Shown here: piece by piece, positions 1 through 45,253 of the stretch | Position numbering within the stretch: the first letter of the stretch is position 1 | Layout: each line of letters opens with the position of its first letter | NCBI GenBank assembly: GCA_902806405.1 | Contig: CADCWL010000017.1 | Coordinates: 1-45,253, forward strand | Reading direction: 5' to 3' | Length of the DNA stretch: 45,253 nt | Source of the DNA: an uncultured Thermomicrobiales bacterium | GTDB lineage: Bacteria > Chloroflexota > Chloroflexia > Thermomicrobiales > UBA6265 | The notes under the pieces: generated by a model | Database searches by the model: none | Told to the model about the DNA's origin: nothing | Seen by the model: the letters and a program-made list of their open reading frames with translations, nothing else | Made by a program: the position numbers and the translations under genes

Positions 1-367
1 ACTGGTACGTTTTGACAGAAAGCGCCGCTCCCGGGAGCCAGACGCCGATCCGCGGCTCGAGGCGGGCTGCGAAGACTCGGATCACGTCGGCGCCGCCACT
101 AACGCGGGGGCAGGCGCTGAAGGAGCACCAGGCTTCGCCATCGGGCGTTGTTACCCCCGTCGGCACCACGTTCGCCAGGTCGTAGGGGACAGCGTTGCAA
201 CCTTCTCCGATGGGGACGAGGTCGGTGCTCGGCAGGGCCGTGATCGGCGCAGGGGCCGGAGGCGGAAACGGCGGTGCCTTCTGCGCTTGCGCTGCTTCGC
301 CAGCGAACCCCAGGCTCCCTGTCCGCGCGACGAGGAGAACCGGCGGACTGATCGTTTCCGCGGTCAT
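1..367 (-). CDS. Unknown protein, C-terminal part beyond the window edge
   Basis: An open frame runs from an ATG at 367 to the left edge without a stop, giving at least 122 residues. The ATG follows a purine-rich AAAGGGGAAAGG stretch that is a good ribosome binding site, and an in-frame stop lies only about 12 codons upstream, which fixes the start. The N-terminal ~50 residues are rich in Ala and Pro, including a PPFPPPAPAP run; a modest hydrophobic stretch is not a clear signal peptide. The visible rest has three Cys (one in GEGCNAV, two in the WCSFSACP segment) and looks like a soluble or secreted domain. I do not recognise the family. It points away from the neighbouring reductase gene. 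Confidence 0.5.
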   Translation of the reverse strand, partial: MTAETISPPVLLVARTGSLGFAGEAAQAQKAPPFPPPAPAPITALPSTDLVPIGEGCNAVPYDLANVVPTGVTTPDGEAWCSFSACPRVSGGADVIRVFAARLEPRIGVWLPGAALSVKTYQ

Positions 368-519
368 CCTTTCCCCTTTGCCAGGCCGGTCGACCGTTCG
401 CTACCGAGCCGGGGATGGGGCATGAACCAAGAAGCTCGACGGGTTCGGAGCGTTGTAGACGAGCGGCACCCGGATGGCGAGGCACGAGTTGCCCGGTCGG
501 GGAGCGGAAATGACCCGCG

Positions 520-528
520 TGCTATCCT
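520..528 (+). promoter_or_regulatory. Possible extended -10 promoter for the aldo/keto reductase
   Basis: TGC followed by TATCCT fits an extended -10 element about 50 bases before the ATG at 578. No convincing -35 box is visible at the right distance, so this is tentative. Confidence 0.25.
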
Positions 529-577
529 GCCGCCCGTGGACGGCACGACCACCTGACCCAGCGAAGGGGGAACGGAC

Positions 578-1432
578 ATGGAGACGCGCCGACTCGGCAA
601 GACGGAGCACCAGAGCAGCGTCGTCACCTTCGGCACGTACGCGATCGGTAACGCGACGCAAGACGACGCGGACCGGGCAATCGAGTTCGCCCTTGAGCAC
701 GGTATCAACCACTTCGACGTGGCACCCAGCTACGCCGAAGCGGAACTGCGGCTCGGCTCGTACCTGGCGCGTCACCCCCAGCCTGATCTCTTCATCAGCT
801 GCAAGACGGAGAAGCGCGACGCGGCAGGGGCCCGCGCGGAGCTGCACCGGACGCTGGAGCGACTCGGCCGGGACCGCTTCGACCTCTATCAGCTCCATGC
901 CGTCGGTGATCTGGAGGATCTCGACCGCTGCTTCGCCCCCGGCGGCAGTTTTGACGTTTTTCTGGCGGCGCGGGACGAGGGGCTCGTCGGCCACATCGGC
1001 ATCACCGGGCACGGGATGGAGTCGCCGGCCACGCATGCCGAGGCGCTGGCGCGCTTCCCGTTCTCGACCGTGATGATCTCGCTCAACCCGTCTCTGCACG
1101 CGATACCGGCCTTCCGCCGCGATTGGGAGATGTTGCTCGCCCGCTGCCAGGCCGACGACGTCGGCATTCACGTCCTGAAGGCGACCGCCAAGGCGCCCTG
1201 GGGGGAGCGGACCCCGACCCACACCACATGGTACGAGCCGTTGACCGACCAAGCCGACATCGACCACGCCGTCGCATGGGCGCTTAGCCGGCCGGTGACG
1301 ACGCTCTGCAGCTCGGGTGATCTGACCGTCTTTCCCAAGATCGTCGATGCAGCAGAGCGATACCGTCCCGGCTCGGAGGCGTCTGGGGAACTGGTCGCGG
1401 CGGTACCGGGGTACGCCAACATCTTCGTCTAA
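578..1432 (+). CDS. Aldo/keto reductase family oxidoreductase
   Basis: A 284-residue protein of the aldo/keto reductase superfamily, which uses NAD(P)H to reduce carbonyl groups in the cytoplasm. The fold signature is present from the start (RLGKTEHQSSVVTFGTYAIG), and the catalytic tetrad can be assigned by eye as Asp47, Tyr52 (FDVAPSYAEAE), Lys76 (SCKTEK) and His107 (LYQLHAV). The C-terminal third carries the usual alpha/beta barrel strands ending in a short tail without the ferredoxin-like cysteines of some bacterial members. The ATG is preceded by GAAGGGGGA at a good distance. It is monocistronic here, so the substrate cannot be told from context. Confidence 0.93.
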   Translation: METRRLGKTEHQSSVVTFGTYAIGNATQDDADRAIEFALEHGINHFDVAPSYAEAELRLGSYLARHPQPDLFISCKTEKRDAAGARAELHRTLERLGRDRFDLYQLHAVGDLEDLDRCFAPGGSFDVFLAARDEGLVGHIGITGHGMESPATHAEALARFPFSTVMISLNPSLHAIPAFRRDWEMLLARCQADDVGIHVLKATAKAPWGERTPTHTTWYEPLTDQADIDHAVAWALSRPVTTLCSSGDLTVFPKIVDAAERYRPGSEASGELVAAVPGYANIFV

Positions 1433-1775
1433 GGGATGGGGGGGCCGGCGGAGGGGCGTCACCCTCCGTCCGCTTCCCCCCAGCTCGGCCGCGGCAGAGC
1501 TAGCCGTGCTCCGTGCGGACGCTGTATTCCGTCTGGCGATCTGCGCAGCTGACGATTTTCGCCGGCGACTCGCCCGTTCCCGTCGCCCACGGGGACGCCG
1601 GAACGCCCGCTCAAAGCTTGTCCGCGACAGGGCAGCCCTCAATCACCGGAGACCGTGGCGCCGACGTTGCACGGGGCGACCGTGGGCTGCTGTGGATTCC
1701 GAACAGGGCCGGATGTGCTTCAGACCCGTCGAGCGCGGATGTCCGGGAGAGCGGCGGGACGGGCGTCCCCGTTCG
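1433..1775. other. Gene-free gap between convergent genes
   Basis: 343 bases between the 3' ends of the reductase and the DUF402 gene. Apart from a small GC hairpin just after the reductase stop, I see no gene, RNA or repeat; open frames here have no family features. Confidence 0.5.
1449..1468 (+). terminator. Possible GC hairpin after the aldo/keto reductase
   Basis: CGGAGGG and CCCTCCG form a 7-bp stem with a 6-base loop 16 bases after the stop codon. No T-run follows, so it is at best a weak or factor-dependent terminator. Confidence 0.25.
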
Positions 1776-2351
1776 CTACGCCCGGAGGATGAACGCCGGG
1801 AGACCGTGGGCGGGGTCACGGTTATGGTCCAGATCGGGTCCATGTTCTGCGACCGAGGCTGCAGCAGCGGCGGCGACCTCGCGGCAGGCGGTGTCGACGG
1901 CGGTCGCCCACTCGGGCTGGAGGCGCTCGAGCGAGATCGCGTCCTCGAACTCGTCGCGGTCGAGCTCGGTGGCGGTGCCGTCGGGATCGAGCCAGAGGTC
2001 GAGCTCCAAGTCGAGATCGCGGTAGTAGTTCGTCCGCAACTCGACAAGGGGCCGCGAGAAGTTGACGTAATAACCCACGGTGCGGTCGTCTTCTGTCAGA
2101 AAGCGGAGGAGAGAGAACCATCGGTCGGGAAAGAACCACTGCTCGGCGGCGGTGCGGGCAAGCCGCTCGACCCCGCTCGGCGTCCGCACTTCGACCTCGC
2201 GCGGGCGGTAGAAGACGAACCGGTGGCGCAAAAGCTGACGCTCGCCCTGCGGCGCGGCGACCTTGATCCAGCCCCCCTCGATCTCGTACTCCCAGCAGGC
2301 GCCCCGGAGCTTCTCCTTGCGGTAGAACATGCGCGGAGCCCGTGCCGTCAT
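1776..2351 (-). CDS. DUF402 family protein (possible nucleoside phosphate phosphatase)
   Basis: A 191-residue member of the DUF402 family, whose studied members include nucleoside di/triphosphate phosphatases and FomD. The family core is clear: VGYYVNFSRPLVEL at about 112-125, then a run of acidic residues in RDLDLELDLWLDPDG and ELDRDEFEDA that would bind metal in characterised members. The ATG overlaps the stop codon of rsmG in the form ATGA, and GGGAGG lies 8 bases upstream inside rsmG, so the two genes are probably translationally coupled. Enzyme activity is inferred from family knowledge; the natural substrate is unknown. Confidence 0.85.
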   Translation of the reverse strand: MTARAPRMFYRKEKLRGACWEYEIEGGWIKVAAPQGERQLLRHRFVFYRPREVEVRTPSGVERLARTAAEQWFFPDRWFSLLRFLTEDDRTVGYYVNFSRPLVELRTNYYRDLDLELDLWLDPDGTATELDRDEFEDAISLERLQPEWATAVDTACREVAAAAAASVAEHGPDLDHNRDPAHGLPAFILRA

Positions 2352-3187
2352 CGCGTCGTCCTCCCGCGACCGTCCTCCCGCAACTGGCCGTCGCGGTGGA
2401 CGCCGAGGGGGTCACGCGCCGGTAACCCGGCCCTCCGCGGGTAGCGGCTCGGCGTCGGTGAGGTCTTCTCGACGAGAACGAGCTGGGTGCCGTCCGCTAC
2501 CCGTTCGACTCCGGCAAGCCGGACACCGAGCAGCGGCCCCGCGCAACGGGCCGCATCCAGTTCCGCCCCAATCGCCGCCCCCTTCGGGAACAGGGCGCTT
2601 CCACCCACCCGCAGCAGGGGCGCGCAGAGCTCAAGCAGGGCCGGCAGGGAGGCGACTGCGCGGGCGGTCGCAAGGTCGTGGGCACCACGGTGGTCGGGGT
2701 GGTGTCCCAGATCCTCGGCCCGGGCGGAGATCACGTCGACGTCGCAGAGGCCGAGCGTTTTTACCGTCTCGGTAAGAAAGGCCACCTTCTTGCCCGTGGC
2801 CTCGACCAGGGTCATCCGCAGGTCGGGACGGGCGATCTTGAGCGCGAGTCCCGGAAAGCCGGCACCGCTCCCGACATCGACCATTCGTGCCCGTCCATTC
2901 GGCAGGGCGGCGATGAGACGGTCGACCGCCGGCACCATTAGCAGCGCGTCGAGGAAAAGACGCCGATCGACCTCGTCGGGGTCGGTAATCGCGGTCAGGT
3001 TTACACGGCCGGCCCGATCGAGCAGGAGCCGCCGGTAGGCGTCGAAGCGAGCGAGTTGGTCGTCATCGAGTGGGACACCGGCGACCACCGCAGCGACGGA
3101 CAGCCCTTGCCAACGGGTAACCGGATCGACCGGCGGTGGGGCCGGAACGGTTGCCTCCTGGCGCAACGCCTCGGTCGTCCGTCCCAT
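2348..3187 (-). CDS. rsmG: 16S rRNA (guanine-N7) methyltransferase RsmG (GidB)
   Basis: RsmG methylates N7 of a guanine in the 530 loop of 16S rRNA. The SAM-binding motif VDVGSGAGFPGLALKI lies at about 103-118, followed by TLVEATGKKVAFL and the typical ATARAVASLPALLELCAPLL and RYPRRAG segments. I chose the ATG at 3187, which has GAGGAG 5 bases upstream; a longer form from an ATG at 3229 would add 14 residues but lacks a good binding site. About 20 residues after the usual family end form a charged tail. It follows dxs by 67 bases and overlaps the DUF402 gene by 4 bases, so dxs-rsmG-DUF402 probably form one transcript. Confidence 0.95.
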   Translation of the reverse strand: MGRTTEALRQEATVPAPPPVDPVTRWQGLSVAAVVAGVPLDDDQLARFDAYRRLLLDRAGRVNLTAITDPDEVDRRLFLDALLMVPAVDRLIAALPNGRARMVDVGSGAGFPGLALKIARPDLRMTLVEATGKKVAFLTETVKTLGLCDVDVISARAEDLGHHPDHRGAHDLATARAVASLPALLELCAPLLRVGGSALFPKGAAIGAELDAARCAGPLLGVRLAGVERVADGTQLVLVEKTSPTPSRYPRRAGLPARDPLGVHRDGQLREDGRGRTTR

Positions 3188-3254
3188 CCCGGCTCCTCGC
3201 GCGATCGGCTCCTCGCTCGGCCCGGTCATCGTCGCTGGTAGAGTTTAGCCCACC

Positions 3255-5219
3255 TTACCCCGTGCCGACCGTCACCGGGACCCCGGGGGCACCCGGCGTC
3301 GCCGCGGTCTCCTTTGCCGCCACGAGCGCGCGCGCGGCGGCGGCCACGCCCGATGGGGTGAGACCGGCCTTCTCCCGGAGTCGGCCCTGCGTAGCGTGCT
3401 CGAACACGCGGTCCGGCACGCCGAGGACGCGGACCGGAACCGCGAGGCCGTGTGCCGCCAGCGTCTCCAGCACGGCGGCGCCGAACCCGCCGACGCAGGC
3501 GCTCTCTTCCACGGTGACGATGGCCCCGCAGCGAAGCGCTAGCCCCACGATCAATTGCTCGTCGAGCGGCTTGACGAAGCGGGCGTTGACGACCGCGGCG
3601 TGGATCCCCTCGGCGGCAAGGGCCTCCGCCGCGCGCTGCGCGGGCAGGACCATCGCCCCCACGGCCACGATAGCGACGTCATTGCCTTCCTGCAGCAGTT
3701 CACCGCGGCCTACCGGCAGAACGTGCAGCGGCTCGTCGGTCGATACGCCAACGCCGGCTCCCCGCGGGTAGCGGATCGCGACCGGTCCGGCGTCCTGGTC
3801 GAGTGCGGTCGCCAGCATGTGACGAAGCTCGTTCTCATCTTTGGGCGCCATGATCGTGATGTTCGGTAGGCAGCGCAGATAGGAGAGGTCGTAGACGCCG
3901 TGGTGGGTACGACCGTCGTCGCCGGCAAAGCCGGCCCGGTCGAGCGCGAAGACGACCGGCAGGCGTTGCAGGCAGACATCGTGCAGGATCTGATCGTAGG
4001 CGCGCTGGAGAAAGGTCGAGTAGATTCCCGCCACCGGGCGCATTCCCTCGGTCGCGAGACCGGCCGCGAAGGTGACTGCGTGCTGCTCGGCGATCCCGAC
4101 GTCGTAGAACCGGTCCGGGTGGACCGCCTGGAACTTGGCCAGCGAGGTCCCGGTCGGCATCGCGGCCGTGATCGCGACGACGCGCGGATCGTGGTTCGCC
4201 AGTTCGATCACGGTGCGGGCAAAAACGTCCTGATATTTCGGCGGCTGGGGTGGGGCCCCGGGGACCGTCGGGAGCGCGGGGGCGGAGACGGCGTGGCTTC
4301 GCTCGTGGTCGGAGGCGGCGGCGGCGAAGCCCCGGCCTTTTTGGGTGACGACGTGGAGGAAGACAGGGCCGTCCACCTCCCGAGCCTGGCGAAGGGCGTC
4401 GATTGTCGCCCGCACATCGTGACCGTCGACGGGACCCATATAGGTGAAGCCAAGCTCCTCCCAAATCATGGCGTGGTAGACAAACTCCTTGAGGGAGTCT
4501 TTCCACCGTTTGCCGAGCTCGACCAAGAGTTCCCCCTGGGGGAGGCGCTCCGCCATCCTGGCCAGTTCGTCCTTCGCGCGGTTGTAGCGGCGGTCGGTGC
4601 GGACGCGGTCGAGGTACTTCGACATCGCTCCAACGTTGGGGGCGATCGACATCTCGTTGTCGTTGAGGACGACGATCAACGGCACGCTCAGGTTGCCGGC
4701 GTTGTTCAGCGCCTCGAAGGCCATCCCGCCGGTCAGCGCGCCGTCGCCGATAACGGCGACGGCCCGCCGCCTCTGGCCGGTCTGCTCAAAGGCGACGGCC
4801 ATCCCCAACGCGGCCGAGATCGAAGTCGAGGCGTGGCCGGCGCCAAAGGCATCGTGCTCGCTCTCGTCACGGGAGAGGAACCCGGAAAGCCCACCCTCCT
4901 GGCGGATCGTCTCGAACCGCTCGCGGCGTCCGGTCAGCAGCTTATGGACGTACGCCTGGTGGCCGACGTCCCAGACGATGCGGTCGCCGGGGGAATCGAA
5001 GACGTGGTGGAGGGCGATGGTCAGCTCAACCGTGCCCAGGCTAGCGCCGAGGTGCCCGCCATTCCGGGTCACGATCCGGACCAACTCACCCCGGATCTCG
5101 GCGGCAAGCGCCTCGAGATCGACGACGGAGCGACCCTTCAGGTCGGCCGGTTGCCGTACCTGGTCGAGGATCGGCGTTGCGGCGGCCGGTTCGGGAACGG
5201 TGCCGGGGACGGATGCCAT
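3255..5219 (-). CDS. dxs: 1-deoxy-D-xylulose-5-phosphate synthase
   Basis: Dxs condenses pyruvate with glyceraldehyde 3-phosphate to give DXP, the first step of the MEP isoprenoid pathway and a precursor of thiamine and pyridoxal. The 654-residue protein has the full family length. The thiamine diphosphate motif GDGALTGG...NN is at about 158-173, the transketolase-type pyrimidine-binding domain begins near 328, and the catalytic Glu sits in VGIAEQHAV near 378. The ATG at 5219 is preferred over a TTG one codon earlier because GGGAGG lies 7 bases before it. It is the first gene of the dxs-rsmG-DUF402 run. Confidence 0.97.
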   Translation of the reverse strand: MASVPGTVPEPAAATPILDQVRQPADLKGRSVVDLEALAAEIRGELVRIVTRNGGHLGASLGTVELTIALHHVFDSPGDRIVWDVGHQAYVHKLLTGRRERFETIRQEGGLSGFLSRDESEHDAFGAGHASTSISAALGMAVAFEQTGQRRRAVAVIGDGALTGGMAFEALNNAGNLSVPLIVVLNDNEMSIAPNVGAMSKYLDRVRTDRRYNRAKDELARMAERLPQGELLVELGKRWKDSLKEFVYHAMIWEELGFTYMGPVDGHDVRATIDALRQAREVDGPVFLHVVTQKGRGFAAAASDHERSHAVSAPALPTVPGAPPQPPKYQDVFARTVIELANHDPRVVAITAAMPTGTSLAKFQAVHPDRFYDVGIAEQHAVTFAAGLATEGMRPVAGIYSTFLQRAYDQILHDVCLQRLPVVFALDRAGFAGDDGRTHHGVYDLSYLRCLPNITIMAPKDENELRHMLATALDQDAGPVAIRYPRGAGVGVSTDEPLHVLPVGRGELLQEGNDVAIVAVGAMVLPAQRAAEALAAEGIHAAVVNARFVKPLDEQLIVGLALRCGAIVTVEESACVGGFGAAVLETLAAHGLAVPVRVLGVPDRVFEHATQGRLREKAGLTPSGVAAAARALVAAKETAATPGAPGVPVTVGTG

Positions 5220-5328
5220 CAAAGTGCCTCCCTACCAATCCGGAGGGACGCGGCGCGACCGAGACCCGGCGGTTGGTGAACCGGCCCCAGGACCGGCGCG
5301 AGGGGCCGCACCCGCGACCCAACGAGAC

Positions 5329-5358
5329 ACCCTAGCAAGCAAGCTGCCGCCACGTCAA
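5329..5358 (-). promoter_or_regulatory. Weak candidate promoter for dxs
   Basis: TTGACG and TAGGGT are separated by 18 bases, about 110 bases before the dxs ATG. The -35 box is good but the -10 box is poor. Confidence 0.25.
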
Positions 5359-5519
5359 ACCCTGGGGTAGCGGTCCCCACGGCGGTGCCGATCCCCTCGC
5401 CCGCTCCGGGGCTCCCTCTCGACCCCACCGCGCGATGCACATCGTCAACCGGAAGAAGCCGCTCCACCCTGTCCGAAGGAGATGTGCGCTCGGGATGGAG
5501 TCGCCGGTGTCCGGCAACC

Positions 5520-6160
5520 CTTCTGCCGAGCGGATTCGCCTTGCGGAACGAACCGCGTTTCCAGCCCGAAGCGCTCCTCGATCCCGCGGGCGAGCGCCCA
5601 GACCCCAGCAATCGCGCTGGCGTAGTGGGCCATGGCAAGGGCGGCGATACCGGCACCGGGCGCCATTGCGGGGAGCCACTCGGGGTCACCGACGTCGAGG
5701 AAGGCGTTGACGCGGCGGTCGATCGCGTCCGAGAGCTTTTTCGGTGCGTCGCCGGAGTCGATCGCGATCGTGACGGTCGTCTCCGTCTCGGCAGCAACGT
5801 TCTTCTCCGCCCTGGGTCCCGCTGCGCATGAGGTTCGAACTGTGCGTCTCAGCAGTTCGTCAAGGCACCAAGGAGGGCGAGGGCAGACAACGAGTCCTAG
5901 AACGCCTGTGAACGCCCGTGCCAGGAAGGTCGCCGGAGTCACGAGGAAGCACCGCCAAGCCGAGCCGGCAGGTCATCTCGCCGTTGTTGAGGATCTTGCG
6001 GTGGGCATCTAGCGCAAGGTGGTAAGCGAGTGAGTTCATCCCGTCCTTTCGGAGGGCCGCGGCCCGCCGCTCGTGCAGCGGTCGGGCCGGGCCGTGCTCA
6101 GGGGTATCGCGCCGCCAAAACAGGCCGCGGTGGACGAGCCGACGTCGGCTCCCAAGCTGT
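5520..6160 (-). pseudogene. Decayed Nif3 family (DUF34) dinuclear metal protein gene
   Basis: No single frame is intact, but segments of a Nif3-family protein can be read in order on this strand. Near 6140-6110 is LVHRGLFWRRD, matching the family's VHHGLFW with the second His lost. Next comes LHERRAAALRKDGMNSLAYH and LALDAHRKILNNGEM, matching YHLPLDAHP..GNN, around 6080-5980. In a shifted frame around 5680-5540 lies MAHYASAIAGVWALARGIEE with RFGLETRFV, matching the C-terminal GHYATE..GV..L motif. At least two frameshifts separate these blocks and the central part is eroded. A short ORF with an SD-like AAAGGA starts at an ATG near 6027, but it encodes only a fragment. The gene would have been transcribed towards dxs. 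Confidence 0.7.
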
Positions 6161-6644
6161 GTAGTCGAAGTTGGCGAGGCCGGCGCCGAGCGCGACCGTG
6201 GCGAGGAGCCTTGCCGTCACGGCCGCGAACTTGAAGGGTGGCCGGGGCGAGATCCAGGACGCGGTGCGGGTTGGCGTGAGCGTCGAGCGCCGGCGCCTGC
6301 GTGCCGAGGGTGGCGGTCGCCTTCGATCGGCCCCGTTCCGCAGGAACGATGCGCATCGCGCCACCCGGCGGGCTGCGATCGGCGTCCTGGACGGGCGTAT
6401 GGGCGCGGACCCGGCACGACGCGGCAGTCCCTCTGATAGACTCCCGACCCGCGGGCGTCGGACCTGGCGGTCGAACGGAACGATTGGCGCCGGCCGGCGA
6501 AACCGCCATCGGCTCAACATCGGCACCGGGTACCGGCCGTGACCACCGAGCCCCGTGTGTGGTGGCTAGGGTCTGGCGGGCATTAATCAAACGTCGCATG
6601 GGCCGACCCGGCCGCGGTGCCGGTCGCGTCGGAGGGCGGGCTAG
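6161..6644. other. Gene-poor gap, probably partly pseudogene remnant
   Basis: The N-terminal part of the decayed Nif3 gene may extend into the lower end of this stretch, but I could not align it. No intact gene, RNA or repeat is recognised before the GTG of the next gene. Confidence 0.4.
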
Positions 6645-7634
6645 GTGCTTGCGCTGTCGAGGGAGGACGTCCGGCGGCTGGTTCCGATGCCGGTCGCGAT
6701 CGCCCTAATGAAGACCGCGTTTGCCGAGCTGTCGGCGGGACGGGCGGCCTCGCCGTTGCGGACGGTGATTCCGCTGCCGGAGGTGGAAGGGGACGCCCTC
6801 TTCATGCCGGCCCGGGTGCCGGCGGCGAACGCGCTCGGCGTTAAGGTCGTTTCCGTCGTCCCGGTTAACCGGGCGCGCGATCTACCGGTGATCCACGCAA
6901 TCGTCTGCCTCATCGACGACCAGACGGGGCGTCCCCTCGCGATCATGGACGGGACCTACCTCACCGCGTTGCGCACCGGCGCAGTCTCCGGCGCCGCCAC
7001 GGATTTGCTGGCCCGCCCCGACAGCCGGGTGCTGGTCGCGATCGGGGCCGGAGCGCAAGGGGCTACCCAGATTGCCGCCGTCTGCGCGGTACGGCCGATC
7101 GAGCGGGTGATAGCCGTCGACGTCGGGGAGCCGGCGCTTCTCCGTTTGCGGGAGGCGATGGCGCGGGATTGGCCCGACCTCGTCGACCGGCTCGAGACGA
7201 CGACCGACGCCGCGTCGGCGGTACGCCTGGCGGATGTCGTTTGCACGGCGACGACGTCCAAGACGCCCGTCTTCGACGACGCGGACCTCCGCCCGGGGAC
7301 GCACGTCAACGCGGTCGGTGCCTACACACCGGAGATGCAGGAGATCCCTGCAGCGACGGTCCTCCGCGCCGCGGTGACCGTCGACGCGATCGACGCCGCG
7401 CTCGCGGAGGCCGGCGACCTGATCGCCCCGCTGCGCGCTGGCCTCGTCGGGCGGGACCACTTCGTGCGGGAACTCGGCATGGTGGTCGCCGGAAGCGCGA
7501 CCGGTCGCACGGACGTGACCGAGATCACCCTCTTCAAGTCGGTCGGCAACGCTGTCCAAGACATCGTCGTCGCCCGACGCGCCATCGACCGAGCTCGCGA
7601 GATGGGGGTCGGCACCACCGTCGACCTCGGTTAA
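6645..7634 (+). CDS. Ornithine cyclodeaminase / mu-crystallin family NAD(P)-dependent enzyme
   Basis: A 329-residue member of the ornithine cyclodeaminase/mu-crystallin family, whose enzymes act on amino or imino acids (ornithine, alanine, ketimines) with NAD(P). Family blocks are clear: [11 protein letters not shown] near 63-73 with the conserved Lys67, [19 protein letters not shown] near 102-120, the Rossmann IGAGAQG at 133-139, and [10 protein letters not shown] near the C-terminus. The start is GTG at 6645 with GGAGG about 9 bases upstream. It stands alone between reverse-strand units, so whether it is a cyclodeaminase, alanine dehydrogenase or ketimine reductase cannot be decided here. 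Confidence 0.9.
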
Positions 7635-7873
7635 TCTCGCACCGCGCGAGCACCGCCGGAGCCGCGCTTCAACCTCCGAGGCCGGAAGCGAAGCGCGTCA
7701 AACCCGCCGGTGCAGAACACCAACGGGGGCGCCAGAGGATCAGTTGCGGCCATTCCGGGGAGAGCACAAACCTCATCGGGTGTGGAACGCAGCCCGCGGA
7801 AAACGGAACCTCCCCGCTCCGGAATCGGGTGGGTCCCGTTCCCCGTGGGCTACGTTACGGCCGTGGCCTGTCG

Positions 7874-9643
7874 TTAGTCCGCCGCCACGCTCGCGATCCC
7901 CGGCGCGCCGATCGGGCAGACACCGGCGGGGCAGACGCCGTCGATGATGTGGGTCCGGAACTCGTCCTCGAACTGCTTGATCATGCCCAGGAGCGGCTCG
8001 GGCGCGACCTGGCCGAGGCCACAGAGGGAGAGCTCGATGATGTGCTTCGAGGTCCGCTGGATCAGCGGCAGGTCATCGAGCGAGGCGCGGCCGAAGCGGA
8101 TTCGGTCGATGATCTCGACCAGGGCCGGATTGCCGAGGCGGCAGGGGACGCACTTGGAGCACGACTCGTATCGGTTGAAGGCAGTCAGGTAACGGGCAAA
8201 ATCCACGGCGCAGACTCGCTGGTCGAAGACGGCAAAGCCTCCGGAGCCCAGCATGCCACCGACCGGGGTCAGGGAGTCAAAATCGACCGGCAGGTCGAGG
8301 TGCTCGGCCGCCAATTGGCCGGCGGAGACGCCTCCCGTCTGGATTCCCTTCAGCACGCTGCCGTCGCGCATGCCGCCCCACATCTCCTCGAGGAGGGTGC
8401 GCATCGTGGTGCCCATCGGCACCTCGACCAGGCCCATCGTTTTGACCGGCCCCTGGACGGTCATCAGCTTCGTGCCCTTGCTCTTCTCGGTGCCGATTGC
8501 GGCGTACCAAGCGCCCCCCTTGTTGACGATGTCGGGGACGTTGGCGAGGGTCTCGGTGTTGTTCGCAACCGTCGGCCGTTTCCAGATTCCCTCCTCGACG
8601 GAGCGGGGCGGCTTGGTACGCGGTTGGCCGCGGACGCCCATGATCGAGTACATCAGGGCCGAGCCTTCGCCGCAGATGTAGGCACCGCCGCCGGTGCGGA
8701 CGCGGAAGTAGACGTCCTTGCCGCTGCCGAGGACGTTCCGGCCAATCAGGCCGAGCCGCTCGGCGTCAGCGACGGCCTTCCGGAAACGCTTGATCGCCAA
8801 CGGGTACTCGCCGCCGATGTAGTTGTAGCCCCGCTCGGCGCCAACGGTGATGCATGCGATCAGAATCCCCTCAAGGATGCGGTGGGGATCCCCCTCGTGG
8901 ATACGGCGGTCCTTGTAGACGTTCGGCTCCCCCTCGTGGCTGTTGCAGACCACGAACTTCGGCGTCACCTTCGCCTTGCGGCCGCTCTCCCACTTGATCC
9001 CGGCCGGGAACCCCGCACCGCCGCGACCGCGGACGTTGGCCGCCGTCAGTTCGGCGACGACCTCCTCGGCCGACATGTCGAAGAGGACCTTCAAGTACGC
9101 ACTGTAGGCGCCACGGGCTACCGCGTCCTCGATCGAATCGGGCTCGATCAGGCCGACGTTGGCGAGGACGATGCGAAGCTGGTGCTTGAAGAAGGGGTGG
9201 TCGGTAAGCGGCGGCACCCCGTTGAATGCGTGCTCGGCGCGGACGCCGACTGCACGTTCCGCGAGCTCGCCTCGGAGCAGTGCCGGCACCTCATCCGGCT
9301 CGATGTTGCCGAAGACGACCGGCGGCTCGCCCGGCCGCTTGACCTCCACCCACGGCTCCATCCACATCGCGCCATTGCCGGAGACCTCGCGCACCGTGGC
9401 GCGATCACCCGCCAGTGCCTCCCGACAGGCGGCAAGGACGCGGTCGGCCCCCTTGGCGATCGAGGAGCTGTCCAGTCCAACGCTGACGACGGCGTACTCA
9501 CCTTCCCAGAGCTCGGTCCACCGATCCTGAGCGCGCCGCTGGTATGTCTCGAAGTCGGCGCGGGAGCCGAGACGCCCGTAGCTGCCGCCCGCTTCCTCTT
9601 CACCGCCGAGGGCATCGGTCATCGTGCTATTGCTGAGATCCAT
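7874..9643 (-). CDS. nuoF: NuoF-like NADH:acceptor oxidoreductase (diaphorase) subunit
   Basis: A 589-residue flavoprotein of the NuoF/HoxF/FdsB type that takes hydride from NADH. The FMN/NADH site GRGGAGFPAG is at about 206-215, the SLBB domain follows, and a [4Fe-4S] cluster site is formed by Cys495, Cys498, Cys501 and Cys541 (SCSKCVPC and LCGLG). The C-terminus keeps a CPAGVC half-motif. The N-terminal ~70-120 residues resemble the thioredoxin-like [2Fe-2S] domain of HoxF-type proteins but lack its cluster cysteines. The ATG at 9643 lies inside the end of nuoE, so the two overlap by 17 bases. No other complex I, hydrogenase or formate dehydrogenase gene is nearby, so the physiological partner is unknown. 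Confidence 0.92.
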   Translation of the reverse strand: MDLSNSTMTDALGGEEEAGGSYGRLGSRADFETYQRRAQDRWTELWEGEYAVVSVGLDSSSIAKGADRVLAACREALAGDRATVREVSGNGAMWMEPWVEVKRPGEPPVVFGNIEPDEVPALLRGELAERAVGVRAEHAFNGVPPLTDHPFFKHQLRIVLANVGLIEPDSIEDAVARGAYSAYLKVLFDMSAEEVVAELTAANVRGRGGAGFPAGIKWESGRKAKVTPKFVVCNSHEGEPNVYKDRRIHEGDPHRILEGILIACITVGAERGYNYIGGEYPLAIKRFRKAVADAERLGLIGRNVLGSGKDVYFRVRTGGGAYICGEGSALMYSIMGVRGQPRTKPPRSVEEGIWKRPTVANNTETLANVPDIVNKGGAWYAAIGTEKSKGTKLMTVQGPVKTMGLVEVPMGTTMRTLLEEMWGGMRDGSVLKGIQTGGVSAGQLAAEHLDLPVDFDSLTPVGGMLGSGGFAVFDQRVCAVDFARYLTAFNRYESCSKCVPCRLGNPALVEIIDRIRFGRASLDDLPLIQRTSKHIIELSLCGLGQVAPEPLLGMIKQFEDEFRTHIIDGVCPAGVCPIGAPGIASVAAD

Positions 9644-10202
9644 GGTCGCTGCCGCTCCCGAGGATGGCGACCGGCGACGCGTTCCGCGCCGCGATCGCCC
9701 GCTGGATAACATCGTTGAGGCGCTCGACGGTGAGGTCGCCGTGGAAGGCGTGGTCGAGTTCGACGATCGGGGCCTTGTCGCAGACGCCGAGGCAGCCGTT
9801 AACGACCTGGATGGTCAGCTCTCCGTCGGCCGTCGTCCCACCGTCGGCGATCCCCCACCGATCCTTGAGCTCCTGGACGAGAGCTTGGGAGCCGAGGGCA
9901 TAGCAGGACATGCCATGGCAAACAAGCATGAAATGCTTGCCGCGCGGTTCGGTCCGGAAGTCGGCGTAGAACGTAAGGAGACCATAGACGCGGTTGGCTG
10001 TGGTGCCGAGGTGGGCGGCGACGATCTCGGCCGCCTCGAGGGAGACATAGCCGAATCGCTCGTTGACCTCCTGGAGGGCGGCCAGGATCAGCTCCTGCGC
10101 CTCCTGATGGTCCTGCGGCTTGAAGTGGGACACGATCTCGCGGACGACATCGAGGTCGATCCCGGCGGGATCTGTCGCCGCCGCGTGCGCCTGCACCACC
10201 AC
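9627..10202 (-). CDS. nuoE: NuoE-like [2Fe-2S] subunit of NADH diaphorase
   Basis: A 191-residue thioredoxin-fold ferredoxin of the NuoE/HoxE/FdsG family that passes electrons to or from the NuoF flavin. An N-terminal helical bundle is followed by the cluster domain with Cys95, Cys100, Cys137 and Cys141 (VCHGMSC and GCLGVC). The frame is open far upstream, but three consecutive GTG codons at 10202, 10199 and 10196 follow a GGCGGGGGA purine stretch, and homology begins soon after, so I place the start at 10202. It is the promoter-proximal gene of a two-gene unit with nuoF. Confidence 0.93.
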   Translation of the reverse strand: MVVQAHAAATDPAGIDLDVVREIVSHFKPQDHQEAQELILAALQEVNERFGYVSLEAAEIVAAHLGTTANRVYGLLTFYADFRTEPRGKHFMLVCHGMSCYALGSQALVQELKDRWGIADGGTTADGELTIQVVNGCLGVCDKAPIVELDHAFHGDLTVERLNDVIQRAIAARNASPVAILGSGSDHGSQQ

Positions 10203-10275
10203 GTCTTGTCCCCCGCCCTCGGCCGGTCGATTCACGCGTCCGGACGCACGAATCGCTCCCCAAATACCGTTGGCG

Positions 10276-10304
10276 AGTATAGGTTTGGGATAGAGGCGAG
10301 TCAA
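10276..10304 (-). promoter_or_regulatory. Strong sigma-70-type promoter for nuoEF
   Basis: TTGACT (10304-10299) and TATACT (10281-10276) are separated by exactly 17 bases, five of six matches in each box. The start would lie near 10269, leaving a leader of roughly 65 bases before the nuoE GTG. Confidence 0.7.
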
Positions 10305-10530
10305 CGAACGGGCGCCACACGGCAACGCAGCGATGCCGCAAGGGCGACGCTTCCGGTGGTGCTGGTGCAGAGCCCTACCAGGTGAAGTGACGCGTTCCCG
10401 CCGCTCCTCCGCCCGAAACGCACCTTGCAAATCGCGCATCAGCCAGGGGATCGCTCGTTCCCTCGGGAAGGGACCGTGCCGGATCGGAGGGAACGCGGTC
10501 GGCTAACCTCCCAAGCGGGGCGGCAAAGGA
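10305..10530. other. Gap between zinc-ribbon gene and nuoE promoter
   Basis: The nuoE open frame continues back through this stretch, but translation looks unlike the family and it lies upstream of the promoter. Nothing else is recognised. Confidence 0.4.
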
Positions 10531-10917
10531 CTAGGAGGCCCGGAAGAGCCGCTGAAAATCTCCGTCGAAGGCGCCGAGGAACTCGTGCATGTCGACGACA
10601 TCGTGGACCGAGACGGGCGGCTCGGTCGGACCGGCCGGGGCGGCGACGGTCGATTCCAGTTCCTCCTCGCCGAAGCCCTGGCTGAGCCGGCGGAGCGCCA
10701 ACTGCGCTTCGCTCGGGTCGCCGTCGCCGAGCACCGCCGCCACGAAGTTCCGGGCGTGGCACTCCGTGCACTCGACGACCATCATCCACATGTCGTCACG
10801 GCGCGAGAGGATCCGGATGTCATCGGCCGCAAAGCCGTGGTGACAGACGCTGCACCGCTCCATCCGGTTAAGGACGATACGCTTGATTTGTTTTTCCGAC
10901 GTGTGTGGATTTTCCAT
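10531..10917 (-). CDS. Small zinc-ribbon protein of unknown function
   Basis: A 128-residue protein with one probable zinc ribbon: Cys22-x2-Cys25 (CSVC) and Cys50-x2-Cys53 (CTEC), separated by 24 residues that contain DMWMMVVEC. The C-terminal half is acidic and ends in a hydrophobic HEFLGAFDGDFQRLF motif that could be a docking helix. No catalytic motif is visible. It lies 23 bases downstream of the bifunctional-nuclease-domain gene on the same strand, so the two are probably co-transcribed, which hints at a nucleic-acid-related or regulatory role but does not prove one. Confidence 0.8.
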   Translation of the reverse strand: MENPHTSEKQIKRIVLNRMERCSVCHHGFAADDIRILSRRDDMWMMVVECTECHARNFVAAVLGDGDPSEAQLALRRLSQGFGEEELESTVAAPAGPTEPPVSVHDVVDMHEFLGAFDGDFQRLFRAS

Positions 10918-10940
10918 GGCTCGTCCCGCCCAAGGCAGGC

Positions 10941-11480
10941 TCAGTTCCCTTTCTTTTTGTCGAAGTCGTCGAGGTCGAGGGTATTGATGAAGTCCCGGAA
11001 GACCGAGAGCCGTTCCTCGTCGACCCGCTCGGCCGGCTCCGCCTCGGCGGCGACGGCCGCTTCCTCCTCGCCCTCCCCGTCGCCGAGGGTGACGCCTGCA
11101 CGATCCATCACGCCGTCGTCGACGAGGATCGGGACCCGGCTGCGGACGGCCAGCGCGATCGCATCGCTCGGGCGGGAGTCGATCTCGACCGCCCGGCCGT
11201 TCTGCTGAATCACGATCCGAGCGTAGAACACGTCCTGCGAAAGGTCGGTGACGAGGATGCGCTCAACCGCTCCCCCCATATCGCCGACGATTGCCTTCAT
11301 CAGATCATACGGGAGGGGCCGGGCCGCGCTGACGCCTTGCAGCTCCATCGCGATCGCCTCGGCCTCATAAGCGCCAATCCAGATCGGCAGGTGCCGTTCG
11401 CCGTCAACCTCCTTCAGGATCACGACCCGGTGCTGCGTAACGAGGCTGACCCGGATGCTTTCGACCACGGTCTCGATCAT
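10941..11480 (-). CDS. Bifunctional nuclease (BFN/DUF151) domain protein
   Basis: A 179-residue protein whose first ~130 residues form the BFN (DUF151) domain, known in plants and Thermotoga for nuclease activity. Recognisable blocks are LPIWIGAYEAEAIAMEL at about 31-47, RPLPYDLM with a following helix, and the signature SRPSDAIALAVRSRVPI near 102-118. After an acidic Ala/Glu linker, the C-terminus holds DEERLSVFRDFINTLDLDDF, a conserved tail in this family. The ATG at 11480 is close to the conserved start of the domain. It probably heads a two-gene unit with the zinc-ribbon gene downstream. Confidence 0.9.
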   Translation of the reverse strand: MIETVVESIRVSLVTQHRVVILKEVDGERHLPIWIGAYEAEAIAMELQGVSAARPLPYDLMKAIVGDMGGAVERILVTDLSQDVFYARIVIQQNGRAVEIDSRPSDAIALAVRSRVPILVDDGVMDRAGVTLGDGEGEEEAAVAAEAEPAERVDEERLSVFRDFINTLDLDDFDKKKGN

Positions 11481-11596
11481 CGGTTAGCCCTCTTCGGCCT
11501 CACATGACCGCCCGGTGGCCGCGATGCTGGGGAAGGACGCTGCGGCGGTTCGCTGAACCGACGTGTGGTCGGCGGGGGGTCCGCCCGACACGCCCA

Positions 11597-11602
11597 ATTC
11601 TA
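11597..11602 (-). promoter_or_regulatory. Possible -10 box for the BFN gene
   Basis: TAGAAT lies about 115 bases upstream of the BFN start in a locally AT-richer patch after lepB. No good -35 box is seen. Confidence 0.25.
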
Positions 11603-11643
11603 CACAACGACCCCGAGCCAGGCCATGGCCCGCCGAAACCGCG

Positions 11644-12441
11644 CTACTGCCCCGAATCCCCGGGTCGCTCCGGCATGTCCGGATAATCCTCGTGCGGGAC
11701 GAGACCGATGTCCTCGACCGGCCAGTACCCGAACCATGCCTTACCGACGATCGCGTCGACATCGACGGTGCCGAAGCTGCGGGAGTCAGCGCTGTTGTCC
11801 CGGTTGTCGCCGAGGACTACCACCTCGCCCTCGGCGGGTGTCAGTTCGCACTCATCGCCGCGGTCGCAGCGGGTGATACCGTCCTCGATGTAGGGTTCGT
11901 CCAGTTGCTTCCCGTCGACGTACACCTCGCCGCCGCGGAAGGTGACGGTCTCCCCGGGCAGAGCAATTACCCGCTTGATGTACGGCTTGTCCGGGTCGTT
12001 CAACGGCGGCTCGAAGACGACGATGTCGCCCCGCTCCGGCGGGGCGAACTCCCACAGGATGCGGCCGTCCGGCCGGTCCTCGCCAGGGAGAAGATTTAGG
12101 ACGTCGTTGAAGCTGAAGCGGGCGTAGGCGTTGCGATTGACGAGGAGCATCTCCCCGTCGTGGAGGTTAGGGGACATGCTGAGGCCGTCGACGCGGAAAT
12201 TGAGAACCACCAGACGGACGCCGAGAAAAATGACGAGCGCCAGCAGCAGTGTCTCCACCACCTCTCGGATCGCCCGCGCCCCCCGGTTCCGTCCCCGAGT
12301 CGCCGGCACGTCCGTGCCCGACTCGACCGCGGCGGGGACGACCGGCACCGGATCTCCCGGCCGGGAAGCCCAGTCGTCGGCGGGAAGCGATGCCCGCCGG
12401 CCGATCGCGTCGGCGGCGAGTCGGGGATCGTCGTAAGCCAT
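11644..12441 (-). CDS. lepB: Signal peptidase I
   Basis: A 265-residue type I signal peptidase that removes signal peptides at the outer face of the membrane. One membrane segment (about 60-80, VVETLLLALVIFLGVRLVVL) is followed by the catalytic Ser88 in GLSMSPNLHDGEMLLVNR, box C RGDIVVF, the catalytic Lys156 in YIKRVIALPGE, and box E GDNRDNSADSRSFG. The ~58 residues before the membrane segment are a Pro/Ala-rich cytoplasmic extension not needed for activity in the family. The ATG at 12441 was chosen over longer in-frame starts because a promoter lies just upstream of it. It sits downstream of tatA. Confidence 0.95.
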   Translation of the reverse strand: MAYDDPRLAADAIGRRASLPADDWASRPGDPVPVVPAAVESGTDVPATRGRNRGARAIREVVETLLLALVIFLGVRLVVLNFRVDGLSMSPNLHDGEMLLVNRNAYARFSFNDVLNLLPGEDRPDGRILWEFAPPERGDIVVFEPPLNDPDKPYIKRVIALPGETVTFRGGEVYVDGKQLDEPYIEDGITRCDRGDECELTPAEGEVVVLGDNRDNSADSRSFGTVDVDAIVGKAWFGYWPVEDIGLVPHEDYPDMPERPGDSGQ

Positions 12442-12522
12442 CAAACCCTCGGCGGCGAAATGGGCGGGGGAGCGTGCGACCGAGGCCGGCGGAGGCACGG
12501 CGAGCAGCCGCGGCCGGATCGG

Positions 12523-12552
12523 ATGATAGCGGGGCTTCGCCGGTCTGGGCAA
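12523..12552 (-). promoter_or_regulatory. Candidate promoter for lepB
   Basis: TTGCCC (12552-12547) and TATCAT (12528-12523) are 18 bases apart, about 85 bases before the lepB ATG and downstream of the tatA hairpin, so lepB can be transcribed separately. Confidence 0.5.
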
Positions 12553-12596
12553 GCGCCGGGATCGCGGCGCGCATGAGATCCCAAGCCGGACGTGCA

Positions 12597-12624
12597 GCGA
12601 GCGGGGCCGGCAGGCCCCGCTCGC
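12597..12624 (-). terminator. GC-rich hairpin after tatA
   Basis: GCGAGCGGGGCC and its exact reverse complement form a 12-bp stem with a 4-base loop, about 48 bases after the tatA stop and before the lepB promoter. There is no T-run, so its role as an intrinsic terminator is inferred from position and strength. Confidence 0.5.
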
Positions 12625-12671
12625 GCCATTGTGCTGCGTCGTGTCGCATCGGGAAGGAGACCGAGCGCGAC

Positions 12672-12929
12672 CTAGATCTCTTCGGCGCGCATTTCACGGG
12701 TCTCAATCACCCGGCCATCCGTGCCGCGCTCGCGCTCGACCGTCGTGGTGGTGGTCGCGCCCGTGGAAGAGGAGGAGGCGATGGTGCCGCCCAAATCGGA
12801 CGACTCCTTCTTAAACTCCTTGACGCCCTGTCCAAGAGAGCGCGCCACGTCCGGCAGCTTCCCGGCGCCGAAGATAATCATGATGATGACCATCACGATC
12901 AGCAGTTCCTGCCAACCCAGGCCGCCCAT
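12672..12929 (-). CDS. tatA: Twin-arginine translocase subunit TatA
   Basis: An 85-residue TatA/E-type protein that forms the pore-like component for export of folded proteins. The N-terminal membrane helix (GWQELLIVMVIIMIIFGAGK) is followed by the hinge GAGKLPDVARSLGQGVKEFK amphipathic helix typical of the family. The C-terminal tail is polar, with a Ser/Thr run and a charged end, as usual for TatA. AAGGAG lies 8 bases before the ATG. tatC is not in this window. A promoter directly upstream suggests it can be expressed apart from secG. Confidence 0.93.
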   Translation of the reverse strand: MGGLGWQELLIVMVIIMIIFGAGKLPDVARSLGQGVKEFKKESSDLGGTIASSSSTGATTTTTVERERGTDGRVIETREMRAEEI

Positions 12930-12989
12930 CGTACCACTCCTTTTTGACGGGGCCGAGCCGCCGACAATTGCGATTGACCGATTCCGCGC

Positions 12990-13019
12990 AGTATAGCCAC
13001 GCTACGGAGCGGGCGCCAA
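12990..13019 (-). promoter_or_regulatory. Candidate promoter for tatA
   Basis: TTGGCG (13019-13014) and TATACT (12995-12990) are 18 bases apart; the leader to the tatA ATG would be about 55 bases. Confidence 0.5.
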
Positions 13020-13055
13020 TCGCGACCGCCGCCGCTCGGCCGTCGCTGCCGTTCG

Positions 13056-13280
13056 CTAGTCGCCGATCATCGTGCTGACGATGGCGAGGATGACGAAGAA
13101 GACCGCAATCCCGATCGTGAATTGGAAGAGCGTCTTCTCGATGCCGCGCCGGGTCCGATAAATCGAGCCCGTGTCGCCTCCAAAGGCACCGCTGAAGGAG
13201 GAGCCCTTCGTCTGGAGCAGGACCACCAGGATCAGCACGACCGAGACGATGATCATCGCGAGGTTGATGGCCGTTTCCAC
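13056..13280 (-). CDS. secG: Preprotein translocase subunit SecG
   Basis: A 74-residue SecG, the small non-essential subunit of the SecYEG channel. It shows two membrane helices (about 4-21 and 52-71) joined by a loop with the family signature LLQTKGSSFSGAFGGDTGS followed by TRRGIEKTLFQFT. The start is GTG at 13280 with AGGA about 8 bases upstream. It follows pgk by 150 bases, the common gap-pgk-(tpiA)-secG arrangement of many bacteria; tpiA is absent here. Confidence 0.93.
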   Translation of the reverse strand: METAINLAMIIVSVVLILVVLLQTKGSSFSGAFGGDTGSIYRTRRGIEKTLFQFTIGIAVFFVILAIVSTMIGD

Positions 13281-13430
13281 GTCGCCGTCCTGTTCCGCCG
13301 TCCGGATGTCGGTCCCGTCCGAGAATTCCTTGCCGGGACGCGCACGTCGAGTGAGGAGTTCTCACGTCGCGATCGCCCTGGAAGCCTACCACCGCGGGCT
13401 TGTCGCCGTCACCCGACGGGTCCACCGCCC

Positions 13431-14615
13431 CTATCCCGCCACATCGGGAATCGCGGCGATACCGGGCAACGAGCGTCCTTCTAAAAACTCCAGCGAGGCG
13501 CCGCCGCCGGTCGAGATGTGGTCGATCGCACCGGAGACACCCATCTGCTCTACAGCAGCCACCGAGTCGCCGCCGCCGACCACCGTGAAGCCCGGCGCCG
13601 CTGCGACAGCGGCTGCCACCCCGCGGGTGCCGGCGGCGAAGGCGGGGCGCTCGAAGACCCCCATCGGACCGTTCCAGAAGACCGTCCGCGCCCCGCTGAT
13701 CGCCGCGGCGAAACGGCTGACGGTCTCCGGACCGATATCGTAGATCGCCGACTGGGCTGGCAGCGTGGTCACCGTGACTGTCCGCCCCATCGCGTCGTCG
13801 AGCGAGGTTGCGACGGTCGCGTCGCGCGGCAGCAGGACCTGGATGCCGCGTCGCGTCGCCGTGTCGAGGATACGGCGTGCGTCCGCCACGCGGTCCCGCT
13901 CCACCAGGGACGCCCCGACGTCGACGCCGTCCGCGAGGAGGAACGTGTTCGCCATCCCGCCGCCGATCAGGAGCGCGTCGACCCGCTCCACCAAGCCGCC
14001 AACGACGACCAACTTGTCCGAGACCTTCGCCCCGCCGAGGATCGCCACGAACGGCCGCTCCGGCTCCCCCAGAAGTCGCGACAGCACGTCGACCTCGCAT
14101 AGGAGCAGGAGACCGGCGTACGCGGGCAGGAGGGATGCAATGCCAACGGTCGACGCGTGGGCACGGTGGGCGGCGCCGAAGGCGTCGTCGACGTAGATGT
14201 CGCCGAGCCGGGCGAGCGCGCCGGCGAACGCCGGGTCGTTCGTCTCCTCGCCCTGGTCGAAGCGCAGATTTTCCAGGAGCAGGACGCCGCCGGCGGGCAG
14301 GGCCTCGACCGAACGCTCCACGGCCGGTCCCACGATTTGTTCGAGTGCGACCACGTCCCGGCCGAGCAGATCGGCGAGGCGACGGGCGACGGGCGCCATC
14401 CGGTAGGCAGGGTTCGGTTCCCCTTTGGGCCGGCCGAGATGGCTGGCGAGCACGACCCGCGCCCCCCGGCCAACGAGCGAGTCGATCGTCGGTAGGGCGG
14501 CGCGAATTCGGGTGTCGTCGGTGACGCGATCGCCATCGAGGGGCACGTTGAAATCGACGCGGAGGAGGACCCGGCGTCCGGAGACGTCAACGTCGGCGAC
14601 GGATCGTTTCGGCAT
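13431..14615 (-). CDS. pgk: Phosphoglycerate kinase
   Basis: Pgk transfers the acyl phosphate of 1,3-bisphosphoglycerate to ADP in glycolysis. The 394-residue length is typical. N-domain substrate motifs are VLLRVDFNVPLDG at about 16-28, TDDTRIRAALPTI and ASHLGRPKG; the nucleotide-binding C-domain has LGGAKVSDK near 194-202 and GGGDSVAAVEQMG near 347-359, ending in the ISTGGGASLEFLEG signature. It lies downstream of gap across a 249-base gap that shows no clear promoter or terminator, so co-transcription with gap and yvcK is likely but not certain. Confidence 0.97.
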   Translation of the reverse strand: MPKRSVADVDVSGRRVLLRVDFNVPLDGDRVTDDTRIRAALPTIDSLVGRGARVVLASHLGRPKGEPNPAYRMAPVARRLADLLGRDVVALEQIVGPAVERSVEALPAGGVLLLENLRFDQGEETNDPAFAGALARLGDIYVDDAFGAAHRAHASTVGIASLLPAYAGLLLLCEVDVLSRLLGEPERPFVAILGGAKVSDKLVVVGGLVERVDALLIGGGMANTFLLADGVDVGASLVERDRVADARRILDTATRRGIQVLLPRDATVATSLDDAMGRTVTVTTLPAQSAIYDIGPETVSRFAAAISGARTVFWNGPMGVFERPAFAAGTRGVAAAVAAAPGFTVVGGGDSVAAVEQMGVSGAIDHISTGGGASLEFLEGRSLPGIAAIPDVAG

Positions 14616-14864
14616 GCCGGGAGGTCCCCCCTACGAGACGCCGTGCAGTCGCCCCCCAGGGTTAAAGACCTCGAGCGGGACCGCCTAAGCCACCTGAGTG
14701 AGACTGAGGACCATCATCGGGCCGCTCAAGTCTGGACCTGCCCCGTCCAGCAGCCTGAGTCGGTGCTGCCGGGGGACTGCAGCCTCCGACGGCACGGCCA
14801 GTCCCAACAGTTCAGGAATCACCCTTGATGATGTTCGTCGCTGTCAAAGCCACGACCTCGAGGC

Positions 14865-15899
<1,035 letters not shown>

Positions 15900-15904
15900 G
15901 TGGC

Positions 15905-17272
15905 TTACTCCTTACCGGTGGCCGAGCCGACGAGGGCGGGTTCGCGGGGAACGGGGAGGGTCGTCATCGGCGCGGCCGTCGGCATCCGATCCGGGTCCAT
16001 CTGCCCGGACGCCAGGCCCGCCCGCGCGGTCTCGATCAGCGCCGCAGCCAGTTTGTCCGGGTCGTGCCGGAGCGGATTCCTGTCGTTGACGACGTCGCGG
16101 GCGACGACCCGAATGCTGCCCGCCAGCCGCTCCAACCCATCCGGCGTCACCGGCTCGATCGGGACGCCGGCCTCGATCGCAGCGGCAGAGGCGGGGTTGC
16201 TGTTGACCAGCGCGACATCGAGGAAGCGCTCTCCGACATGGTCGACGATTGCGCGGACGTGGTCCGCCGCGCCGAAGTGGTCCGTCTCGCCCGGCTGGGT
16301 CGCGACATTGCAGACGTAAACGACCGTTGCCGATGACCACCGGATCGCCTGGGTCACGCCGTCGACCAGCAGGTTCGGCAGGACGCTGGTGTAGAGGCTG
16401 CCCGGGCCGAGGACGATCAGGTCGGCGTTCAGGATCGCGCCGAGCGCGGGCTCATAGCCCGCAGGGTGGCCCGGTTCCAGGAAGACGCGCTTGATCGGAG
16501 CCTGCTTATGGGCAATGCTCGATTCGCCGCGGAGGACGCTGCCATCGACGAGCTCGGCCGAGAGGGTCACGTTCTCTACCGTCGAGGGAAGGACACGGCC
16601 CCGGATTGCGAGGACGTTCGCCGTCTCGCTCACCGCCTGTTCAAAACTTCCCGTAACCCGGGTGAGGGCGGTGATAAAGAGATTGCCGAAGGAGTGGCCG
16701 GAGAGCTGTGAGCCGGTCTGGTCAAACCGGTACTGGAAGAGACGACCGACGAGCGATTCGTCGTCGGCGAGGGCGACGAGGCAGTTGCGGATATCGCCCG
16801 GCGCCGGGATGTCGAACTCGGAGCGGATGCGACCGGTGCTGCCGCCGTCGTCGGCGACGGTGACGATCGCGGTGATCGCCACGTCGTGCCGCTTCAGGCC
16901 ACGGAGCAGGTTCGAGAGGCCGGTCCCGCCGCCGATGGCGACGACCTTGAGTGCGGACTGATCGGGACCGAAGCGGTGCTCGGCGACGATCGAGGCAAGG
17001 TTCTCGCCCGGGGCGGAGCGGGCCATCAGCGGACCGACCACCGAGGAGGTGAGGCGGCGGAAGCCGATACCCAGTCCGGCGAGGCCGACGATGAGGACGA
17101 GCGCGAAGCGAATCGGCCGGGGGATGAATTGGAGGGTCAGGATCTGGACGAAGGCATGGATGGGCTCAGGGACCCGCCAGTCGCGGTAGGCGTAGACCAG
17201 CGCCATCGCCACCGCGATGCCCGTCAGAACGTTGCCGAACAGGAAAAGCGCTGCCCACCGTTTGATGAGCAT
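15905..17272 (-). CDS. yvcK: YvcK/GlmR family (gluconeogenesis factor) UDP-sugar-binding protein with N-terminal membrane anchor
   Basis: YvcK/GlmR proteins bind UDP-GlcNAc and steer carbon to cell-wall precursors; they are needed for growth on gluconeogenic carbon. The core starts at about residue 109 with VVAIGGGTGLSNLLRGLK, then VTVADDGGSTGRIR, PGDIRNCLVALAD, GNLFITALT and LGPGSLYTSVLPNLL. Two membrane helices (about 6-28 and 54-71) precede it. The ATG at 17272 has no binding site; the conserved-looking RAWRTWLRPG segment just before it suggests a true start at a CTG (17305) preceded by AAAAGGGGGA, or further up, since the frame stays open to 17716. It lies directly upstream of gap and pgk. 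Confidence 0.85.
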   Translation of the reverse strand: MLIKRWAALFLFGNVLTGIAVAMALVYAYRDWRVPEPIHAFVQILTLQFIPRPIRFALVLIVGLAGLGIGFRRLTSSVVGPLMARSAPGENLASIVAEHRFGPDQSALKVVAIGGGTGLSNLLRGLKRHDVAITAIVTVADDGGSTGRIRSEFDIPAPGDIRNCLVALADDESLVGRLFQYRFDQTGSQLSGHSFGNLFITALTRVTGSFEQAVSETANVLAIRGRVLPSTVENVTLSAELVDGSVLRGESSIAHKQAPIKRVFLEPGHPAGYEPALGAILNADLIVLGPGSLYTSVLPNLLVDGVTQAIRWSSATVVYVCNVATQPGETDHFGAADHVRAIVDHVGERFLDVALVNSNPASAAAIEAGVPIEPVTPDGLERLAGSIRVVARDVVNDRNPLRHDPDKLAAALIETARAGLASGQMDPDRMPTAAPMTTLPVPREPALVGSATGKE

Positions 17273-17845
17273 CCCGGGCCGCAGCCACGTCCGCCACGCG
17301 CGCAGAACGTCCCCCTTTTCCGTCCCCCGAGCGGCACAGGGCCCGTGGCGGCTCGCGGATCGGGGATCGGAGCCACGGCTCGCGCCCCCACCCGCGGCGA
17401 CCAACCAGGACCCGAGTATAGCATCGGCCACAGCGTCCAAAGCCCGCCGGCGGGGATACAAGCGGGGCGGTGCTCGCAAGCGATGGCCGCAAGACGCCGA
17501 CGTGACCGGTGCCTCCATCGGGCGCACCGGCGAGGCCGGCGGTCGGTCGAGAAACGGCTGCGCTTCCATTCGCTCGGGGCGGGGCGCTTCGAATCGGCCA
17601 GGAAGCGGCTGCTCACGGGACACCGCCGGCGCCGGCATCTGTTCGCGCGGATGATGTTGTCCCTCGGAGAACGGCCCCTCCAGCATCGGCCCGACGCGAA
17701 GGGACATCATCACCACCGAGGTGCCGCCCAGGGAACATCCCTCGTGCCGCAGGATGACATGGGGAAGGGCCGCGAACGGCGGGGGGCGGTGGTCGGGAGG
17801 CAGCGAGAGGGTGGACGGGTCGTCGGGGATGGTGGCGGACGGGTT
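17273..17845. other. Gap between resA-like gene and yvcK
   Basis: 573 bases. The reverse frame stays open from the resA stop to yvcK and would encode a Pro/Arg-rich sequence without family features, which in DNA this GC-rich can arise by chance. The only functional signal I see is a -10-like box at 17415-17420. Confidence 0.45.
17415..17420 (-). promoter_or_regulatory. Candidate -10 box for yvcK-gap-pgk
   Basis: TATACT, identical to the nuoE and tatA -10 boxes, lies 110-140 bases before the likely yvcK start. The -35 region (TTTGGAC) is weak or badly spaced. Confidence 0.4.
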
Positions 17846-18481
17846 CTATCCTGCGTCCGCAGCCGACGTCAGCAGCGCCCTCGCCTCGCGCAGCGCCATC
17901 GCCTCGTCCATATCGGAGAGAACGATCGAGCGGATCACGCCGTCGGCGTCGATGAAGATGTGGGTCGGGACGTTGAAGAGGGGATACGACTGCTCGGTGT
18001 CGTTTCGATCGGGATCGCTCAGAACCAGGAACGTAGCCCCGTTCTGAGCCGCGTACCGACCGGCAGCGATCGGGGATTCGTCGATGGCAACGCCGAGCAG
18101 TTGAACCCCGTCCCGCTCCAACTGACCGTAGGCGCGTTGAATGTCCGGGAACTCGGAGCGGCATGGCGGGCACCAGGAGCCCCAGAACATCAGCCAGACG
18201 GGTTTGCCGCGAAACATCGAGAGCTCGACCGGGTTACCAAAGACGTCCTCCGTCGCGAAGTTCGGTGCTACCTCCCCCACCTTCGGCAGCAACGACCGAT
18301 TGATCCCGCCGCGGCCGACCTCTTCCAGGCCGCTACGGCCGGTCACCACCCACGCTCCGATCAGGATCGCGATCGCCACGAGGAGTCCGACCGCGAGCTG
18401 CGGCGCCGGCTCCGGACGCCGACGGGGCACATGTGGCACCAGCGCGCGCTGGCTGATCGGCCGGTCGTCGGCGGTCACCAT
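17846..18481 (-). CDS. ResA/TlpA-like membrane-anchored thioredoxin
   Basis: A 211-residue protein with one N-terminal membrane anchor (about 29-47) and an extracytoplasmic thioredoxin domain with the active site Cys104-Pro-Pro-Cys107 (WGSWCPPC), followed by the cis-Pro region NVPTHIFID. Such proteins reduce apocytochrome c haem-binding cysteines. The ATG at 18481 has AAGGAG 5 bases upstream, which rules out the longer in-frame start. It is the last gene of the ccdA-resB-ccsB-resA set, 28 bases after ccsB, which supports the cytochrome c maturation role. Confidence 0.93.
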   Translation of the reverse strand: MVTADDRPISQRALVPHVPRRRPEPAPQLAVGLLVAIAILIGAWVVTGRSGLEEVGRGGINRSLLPKVGEVAPNFATEDVFGNPVELSMFRGKPVWLMFWGSWCPPCRSEFPDIQRAYGQLERDGVQLLGVAIDESPIAAGRYAAQNGATFLVLSDPDRNDTEQSYPLFNVPTHIFIDADGVIRSIVLSDMDEAMALREARALLTSAADAG

Positions 18482-18509
18482 GTCCACTCCTTCTCCGCCG
18501 TCGCGACGA

Positions 18510-19412
18510 TCAAACGCCGCCGTAGGCGTGGAGGCCGCCGAAGAAGTAGTTGCCGTAATAGGTGAAGATGACGGCAGCGAAGCCGACGAGGAGGACCACG
18601 GCACTCCGGTTGCCGCGCCAGCCGCGAAGCGAGCGGGTGTGGAGGTAGACGCCGTAGACGAGCCAGGTGAAGAGGGCGGCCGTCTCCTTCGGGTCCCAGT
18701 TCCAGTAGGTGCCCCAAGCCTGGTACGCCCAGACCGAGCCGAGGATCAGGACCAGCGCCATCGCCGGGAAGCCGACGGTCACCGCGCGGTAGCCGAGGTC
18801 GTCCAGCAGTTCGGGACTCGGCAGCCAGGCGACGGAGCGTCGAACAGCGACAAGATAGAGGACGGCAGCGGCGAAGGCGACAGCGAAGGCGGCGTACGCC
18901 AGGATCGCCAGGGAGACGTGGGCCGTCATTAGCGGCCGGTTCTGGAGCGCGGGGATGAGGGCGTTAACTTCCCGCAGTCCGACCGGCAGCGACCAGACGT
19001 AGACGATCATGCCGACGGTGATTGGAAGGACAACGGCCCCGAGCTGGCGGACGCCGTAGGAGCGCTCGAAGAGGAGGTAGACGAGGCCCATCAGGAAGAT
19101 GAACGAGCTCGAGAACTCGTACATGTTCGAGAGGGGCAGGTGACCGGCGGCGGCGGTCCGCAGCGCGATCGACACCCCTTGGAACACGACCCCGAACCAG
19201 GCGAGCATCGTCCCGAAGCGTCCGGCACCCGTCCATCCCGGCTCAAGCGCCGCCGACCGGGTGACGTAGGTCGTCCCCGCCGAGGTCGCCAGCGCCGTCT
19301 GCCGCAGCCGCACGCGACCCACCGCGTACGCCAGGTAGGAAACCGCCGACGCCGAAAAGGCGATCGACGCGGCCGCAAAGCAGTAGAACGACAACTTGAC
19401 CAACGCTTCCAT
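18510..19412 (-). CDS. ccsB: Cytochrome c biogenesis protein CcsB (ResC/CcsA type)
   Basis: A 300-residue polytopic protein of the haem-handling CcsA/ResC family in System II cytochrome c maturation. About eight membrane helices can be counted. The WWD haem-binding motif WGTYWNWDPKETA is at 233-245, and candidate haem-ligand histidines are His91, His165 (TAHVSLA) and His258. GAAGG lies 7 bases before the ATG. It sits between resB and the resA-like gene, forming the complete ResB/ResC haem lyase pair. Confidence 0.95.
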   Translation of the reverse strand: MEALVKLSFYCFAAASIAFSASAVSYLAYAVGRVRLRQTALATSAGTTYVTRSAALEPGWTGAGRFGTMLAWFGVVFQGVSIALRTAAAGHLPLSNMYEFSSSFIFLMGLVYLLFERSYGVRQLGAVVLPITVGMIVYVWSLPVGLREVNALIPALQNRPLMTAHVSLAILAYAAFAVAFAAAVLYLVAVRRSVAWLPSPELLDDLGYRAVTVGFPAMALVLILGSVWAYQAWGTYWNWDPKETAALFTWLVYGVYLHTRSLRGWRGNRSAVVLLVGFAAVIFTYYGNYFFGGLHAYGGV

Positions 19413-19492
19413 CGATTCGCCTTCACCCCGCCACGCTAACCGACGGTCTCGTGCTGAGCCCGGAAGGGCATCGTCTATTTAGCGCGGGGCCA

Positions 19493-20971
19493 TCAGCCCC
19501 GCGACGTCGCCGACGCTGGTCCCTCGGCAGGACTCCGACGACGACTGAGGGGCAAACCGAGCCGTGCCTCGATCTCCCCGCTCAGCCGGTCGAACGCCCG
19601 CTGCGCGCTCCAGTCGCGCCGCGCCAGCGGCACGATCGTCGCCGCGCTGCCGCCCCCCGGCGCCGCGGCGACGATGCCGCGCACACGGCGATGCGGGAAG
19701 TAGAACGTAACCGCTAACCCCCCGACCAGCATCAGCGACGCGACGACAAAGATCGGGATCCCAGGGTTGCGTCCGACTTGCAACGAGGTGAAGCGGCGCT
19801 CCCGCAGAAACTCCACGTTCAGCCCCGCGACCTCGCTGACCTCTCCCACCCGACCGACGACGCCCGGCGCGTCCCCGATCGGACCGTCCGGGCCGAGCGG
19901 GCGGGGCAAAAAATACATCGTCCCGCTCGCCAACCCGAGCGGGTCCTGTTCGGGCGCGTTCCCCCGATTGCTGTCCGGGGCGATAACGTGAAGCTTGATC
20001 TTCGCCGGGGGAAGCTCGATTACCGCAGCGGGGGCGTCCGGGTTGACGCTGGAGACAAAATCGAGCGGCGCGGCGTCATCCCAGAGGACCTGCCCCCGGG
20101 CGTCCGTGATCCGGAGGACAACCGCCTGCCCGAAGCCCGATTGGTAGAAGACGGTGTCGCCGAATGTAAGGGGCCGGTTCACCGTCGCCACGCCCCGCTT
20201 GACCTCCTCCCCGTCCTCCAGGATCGTCAGGTCGCTCCGGAACCCGCGGGGTTGCCCGTTCTCCTGATAGGTGTCACTGAAGTTGTCGAGACGGACGCTG
20301 AGGCCCGTGCCGTAGCCCAGTCCCCGGACGGACCCCTCCGGGACGATGAACTCCGTCTCCCGAAAGCCCCATCGGGCGCCGACGATGCCGCCCACCAGGA
20401 TCAGGATCAGGGCGAGGTGGAACGGGAAGGTGCCGAGCTTCGCGAAGCGGAAGCGGTCCGCGTAGAGGTGGATCTCGCCGTTCCGCTCCTCCGTCAGCAC
20501 GCGATAGTGAGCAGCGCGGAGGGCGTCAGTCATCCGATCCGCCAGCACGTCCGGCGGCGCAGGGGCGGCGAGGGTCGCCGACGCCTCGGCGTTCCGGAGG
20601 AAGCCGTGCGTGGTTGCCACGGTCGGGTGGGCGATCGCCTGCCAGATGCCGGGGGCGCGGTTGATCATGCCGCCTATCGCGATCGCGACCGAGAGGAGAC
20701 CGAGCATGACCATGAACGGCAAGGAGTGGAAGACGTCCCAGGCATACCAGCGCTCGACCAGTGGCGCAAGGGCTGGAACAGCGTCGGCGACGGTCTGCGG
20801 TACCGAGCTGCCCCGCAGCGTCCCGATCAGGACGAGGAGGGCGAGGATCGCGATCTCCCAAATCGCGATCCGAACCGAGCAGAAGAACCGCCAGAGGCGG
20901 TCGACGACCAGGTCCGGCAGGGAACGCCGTGCGCGACGGGCCGGCGCGGTCGGCGTCGAGACCTGGGCCAT
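19493..20971 (-). CDS. resB: Cytochrome c biogenesis protein ResB
   Basis: A 492-residue ResB/Ccs1 protein, partner of CcsB in the System II synthetase that attaches haem to apocytochrome c. Three membrane helices near the N-terminus (about 36-56, 81-103 and 185-204) precede a large extracytoplasmic domain containing YQSGFGQAVVL, and a fourth helix (IPIFVVASLMLVGGLAVTF) near 420-440 is followed by FPHRRV, as in the family. The ATG at 20971 is preferred over a GTG two codons earlier because GGAAG is 7 bases upstream. It follows ccdA by 37 bases. Confidence 0.95.
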   Translation of the reverse strand: MAQVSTPTAPARRARRSLPDLVVDRLWRFFCSVRIAIWEIAILALLVLIGTLRGSSVPQTVADAVPALAPLVERWYAWDVFHSLPFMVMLGLLSVAIAIGGMINRAPGIWQAIAHPTVATTHGFLRNAEASATLAAPAPPDVLADRMTDALRAAHYRVLTEERNGEIHLYADRFRFAKLGTFPFHLALILILVGGIVGARWGFRETEFIVPEGSVRGLGYGTGLSVRLDNFSDTYQENGQPRGFRSDLTILEDGEEVKRGVATVNRPLTFGDTVFYQSGFGQAVVLRITDARGQVLWDDAAPLDFVSSVNPDAPAAVIELPPAKIKLHVIAPDSNRGNAPEQDPLGLASGTMYFLPRPLGPDGPIGDAPGVVGRVGEVSEVAGLNVEFLRERRFTSLQVGRNPGIPIFVVASLMLVGGLAVTFYFPHRRVRGIVAAAPGGGSAATIVPLARRDWSAQRAFDRLSGEIEARLGLPLSRRRSPAEGPASATSRG

Positions 20972-21008
20972 CGTCACGCTTCCGCCCGTTGCCGTCGGGA
21001 TGTCGGGA

Positions 21009-21752
21009 TCATAGCGTCGGCTCCCAGGGAGTCCACGGCGAGAGGGCGACGACGCGGGCGAAGAACTGCTGATAGAGACCGAGGAGCATCAGGGCGCCGA
21101 CGCCGAGCATCACGCCGCCGCTCAGACCGGAGACGAGGCCGAGCCGACCGTTGAGGCGCCGGATGACCGCTGGAGCGGTCCCGAACGTGGCGGCGAGGAG
21201 GAACGGGACGGCCAGGCCGAGGGAGTAGGCCACGAGGAGGGCGGCGGCGCGCTCGACGCTTCCCTGGCCGGCGGCCATCGTCAGGATCGCGCCCAGGATC
21301 GGGCCGACGCAGGGGGACCATCCGGCGCCGAACGTCATGCCCACGACAAACGACGAGGTAAGGTGACCCCCGGGTAAGGCCGGAACGATCCGCCGCTCGC
21401 GGTCGAGGAACGGGAGACGGACGATGCCCATCTGGTGTAGGCCGAGCAGAACGAGCAGCGCGCCGCCGACGCGGACCAGCCAGAGTTTGTTGCCGGCGAC
21501 GACGGAGGCGGAGGCGGCAAGGGTGCCCGCCGCGCCGAGGGCAACCCCGAGCGAGACGAAGACGACAGAGAAGCCGAGAACGTAGGCGACGGCGTTTGCC
21601 AAGACACGCGACCGCACGGCGCCCCCCGCCTCGTCCACCGAGACCCCGGCCAGGTGCGTCAGGTAGAGCGGCACCAGGGGGAGGACGCACGGCGATGAGA
21701 TCGAGAGGAGCCCGGCGAGGAAAGCAGCGGCGAACGACACCTCGACGGTCAT
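21009..21752 (-). CDS. ccdA: Thiol-disulfide transporter CcdA
   Basis: A 247-residue six-helix membrane protein that carries reducing equivalents from cytoplasmic thioredoxin to ResA-type proteins outside. The two redox cysteines are Cys22 in SISSPCVLPLVPLY and Cys148 in GAGWSPCVGPILGA, the pair that defines the family. The ATG at 21752 starts directly at the first helix; longer in-frame starts would add an implausible tail. It is the first gene of the four-gene cytochrome c maturation unit. Its promoter may place the transcription start at or next to the ATG. Confidence 0.95.
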   Translation of the reverse strand: MTVEVSFAAAFLAGLLSISSPCVLPLVPLYLTHLAGVSVDEAGGAVRSRVLANAVAYVLGFSVVFVSLGVALGAAGTLAASASVVAGNKLWLVRVGGALLVLLGLHQMGIVRLPFLDRERRIVPALPGGHLTSSFVVGMTFGAGWSPCVGPILGAILTMAAGQGSVERAAALLVAYSLGLAVPFLLAATFGTAPAVIRRLNGRLGLVSGLSGGVMLGVGALMLLGLYQQFFARVVALSPWTPWEPTL

Positions 21753-21759
21753 GCCCGCA

Positions 21760-21788
21760 AACCTAACATCGGCCCCCGGCAGCGTCAA
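21760..21788 (-). promoter_or_regulatory. Possible leaderless promoter for ccdA
   Basis: TTGACG (21788-21783) and TAGGTT (21765-21760) are 17 bases apart. The -10 box ends 7 bases before the ATG, so the transcript would begin at the start codon. The -10 match is weak. Confidence 0.35.
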
Positions 21789-21837
21789 AGGGCGTGGTGG
21801 CTCGCCGCCCGGCACCCCTGCCGGAGCGCCATCTCGC

Positions 21838-21846
21838 TGGTACAAT
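21838..21846 (+). promoter_or_regulatory. Extended -10 promoter for recO
   Basis: TGG directly followed by TACAAT fits an extended -10 element, about 40 bases before the GTG of recO, in an unusually AT-rich patch between the divergent genes. No good -35 box. Confidence 0.45.
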
Positions 21847-21884
21847 GGTGTACATAATCACACGGGCGAAAAAGGGGAGGCAGC

Positions 21885-22721
21885 GTGCCGCGCGAGGAGG
21901 GTAGGGACGTGGCGGCGGCGCCTCCGGTTCCGCTACAGGAGCGGCTCTATCGGACCGAGGCCATCGTGCTCAGCCGAATCGATTATGGCGAAGCGGACCG
22001 GATCTTAACGGTCTTCACCCCGATGCGGGGCAAGATCCGGGTGATCGCAAAGGGGGCGCGTCGCCCCTTGAGCAAGCTGGGTCCGCACCTGGAGTACTTC
22101 AGCCGCAGCCGGCTGATGTTGGCGCGGGGCCGTGATCTCGACACGGTGACCGGGGCGGAGACGGTCGACGCCCACCTCGGCCTCCGTGCCGACCTCGACG
22201 CTTTCGGCCACGCATCGCATATGGCCGAGGTTCTGAATCGGCTAACCCAAGACCGCCAGGAGAACCAAGCCCTCTACGATCTCCTCGCCAGTTCCCTGCA
22301 CCTCCTTGCCGACGGACTGGATGCCTTCGCCGTCACCCGCCACTATGAGCTGGGATTGCTGACCCTGCTCGGCTACAAGCCGGAGCTCTACCGCTGCGTC
22401 TCGTGCCGAACCGAGCTCGCCGCCGCTCCCAACGCGTTCAGCAGCCGGCTCGGCGGTGTCCTCTGCCCACTCTGCCGCGCTGAGGACGCCGGTAGCCGCC
22501 TCCTCGCCGTCAACACCCAGAAGTTCCTGCGGACCCTTGACCGCCACGGCCTTGCCCCGGCCGCCCGGCTCCCCCTCGATCCCGGCCTCCGGGCCGAACT
22601 GGAAGGCGTCCTGGGGGACTACCTGCGCGGTCTGATCGAGCGCGATCTCTCCAGCCTCAAGGTCTGGCGCACGCTGCGGGAGGCGGAGAATGCCGGCGAC
22701 GAGCGGAACCTGCACCGATAG
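21885..22721 (+). CDS. recO: DNA repair protein RecO
   Basis: RecO works with RecR to load RecA on SSB-coated gaps. The 278-residue protein has the N-terminal OB fold (LYRTEAIVLSRIDYGEADRI near 21-40, then PMRGKIRVIAKGARR), a helical domain and a zinc finger with Cys171, Cys174, Cys194 and Cys197 (CVSC and CPLC). Two GTG starts are possible: 21885, with GGGGAGG 4 bases upstream, and 21909, with GGAGG 8 bases upstream; homology begins only after both, so I list the longer form. It is divergent from ccdA. Confidence 0.94.
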   Translation: MPREEGRDVAAAPPVPLQERLYRTEAIVLSRIDYGEADRILTVFTPMRGKIRVIAKGARRPLSKLGPHLEYFSRSRLMLARGRDLDTVTGAETVDAHLGLRADLDAFGHASHMAEVLNRLTQDRQENQALYDLLASSLHLLADGLDAFAVTRHYELGLLTLLGYKPELYRCVSCRTELAAAPNAFSSRLGGVLCPLCRAEDAGSRLLAVNTQKFLRTLDRHGLAPAARLPLDPGLRAELEGVLGDYLRGLIERDLSSLKVWRTLREAENAGDERNLHR

Positions 22722-22745
22722 CGGCACGGCGAGTTTTGTTCGTCC

Positions 22746-22763
22746 ATCGTCCTTGGGGACGAT
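22746..22763. terminator. Small hairpin between recO and the convergent broken gene
   Basis: ATCGTCC and GGACGAT form a 7-bp stem with a TTGG loop, 25 bases after recO stops and overlapping the end of the opposing frame. No T-run follows, so this is a weak candidate. Confidence 0.3.
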
Positions 22764-23271
22764 CATCGGGAGCGGTGTGGCGCGCCGGCGCCGGCTGCCT
22801 CCGACGTCTGCGCGGATAACTGGGGTCGACCGTCCGGCGCGATCCAAAGAGCGACCAGTTCGATGAGCCGCGTCACCAGCAAGACGCCCGGGAAGCCGAG
22901 GCAGGAGAGCGCGGCGAGGGACAGCTCCGATCCCGCGACAAGCGCGGCCGCGACGACCAGTGCTACGGCCGGGAGGATCCCCCGAAGAAAGTGGCGATTG
23001 GCGGTCCGGGCGGTACGGCGGTACGGCGGTACGGCTCCGCATCGTGCGCGATGAGCGCTGCCGCGCCGCCCTTTGCTGCACCGAGGATCAATAGCCAAAC
23101 CATCATGACAGGAACGCCGAGAAGCGCCGGGTCGTCCCCCTTCTGGCCGACCGCGTAGATCCAGGGACCGGCAAAGGCGACGAGGACGGTGCATAACGTG
23201 ATAACACGGCGCCAGCGGCGGGGCCATTGCACCGCGAACGGGAAGCCCGACCAGAGCTGACGGTTGGTCAT
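22763..23271 (-). pseudogene. Four-helix membrane protein gene split by an 8-bp tandem repeat (frameshifted or phase-variable)
   Basis: The first frame starts at the ATG at 23271 and encodes two membrane helices (VITLCTVLVAFAGPWIYAVG and a second near PVMMVWLLILGAAKG), then passes through three copies of an 8-bp repeat and soon stops. A second frame, open from before the repeat to a stop at 22763, encodes two more helices (ILPAVALVVAAALVAGS and PGVLLVTRLIELVALWI). Removing one repeat unit, or adding two, joins them smoothly (HDAEPYRRTA then RTANRHFLRG) into a 166-residue four-helix protein. I do not recognise the family. The break may be a switch, a decay event or a sequencing error. Confidence 0.55.
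23011..23034. repeat. Three tandem copies of CGGTACGG
   Basis: Three perfect direct copies of an 8-bp unit, with an imperfect fourth (CGGTCCGG) just before at 23002-23009. Because 8 is not a multiple of 3, any single-unit change shifts the reading frame of the surrounding gene. Confidence 0.85.
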
Positions 23272-23407
23272 CTGCCCGCGATGGTCTACATCGAATCGTC
23301 TCCGTTGCCCGCCGGTTGAGGCACGGAGTGGGAACGATTCCTTTCATCGTATTCTCTGCGCAAATTGAACGCCGTTCATCACCTTGGAAGGCGGTACGCG
23401 GGGTCGG

Positions 23408-24172
23408 CTACGGTGGGAGCTGCTCGGCCCCGGACGGAGCGCTGGAACCGTCCGAGACCTCAACTGCGGCACGCCGCTCCGCTTCTGATAGTTCGGCGAA
23501 CGGCAGCAAGTCCGGCCGCCGCCGCGCCGTCCGCAGGATCGCCTGCTCGCGGCGCCAGCGGGCGATCTCCGCGTGGTGGCCGCTGAGGAGGACCGGCGGC
23601 ACATGGCGGCCGCGGAACGCGAGGGGCCGGGTGTAGTGGGGGTACTCGACCAGCCCCAGGTCGTGCGACTCCTCGACGATCGAGGCGGCGGCGATGACGC
23701 CGGGTACGAGCCGGGCGACGGCGTCGACCACGACCATCGCCGCAAGTTCGCCGCCGGTGAGGACGTAGTCGCCGATCGAGAGTTCGTCGGCGCCCAGTTC
23801 TTCCACGACCCGCTCGTCGATCCCCTCGTAGTGGCCGCAGATCAAGGCCAGCCGCTTCCGACCTACCAGGTCGCGCGCGACCTCCTGTGTGAAGCGCCGG
23901 CCGGCGGCGGAGAGGACGACGATCGGAGTCGACGCCAGCGCGTCGCCAAGGGTCGCCTCGACCGCGGCGATGATCGGCGGTGCGGCCATGACCATCCCGG
24001 CGCCGCCGCCGTAGGGGGTGTCGTCGGCGGTGCGATGGCGGTCCGTCGTCCAATCGCGAATGTTGTGGACGCCGATCTCGATCGTGCCGGCGGCTCGGGC
24101 GCGCTTGAGAATGCTGGCGTCGAAGGGACCGGCGAACATCCCGGGGAAGAGGGAGAAGACGTCGAACCGCAT
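23408..24172 (-). CDS. trmD: tRNA (guanine-N1-)-methyltransferase TrmD
   Basis: TrmD methylates G37 next to the anticodon and prevents frameshifting. The 254-residue protein has the knotted SPOUT fold motifs: YGGGAGMVM near 54-62, [15 protein letters not shown] near 111-125 and [19 protein letters not shown] near 134-152, with the catalytic Asp at about 150. GAGG lies 6 bases before the ATG. It follows the HAD gene by 18 bases and is probably co-transcribed with it. The usual rpsP-rimM-trmD-rplS context is missing. Confidence 0.96.
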
Positions 24173-24190
24173 GCGATCCTCAAACGACGA

Positions 24191-24919
24191 TCAGGCAAGC
24201 AGCGCGAGGATGGCCGGCGCGGCCGCGTCGAGCCCGTCGATGGTCAGGTCCGGTGAGGGGCCGTCGTCGGCCTCGTGGCCGGAGCCCGACCGCAGCCAGA
24301 TCGTCTTCATCCCCGCCCGGTGAGCGCCGCCCACGTCGTACCGGTACGAGTCGCCGACGTGGACGGAGCGGGCCGCATCGGCGGCGAGGGCCGTGAGGGC
24401 ACGTCGGTAGATCTCGGGGTCGGATTTGTAGAATCCGGCCCCCGCCGAGGTCGTCACATCGTCGAAGAAATCCCGGATGCCGAAACGCTGGAGGGTCCAC
24501 TCGAGGAACGGGGGGTAGACCGCGCTGGAGACGACCCCGAGCGGTGTGCCGCTGGCGGCTAGGAAACGGACGGTCGGGACGGCGCCGGAGATCGGTTCGG
24601 TCTCCGCAAGGGTACGCCGCATCAGCGCCTCGACCCCGTCGCCGATCGTCGCCGCGTCGGCCGGCAGCGCCAGCTCCGCCAGCACGCGGGCCACCCCTGC
24701 CTCGGCCGCCACCTCCCGACCGTCGGCAGCGACGCCCTCCCGCAGCCGGCGATAGGCGGCGGTGGCCGCCTCGAGCAGGCGCTCGTCGACCGGTTCCCCC
24801 ATCCGCTCCGCCTGCCAGCGGAGAAAGGCGGCCGGCAACTCCCGCACCTCCAACGCGAACCAGGCGTCGCAGCGGGCGAGGGTGTTGTGAAAGTCGAACG
24901 TCACCGCCCCGCCGGTCAT
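24191..24919 (-). CDS. HAD family hydrolase with variant motif I
   Basis: A 242-residue haloacid dehalogenase-superfamily protein, probably a phosphatase. Motif I is FDFHNTL with the nucleophile Asp9, but the usual second Asp two positions on is His11. Motif II Ser is in VVSSA near 129-133, motif III Lys165 in FYKSDPEIY, and motif IV in VGDSYRYDVGG with Asp190 and Asp195. A helical cap lies between motifs I and II. It is the upstream gene of a pair with trmD. The His variant occurs in other family members; its effect on the reaction is not known to me. Confidence 0.88.
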   Translation of the reverse strand: MTGGAVTFDFHNTLARCDAWFALEVRELPAAFLRWQAERMGEPVDERLLEAATAAYRRLREGVAADGREVAAEAGVARVLAELALPADAATIGDGVEALMRRTLAETEPISGAVPTVRFLAASGTPLGVVSSAVYPPFLEWTLQRFGIRDFFDDVTTSAGAGFYKSDPEIYRRALTALAADAARSVHVGDSYRYDVGGAHRAGMKTIWLRSGSGHEADDGPSPDLTIDGLDAAAPAILALLA

Positions 24920-25133
24920 GGTCCCCCACTTCCCTCACCGTCCCCGCCGCGGCCCGCAGGCTACCACCGGCTCCCGGCAGCGGCAACGCGGACGCCTTGC
25001 CGCCCAATCCACGGCCGGCGGCGGCGCCGGGTCCACGGCCTGCCCTCGGCCCGTGGTAGCCTCTCTGTCTGATCGCTCGATCCTAGGTGTTGCAGCCCTC
25101 AGCGTTCGGGATACGGGCCCCCGGGAGGCATGG

Positions 25134-25844
25134 GTGGGTCTCGCCATCGACGTGGCGATCGCCAAAACGAACAAGTACGCGAGCCGGGAGAGCGGCGACA
25201 CGGCCGAGCTGATCGAGCGCCCGGGCGGCGGGCTTTCGGTCGTTCTCGCCGACGGTCAGGGGTCGGGCCGCGCCGCGAAGACCCTCAGCCTCCTCGTCAC
25301 GAGCAAGGCCGTCGCCCTTCTCAAGGACGGCGTCCGCGACGGAGCAGTCGCCCGTGCCGTTCACGATTTCCTCTTCGCCTACCGGCACGGCCAGGTCTCG
25401 GCCACGCTGGAGATCCTCTCGGTCGACCTTCGCGCGGAGACCGTGGTCCTCACGCGCAACGCGGCGACGCTGGCTTTCGTGGGCAGCGGGGAGCGGTACG
25501 GGCGGGTCGACGGCGACTCGGGGCCGATCGGGCTCTACGCGGTGAGTCGGCCGACCGTCCTACAGCTGCCGTTGGCGGCCGGACTGCGCGCCCTCCTCGC
25601 CACGGACGGGGTTGGCCGGTCCGGCGTCCGTGGCGGCGCGGAGGATCTCGACCTGGCGGCCTGCGCTGCCGGCCTCGGGCCGGACGCCGATGCCACTGCG
25701 GTCGCCGATGGGGTCCTTGCCGAGGCGGTGCTACGCGACGCCGGCCGTCCAGCAGACGACATGACGGTCGTCGCACTCGCGCTGCGGCCGCACCGGGACG
25801 CGATCCTGGTCCGGCGGCAGGGGGCGACGGTGCCGCTGCCGTGA
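25134..25844 (+). CDS. Stand-alone SpoIIE-type PP2C protein phosphatase
   Basis: A 236-residue single-domain SpoIIE/PP2C phosphatase without sensor or membrane domains. The metal-binding acidic residues are visible at Asp40 (VVLADGQGSG), Asp158 (LLATDGVGRSG) and the Asp208-Asp209 pair (PADDMTVVAL). The N-terminal IAKTNKYASRESGDT block belongs to a subfamily I recognise in several bacteria. The GTG at 25134 has GGGAGG 5 bases upstream and fits the domain start; a longer form from a GTG at 25053 is possible. The stop overlaps the GTG of the next gene. Substrate is unknown; SpoIIE enzymes usually dephosphorylate Ser/Thr on anti-sigma antagonist proteins, none of which is nearby. Confidence 0.85.
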   Translation: MGLAIDVAIAKTNKYASRESGDTAELIERPGGGLSVVLADGQGSGRAAKTLSLLVTSKAVALLKDGVRDGAVARAVHDFLFAYRHGQVSATLEILSVDLRAETVVLTRNAATLAFVGSGERYGRVDGDSGPIGLYAVSRPTVLQLPLAAGLRALLATDGVGRSGVRGGAEDLDLAACAAGLGPDADATAVADGVLAEAVLRDAGRPADDMTVVALALRPHRDAILVRRQGATVPLP

Positions 25845-26269
25845 GCGCCGGGGCGAATACCTCCCCACGGGCCGACGCCGGGCCCGGTCCCGATCGGGCA
25901 GGCGTCTCTCCCGACAAGCGCCGGGTGGTGGTAGTCGGGCCGTGCGCCTCCGGCAAGAGCACGCTCGTGGCCGGGTTGCGCCGTCTGGGGTATCGGGCGA
26001 TGGTCTGCGGCCAGGAGCACAGCGAAATTCAAACCCTCTGGCAACACGCCGGCCCCGACCTTCTGGTTGCCCTCGACGTCGACCTGCCGACGCTGCGCCG
26101 GCGCCGTGGCGAAGAGTGGCCGGAGTGGCTCTACCTCGTGCAGCAGACGCGCCTGCGAGGCGCCAAAGCCGCCGCCGATCTCCGCCTCGACACGTCCAAG
26201 CTCGACGCGGCGGCGGTCCTGGACCGGGTCACGTCACGGCTTCGGTGGCGGGCGCCGCGGGCCGGGTAA
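25841..26269 (+). CDS. Small P-loop nucleotide-binding protein (kinase-like)
   Basis: A 142-residue protein with Walker A GPCASGKST at 33-41 and a Walker B-like hydrophobic strand DLLVALDVD near 72-80. After it, RRRRGEEWPEWL and the C-terminal AAADLRLDTSKLDAAAVLD resemble the lid and final helix of small nucleoside/nucleotide kinases. The first ~24 residues are a disordered Pro/Ala-rich tail. Its GTG overlaps the stop of the phosphatase gene in the form GTGA, so the two are translationally coupled and likely act in one process. The substrate is not recognised. Confidence 0.78.
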   Translation: MSAGANTSPRADAGPGPDRAGVSPDKRRVVVVGPCASGKSTLVAGLRRLGYRAMVCGQEHSEIQTLWQHAGPDLLVALDVDLPTLRRRRGEEWPEWLYLVQQTRLRGAKAAADLRLDTSKLDAAAVLDRVTSRLRWRAPRAG

Positions 26270-26331
26270 GCGCGACAGTAGAGGATCCGGACCACATCTC
26301 GTCGACGACCGGTGGTTGGGCGGGAGTCGCG

Positions 26332-27009
26332 TCAGTTCGACGAGAACCCAAGCCCCGACCGCTCGAGCGCGGGGCCGCCTGCGTTCGTTTCTGTTAGGAG
26401 GGCGCGTTCCCGACGCAGGATCGAGAGCAGGTCGCGCAAGCGGTCGCTGCTGGAAGACGCCTCGAGCAGGCGTTGGCGTTCCCAGGTGTTCACCGGGAGG
26501 CGAGCGCAGATCGCATAGGCAAGCCCCTCCGGATCGCCACCGAGCTCTTCCCGCGGCACCGCAGCGCCCATGGCACCCGCGAGCGCCGTCAGGAACCGCT
26601 CGTAGGCGCGGGCGACCTGCCCCGCGAGGAGGCCGGTGCCGCTTTCCGCGGCGGGCCCATCGGCCCCGTCGAGCCAGGCGACATCACCGGTCAGGTAGTC
26701 GTGGTCCCAATTGCCGCTTAAGAGCCGGAAGCGCCGGGCGCCGCGGACGACGATATCGAAGCGACCGTCCGGGTACCGACCTGCGCCGACGAGCGTGGCG
26801 GCGGTGCCGACCTCGTGGACCTCAGGCCGATCTCCAACCTCGTGTCCCTGACGGGTGAGGACAACGCCGAAGATTGGGTTGGTCCCTTGCCGTTCCTCCA
26901 TCAGCCGCCGGTACCGCTCCTCAAAAAGGTGGAGTGGGAGCAGCATGCCGGGAAAGAGCACGGTGCCGAGCGGAAAGAGGGGGAGGCGGTGCGGGGAAGA
27001 AGGGTCCAC
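26332..27009 (-). CDS. Lon N-terminal (substrate-binding) domain protein
   Basis: A 225-residue protein consisting of the Lon-type substrate-recognition domain without the ATPase or protease parts. The signature LPLFPLGTVLFPGMLLPLHLFE near 9-30 is followed by RYRRLMEE, IFGVVLTRQGHEVG and TAATLVGAGRYPDGRFDIVV, then a C-terminal helical bundle ending near DRLRDLLSILRRERALL. The start at GTG 27009, with AGGAG 6 bases upstream, fits the domain; a longer open frame reaches to 27165 but overlaps the promoter of the divergent gene. Function of such stand-alone domains is not established. Confidence 0.88.
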   Translation of the reverse strand: MDPSSPHRLPLFPLGTVLFPGMLLPLHLFEERYRRLMEERQGTNPIFGVVLTRQGHEVGDRPEVHEVGTAATLVGAGRYPDGRFDIVVRGARRFRLLSGNWDHDYLTGDVAWLDGADGPAAESGTGLLAGQVARAYERFLTALAGAMGAAVPREELGGDPEGLAYAICARLPVNTWERQRLLEASSSSDRLRDLLSILRRERALLTETNAGGPALERSGLGFSSN

Positions 27010-27155
27010 GGCTCGCTCCTGGTCGCCGCTGTCGATCACGGTATCACGCCAGCGTCGGTCGTTTCGCAACCGACTGTCAATCGCGCCCGCCACCAACGGG
27101 GCGCCCCGGTTCCCCTCCCTCCCGACCACGGCCGTTAGCTGCAGACCGTCGACGT

Positions 27156-27184
27156 TTGTAACCATCCGACCCGCCTACTAGAAT
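27156..27184 (+). promoter_or_regulatory. Leaderless-type promoter of the solute-binding protein gene
   Basis: TTGTAA and TAGAAT are separated by 17 bases. Only 6 bases lie between the -10 box and the ATG at 27191, so transcription should start at or next to the start codon. Confidence 0.6.
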
Positions 27185-27190
27185 CGGGGA

Positions 27191-28903
27191 ATGCGATTCG
27201 ATCCCCGTTCCGTGCCCGGAATCCTCCGCTTCGCGATCGCGCTCCTTCTCCTTTGGTCGCTGCCCAGCCCCGTGCCGACCGTGCCGACAGCGGCCGGCGT
27301 CCCCTCGTTGGCGGTCCTTGATCACGATGGGACGCCGCGAGCCGGCGAGCCCGTTGTCATCGTCGCCGAGGAACGGTTCGACACCGCGACACCCACCGGC
27401 GACCAGACGCTGCGGATCGCGGGACCCGGCGACGACCCCGCGTCGCTTGATCCGGCGTTAGCCCGGGATCTGAGCACTTCATTTCTTTGCCGCCAGATAT
27501 TCCGTGGTTTGACCCGGCTCGAGGCTGGCGTCGAGCCGGTGCCCGAGTTGGCCGATCGGATCGAGATCGACGCCGTCGGGCTGGTCTACACCTTTCGCCT
27601 GCGCGCCGACGCCGTCTTCCATGACGGGACGACGATCGTCGCAGACGACGTCGTCTACTCGCTCAATCGGGCCTTGAAGCCAACGACCGCTGGCGGAGAG
27701 GTATCTCTCCTGGCGGGGCCTGCGTACCTCTCGGACATCCTTGGCGCCGCTGACGTCACGGCCGGTCGTGCCGACCATCTGGTCGGGGTTCGTGCGCTCG
27801 ATCCACGGACGGTGGAGATACGCCTGGCGGCGCCGCGGGCAACCTTCCTTACCAAGCTGGCGGGACCGCCGGCAGCCATTGTGGACCGCCGCGACCCGGA
27901 AGGTGGGGGCGAGTGGTGGTGGCGGTCTCCGAACGGCTCAGGGCCGTTCCGAGTCGAACGCTGGGAGCCGGAGAAGGAGTTGGTGCTGTCCGGGCACGAT
28001 GCGTACGCCCCCGGTCCGCCCCACCTGTCGCGGGTCGAGATCGTGCTCGGCGCCGACGCATCGTCGCCCTTCAACCTGTACCAGGCGGGCGGGATCGACC
28101 TCACCGATGTACCGCCGACGGCGGTCGACCGCGCAGAGGACCCGGACGGGGAGCTCGCCGACGAGCTGGTGGTAACGCCACAGCTCGCGGTCGCCTACCT
28201 GGCGTTTCGTCCGGACGAACCACCGATGGACGACCCCCGCGTTCGGCGGGCCGTGCGCTTGGCGTTCCCCCGCGCGAAACTGGCACGAGTCGGCTACGGC
28301 GGGCACCGGCTCGCGGCCGAGGGAATCCTTCCCCCGGGGACCCTCGGCCGCGACTGGCCGGTCGCGGACGGGGCGTACAATGTGGACGCCGCTCGGGCCG
28401 AGCTTGCTGCGTCCGCTTACGGTGATGGGGCGGCGATCCCGCCGATTCGGGTCTACGGGGCGGGTACGGCCGGCGCCGAAGCGCTGCGGGACGTTCTCGC
28501 CGTGGAACTCGGGCTCCGGGTCGAAGTCGTCTCGGTTGACTGGCCGGAATTCAACGACGGTCTCAGGCGGCGCGCCTACCCCGCCTACGAACTCTACTGG
28601 CAGGCGGACTTCCCCGACCCCGAGTCGTTCCTCTGGGCGCTCTTCGGTGGCGACAGCCCAGACAACTACCTCGGCTACCGCAACCGGGATTTCGACCGCT
28701 TGCTCGCGGAGGCGGCCGGCACGCTCGACCCAGCAGAGCGGGCCGCGATCTACGCGCGCGCCCACCAAGCCCTGATCGACGACGGCGTCGTACTTCCCCT
28801 ATACCACGACATCGAGTACACCGTCGCCAAGCCGTACGTCCGGGGCCTTGAGGTGACGCCGCTCGGGGTCCTTGGGCTCGAAGGTATTTGGCTGGAGCGC
28901 TAA
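27191..28903 (+). CDS. Peptide/nickel-type ABC transporter solute-binding protein (SBP family 5)
   Basis: A 570-residue extracytoplasmic solute-binding protein of the DppA/OppA/NikA family. A signal peptide is visible (RSVPGILRFAIALLLLWSL) but without a lipobox Cys. The mature part shows the family blocks LRIAGPGDDPASLDPALARD near 73-92, LADRIEIDAVGLVYTFRLR, FHDGTTIVADDVVYSLNRAL near 143-162, YVEWEP-like FRVERWEPEK, and the C-terminal PLYHDIEYTVAKPYVRGLEV. No permease or ATPase gene is adjacent, so it must serve a transporter encoded elsewhere. The GNAT gene starts 3 bases after its stop, suggesting co-transcription. Confidence 0.92.
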   Translation: MRFDPRSVPGILRFAIALLLLWSLPSPVPTVPTAAGVPSLAVLDHDGTPRAGEPVVIVAEERFDTATPTGDQTLRIAGPGDDPASLDPALARDLSTSFLCRQIFRGLTRLEAGVEPVPELADRIEIDAVGLVYTFRLRADAVFHDGTTIVADDVVYSLNRALKPTTAGGEVSLLAGPAYLSDILGAADVTAGRADHLVGVRALDPRTVEIRLAAPRATFLTKLAGPPAAIVDRRDPEGGGEWWWRSPNGSGPFRVERWEPEKELVLSGHDAYAPGPPHLSRVEIVLGADASSPFNLYQAGGIDLTDVPPTAVDRAEDPDGELADELVVTPQLAVAYLAFRPDEPPMDDPRVRRAVRLAFPRAKLARVGYGGHRLAAEGILPPGTLGRDWPVADGAYNVDAARAELAASAYGDGAAIPPIRVYGAGTAGAEALRDVLAVELGLRVEVVSVDWPEFNDGLRRRAYPAYELYWQADFPDPESFLWALFGGDSPDNYLGYRNRDFDRLLAEAAGTLDPAERAAIYARAHQALIDDGVVLPLYHDIEYTVAKPYVRGLEVTPLGVLGLEGIWLER

Positions 28904-28906
28904 CGG

Positions 28907-29848
28907 ATGACCGCCGCCGCGAACCGGGACCGCGCTCCGACGCGGGGGACGCAGTCCGCGATTCGGGTCCTGACGCCCGGGGACGTCCCCGCCCTCCGTC
29001 TGGGCGGACGGGGACGCATCGGTGAGGCCGCGATGCGGCGCGTCCTTGAAGGGTATCCGGGCCGGTCGGTCTGGCGACCGGAGTCTCTAGAGTTCGCGCT
29101 CCTGTCGCCATGGCGCCACCGGGACGAGATCGCGCTGGTGCAGGAGCTCGACGCCGCGAGCCACGGGGAGGAGCTGCTGGCGGCCGCGGTCGGGCGCTGT
29201 CGGGAGCTGGGAGCGGCCATGACGCTCGTGATCGAGGTCGAAGATCGTCGCCGACCCGGTTTCTACCTGCGGGCCGGGCTGGAGCCAATCGAGGAGGTCA
29301 TCACCTACGAGCTGGGACCGCCGCTGCCGCACCCGCTGGTCGTGGGGGACGACTCTGTGCTGGCCTTTTCGCGGGTGATGCCCGGGGATGCGGCCGGGAT
29401 GGCGGAATTGGTGCGGCTCGACCATGCCGCCTTCCCGTGGCTCTGGTGGAACAGCCCTGACGAGTTCGCCGTCTACGCGGGGACGGTCGGCGTGCGGCTC
29501 TATCTGGCGCGGGCCGCTCGGCGGAGCGTTGGTTACCTCGGGATGACAACCTATCCCGGCTGGGGGCACCTCGATCGGATCGCAATCGATCCGGCCGGGC
29601 AGGGTCGCGGCCACGGCCGCCGGGCCCTCGCCTTCGCCGTGGCCACCCTGGCGGAGGCCGGTGCCCGGCGCGTGGCGCTCAGCACGCAGCGGCTCAACGT
29701 CCGCTCGCAGCGCCTCTACGAGGGTGCCGGCTTTCAACGCTCGCCCGGCTTCGACTACCAGCTCTACGGCGCCGTCCTGCGGGCGCCGGCCCCCGGCGTG
29801 ACGCTCGGCGTTCCGCCTCAAGGAAGGATCGACGGCGACGATGGCTAG
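28907..29848 (+). CDS. GNAT family N-acetyltransferase, two-domain
   Basis: A 313-residue protein with two GNAT folds. The C-terminal domain is complete: [20 protein letters not shown] at about 222-241 is the acetyl-CoA-binding motif A, and [15 protein letters not shown] near the end is motif B. The N-terminal half (from [13 protein letters not shown] to about 140) keeps the fold pattern with [10 protein letters not shown] but lacks a clear CoA loop, so it is probably degenerate. The gene starts 3 bases after the solute-binding protein and overlaps the aroC start by 8 bases. Substrate unknown. Confidence 0.88.
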
Positions 29849-30911
29849 CGGGAGCAATTTTGGCCGCATCTTCCGGTTGACGACGTGGGGGGAGTCGCAC
29901 GGCCCCGCGCTCGGGGTCGTCGTCGAGGGCTGCCCTGCCGGCCTGCCGCTCTCGGTCGCCGACGTGCAGGCGCAGCTCGATCGCCGCCGGGTCGGCCAGA
30001 GCGCCGTCACCTCCCCCCGCAACGAGGGGGACCGCGCCGAGCTCCTCTCGGGCGTCTTCGAGGGGGTGACGACCGGTGCCCCGATCTCGCTGCTGACCCA
30101 TAACAAGGACGTCGACTCCACCAAGTATGAGCCACTGCGCGACGTCTTTCGGCCCGGCCATGCCGACTACACCTACTGGGCGAAGTACGGCCACCGCGAC
30201 CACCGCGGCGGCGGCCGTTCGTCGGCGCGCGAGACGTGGGGCCGCGTTGCGGCGGGGGCGATCGCCCGCAAGATCCTGGAGACCGCCGGCGCCCAGGTCT
30301 ACGGCTTCACCCGCGAGTTGGGCGGGGTCGCGATGGAATCGTTCGACCGGGACGAGATCGAGCGCAACCCGGTCCGATGTCCGGACTCGGCCGCGGCGGC
30401 GCGGATGGTGGCCGCGATTGAGGAGGCGAAGGCGGCCAACGACAGCCTAGGCGGGGTGGTCGAGGTCCGAGCCAGCGGTGTCCCGGTCGGCCTCGGCGAG
30501 CCGACCTTCGACAAGCTCGACGCCCTGATCGGACAGGCGATGCTCTCGATCCCAGCCACCAAGGGGGTCGAGATCGGCCAGGGCTTTGGAGTTGTCGGCG
30601 CGCGCGGCTCGGAGAACAACGACGCCTTCTACGTCGAGGACGGCCGAGTGCGCACGCGCACGAACACCGCCGGCGGCAGCCTCGGCGGCATCTCCTCCGG
30701 CGAGGAGATCGTCGTCCGTGTCGCCGTCAAGCCGACCTCCTCCGTCGCCCGGCCCCAGGAGACGGTTGATACCTCGCTCCGGCCGCGCACTGTCGTCGTC
30801 GAGGGTCGGCACGATCCCTCCGTCTGCCCCCGCGCCGTGCCGGTCGCCGAGGCGATGCTGGCGCTGGTGCTGGCGGATCTGTACTTGCTCAATCGGGCGG
30901 CGCGAATCTGA
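29841..30911 (+). CDS. aroC: Chorismate synthase
   Basis: AroC converts EPSP to chorismate with reduced FMN, the last shikimate step. The 356-residue protein carries all signatures: [20 protein letters not shown] near 12-31, [16 protein letters not shown] near 51-67, [20 protein letters not shown] near 123-142 and [19 protein letters not shown] near 322-340. The ATG lies 8 bases inside the end of the GNAT gene. The only aromatic pathway gene in the window, it is third in a run with the solute-binding protein and GNAT genes, a context that gives no metabolic clue. Confidence 0.97.
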
Positions 30912-31526
30912 GCTTCAACTCTCAGCGGTTCTACGGCGTCGACCATCGGACGAATAATGTGAATTTCATGTCCATCGGCACCGAGCAATCCATCTGGTGG
31001 TTCATGAGATCCTCCACGACGACGCCGTGGTGTGTGATACGTACCGAAGACGACGTCAAGGAGTCCGAACGACGCGAGCCCGGCGGATGCTCGATCGTCG
31101 TTGACCGGATGCGGGGCGAAAAGTACGTCTCGATCCCCCTGTCGCGCGACCTGCGTCGCTAGCGAGCGGCGCGTCAATCCGCGGCCCCCGGAGGCGTCCT
31201 TCGATGAGCGAGCGTGAAGCGCATGGGCGCGACCGCATCCCGGGCTTTGCCTGAGAGAAGGCAGATGTAGTGGGGGCCTACGAATTCATGGATGACCGGG
31301 GCGGGTCGTCGCGGGCGGAGCTTACGACCCCGCCCCAATTTCAATCCGACGATCTGCTCTCTCCAGATGTTCGGATGAGGGTCGGTGACGTGTGGGCCGC
31401 CGAGCGGTTGAACGAGGGAGAGAGCCGGAGGATCGTGCTGGCTCGTGGCTGCGGGAGCAGGGTCGATAAGCAGCCGGCGAGAAGACGGTGACGAAGGCAT
31501 CCCGGCGCTCTGATACCGCTTCACCG
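30912..31526. other. Gene-poor gap between aroC and methyltransferase
   Basis: 615 bases with noticeably lower GC near 30910-31060. Short open frames on both strands (for example 30959-31162 forward, ending in YVSIPLSRDLRR) have no recognisable motif or good ribosome site. I see no RNA or repeat. Confidence 0.4.
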
Positions 31527-32318
31527 TCAGCTCGGCGTCACCTCCGCCGTGACGATCAGCCGCTCGGAGAGGTCCTCGAATGGGTCGAGATCGTAGCCGC
31601 CGTAGATCCGCCACTCGGCGAAGCCGGTCAACTCGAGCATCAGCTCCAGCTCAGCCGGGTGGACGTAGCGCATCGGATAGCCGGTTGCGGTTCGACGAAC
31701 GGTCCCATCCCCCGTGAGGCGGTCGTACCAGAGTTCCGTGTCGATCCGCTGCGTCGATGGGGCGACGCGCCGGGCGGCAAACTTGTCGACCCGGTCCCCG
31801 GACGCAAGCCGCCAAGTCCCCTCGTGAGCGACGCCCTGCTCGAGGCTACGGAGCGCTTCCGGGCTGGGGTTCAGCACGTCGATCACGAGCTGGCCGCGCG
31901 GATCGAGGACACCACGGGCAGCGGCCAGCGCCTCACGCTGAGCGGCGGCGGTCGGGAGGTGGAGCAGGCTGTTGAGAGCGACGATGACGAGGCCGAAGGG
32001 TCCCCCCGGGGCCGCGCCCGCGTCGGTCATCCCGCCGCGATGAAGCGTGACTCGCGGGGCGACACCCGCTTCGTCTACCGTAACCGCGGCCCGGTCGAGC
32101 ATCGGCCGTGAGAGGTCGAGGCCGGTGATCCGGTGTCCGGCGTCCGCCAGCGGGACGAGGAGACGGCCGGTGCCGCAGCCGAGCTCCAGGATTGGGTCGC
32201 CGACGACCAGCGCCAGATTCAGGTAAAGGTCCAAATCGTCGACGTAGCCGGCGTGCTCGAGGTCGTACAGCTCGGGCAGATCGGCGTATGGATCGGCGCT
32301 CGGGAACGGGTTGATCAT
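31527..32318 (-). CDS. Class I SAM-dependent methyltransferase
   Basis: A 263-residue small-molecule-type methyltransferase. The N-terminal YADLPELYDLEHAGYVDDLD leads into motif I ILELGCGTGRLLVPLADAGH near 43-62, motif II GLDLSRPMLDRA, and LVIVALNSLLHL at the acceptor strand. The C-terminal half has the beta-rich HPAELELMLELTGF segment common in the DUF-type methyltransferase 25 group. The ATG at 32318 begins a good family start; a longer frame adds 11 residues. There is almost no ribosome site, but a TACAAT box ends 6 bases upstream, as for other possible leaderless genes here. Substrate unknown. Confidence 0.88.
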   Translation of the reverse strand: MINPFPSADPYADLPELYDLEHAGYVDDLDLYLNLALVVGDPILELGCGTGRLLVPLADAGHRITGLDLSRPMLDRAAVTVDEAGVAPRVTLHRGGMTDAGAAPGGPFGLVIVALNSLLHLPTAAAQREALAAARGVLDPRGQLVIDVLNPSPEALRSLEQGVAHEGTWRLASGDRVDKFAARRVAPSTQRIDTELWYDRLTGDGTVRRTATGYPMRYVHPAELELMLELTGFAEWRIYGGYDLDPFEDLSERLIVTAEVTPS

Positions 32319-32324
32319 GTCCCG

Positions 32325-32330
32325 ATTGTA
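32325..32330 (-). promoter_or_regulatory. Possible leaderless -10 box for the methyltransferase
   Basis: TACAAT is followed by CGGGAC and the ATG, closely resembling the TAGAAT-CGGGGA-ATG arrangement at 27179-27193. The nearest -35-like TTGCCC is 15 bases upstream, shorter than ideal. Confidence 0.4.
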
Positions 32331-33314
32331 ACGGGCGATGCGGGAGGGCAACGTCCGACGGCCGAACCCGGGGTCCCCGGCGTTCCTGCCACGATCCCCA
32401 CCGGGAGCTCCATCGGTTCAGGCCGGAGACGATTTCTCGGGTGGCGTCGGTAGAAGGGTCACCGCTCGCCGAACGTATTGGCGGGCAGGCACGGCGGGCC
32501 GTACGCGTCGTTCGTAAACGGCGGTGGTTTGAGGGAGGAGCCGGGGGACCGCGATGCCTGCGGAACCTGACCTTTGAGAAGAAGCCGGCTCCCCTCCGAG
32601 TAGCGCGAAGTGGGGGCGTCCGCTCCGCGGCTTCGCCGCTTCGCCAGCAACGCCGCGTCGTTACGGCTCCTGGCGGGTGCCCTCGACGCAGAGTTCTCGC
32701 CGCTGCAGGTCCCGTCGCTACAGAAGCTTCCACCCGCCGGGGCGCAGCAGGGGAGCGGGCCTTCCTCCTCGATCTCGTCGGTTCTGCAGAGGGGCCCGGC
32801 GCATCACTCGGCGTCCGTCGCGCAGGCACCCGTCTCCAGGCGACGGCACCGAAAGGCGCCGTCCCCGGCAAGCCCGTGATCGCCCGAGGCGGCTGCGCCG
32901 ACAGCCGGGCTACACCCCGAGGAGTCGGTGGATCGCGAGCCGGGCTACGGGCCGCCGTCCTGTGCACGCGCGACGGGTAGGCGCGCCACCGCGCAGACCA
33001 CCGCCTCCGTGTCCAGGAGACCGGCAAGGACACGTCGATGGCACGCGCCGTTCGCGGATGCGCGCGCCGGATCGCCCACCCTGCGGCCGTGCATGACAAT
33101 CATCTCCCCCGAGATGCGTACTGTTTCGAAGATGTGAACGCTAATCGAGATGGTACGTTCATTTTTTGGTTCGCATTACCGAGTTTCCCCTGATCACTGC
33201 CAAGGGTCCGCGTCCCAAGAGTACGGACAGCGTGTGTACGGCCGATCCGTCTCCGGAAAGTCGTGCGTCGTCGACTCCGCCGTCGGGAATCACTGATGAG
33301 CGAGCGTTACCGGA
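32331..33314. other. About 1 kb gene-poor region with a cysteine-rich remnant
   Basis: No intact gene is recognised between the divergent methyltransferase and smpB. On the reverse strand, about 32808-32690 reads as a Cys-rich stretch (PLPCCAPAGGSFCSDGTCSG) in a frame with no usable start after an upstream stop, which may be the tail of a decayed secreted Cys-rich protein. The rest shows nothing I can assign; 33100-33180 is locally AT-rich. Confidence 0.35.
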
Positions 33315-33343
33315 TTGACGTCGACCGGGTCGCGCCCTATAGT
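33315..33343 (+). promoter_or_regulatory. Strong leaderless-type promoter of smpB
   Basis: TTGACG and TATAGT are separated by exactly 17 bases; both match consensus at five of six positions. The -10 box ends 7 bases before the ATG at 33351, and no ribosome binding site lies between, so the message should be leaderless. Confidence 0.7.
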
Positions 33344-33350
33344 CGGCCAG

Positions 33351-33857
33351 ATGGCTACCCGCACCGCCCCCGCAAAAGCGACGCAAGACCAGAACGACAC
33401 GCGCCGCGCCGACCGGGTCGTGACGAGCAACCGTCGGGCGTTCTACGAGTACCACGTCGCGGAGACGGTCGAGGTCGGCATCGTCCTCTCCGGGACAGAG
33501 ATCAAGTCGATCCGAGAGGGGAAGGCAACCATCTCGGAGGCGTACGCTCGGATCGACGGCGACGAGCTCTGGCTGATCGGCGCCCACATTGCCCCCTACC
33601 GCCACGGCAGCCATGCCAACCACGACCCCGATCGAACCCGCAAGCTCCTCGCGCACAAGGCGCAGGTTAGGGATCTGCGCGCCCAGATCGAGCAAAAGGG
33701 GATGACGCTGGTCCCCCTCCGGCTGACCTTGCGGCGGGGCCGGGCCAAGATCGATCTCGGCGTCGCCCGCGGCAAGAAGCTCTACGACAAGCGCGCCAGC
33801 GAGGCGGAACGGGAGTCGCGGCGCGACGTGGAGCGGGCGCTCCGGGAGCGGGCCTAG
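33351..33857 (+). CDS. smpB: SsrA-binding protein SmpB
   Basis: SmpB binds tmRNA and positions it in the decoding site of stalled ribosomes. The 168-residue protein has NRRAFYEYHVAETVEVGIVL near 28-47, the signature SGTEIKSIREGKATISEAY near 48-66, and the basic C-terminal ARGKKLYDKRASEAER tail that fills the mRNA channel. The N-terminal ~20 residues are an Ala/Thr-rich extension. The ATG at 33351 is set by the promoter just upstream; a TTG at 33315 would fall inside the -35 box. The tmRNA gene itself is 430 bases downstream. Confidence 0.97.
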   Translation: MATRTAPAKATQDQNDTRRADRVVTSNRRAFYEYHVAETVEVGIVLSGTEIKSIREGKATISEAYARIDGDELWLIGAHIAPYRHGSHANHDPDRTRKLLAHKAQVRDLRAQIEQKGMTLVPLRLTLRRGRAKIDLGVARGKKLYDKRASEAERESRRDVERALRERA

Positions 33858-33900
33858 CGGCACCGCCGGCCGGGACCACATTCGGGAAAGGGGCCCGGCC

Positions 33901-34197
33901 GTGGTGTTGCACGTCGTTCTCGTCACGCCCAAGGACGACGCCGAGCCGACCTCGATCGAGGAGCTCGAGCGCGCCATCGTCGCTCTGGGTGCGCTGATCC
34001 CCGGCATCGCCGACGTCCGCTTCGGTGCCAACGACAGCCCCGAGGGCCTGGGACGCGGCTACACGCTCGGCTTCGTCGTCACCTTCGTCGACGCCGAGGC
34101 ACGGGATGCTTACCTGCCCCACCCGGAGCACCGGCGGGTCGTCCCGCTGGTTGACGCGGTCGCGCGCGAGGTGCTGGTGTTCGATCTTCCCGGTTGA
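33901..34197 (+). CDS. Dabb-domain (stress-responsive alpha/beta barrel) protein
   Basis: A 98-residue ferredoxin-like-fold protein of the Dabb type: VLHVVLVTPKDDAEPTSIEE at the start, a helix to GALIPGIADVRFGAND, then YTLGFVVTFVDAEARDAYLP and the family HPEHRRVV signature, ending VLVFDLPG. Dabb proteins are small dimers, some with roles in stress or as polyketide cyclases, but most have no known function. The start is the first of GTG-GTG-TTG codons, with a GGAAAGGGG purine run upstream. It sits 43 bases after smpB and may share its transcript. Confidence 0.88.
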   Translation: MVLHVVLVTPKDDAEPTSIEELERAIVALGALIPGIADVRFGANDSPEGLGRGYTLGFVVTFVDAEARDAYLPHPEHRRVVPLVDAVAREVLVFDLPG

Positions 34198-34243
34198 CGC
34201 CCGCCCACTCCCCGCGGGACCCCGTGCGGTCGCGAGGCCAGGG

Positions 34244-34273
34244 TTGGTGGATGGCGCCGCTACGTGGCATACT
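34244..34273 (+). promoter_or_regulatory. Promoter of ssrA
   Basis: TTGGTG and CATACT are 18 bases apart, with TGG directly before the -10 box (extended -10). The start would be a few bases before the tmRNA 5' end at 34288. Confidence 0.5.
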
Positions 34274-34287
34274 TAGCCTTGGCTTGC

Positions 34288-34648
34288 GGGGATGTTTGGT
34301 TTCGACAGGGTCGTAGGTTCGTCAGTTGCACGCCGAGGCGCCCGGGCCCTCGTAAAAACGGGCACAAAAAGTAATTGGCACCCAGCCTCTTGCTCTCGCT
34401 GCCTAAGTCACAGACCTCTAGGTAGCGCGTCCGTCCGGACCTTCCCCTTCCGGGACCGGGTACGGGCGTCATCAAGGAAGGGTGCGGCGGCGGAGTTTGC
34501 CGGAGCGCAACCGCCAAAGGCAGTCCGGCTTACCGCGGTGGCACCCGGTCGACGGGGGGCCGCATCGGCACACAAAGCGTCGACTAAGCGTGTAGGATAC
34601 CGGCGGCCGAACATTCTGGACGGGGGTTCGACTCCCCCCATCTCCACC
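34288..34648 (+). ncRNA. ssrA: Transfer-messenger RNA (tmRNA)
   Basis: tmRNA rescues stalled ribosomes and tags the nascent chain for proteolysis. The 5' GGGGATG pairs with CATCTCC at 34639-34645 as the acceptor stem, TTTGGTTTCGACAGGG follows as the conserved D-like region, and the T arm GGGGGTTCGACTCCCCC is near the 3' end. The tag frame can be read from GCA at 34362 to TAA at 34404 as A-QKVIGTQP-LALAA, ending in the usual protease signal. The terminal CCA is not encoded in full. It is a one-piece tmRNA. SmpB is encoded just upstream. Confidence 0.97.
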
Positions 34649-34655
34649 CTAGCCA

Positions 34656-34698
34656 GCGAGGCCCACCGGGGAACCGGTGGGCCTCGCGCTTTGTGTTT
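34656..34698 (+). terminator. Strong intrinsic terminator of ssrA
   Basis: A perfect 14-bp stem (34656-34669 with 34674-34687) closed by a GGAA tetraloop is followed by GCTTTGTGTTT. It lies between convergent units and may also stop the reverse-strand [2Fe-2S] gene. Confidence 0.85.
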
Positions 34699-34721
34699 GA
34701 GCGCGAGGCGATCGCGAGCCG

Positions 34722-35114
34722 TTAAGGAGTGGACCGCTCCGGCCGGTCGGGGCTGCGGCCCGATCGCATCGGCGTGGGCCGGAAGAACCAGCGATTGACC
34801 GGCCGCCCTGCCACGAGGTGCTCGCAGACGATCTCCTCGATCGCCTCGGCCGTCAAACCGTTGTAGAACACGGGGCCGGGGTAGACGTTCATCGACGGGC
34901 CGTAATCGCAGCGGTTGCGGCACGTGGCGACGATAACGTCGATCCGGTCGGCGATACCGGCACGCGCAACCGCCGCTTCGAGGACGGGAAGGAGCGATCG
35001 ACCGCCGCGCGGCGTGCAGTGCGGACCGAAGCAGAGGTGGACGCGGTAGCGCTCCCCCTCCCCGGTCTGCTCGACGACGCTATGCCCTACGTCGTCCATC
35101 CAGGTCGCTTTCAT
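34722..35114 (-). CDS. Thioredoxin-like [2Fe-2S] ferredoxin
   Basis: A 130-residue protein of the thioredoxin-like [2Fe-2S] ferredoxin family (related to NuoE and Aquifex Fd4). Cluster ligands are Cys28 and Cys33 (LCFGPHC) and Cys65 and Cys69 (TCRNRC), followed by the family YGPSMNVYPGPVFYNGLT. The start is uncertain: ATG 35114 or ATG 35099, both inside the end of the EVE gene, so the two overlap and are probably coupled. The last ~25 residues form a basic tail. Its redox partner is unknown. Confidence 0.88.
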   Translation of the reverse strand: MKATWMDDVGHSVVEQTGEGERYRVHLCFGPHCTPRGGRSLLPVLEAAVARAGIADRIDVIVATCRNRCDYGPSMNVYPGPVFYNGLTAEAIEEIVCEHLVAGRPVNRWFFRPTPMRSGRSPDRPERSTP

Positions 35115-35592
35115 CCGGGGGGTGAGCTGTCGTCTCCGTGCGGATGAGCCGGTAGTCACCCTCCCCGATCGGGTGAACGTTTCCCTGGAAAGCGAGCGTC
35201 CAGTTCGCCGCGGGCCACTTGGCCGCGTGGACCATTCGGCGGGCGACGGGCTCCGCCGGGAGGGGCGCGTCCTCCGGGAGGACCAGATCCGGGGAGATGG
35301 GAACGCGGAACGGGTAGCCTTCGGCCGCCTTCATCGGGTCGGCGCTGGACCAGATCGGCTCGTGGCTCTCGAAGTACGCTGCTTCCACGGTAGCGATGGC
35401 GCCGAAGGCCTTGAGGCCGGTCAGGTCATACACGAGCTTATCGCCCGGCCGCATCCGTTCCGCCTTCCTGCGGTGGCGCGATTTGATCCCCTGAAGGGTG
35501 AAGCCGAGCTCCGCCGTTCGCCGGAAGTTGTCGGGCGACCCGACGATAATCCAGTGGGCTGGCTCATGGGTCTCGGTCGTCAACGGCGGCAT
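35080..35592 (-). CDS. EVE domain protein
   Basis: A 170-residue protein with an EVE domain, a PUA-like fold thought to bind modified bases in DNA or RNA. Visible blocks are HWIIVGSPDNFRRTAELGF near 13-31, RMRPGDKLVYDLTGLKAFGAI near 45-66, and the C-terminal WTLAFQGNVHPIGEGDYRLI. The ATG at 35592 follows GGGGAG at 5 bases. It is the first gene of a pair with the [2Fe-2S] ferredoxin, which overlaps its 3' end. No restriction or modification gene is adjacent, so a role in defence is not supported here. Confidence 0.85.
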   Translation of the reverse strand: MPPLTTETHEPAHWIIVGSPDNFRRTAELGFTLQGIKSRHRRKAERMRPGDKLVYDLTGLKAFGAIATVEAAYFESHEPIWSSADPMKAAEGYPFRVPISPDLVLPEDAPLPAEPVARRMVHAAKWPAANWTLAFQGNVHPIGEGDYRLIRTETTAHPPDESDLDGRRRA

Positions 35593-35702
35593 CTCCTCTC
35601 CCCGGCCCGGCGAGCGGCGAGTATCGCATGCGCCGGATTGGTGAATGGTCAGGCCGCCGGCCATGTCAGGCGACCGGGGTGGCGCCTCCGATCAGACTGT
35701 TG

Positions 35703-35747
35703 TCCCCGGAGAGAGGGACAGATGGGATGGGTCCCTCCGTCGTCCCC
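35703..35747. repeat. Cluster of GTCCC/GGGAC inverted repeats upstream of glcD
   Basis: GTCCC, GGGAC, GTCCC and GTCCC occur in order between the divergent EVE and glcD genes. The best pair is GAGGGAC (35714-35720) with GTCCCTC (35732-35738), a 7-bp stem with an 11-base loop. It could be an operator or attenuator; no promoter was clear beside it. Confidence 0.35.
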
Positions 35748-35859
35748 ATCGCTCCTGTAGCGGACTGACTGGGCAAGAGGGCCGCGTCGCTCCCGTGCGA
35801 TACTGGAGGATGCTCGTGACCGTTGTCGCCGGTACCGCTGCCGGTCGGGAGACCAGGCG

Positions 35860-37320
35860 ATGAACCGCACGTCCCTCGTCGAACGATTGGAAGGCATCCT
35901 CGGACCGGGCGGCGTCTTCCACCGCCCCTCGGACCTGCTCGTCTACGAGTACGACGGGAGCGTTGACGGCGCGGTCGACACGGCGCTGCCGGCCGCCGTC
36001 ACCCTACCGACCACGACGGAACAGGTGGCGGCGATCGTTCGCCTGGCTCACGAGGCGGGTCTCCCCGTCACCGCACGCGGCGCCGGGACCGGCCTCTCCG
36101 GCGGTGCCGTCGCCCAGCAGGGGGGCATCATCGTCTCCCTTACCCGAATGGACCGGATCGTGGAGATCGACCGGGCAGACCGAACCGCGCTCGTCGAGCC
36201 AGGCGTGATCAACCTGGAACTGTCGGAGACGACCCTGCCTCAGGGCTACTTCTTCGCACCCGACCCGTCCAGCCAGCGCGCCTGCACGATCGGCGGCAAC
36301 GTCGCCGAGAACTCCGGTGGCCCGCACTGCCTCAAGTACGGGGTCACGACAAACCACGTCCTCGGCCTGGAGGTTGTCCTCCCGGATGGCCGGATCGTCT
36401 GGACGGGTGGGCATGCCGACGGCGGCCCCGGCTACGACCTGACGGCGGCCATGGTCGGTTCAGAGGGGATGCTCGGCATCGTCACCAAGGCGCTGGTGCG
36501 GCTGACGCCGGCGCCGGAGGCCACCCTCGTCCTGCTCGCCGCTTTTGGCGACGTTGACGCCGCCTCTCATGCGACCTCCCGCGTCATCGGCGCCGGGATC
36601 GTGCCCGCGGCGCTGGAACTGATGGACGCCCTCACCATCCAGGCCGTGGAGCCGGCGTACCACGCCGGCTACCCGCTCGACGCCGGCGCCGTCCTCTTGA
36701 TCGAAATCGACGGGGTCGTCGAGGACGTCCGTGCCCTCGGCGAGGAGATCGCGGCCATCTGCCGCGAGGCGGGGGCGACCGAGGTCCGCTCGGCGACCGC
36801 CCAGGCGGAGCGGGATCTGCTCTGGAAGGGGCGGAAGATGGCCCTCGCCGCGATGGGCCGGCTCGCCCCCAACTACTACCTGCACGACACCGTCGTTCCC
36901 CGCTCCAAGCTGCCGGCGACCCTGCACCGCGTCGACGAGATCTCGCGGCATTTCGATCTGCCAATCGCCAACGTCTTCCATGCCGGCGACGGCAACCTCC
37001 ACCCGCTGATGCTCTTTGATCGGCGTCGCGCCGGCGACGTGGAGCGGGTGCTGGAAGCGAGCAAGGAGATTCTGCACTACTGCGTCGAGGTGGGCGGCGC
37101 GCTCTCCGGCGAGCACGGAATCGGCACCGAGAAGCGGGACTACGTCACGCTGGTCTATAGCGCCGACGACCTGGCTGCGATGGCGGGGATCAAGAACAGC
37201 TTCGATCCGGCCGGTTGCTTCAACCCGGAGAAGCTCTTTCCGAAGGGGTACATGTGCGGCGAGGTCCGTGCCCTTCGTGCTCAGGCGATGGCGCAGAAGC
37301 TTGGCATTTATGCGTTCTGA
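35860..37320 (+). CDS. glcD: Glycolate oxidase subunit GlcD (FAD-linked oxidase)
   Basis: The catalytic FAD subunit that oxidises glycolate (or D-lactate) to the 2-oxo acid. The 486-residue protein has the PCMH-type FAD domain with PVTARGAGTGLSGGAV near 69-84 and the pyrophosphate loop GGNVAENSGG, then the FAD-oxidase C-terminal domain with HAGDGNLHPLML and SGEHGIGTEKRDYV near 410-423. A purine-rich GGGAGACCAGG precedes the ATG. It overlaps glcE by 11 bases and heads the glcDEF unit. Confidence 0.95.
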   Translation: MNRTSLVERLEGILGPGGVFHRPSDLLVYEYDGSVDGAVDTALPAAVTLPTTTEQVAAIVRLAHEAGLPVTARGAGTGLSGGAVAQQGGIIVSLTRMDRIVEIDRADRTALVEPGVINLELSETTLPQGYFFAPDPSSQRACTIGGNVAENSGGPHCLKYGVTTNHVLGLEVVLPDGRIVWTGGHADGGPGYDLTAAMVGSEGMLGIVTKALVRLTPAPEATLVLLAAFGDVDAASHATSRVIGAGIVPAALELMDALTIQAVEPAYHAGYPLDAGAVLLIEIDGVVEDVRALGEEIAAICREAGATEVRSATAQAERDLLWKGRKMALAAMGRLAPNYYLHDTVVPRSKLPATLHRVDEISRHFDLPIANVFHAGDGNLHPLMLFDRRRAGDVERVLEASKEILHYCVEVGGALSGEHGIGTEKRDYVTLVYSADDLAAMAGIKNSFDPAGCFNPEKLFPKGYMCGEVRALRAQAMAQKLGIYAF

Positions 37321-38572
37321 GCCGGACGATCGGGGGGGCGCGGTCGGCGGGATCGATGGCGAGTTACCGGCTTCGATCGACGGGCTCACGCCGTCCACCT
37401 TCGTCGCTCCGGCCACCGCTCAGGAGGTGGCCGAGGTCCTTGCCGACGCGGCAGAGCGCGGTCTGGCAGTTGCCCCGGTCGGGGCCGGCACCGCGCTAGC
37501 ACTCGGCAACCCGCCGGACCGTCTCGACCTGGTGCTCTCGACCGCTCGCCTCCGGGAGGTCATCGACTACGAGCCGACCGATCTCGTCCTCTCGGTCGGC
37601 GCCGGCGCCCGCCTCGGCGATGTCCAAACGGTGCTCGCCGAGCACGGCCAGGAGCTGCCGATCGACCCGCCCCGCGGCGATGAGGCGACGATCGGCGGGC
37701 TGATCGCGACGGGACTCGCCGGACCGCGTCGCCTCGCTGCCGGAACGCTGCGCGATCTCCTGATCGGCGTCGCGGTTGCCCATCCGAGCGGGACGGTGAC
37801 CAAGGCGGGCGGGATGGTGGTCAAGAACGTGACCGGTTTCGACCTGCCGCGCATCTACCACGGTTCACTCGGCACCCTCGGCATAGTCGTCTCCGCGAAC
37901 TTCAAAGTGCTGCCGCTACCCCGCGCCGAGGCGACGGTCACGGCGGCGGCACCGTCGTGGGAGGCGGCGGTCGCGGCCGCGGAACGACTCCGGTCGAGCC
38001 GGCTGGACCCCGCCGCGCTCGATGTCATGAGGCGGGACGGCGCCTGGAGCATCGGCGTCCGGTTGATGGGGCGGGAGGCAACGGTGGGTGGTCTCGCCGA
38101 CGAGGCGCGTGCTCTGCTCGTCGGCGAGACGGCGGTCGCGACGGGTGCCGAGAGCGCGGCGTGGTGGCGAGGCTACACGGCGGACCAAGCCGCGATCGCT
38201 CAGGGCGACGACGTGGTTGTCCGGATCTCCGTGCGTCCCCGTGCCGTGGGCGGGCTTATCGGCTCGCTCGTCCGGCTGGAAGAGGAGCAGGAGGTCCAGG
38301 TCGGCTACCTCGGCGCCTCGGTCGGGGTCGGGTCGGTCGTCCTCCGGCTCCGCCTTGCCGGGGACAACCCCGCGTCGCGCCTGGCGGCGCTCCGCGAAGC
38401 GCTGCTGACGCTCGCCGACCAAGTGGTCGTACTGGCCGCGCCATCGGCGTGGAAGCGGGGCTTCGACGTCTGGGGTCGCCCGCCGGAGACGATCGACGTG
38501 ATGCGGTCGCTGAAGCATCAGTTCGACCCCGTCCGGGTGCTGAACCCCGGACGTTTCGCCGGGCGTATTTGA
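37310..38572 (+). CDS. glcE: Glycolate oxidase FAD-binding subunit GlcE
   Basis: A 420-residue second FAD-binding (PCMH) subunit of glycolate oxidase. The FAD region reads VAPVGAGTALALGNPP near 53-68, DEATIGGLIATGLAGPRRL and KAGGMVVKNVTGFDLPRIYH near 164-183, and the C-terminus ends in the family FDPVRVLNPGRF. The ATG at 37310 lies inside the end of glcD; the frame is open further upstream, but homology starts here. It requires GlcD and GlcF for activity in studied systems. Confidence 0.95.
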   Translation: MRSEPDDRGGAVGGIDGELPASIDGLTPSTFVAPATAQEVAEVLADAAERGLAVAPVGAGTALALGNPPDRLDLVLSTARLREVIDYEPTDLVLSVGAGARLGDVQTVLAEHGQELPIDPPRGDEATIGGLIATGLAGPRRLAAGTLRDLLIGVAVAHPSGTVTKAGGMVVKNVTGFDLPRIYHGSLGTLGIVVSANFKVLPLPRAEATVTAAAPSWEAAVAAAERLRSSRLDPAALDVMRRDGAWSIGVRLMGREATVGGLADEARALLVGETAVATGAESAAWWRGYTADQAAIAQGDDVVVRISVRPRAVGGLIGSLVRLEEEQEVQVGYLGASVGVGSVVLRLRLAGDNPASRLAALREALLTLADQVVVLAAPSAWKRGFDVWGRPPETIDVMRSLKHQFDPVRVLNPGRFAGRI

Positions 38573-38655
38573 TGGGGAGTTGGGGCGTGATCGATATCGG
38601 CGTTGGCCGCCGCCGAGGATGACGGTTTCGCATCGCACAGAAAGGTCAGAGCATC

Positions 38656-40011
38656 ATGGCGGTAGCGGTTGAGGCCCAGGGAAACCTGCTCCGGTTAGCC
38701 GGCTACTCCGGGCACGACGTGCCGGAGGACGACCTGCTTCGAGCGTGCGTCCACTGCGGCATGTGTCTACCGTCCTGCCCGACGTACCGCCTGACCGGGC
38801 AGGAGATGTCGTCCCCGCGCGGACGGCTCTGGTTGATGAAGTCGGTCGCAGACGGCCGTCTTGACCTGCTCGACCCGATCTTCGACGAGCAGATGTACCA
38901 GTGCCTGAACTGCCGGGCCTGCGAAGCGGTCTGTCCGTCCGGCGTCCACTACGGACCGCTGGTGGAGGCGGCCCGCTCCCAGTTGGAGCAGCACCGCCCG
39001 CGCCCGTTCTGGCAACGCGCGGTGCGCGGGCTGGCGATGGGATGGCTGTTTGGGGAGACGAAGCGGCTGCGTGCCCTGGTCGGCGGGCTACGTTTCTATC
39101 AGCGGACGAGACTGGATCGCGCGGTCCGCCGAACTGGCGTGCTGCGCCTGCTCCGGATGGAGGAGTTGGAGGCGATGCTGCCCCCGGTCGCCCGACGCGC
39201 GTTGGTGCCGGGACGGGAGCGGTGGACGGCCGACGATGGGGGGCGCTCGGTTCGGCTCTTCAACGGCTGCGTGATGGGGACCGTCTTCGCCGACACGAAC
39301 CGGGCAGCGGCCCGCGTCGTCGCCCGCAACGGCGCCGCCGTTGACCTTCCGGTCGGCCAGCAGTGTTGCGGCGCCCTCCACGTTCACGCCGGGATGATGG
39401 ACGAGGCCCGGACCCTGGCCCGCCGGAATATCGACGCCTTCGAGGCATCCGGGGACGATCCGGTCGTCGTCACCGCCGCCGGCTGCGGTGCCGCGTTGAA
39501 AGAGTACGGCTACCTGCTCAAGGACGACCCGGACTACGCGGACCGCGGCGCCCGGTTCAGCGCCCGCGTTCGCGACGTGACCGAGTATCTGGCGGAGGGG
39601 GACCTCGTACCTCCGCCACGAGCGGTTCGGCGCACCGTTACCTACCAGGAGCCGTGCCACCTGGTCCACGCCCAACGCATCTCGACCCAACCGCGCAAGC
39701 TCCTCCGCGCGGTCCGCGGCCTGACGCTGATCGAGATGAAAGAGTCGTCCCTCTGCTGCGGCAGCGCCGGCGTCTACAACCTGATCCGGAAGGAGATGGC
39801 CGACGACCTGGGCGATCGCAAGGCCCGCCACGCGATCGAGACGACGGCAACGGAGGTCATCACCGCCAACCCCGGTTGCGCGATGCAGCTGCGCGCCTCG
39901 CTGGGCCGTAACGGGAGCACCGCCCATGTCCGGCACGTCGTCGAGCTTCTCGACGAGGCCTACGGCGGACCGAGGACCAAACCTGCCGTGGGGGGCGAGT
40001 CGCGGCGGTGA
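38656..40011 (+). CDS. glcF: Glycolate oxidase iron-sulfur subunit GlcF
   Basis: A 451-residue iron-sulfur subunit that passes electrons from GlcDE towards the quinone pool. Two [4Fe-4S] ferredoxin motifs are complete: Cys31, 34, 37, 41 (CVHCGMCLPSC) and Cys83, 86, 89, 93 (CLNCRACEAVC). Two CCG domains follow, with QQCCGALHVHAG near 236-247 and SLCCGSAGVYN in the C-terminal part. It starts 83 bases after glcE on the same strand, and completes the glcDEF set. Confidence 0.95.
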   Translation: MAVAVEAQGNLLRLAGYSGHDVPEDDLLRACVHCGMCLPSCPTYRLTGQEMSSPRGRLWLMKSVADGRLDLLDPIFDEQMYQCLNCRACEAVCPSGVHYGPLVEAARSQLEQHRPRPFWQRAVRGLAMGWLFGETKRLRALVGGLRFYQRTRLDRAVRRTGVLRLLRMEELEAMLPPVARRALVPGRERWTADDGGRSVRLFNGCVMGTVFADTNRAAARVVARNGAAVDLPVGQQCCGALHVHAGMMDEARTLARRNIDAFEASGDDPVVVTAAGCGAALKEYGYLLKDDPDYADRGARFSARVRDVTEYLAEGDLVPPPRAVRRTVTYQEPCHLVHAQRISTQPRKLLRAVRGLTLIEMKESSLCCGSAGVYNLIRKEMADDLGDRKARHAIETTATEVITANPGCAMQLRASLGRNGSTAHVRHVVELLDEAYGGPRTKPAVGGESRR

Positions 40012-40126
40012 CCGCGCGCCGTGGGCCGGCCGGGGGCAGTACGGCCGAGCCGGGCGATAGGGATGCGGCGGCTTGAGCCGACAGAGAAGTTCGCTCGCAG
40101 TTCGCGGGTCGAAGTCACCCCCGCTT

Positions 40127-40147
40127 CCCTGCCGTCTGGAGGCAGGG
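40127..40147 (+). terminator. Possible terminator after glcF
   Basis: CCCTGCC and GGCAGGG form a 7-bp stem with a 7-base loop, about 115 bases after glcF, followed by CGGGTTTATG. Weak. Confidence 0.3.
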
Positions 40148-40293
40148 CGGGTTTATGTTGGCCAGCGTCGGGAGTAACAAAAGGCTCCTCGATCCGGTTG
40201 ACGAGCGAGGGGGTCGCAACGCGCCCATGTCTCCGCTTCAGTAGAACCGGGCACGGATCCTTCGCCACCGCCCTCCAGCCCCTACCCCCGGTC

Positions 40294-42321
40294 TCAGAAG
40301 AGGTCGGTCACTAACTCCGCCGCCGCCACCTCGTCGACGGCTTCGTCATCGTTGCGGGCTTCGATCGGAAAGGACATCGTCGCAACCGTCCCGGTCTCAC
40401 CGGAGCGGATTGCGAAGGTACCGTGCAGGTCAGACGTGACCAAGCGCTGTACGATCCGCATCCCCAGGCCCTTGCTCTGCGCCGGGTCGAAGCCGTCTGG
40501 CACCCCGATGCCGTCGTTCGCGACCTCGATCCGGGCCTGGCCGTCAAGGCGATCGCCACGGATCGTGATCTTGCCGCGCCGCCGGCCCTCGAAGCCGTGG
40601 GAAACGGCGTTCGAGACCAGCTCGTTGATCAGGAGGGCAAGGACGGTCGCTTGACGCGAGGGGACCGTCACGTCGCTCGGCGTGACCTCGAAATCGACCG
40701 TCAAGCCGGGCGGGATCAAGGTGCCGTACGCCTCGTCGGCAACGTGCCGGGCGATCACGTCGACAGTGGTGCCAGCCAGTCGGCTCTCGTCGCTGAGCAG
40801 ATCGTGGACGGCCGCGATGGCCTGGACGCGGCTGACCGCCTCCCGCAGGTGGACGGCCCACGGCGCGTTCTCCTCCTGCCGAAGGTGGATCGAGAGGAGG
40901 GCGGCCACGGTCTGCAGATTGTTCCGGACCCGGTGGTGCATCTCCTGGAGAAGGGCCGAGGCGGTCTCCAGACCGCGCTGGGCGTCCTGGTAGAGGCGCG
41001 CGTTCTCAATCGCGAGGGTGGCCGAGTCGGAAAACGCCTGGAGCAGGCCGAGCTCGTCCTCGGTCAGTTCAGCACCTGGGCGCATTCTGAGGCAGAGAGC
41101 CCCGAGCGTTTCCCGCGCCGAGCGGAGTGGCAGGCAGAAGAGCCGGCTCGTCTGGTCGACGTAAGCGTCGTCGATCGCCGCGGGCGAGCCGGACCGGACC
41201 ACGTCCCGGATCACCTGGTCGCGGTACCCTTCGTCGACGAACTGACCCGCCGAACCGACGCGGTACTCGACCGTCGGCGCCGCGTCGGTGGGAGCGCCAC
41301 TGCCCCGCCGGGGCAGGCGAAAAATCACCGCCGCCTCCGCGTCCATCAGCTTGACCGCCTGCTCCGCGATCAGCCGTAGCACGTCCGAGAGGTTCAGGGT
41401 CGAAGCGATGGTATGGGAGACGCGCTGGAGGGTGCCGAGCTCGGCGACCTTGCGGCGGAGCCGGGCGTCGGTCCGGCTGTAGAGCCGCGCGTTCTCGATG
41501 CTGATCGCGAGTTCGCCAGCGACGGTCTTCAGGAACGCGATCTCGTCGGCGGCGAACGTTCGGTGGTTGACCGTCAGAATGTTGAGCACGCCGACCAACC
41601 GGGTCGGATTTGGTCCGCCCGGAATCAGCATCGGGACGGAGACCTGGGATGCGTACAGGTCCTCGCCGGTGGCGGGAAAGGGATGGAATGCCGGGTGAGC
41701 GTGCGCGTCGGGCGCGGCAACGACGCGCCCCTCGGCGGCGGCGAGGCCGGTGATACCGACGCCGGGGCGGATGGTCACGGCGCCGACGGCGGCGGCGTTC
41801 AGACCGACGGCGGCCCGTAGCGCGAGCGAGTCAGTCGCCTCGTCGTGGAGGAAGACGGCGCATGCGTCGCTGCCGGTCGTCTCCGCGACGACGCGGACGC
41901 TCGTCTCCAGCATCTCGGTCAGCTCCAGGTTACTGGTGGCCGCGCGGTTGATACGGTGGAGGGCCGCCAACCAGGGGAGCCGATCCGCGTCGAGCGACAC
42001 GTCGTCACCGGCTTCTCCGGCACGCTCCGCCCTATGGTAAGCGCGTGAGAGCCCGGCCAGGGCAATGCCGGCGGCGAGCATCGTCGACGGGTCGCCGGCG
42101 TCACCGCCAGCGCGGTCAAAAAGGGTCTGCAGGGCATCGACGGCCGCGGCCATGGCGTCCTCGAGCGGGAGTCGGCCCCGGCCCGCTTCCCGCCCGAAGG
42201 CGCCGAAGGCGTCGCGCAGCGGTTGGGTTCCCGAGAGCGCGGCCGAGCCGTTTGCGCGGTAGGCGACGAGCAGATCGGCGGCCAACCTCGCCGCGAGGAC
42301 GTGGATCGAGGAGGTCGTCAC
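40294..42321 (-). CDS. Soluble GAF-GAF sensor histidine kinase (HisKA_2 type)
   Basis: A 675-residue cytoplasmic histidine kinase with no membrane segments. After a helical N-terminal ~130 residues come two GAF domains (about 135-290 and 300-455), then the HisKA_2 phosphoacceptor box EMHHRVRNNLQTV near 460-472 and an ATPase domain with the N box NELVSNAVSHGF near 566 and NDGIGVPDGF near 602. The GTG at 42321 has GAGGA about 9 bases upstream; longer forms lack support. No response regulator is adjacent, so it is an orphan. The GAF ligands cannot be inferred; the gene converges on the glc operon. Confidence 0.9.
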   Translation of the reverse strand: MTTSSIHVLAARLAADLLVAYRANGSAALSGTQPLRDAFGAFGREAGRGRLPLEDAMAAAVDALQTLFDRAGGDAGDPSTMLAAGIALAGLSRAYHRAERAGEAGDDVSLDADRLPWLAALHRINRAATSNLELTEMLETSVRVVAETTGSDACAVFLHDEATDSLALRAAVGLNAAAVGAVTIRPGVGITGLAAAEGRVVAAPDAHAHPAFHPFPATGEDLYASQVSVPMLIPGGPNPTRLVGVLNILTVNHRTFAADEIAFLKTVAGELAISIENARLYSRTDARLRRKVAELGTLQRVSHTIASTLNLSDVLRLIAEQAVKLMDAEAAVIFRLPRRGSGAPTDAAPTVEYRVGSAGQFVDEGYRDQVIRDVVRSGSPAAIDDAYVDQTSRLFCLPLRSARETLGALCLRMRPGAELTEDELGLLQAFSDSATLAIENARLYQDAQRGLETASALLQEMHHRVRNNLQTVAALLSIHLRQEENAPWAVHLREAVSRVQAIAAVHDLLSDESRLAGTTVDVIARHVADEAYGTLIPPGLTVDFEVTPSDVTVPSRQATVLALLINELVSNAVSHGFEGRRRGKITIRGDRLDGQARIEVANDGIGVPDGFDPAQSKGLGMRIVQRLVTSDLHGTFAIRSGETGTVATMSFPIEARNDDEAVDEVAAAELVTDLF

Positions 42322-42555
42322 GGTGGATGGTCCTCGGCTAGTGCGCGCTCGGCGGGCAGAGTCCGTCAGACCGCATTGGTCTGCTAGCCCCCTCCGATGG
42401 TAGGCGGCAACCTGCCGCGCTGTCATCCCAGCGGGGGATAAATGCTCTCTTCGCCGCACTCCCGGGGGCCCGCGCTCCAACGCTGTCCATGCCGGCGACA
42501 CGAAGCGGATCCTGCGCGGCAGCGTCCCGCGTCACGCGTCCCGCGTCGACTCCTG

Positions 42556-43860
42556 CTAAAGATGGTCGTCGAACCAGCCGAGCAGATGGTGAAGGCGCGC
42601 CAGGCGGCGGCTCGGCTTGCCGGTGCGGGAGAGGTTGTGGTCTTCCTCCGGGATGCGGACGAAGCGTACCTCGCGGCCGAGCCGCTTCAGCGCCGTGAAG
42701 AGCTGCTCCGCCTGCTCGATCGGGCAGCGCAGGTCCCCTTCGTTGTGGATGATCAGGAGCGGGGTCGTCATCCGGTCCACGTAGGAGATCGGTGAGTGGC
42801 GGAGGAGCCGGTCCGAGTCGGCCCAGGGGGTGCCGCCGAACTCGTGCTCGCCGAAGTCGAAGCCGATGTCGCTCGTGCCGTACATGGAGTGGAAGTTCGA
42901 TACGCAGCGTTGCGTTACGGCGGCCTTGAATCGGTCCGAGTGCCCGATCAGCCAGTTGGTCAGGTACCCGCCGTACGAGCCGCCGGTGACGCCGATGCGC
43001 TCCGCGTCGATATCGCCGCGAGCGAGGACGGCATCGAGGGCGCCGACGATGTCCGGGGTGTCCGCCTCGCCCCACTCCCCGCGGGTACTCGTGGTGAACG
43101 ACTCGCCGTAGCCCGCCGAGCCGCGGGGGTTGGTGAAGAGGACGGCGTAGCCGCGGGCGGCCATCAGCTGCATCTCGTGGAAGAGGGCGTGCCCGTACAT
43201 CGCGTGCGGCCCGCCGTGAATCTGGAGGATCAGCGGCAGCTTCACTCCCTCCGCCGCGGCCGAGCCGGGAGGCTTCATCAGCCAGCCCTGGAGCTCGAGA
43301 TCGCCCGCCTGGCTGGGGAAGCGGAGCTCCTCGATCGGCGCCAGGGCGACCTCGGAGACGAACTCCCCGTTGTGGAACGTGATGGGGCACTCGTTGGTGC
43401 CGATCGCGTCAGCCCGGAAGAGCTCGAAGGGATGGGACGCATCGCCCGCGAGAAAGACGAGGCCGTGTCCCTCTGCGGCGAGAGCAAACCCGGCCACGCG
43501 GCGATGGCCGGTCGTCACCGGGGTCACCGTACCGCTCGCCAGGTCGACCCGGTGGACGTGGGTCGTGCCCTGGTCCGAGGCGAGTGCCAGGACAGCCGAG
43601 CCATCGGTCGCCCAGACCGGCCGTTGGTCGCCGCCGGCGGCGACGTCGCTCATCCCGTAGTCGCCGAAAGAGCGGTCCCAGGTGGCCGTGTGGTTCGTTG
43701 GCTCGCCCCCCGCGGCAGCGACGGTCCAGACCGCTGCGTTCTTGCCGCCGGTGACGGCGTCCCGGTGCCCGAGGAAGGCGAGGCAAGTGCCGTCCGGCGA
43801 CCACGCCGGGGAAGTGAAGCGGGCGTCCGCTTCGATGAGCGGCCGCGCGTCACCGCCCGG
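42556..43860 (-). CDS. S9 family prolyl-oligopeptidase-type peptidase, N-terminal half missing
   Basis: The C-terminal alpha/beta-hydrolase peptidase domain is complete. Counting from the ATG at 43653, the catalytic Ser226 is in GVTGGSYGGY, Asp307 in HNEGDLRCP and His339 in EEDHN. Homology continues in frame upstream of that ATG (SPAWSPDGTCLAFLGHRD, a propeller blade) to about 43860, where it stops abruptly; no start codon lies between. Family members usually have about 600-700 residues, so around 200 N-terminal residues are missing. Upstream is the stop codon of the DUF4185 gene. It is either a truncated gene, possibly expressed from the internal ATG, or an assembly join. Confidence 0.8.
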   Translation of the reverse strand, partial: PGGDARPLIEADARFTSPAWSPDGTCLAFLGHRDAVTGGKNAAVWTVAAAGGEPTNHTATWDRSFGDYGMSDVAAGGDQRPVWATDGSAVLALASDQGTTHVHRVDLASGTVTPVTTGHRRVAGFALAAEGHGLVFLAGDASHPFELFRADAIGTNECPITFHNGEFVSEVALAPIEELRFPSQAGDLELQGWLMKPPGSAAAEGVKLPLILQIHGGPHAMYGHALFHEMQLMAARGYAVLFTNPRGSAGYGESFTTSTRGEWGEADTPDIVGALDAVLARGDIDAERIGVTGGSYGGYLTNWLIGHSDRFKAAVTQRCVSNFHSMYGTSDIGFDFGEHEFGGTPWADSDRLLRHSPISYVDRMTTPLLIIHNEGDLRCPIEQAEQLFTALKRLGREVRFVRIPEEDHNLSRTGKPSRRLARLHHLLGWFDDHL

Positions 43861-45103
43861 CGACGACGAACCGCCCCTCGATCACGTTCAGAGCGTCGTT
43901 GACGCCGACGCCGGTGAAGGCGAGCGTGAACCGGCCGCCGGGGCCGAGCGAGTTGGGCAGGAAGTTGGCGTAGAACGCGGTCGCCGGCACGCCCCTCTCC
44001 GGGTTGGCGAGCGTGCCGTAGGACACGGTCCGCCACGGGCCCCAGGGCGTCGGCGCCTCGAACACGCCGATCTTGCCGGCGAACGATCTCCCGTGCTCCG
44101 TGACCAGCAACCAGCGACCGAGCTCATCGGCGAAGACGGCCGAGGAGAGCCAGCTCACGCCTTGCCGGTCGACGAAGACCGGCCTCGAGTCGGCCTGCTG
44201 CCCGCTCCAGACCGGGGCGCCGCCCCCGTGCTCCCCCGCGAAGAACTCCCACGTGTCCGGTCGCATCAGGTCGGCGTCCTTGGCCGCGCGCAGGAGGTGG
44301 ACCTCGCCGCCGGCCGGGCCCCGGTGCAGGCCGAGGCCGCTGGCCCTCACGTACCCGGGGCGGTAACCGGCGACGTAGCCGACCGGCGCGTGCCGGGTCG
44401 CGTAGGCGTAGACGTGGTCCGCGCCGGCGTTGTCCCGGCCGGCCTGCGCGAACATCGGCGAGAGCAGCCGGGGCGTGTCCTCCGCGGCGAAGGCCCAGGG
44501 GGCCTCGGTCCACTCGGCGAGGTCCCCCGGCGCGCTGCTGTAGAGCCGCGCCTCGTCGTACATCTCCACGCCAGCCCCCGGGACCACGAACAGGTGGAGC
44601 CTGTCCCCGAGTGCCAGGACCGACCAGGACTTGCCGTGCAGCCCGCCCTCGCGGCAGGGCACCGCGCGGCGCGGGAGCCTGCGGGTGTCACGCAGCCCGC
44701 CGATCCGGGGGAAGCAGTCGCCGACCAGCGGCTCGAGACCGCCGATCAGGTTCTGGCCCCAGAGCGTGGCGACGGTGCTGCCGGTGAGCCTCGCGACGCC
44801 GATGCTGACGTAGGCCCGCCAGGCCGCGTCGGGGCCGAAGCCGCCGCCGTCGCCCCAGGTCGTGTAGAGGTTGCCGTCCGCGGCCCAGGTGGTCGGCCAG
44901 TTGTCGCTGCCCGGGGCGGCCCGGCCGAAGGTCGACCAGTCCAGGACCATCTCCGTGAGGCGCTCGCTCCGCGGGTAGGGCGGTGCCCCGGTGAGGGTGC
45001 CGTCCGCGGCCGCCCACGCCAGCAGCCCGAGGCCGAGCGCGAGCTCGGCGGCGCGGCGCGCCGTGCGCGCCGTCCAGCGGCTGGGGAGGGTCACGAAGCG
45101 CAT
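43850..45103 (-). CDS. DUF4185 domain secreted protein
   Basis: A 417-residue protein with an N-terminal signal or anchor (RRAAELALGLGLLAWAAADG) and a DUF4185 domain, a five-bladed propeller-like family of unknown function often linked to carbohydrate-active proteins. The typical DNWPTTWAADGNLYTTWGDG lies near 67-86, with further repeats such as RPVFVDRQGVSWLSSAVF and FYANFLPNSLGPGGRFTLAF. AGGCAGGA precedes the ATG. By eye nearly every third codon base is G or C, more extreme than in most of the window, which may indicate transfer or different origin. Its stop lies where the peptidase remnant begins. Confidence 0.82.
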   Translation of the reverse strand: MRFVTLPSRWTARTARRAAELALGLGLLAWAAADGTLTGAPPYPRSERLTEMVLDWSTFGRAAPGSDNWPTTWAADGNLYTTWGDGGGFGPDAAWRAYVSIGVARLTGSTVATLWGQNLIGGLEPLVGDCFPRIGGLRDTRRLPRRAVPCREGGLHGKSWSVLALGDRLHLFVVPGAGVEMYDEARLYSSAPGDLAEWTEAPWAFAAEDTPRLLSPMFAQAGRDNAGADHVYAYATRHAPVGYVAGYRPGYVRASGLGLHRGPAGGEVHLLRAAKDADLMRPDTWEFFAGEHGGGAPVWSGQQADSRPVFVDRQGVSWLSSAVFADELGRWLLVTEHGRSFAGKIGVFEAPTPWGPWRTVSYGTLANPERGVPATAFYANFLPNSLGPGGRFTLAFTGVGVNDALNVIEGRFVVAGR

Positions 45104-45167
45104 CGTCCTGCCTCACCGCGGCCTCGGGGAAGGCTGTCGCCCCTGTCAGGCCGGCACGGATCGGTTG

Positions 45168-45253
45168 CTAGCGCACTGCCGCGTTCAGACGGTCCGATTT
45201 GTCGGCGATCCGGTTCGAACCCTTGGCCCAGACGAAGGACGCGGAGGCGTCGT
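45168..45253 (-). CDS. C-terminal end of an unknown protein at the window edge
   Basis: The last 28 codons of a reverse-strand frame entering from the right edge, reading SASFVWAKGSNRIADKSDRL and ending at TAG. The family is not recognised. It would precede the DUF4185 gene by 64 bases in the same direction. Confidence 0.4.
   Translation of the reverse strand, partial: DASASFVWAKGSNRIADKSDRLNAAVR

Follow-up and report, generated by a model that had tools for sequence, protein, structure and literature searches.

Genes that are inactivated or restored by the gain or loss of one unit from a short run of tandem repeats have been described in lacI, with its CTGG repeat, and in Salmonella mutL, with its GCTGGC repeat; the lacI site has three units. 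In both genes slippage has been measured experimentally. In P. putida, CTGG insertions and deletions make this a dominant mutation site of lacI (PMC3485313), and the GCTGGC repeat alleles of Salmonella mutL interconvert in a mutator strain, although more than ten thousand colonies of non-mutator strains yielded no conversion (PMC2955026). Much longer tracts are known from Haemophilus. The mod gene of H. influenzae contains a non-triplet AGTC repeat of more than 30 units within its frame (PMC3711429), in which a change in unit number breaks or joins the reading frame, and the octanucleotide repeats in the putative hmwA promoter vary between strains, with 12–15 copies (PMC3309571). The GeneTack study called phase variation only for clusters of at least five frameshifted genes, and under its criteria a frameshifted gene that stands alone, outside any cluster, counts as a pseudogene or an error (PMC3711429). 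In the literature searched, no description of phase variation in the Thermomicrobiales lineage was found.

The gene described here belongs to an uncultured member of that lineage and was analysed within a stretch of 45,253 nucleotides (the window), which is one contig of a 4.6 Mb genome assembled in 266 contigs and 90.9% complete. The closest RecO relatives in GTDB are metagenome-assembled genomes of Thermomicrobiales/Sphaerobacteraceae, so the source genome is probably metagenome-assembled too. The gene, on the minus strand, is flanked by trmD (minus) and recO (plus), and the region comprises the following features:

21885–22721, plus strand: recO, the convergent neighbour of the membrane gene, conserved in the family.
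22763–23010, minus strand: the gene's second half, lying downstream of the repeat in frame B, with two predicted membrane helices; the open frame ends at 22763.
22963–23271, minus strand: ORF A as now read, 102 amino acids, passing through the repeat and stopping at 22963.
23009–23035, no strand assigned: perfect period-8 tract of 3.4 units (27 bases), with three whole copies of CGGTACGG at 23011–23034.
23035–23271, minus strand: the gene's first half, lying upstream of the repeat in ORF A; it begins with the ATG at 23271 and contains two predicted membrane helices and a weakly DUF3311-like stretch.
23408–24172, minus strand: trmD, the upstream neighbour of the membrane gene, read in the same direction and separated from it by 136 bases.

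The locus resembles mod in having a non-triplet repeat within the frame, of which a change in unit number breaks or joins that frame, and differs from it in length, with about three units here. It resembles lacI and mutL in having few tandem units. Unlike the experimentally studied genes it is known from one allele, and unlike the slipped-strand phase-variable genes it has no homologues among the sequences searched; the 6-base units of mutL, moreover, keep the frame, unlike the 8-base unit here.

ORF A and ORF B overlap across the repeat; frame B is offset by −1 from frame A, and neither frame meets a stop between the beginning of ORF A and 22963. A codon-phased Markov model, whose training set comprised 265 long ORFs of the source genome (388 kb), gave coding-like scores to frame A between about 23260 and 23080 and to frame B between about 22990 and 22840, and the remaining frames on either strand came nowhere near these scores at the same stretches. 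The best single frame-switch point was 23029, with all positions between 23006 and 23036, approximately the repeat itself, lying within 3 log units of it, and single-frame models were 40–45 log units worse than the one-switch model. With held-out genes the gain from a switch was about 42 log units, compared to a maximum of 10.9 in 2000 intact gene pieces, and for simulated duplications of an 8-base unit the error in switch position ranged from −19 to +14 bases (5–95%). By the frame model alone, a one-base indel within 23006–23036 would remain compatible with the data. A single-base change at the run of five G near 22970 was also considered and set aside, as a switch there scores 6.6–7.5 log units worse.

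Both halves display coding-like codon use and zero internal stops over approximately 160 codons, with scores that are low for the source genome (0.13 for A and −0.03 for B; real 80-codon pieces have a median of 0.31). Four hydropathy peaks of 1.9–2.3 (Kyte–Doolittle means) are seen in the joined product, two per half; two peaks above 1.5 were present in only 1 of 3000 wrong-frame 80-residue pieces. Since each half has two strong helices and frame B lacks a usable start (no ATG, GTG or TTG between 23098 and 22882, and thus none ahead of its first helix), the locus is a single four-helix gene out of frame and not two genes. The initial annotation had placed three perfect copies of the repeat exactly where two frames of one membrane protein meet, and both the copies and the meeting point, with two helices on either side, were confirmed.

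The −1 offset and the long stretch over which both frames are open would also agree with two distinct genes, or with a single gene whose translation involves programmed −1 ribosomal frameshifting, and half A by itself shows a weak similarity to DUF3311 (E 0.005; 21 bits, cut-off 30). DUF3311 (PF11755) comprises small two-helix membrane proteins, and half A matches positions 2–36 of the 61-position model at 16.5–21.1 bits, below the Pfam gathering cut-off, while the second half of the gene lies outside the match. The missing start in frame B argues against two genes, whether separate or coupled, and programmed frameshifting is opposed by the lack of conservation and of an X XXY YYZ slippery site in the overlap, as judged by eye. 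Neither arrangement accounts for the switch falling on a rare repeat, and both are extremely improbable. The surroundings of the gene yielded neither a promoter nor a terminator consensus.

The tract is the sole perfect tandem of at least three copies with a period of 4–15 in the window, and a degenerate unit (CGGTCCGG plus G) directly precedes the perfect run. When 60 stretches of the source genome were counted together with the window (842,881 bases in total), two period-8 tracts of at least three copies were found, compared to 0.2 expected from an order-3 Markov model, and four perfect tracts had a period of 7 or 8 and at least three units, or about one per 210 kb. The tract is thus unusual but not unique in this genome. 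The other three are:

L090: a 7-base unit, where no large gene was called.
L071, 10074–10094: GGTCGGT in three perfect copies, a short way upstream of where a stomatin/SPFH-like gene begins.
L110: an 8-base unit near the start of a called ORF.

None of these, judged by eye, showed an obvious frame break of the same kind. The number of GGTCGGT units could affect expression of the stomatin/SPFH-like gene. A 9-base repeat, ACGTCGGGC, is present in 4.8 copies within an ORF of another stretch of the genome (L120, 1804–1846), where it encodes a three-residue repeat; variation in its length would leave the reading frame unchanged.

The offset of frame B from frame A equals the shift given by one 8-base unit. 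From the spacing of such tracts, a chance meeting of a period-7 or period-8 tract with an unrelated frame break would be expected in about 3 of 10,000 cases. An offset of the size that one added unit would give makes slippage the probable cause. Replication slippage at this short, GC-rich repeat, most simply from two to three units, would have broken the frame; the loss of two units from five would give the same result. The tract would still be prone to slippage, which would make the change reversible in principle, at a low rate. Because both halves keep coding-like codons and no extra stops have accumulated, the gene was probably broken recently or can still revert. That low-copy repeats slip elsewhere means that slippage can explain such an allele without an evolved switch. 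Taken together, a frameshift through slippage at the tract in a lineage-specific four-helix inner-membrane gene, revertible in principle and without a maintained switch, is the explanation towards which we lean, with moderate confidence.

A change in unit number does unite the frames, although in one respect differently from what had been proposed. Loss of one unit gives the 166-residue protein described by the initial annotation, but gain of two gives 174 residues and not 166, because three 8-base units add eight residues. No intact allele was seen in any genome searched, and the joined protein is therefore a reconstruction; as sequenced, the allele would yield a 102-residue, two-helix product at most.

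Tandem repeats are prone to errors made by assemblers or arising from mixed strains, and in an assembly as fragmented and incomplete as this one, probably metagenomic in origin, the three-unit tract could reflect an error of assembly or sequencing, or a variant of a minority strain that the assembler picked, the real gene being intact with two (or five) units. However, repeat collapse in assembly usually takes units away rather than adding them, the 27-base tract is shorter than an ordinary short read, and the conserved neighbours ccsB, ccdA, recO, trmD and HAD are all intact in the window, so that the contig is not visibly rich in indels. We regard such an error as quite unlikely.

A search with the fused protein, which had been put forward as a test of the switch, with an absence of homologues in relatives counting against it, returned none. 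No credible homologue was found in 60 relatives, in the family, the order and the class (158 genomes) or in 400 genomes of the phylum, a collection that included no genome of the same genus; nor was one found in GTDB contigs, IMG/VR or phages, or by DNA searches of the genome itself and of plasmids. Nothing in Pfam, NCBIfam or PHROGs exceeded the cut-off. The only matches were marginal (E of at least 2e-4 per genome, 30–48% identity); they covered short or hydrophobic stretches, in some cases interrupted by stops, and all were taken as chance. Matches in G044 and G092 disappeared on realignment, with no open frame at E 0.5.

Comparison of the locus itself, which the initial annotation had also suggested, led to the same result. 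The order ccdA–recO–trmD–HAD is kept across the family, and in most relatives whose contigs reach trmD, recO and trmD lie end to end with about 0–300 bases between them; a few have several kb of other genes in this position (about 5 kb in G017 and G018). The membrane gene was present between recO and trmD in no relative examined, and is most likely an orphan specific to its lineage. The homologue absence does not speak against the gene itself, which codon statistics and helices indicate to be real, but removes comparative support for a maintained switch. In one relative, a YchF-like GTPase gene directly follows recO (G010:C56, L052, 2323–4394), and insertions may recur at the recO–trmD junction in the family. 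On the other side of recO, the window holds a cytochrome c maturation cluster (17846–21845; thioredoxin-like, CcsB, ResB-like and CcdA/DsbD-like), whose CcdA-like gene lies beside recO in an arrangement that is kept across the family.

Fixed decay, in which the frameshift is permanent, the orphan gene is dying and the repeat is merely the site of the break, would be consistent with a gene that no relative keeps, with a recO–trmD gap that elsewhere lacks it, and with the weak codon scores. The absence of further stops or frame breaks over the approximately 160 codons points the other way, weakly, as stops are rare in GC-rich DNA. Decay of this kind is very unlikely.

A different possibility is a true phase-variable gene, in which frequent and selected changes in unit number toggle the four-helix protein on and off, or a two-helix against a four-helix form. 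The locus shares several features with such genes: a non-triplet tandem repeat lies inside the gene at the frame change (8-base unit, 23009–23035), loss of a unit unites the frames, with the switch point on the tract, and codon use is preserved on either side. The Haemophilus octanucleotide repeats offer a precedent for a variable unit of this size, but with 12–15 copies (PMC3309571), compared to the 3.4 units found here. Recurrence in related genes, by contrast, was lacking, as neither a homologue nor a conserved frame break was found in the family, the class, the 400 phylum genomes or the GTDB contigs, and the other three period-7 and period-8 tracts in 843 kb do not accompany a similar break.

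Topology also bears on this. Applying the positive-inside rule to the hydropathy peaks, both termini and the arginine-rich loop between helices 2 and 3, which the repeat encodes, are predicted to be cytoplasmic, and the loops predicted to lie outside have only about 6 and about 5 residues. With almost no exposed loop the protein would be a poor surface antigen. The proposal that slippage here switches a surface protein holds in part: the frame is broken at the tract by the shift that a change of one unit would give, but the switching of a surface protein is unsupported. That the locus turns such a protein on and off is unproven, and a surface antigen in particular is unlikely. A true phase-variable gene, taken broadly, is unlikely, and the narrower case of a reversible slippage switch between two-helix and four-helix forms of the orphan protein in this uncultured Thermomicrobiales bacterium is slightly less likely still.

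The meaning of the locus depends on whether its unit number varies in nature. If it does, this would be a phase-variable locus in the Chloroflexota, far from the host-adapted pathogens in which such genes have mostly been studied, and about three units would suffice for switching. If the number is fixed, the gene would represent a clean natural case of slippage breaking a lineage-specific gene.
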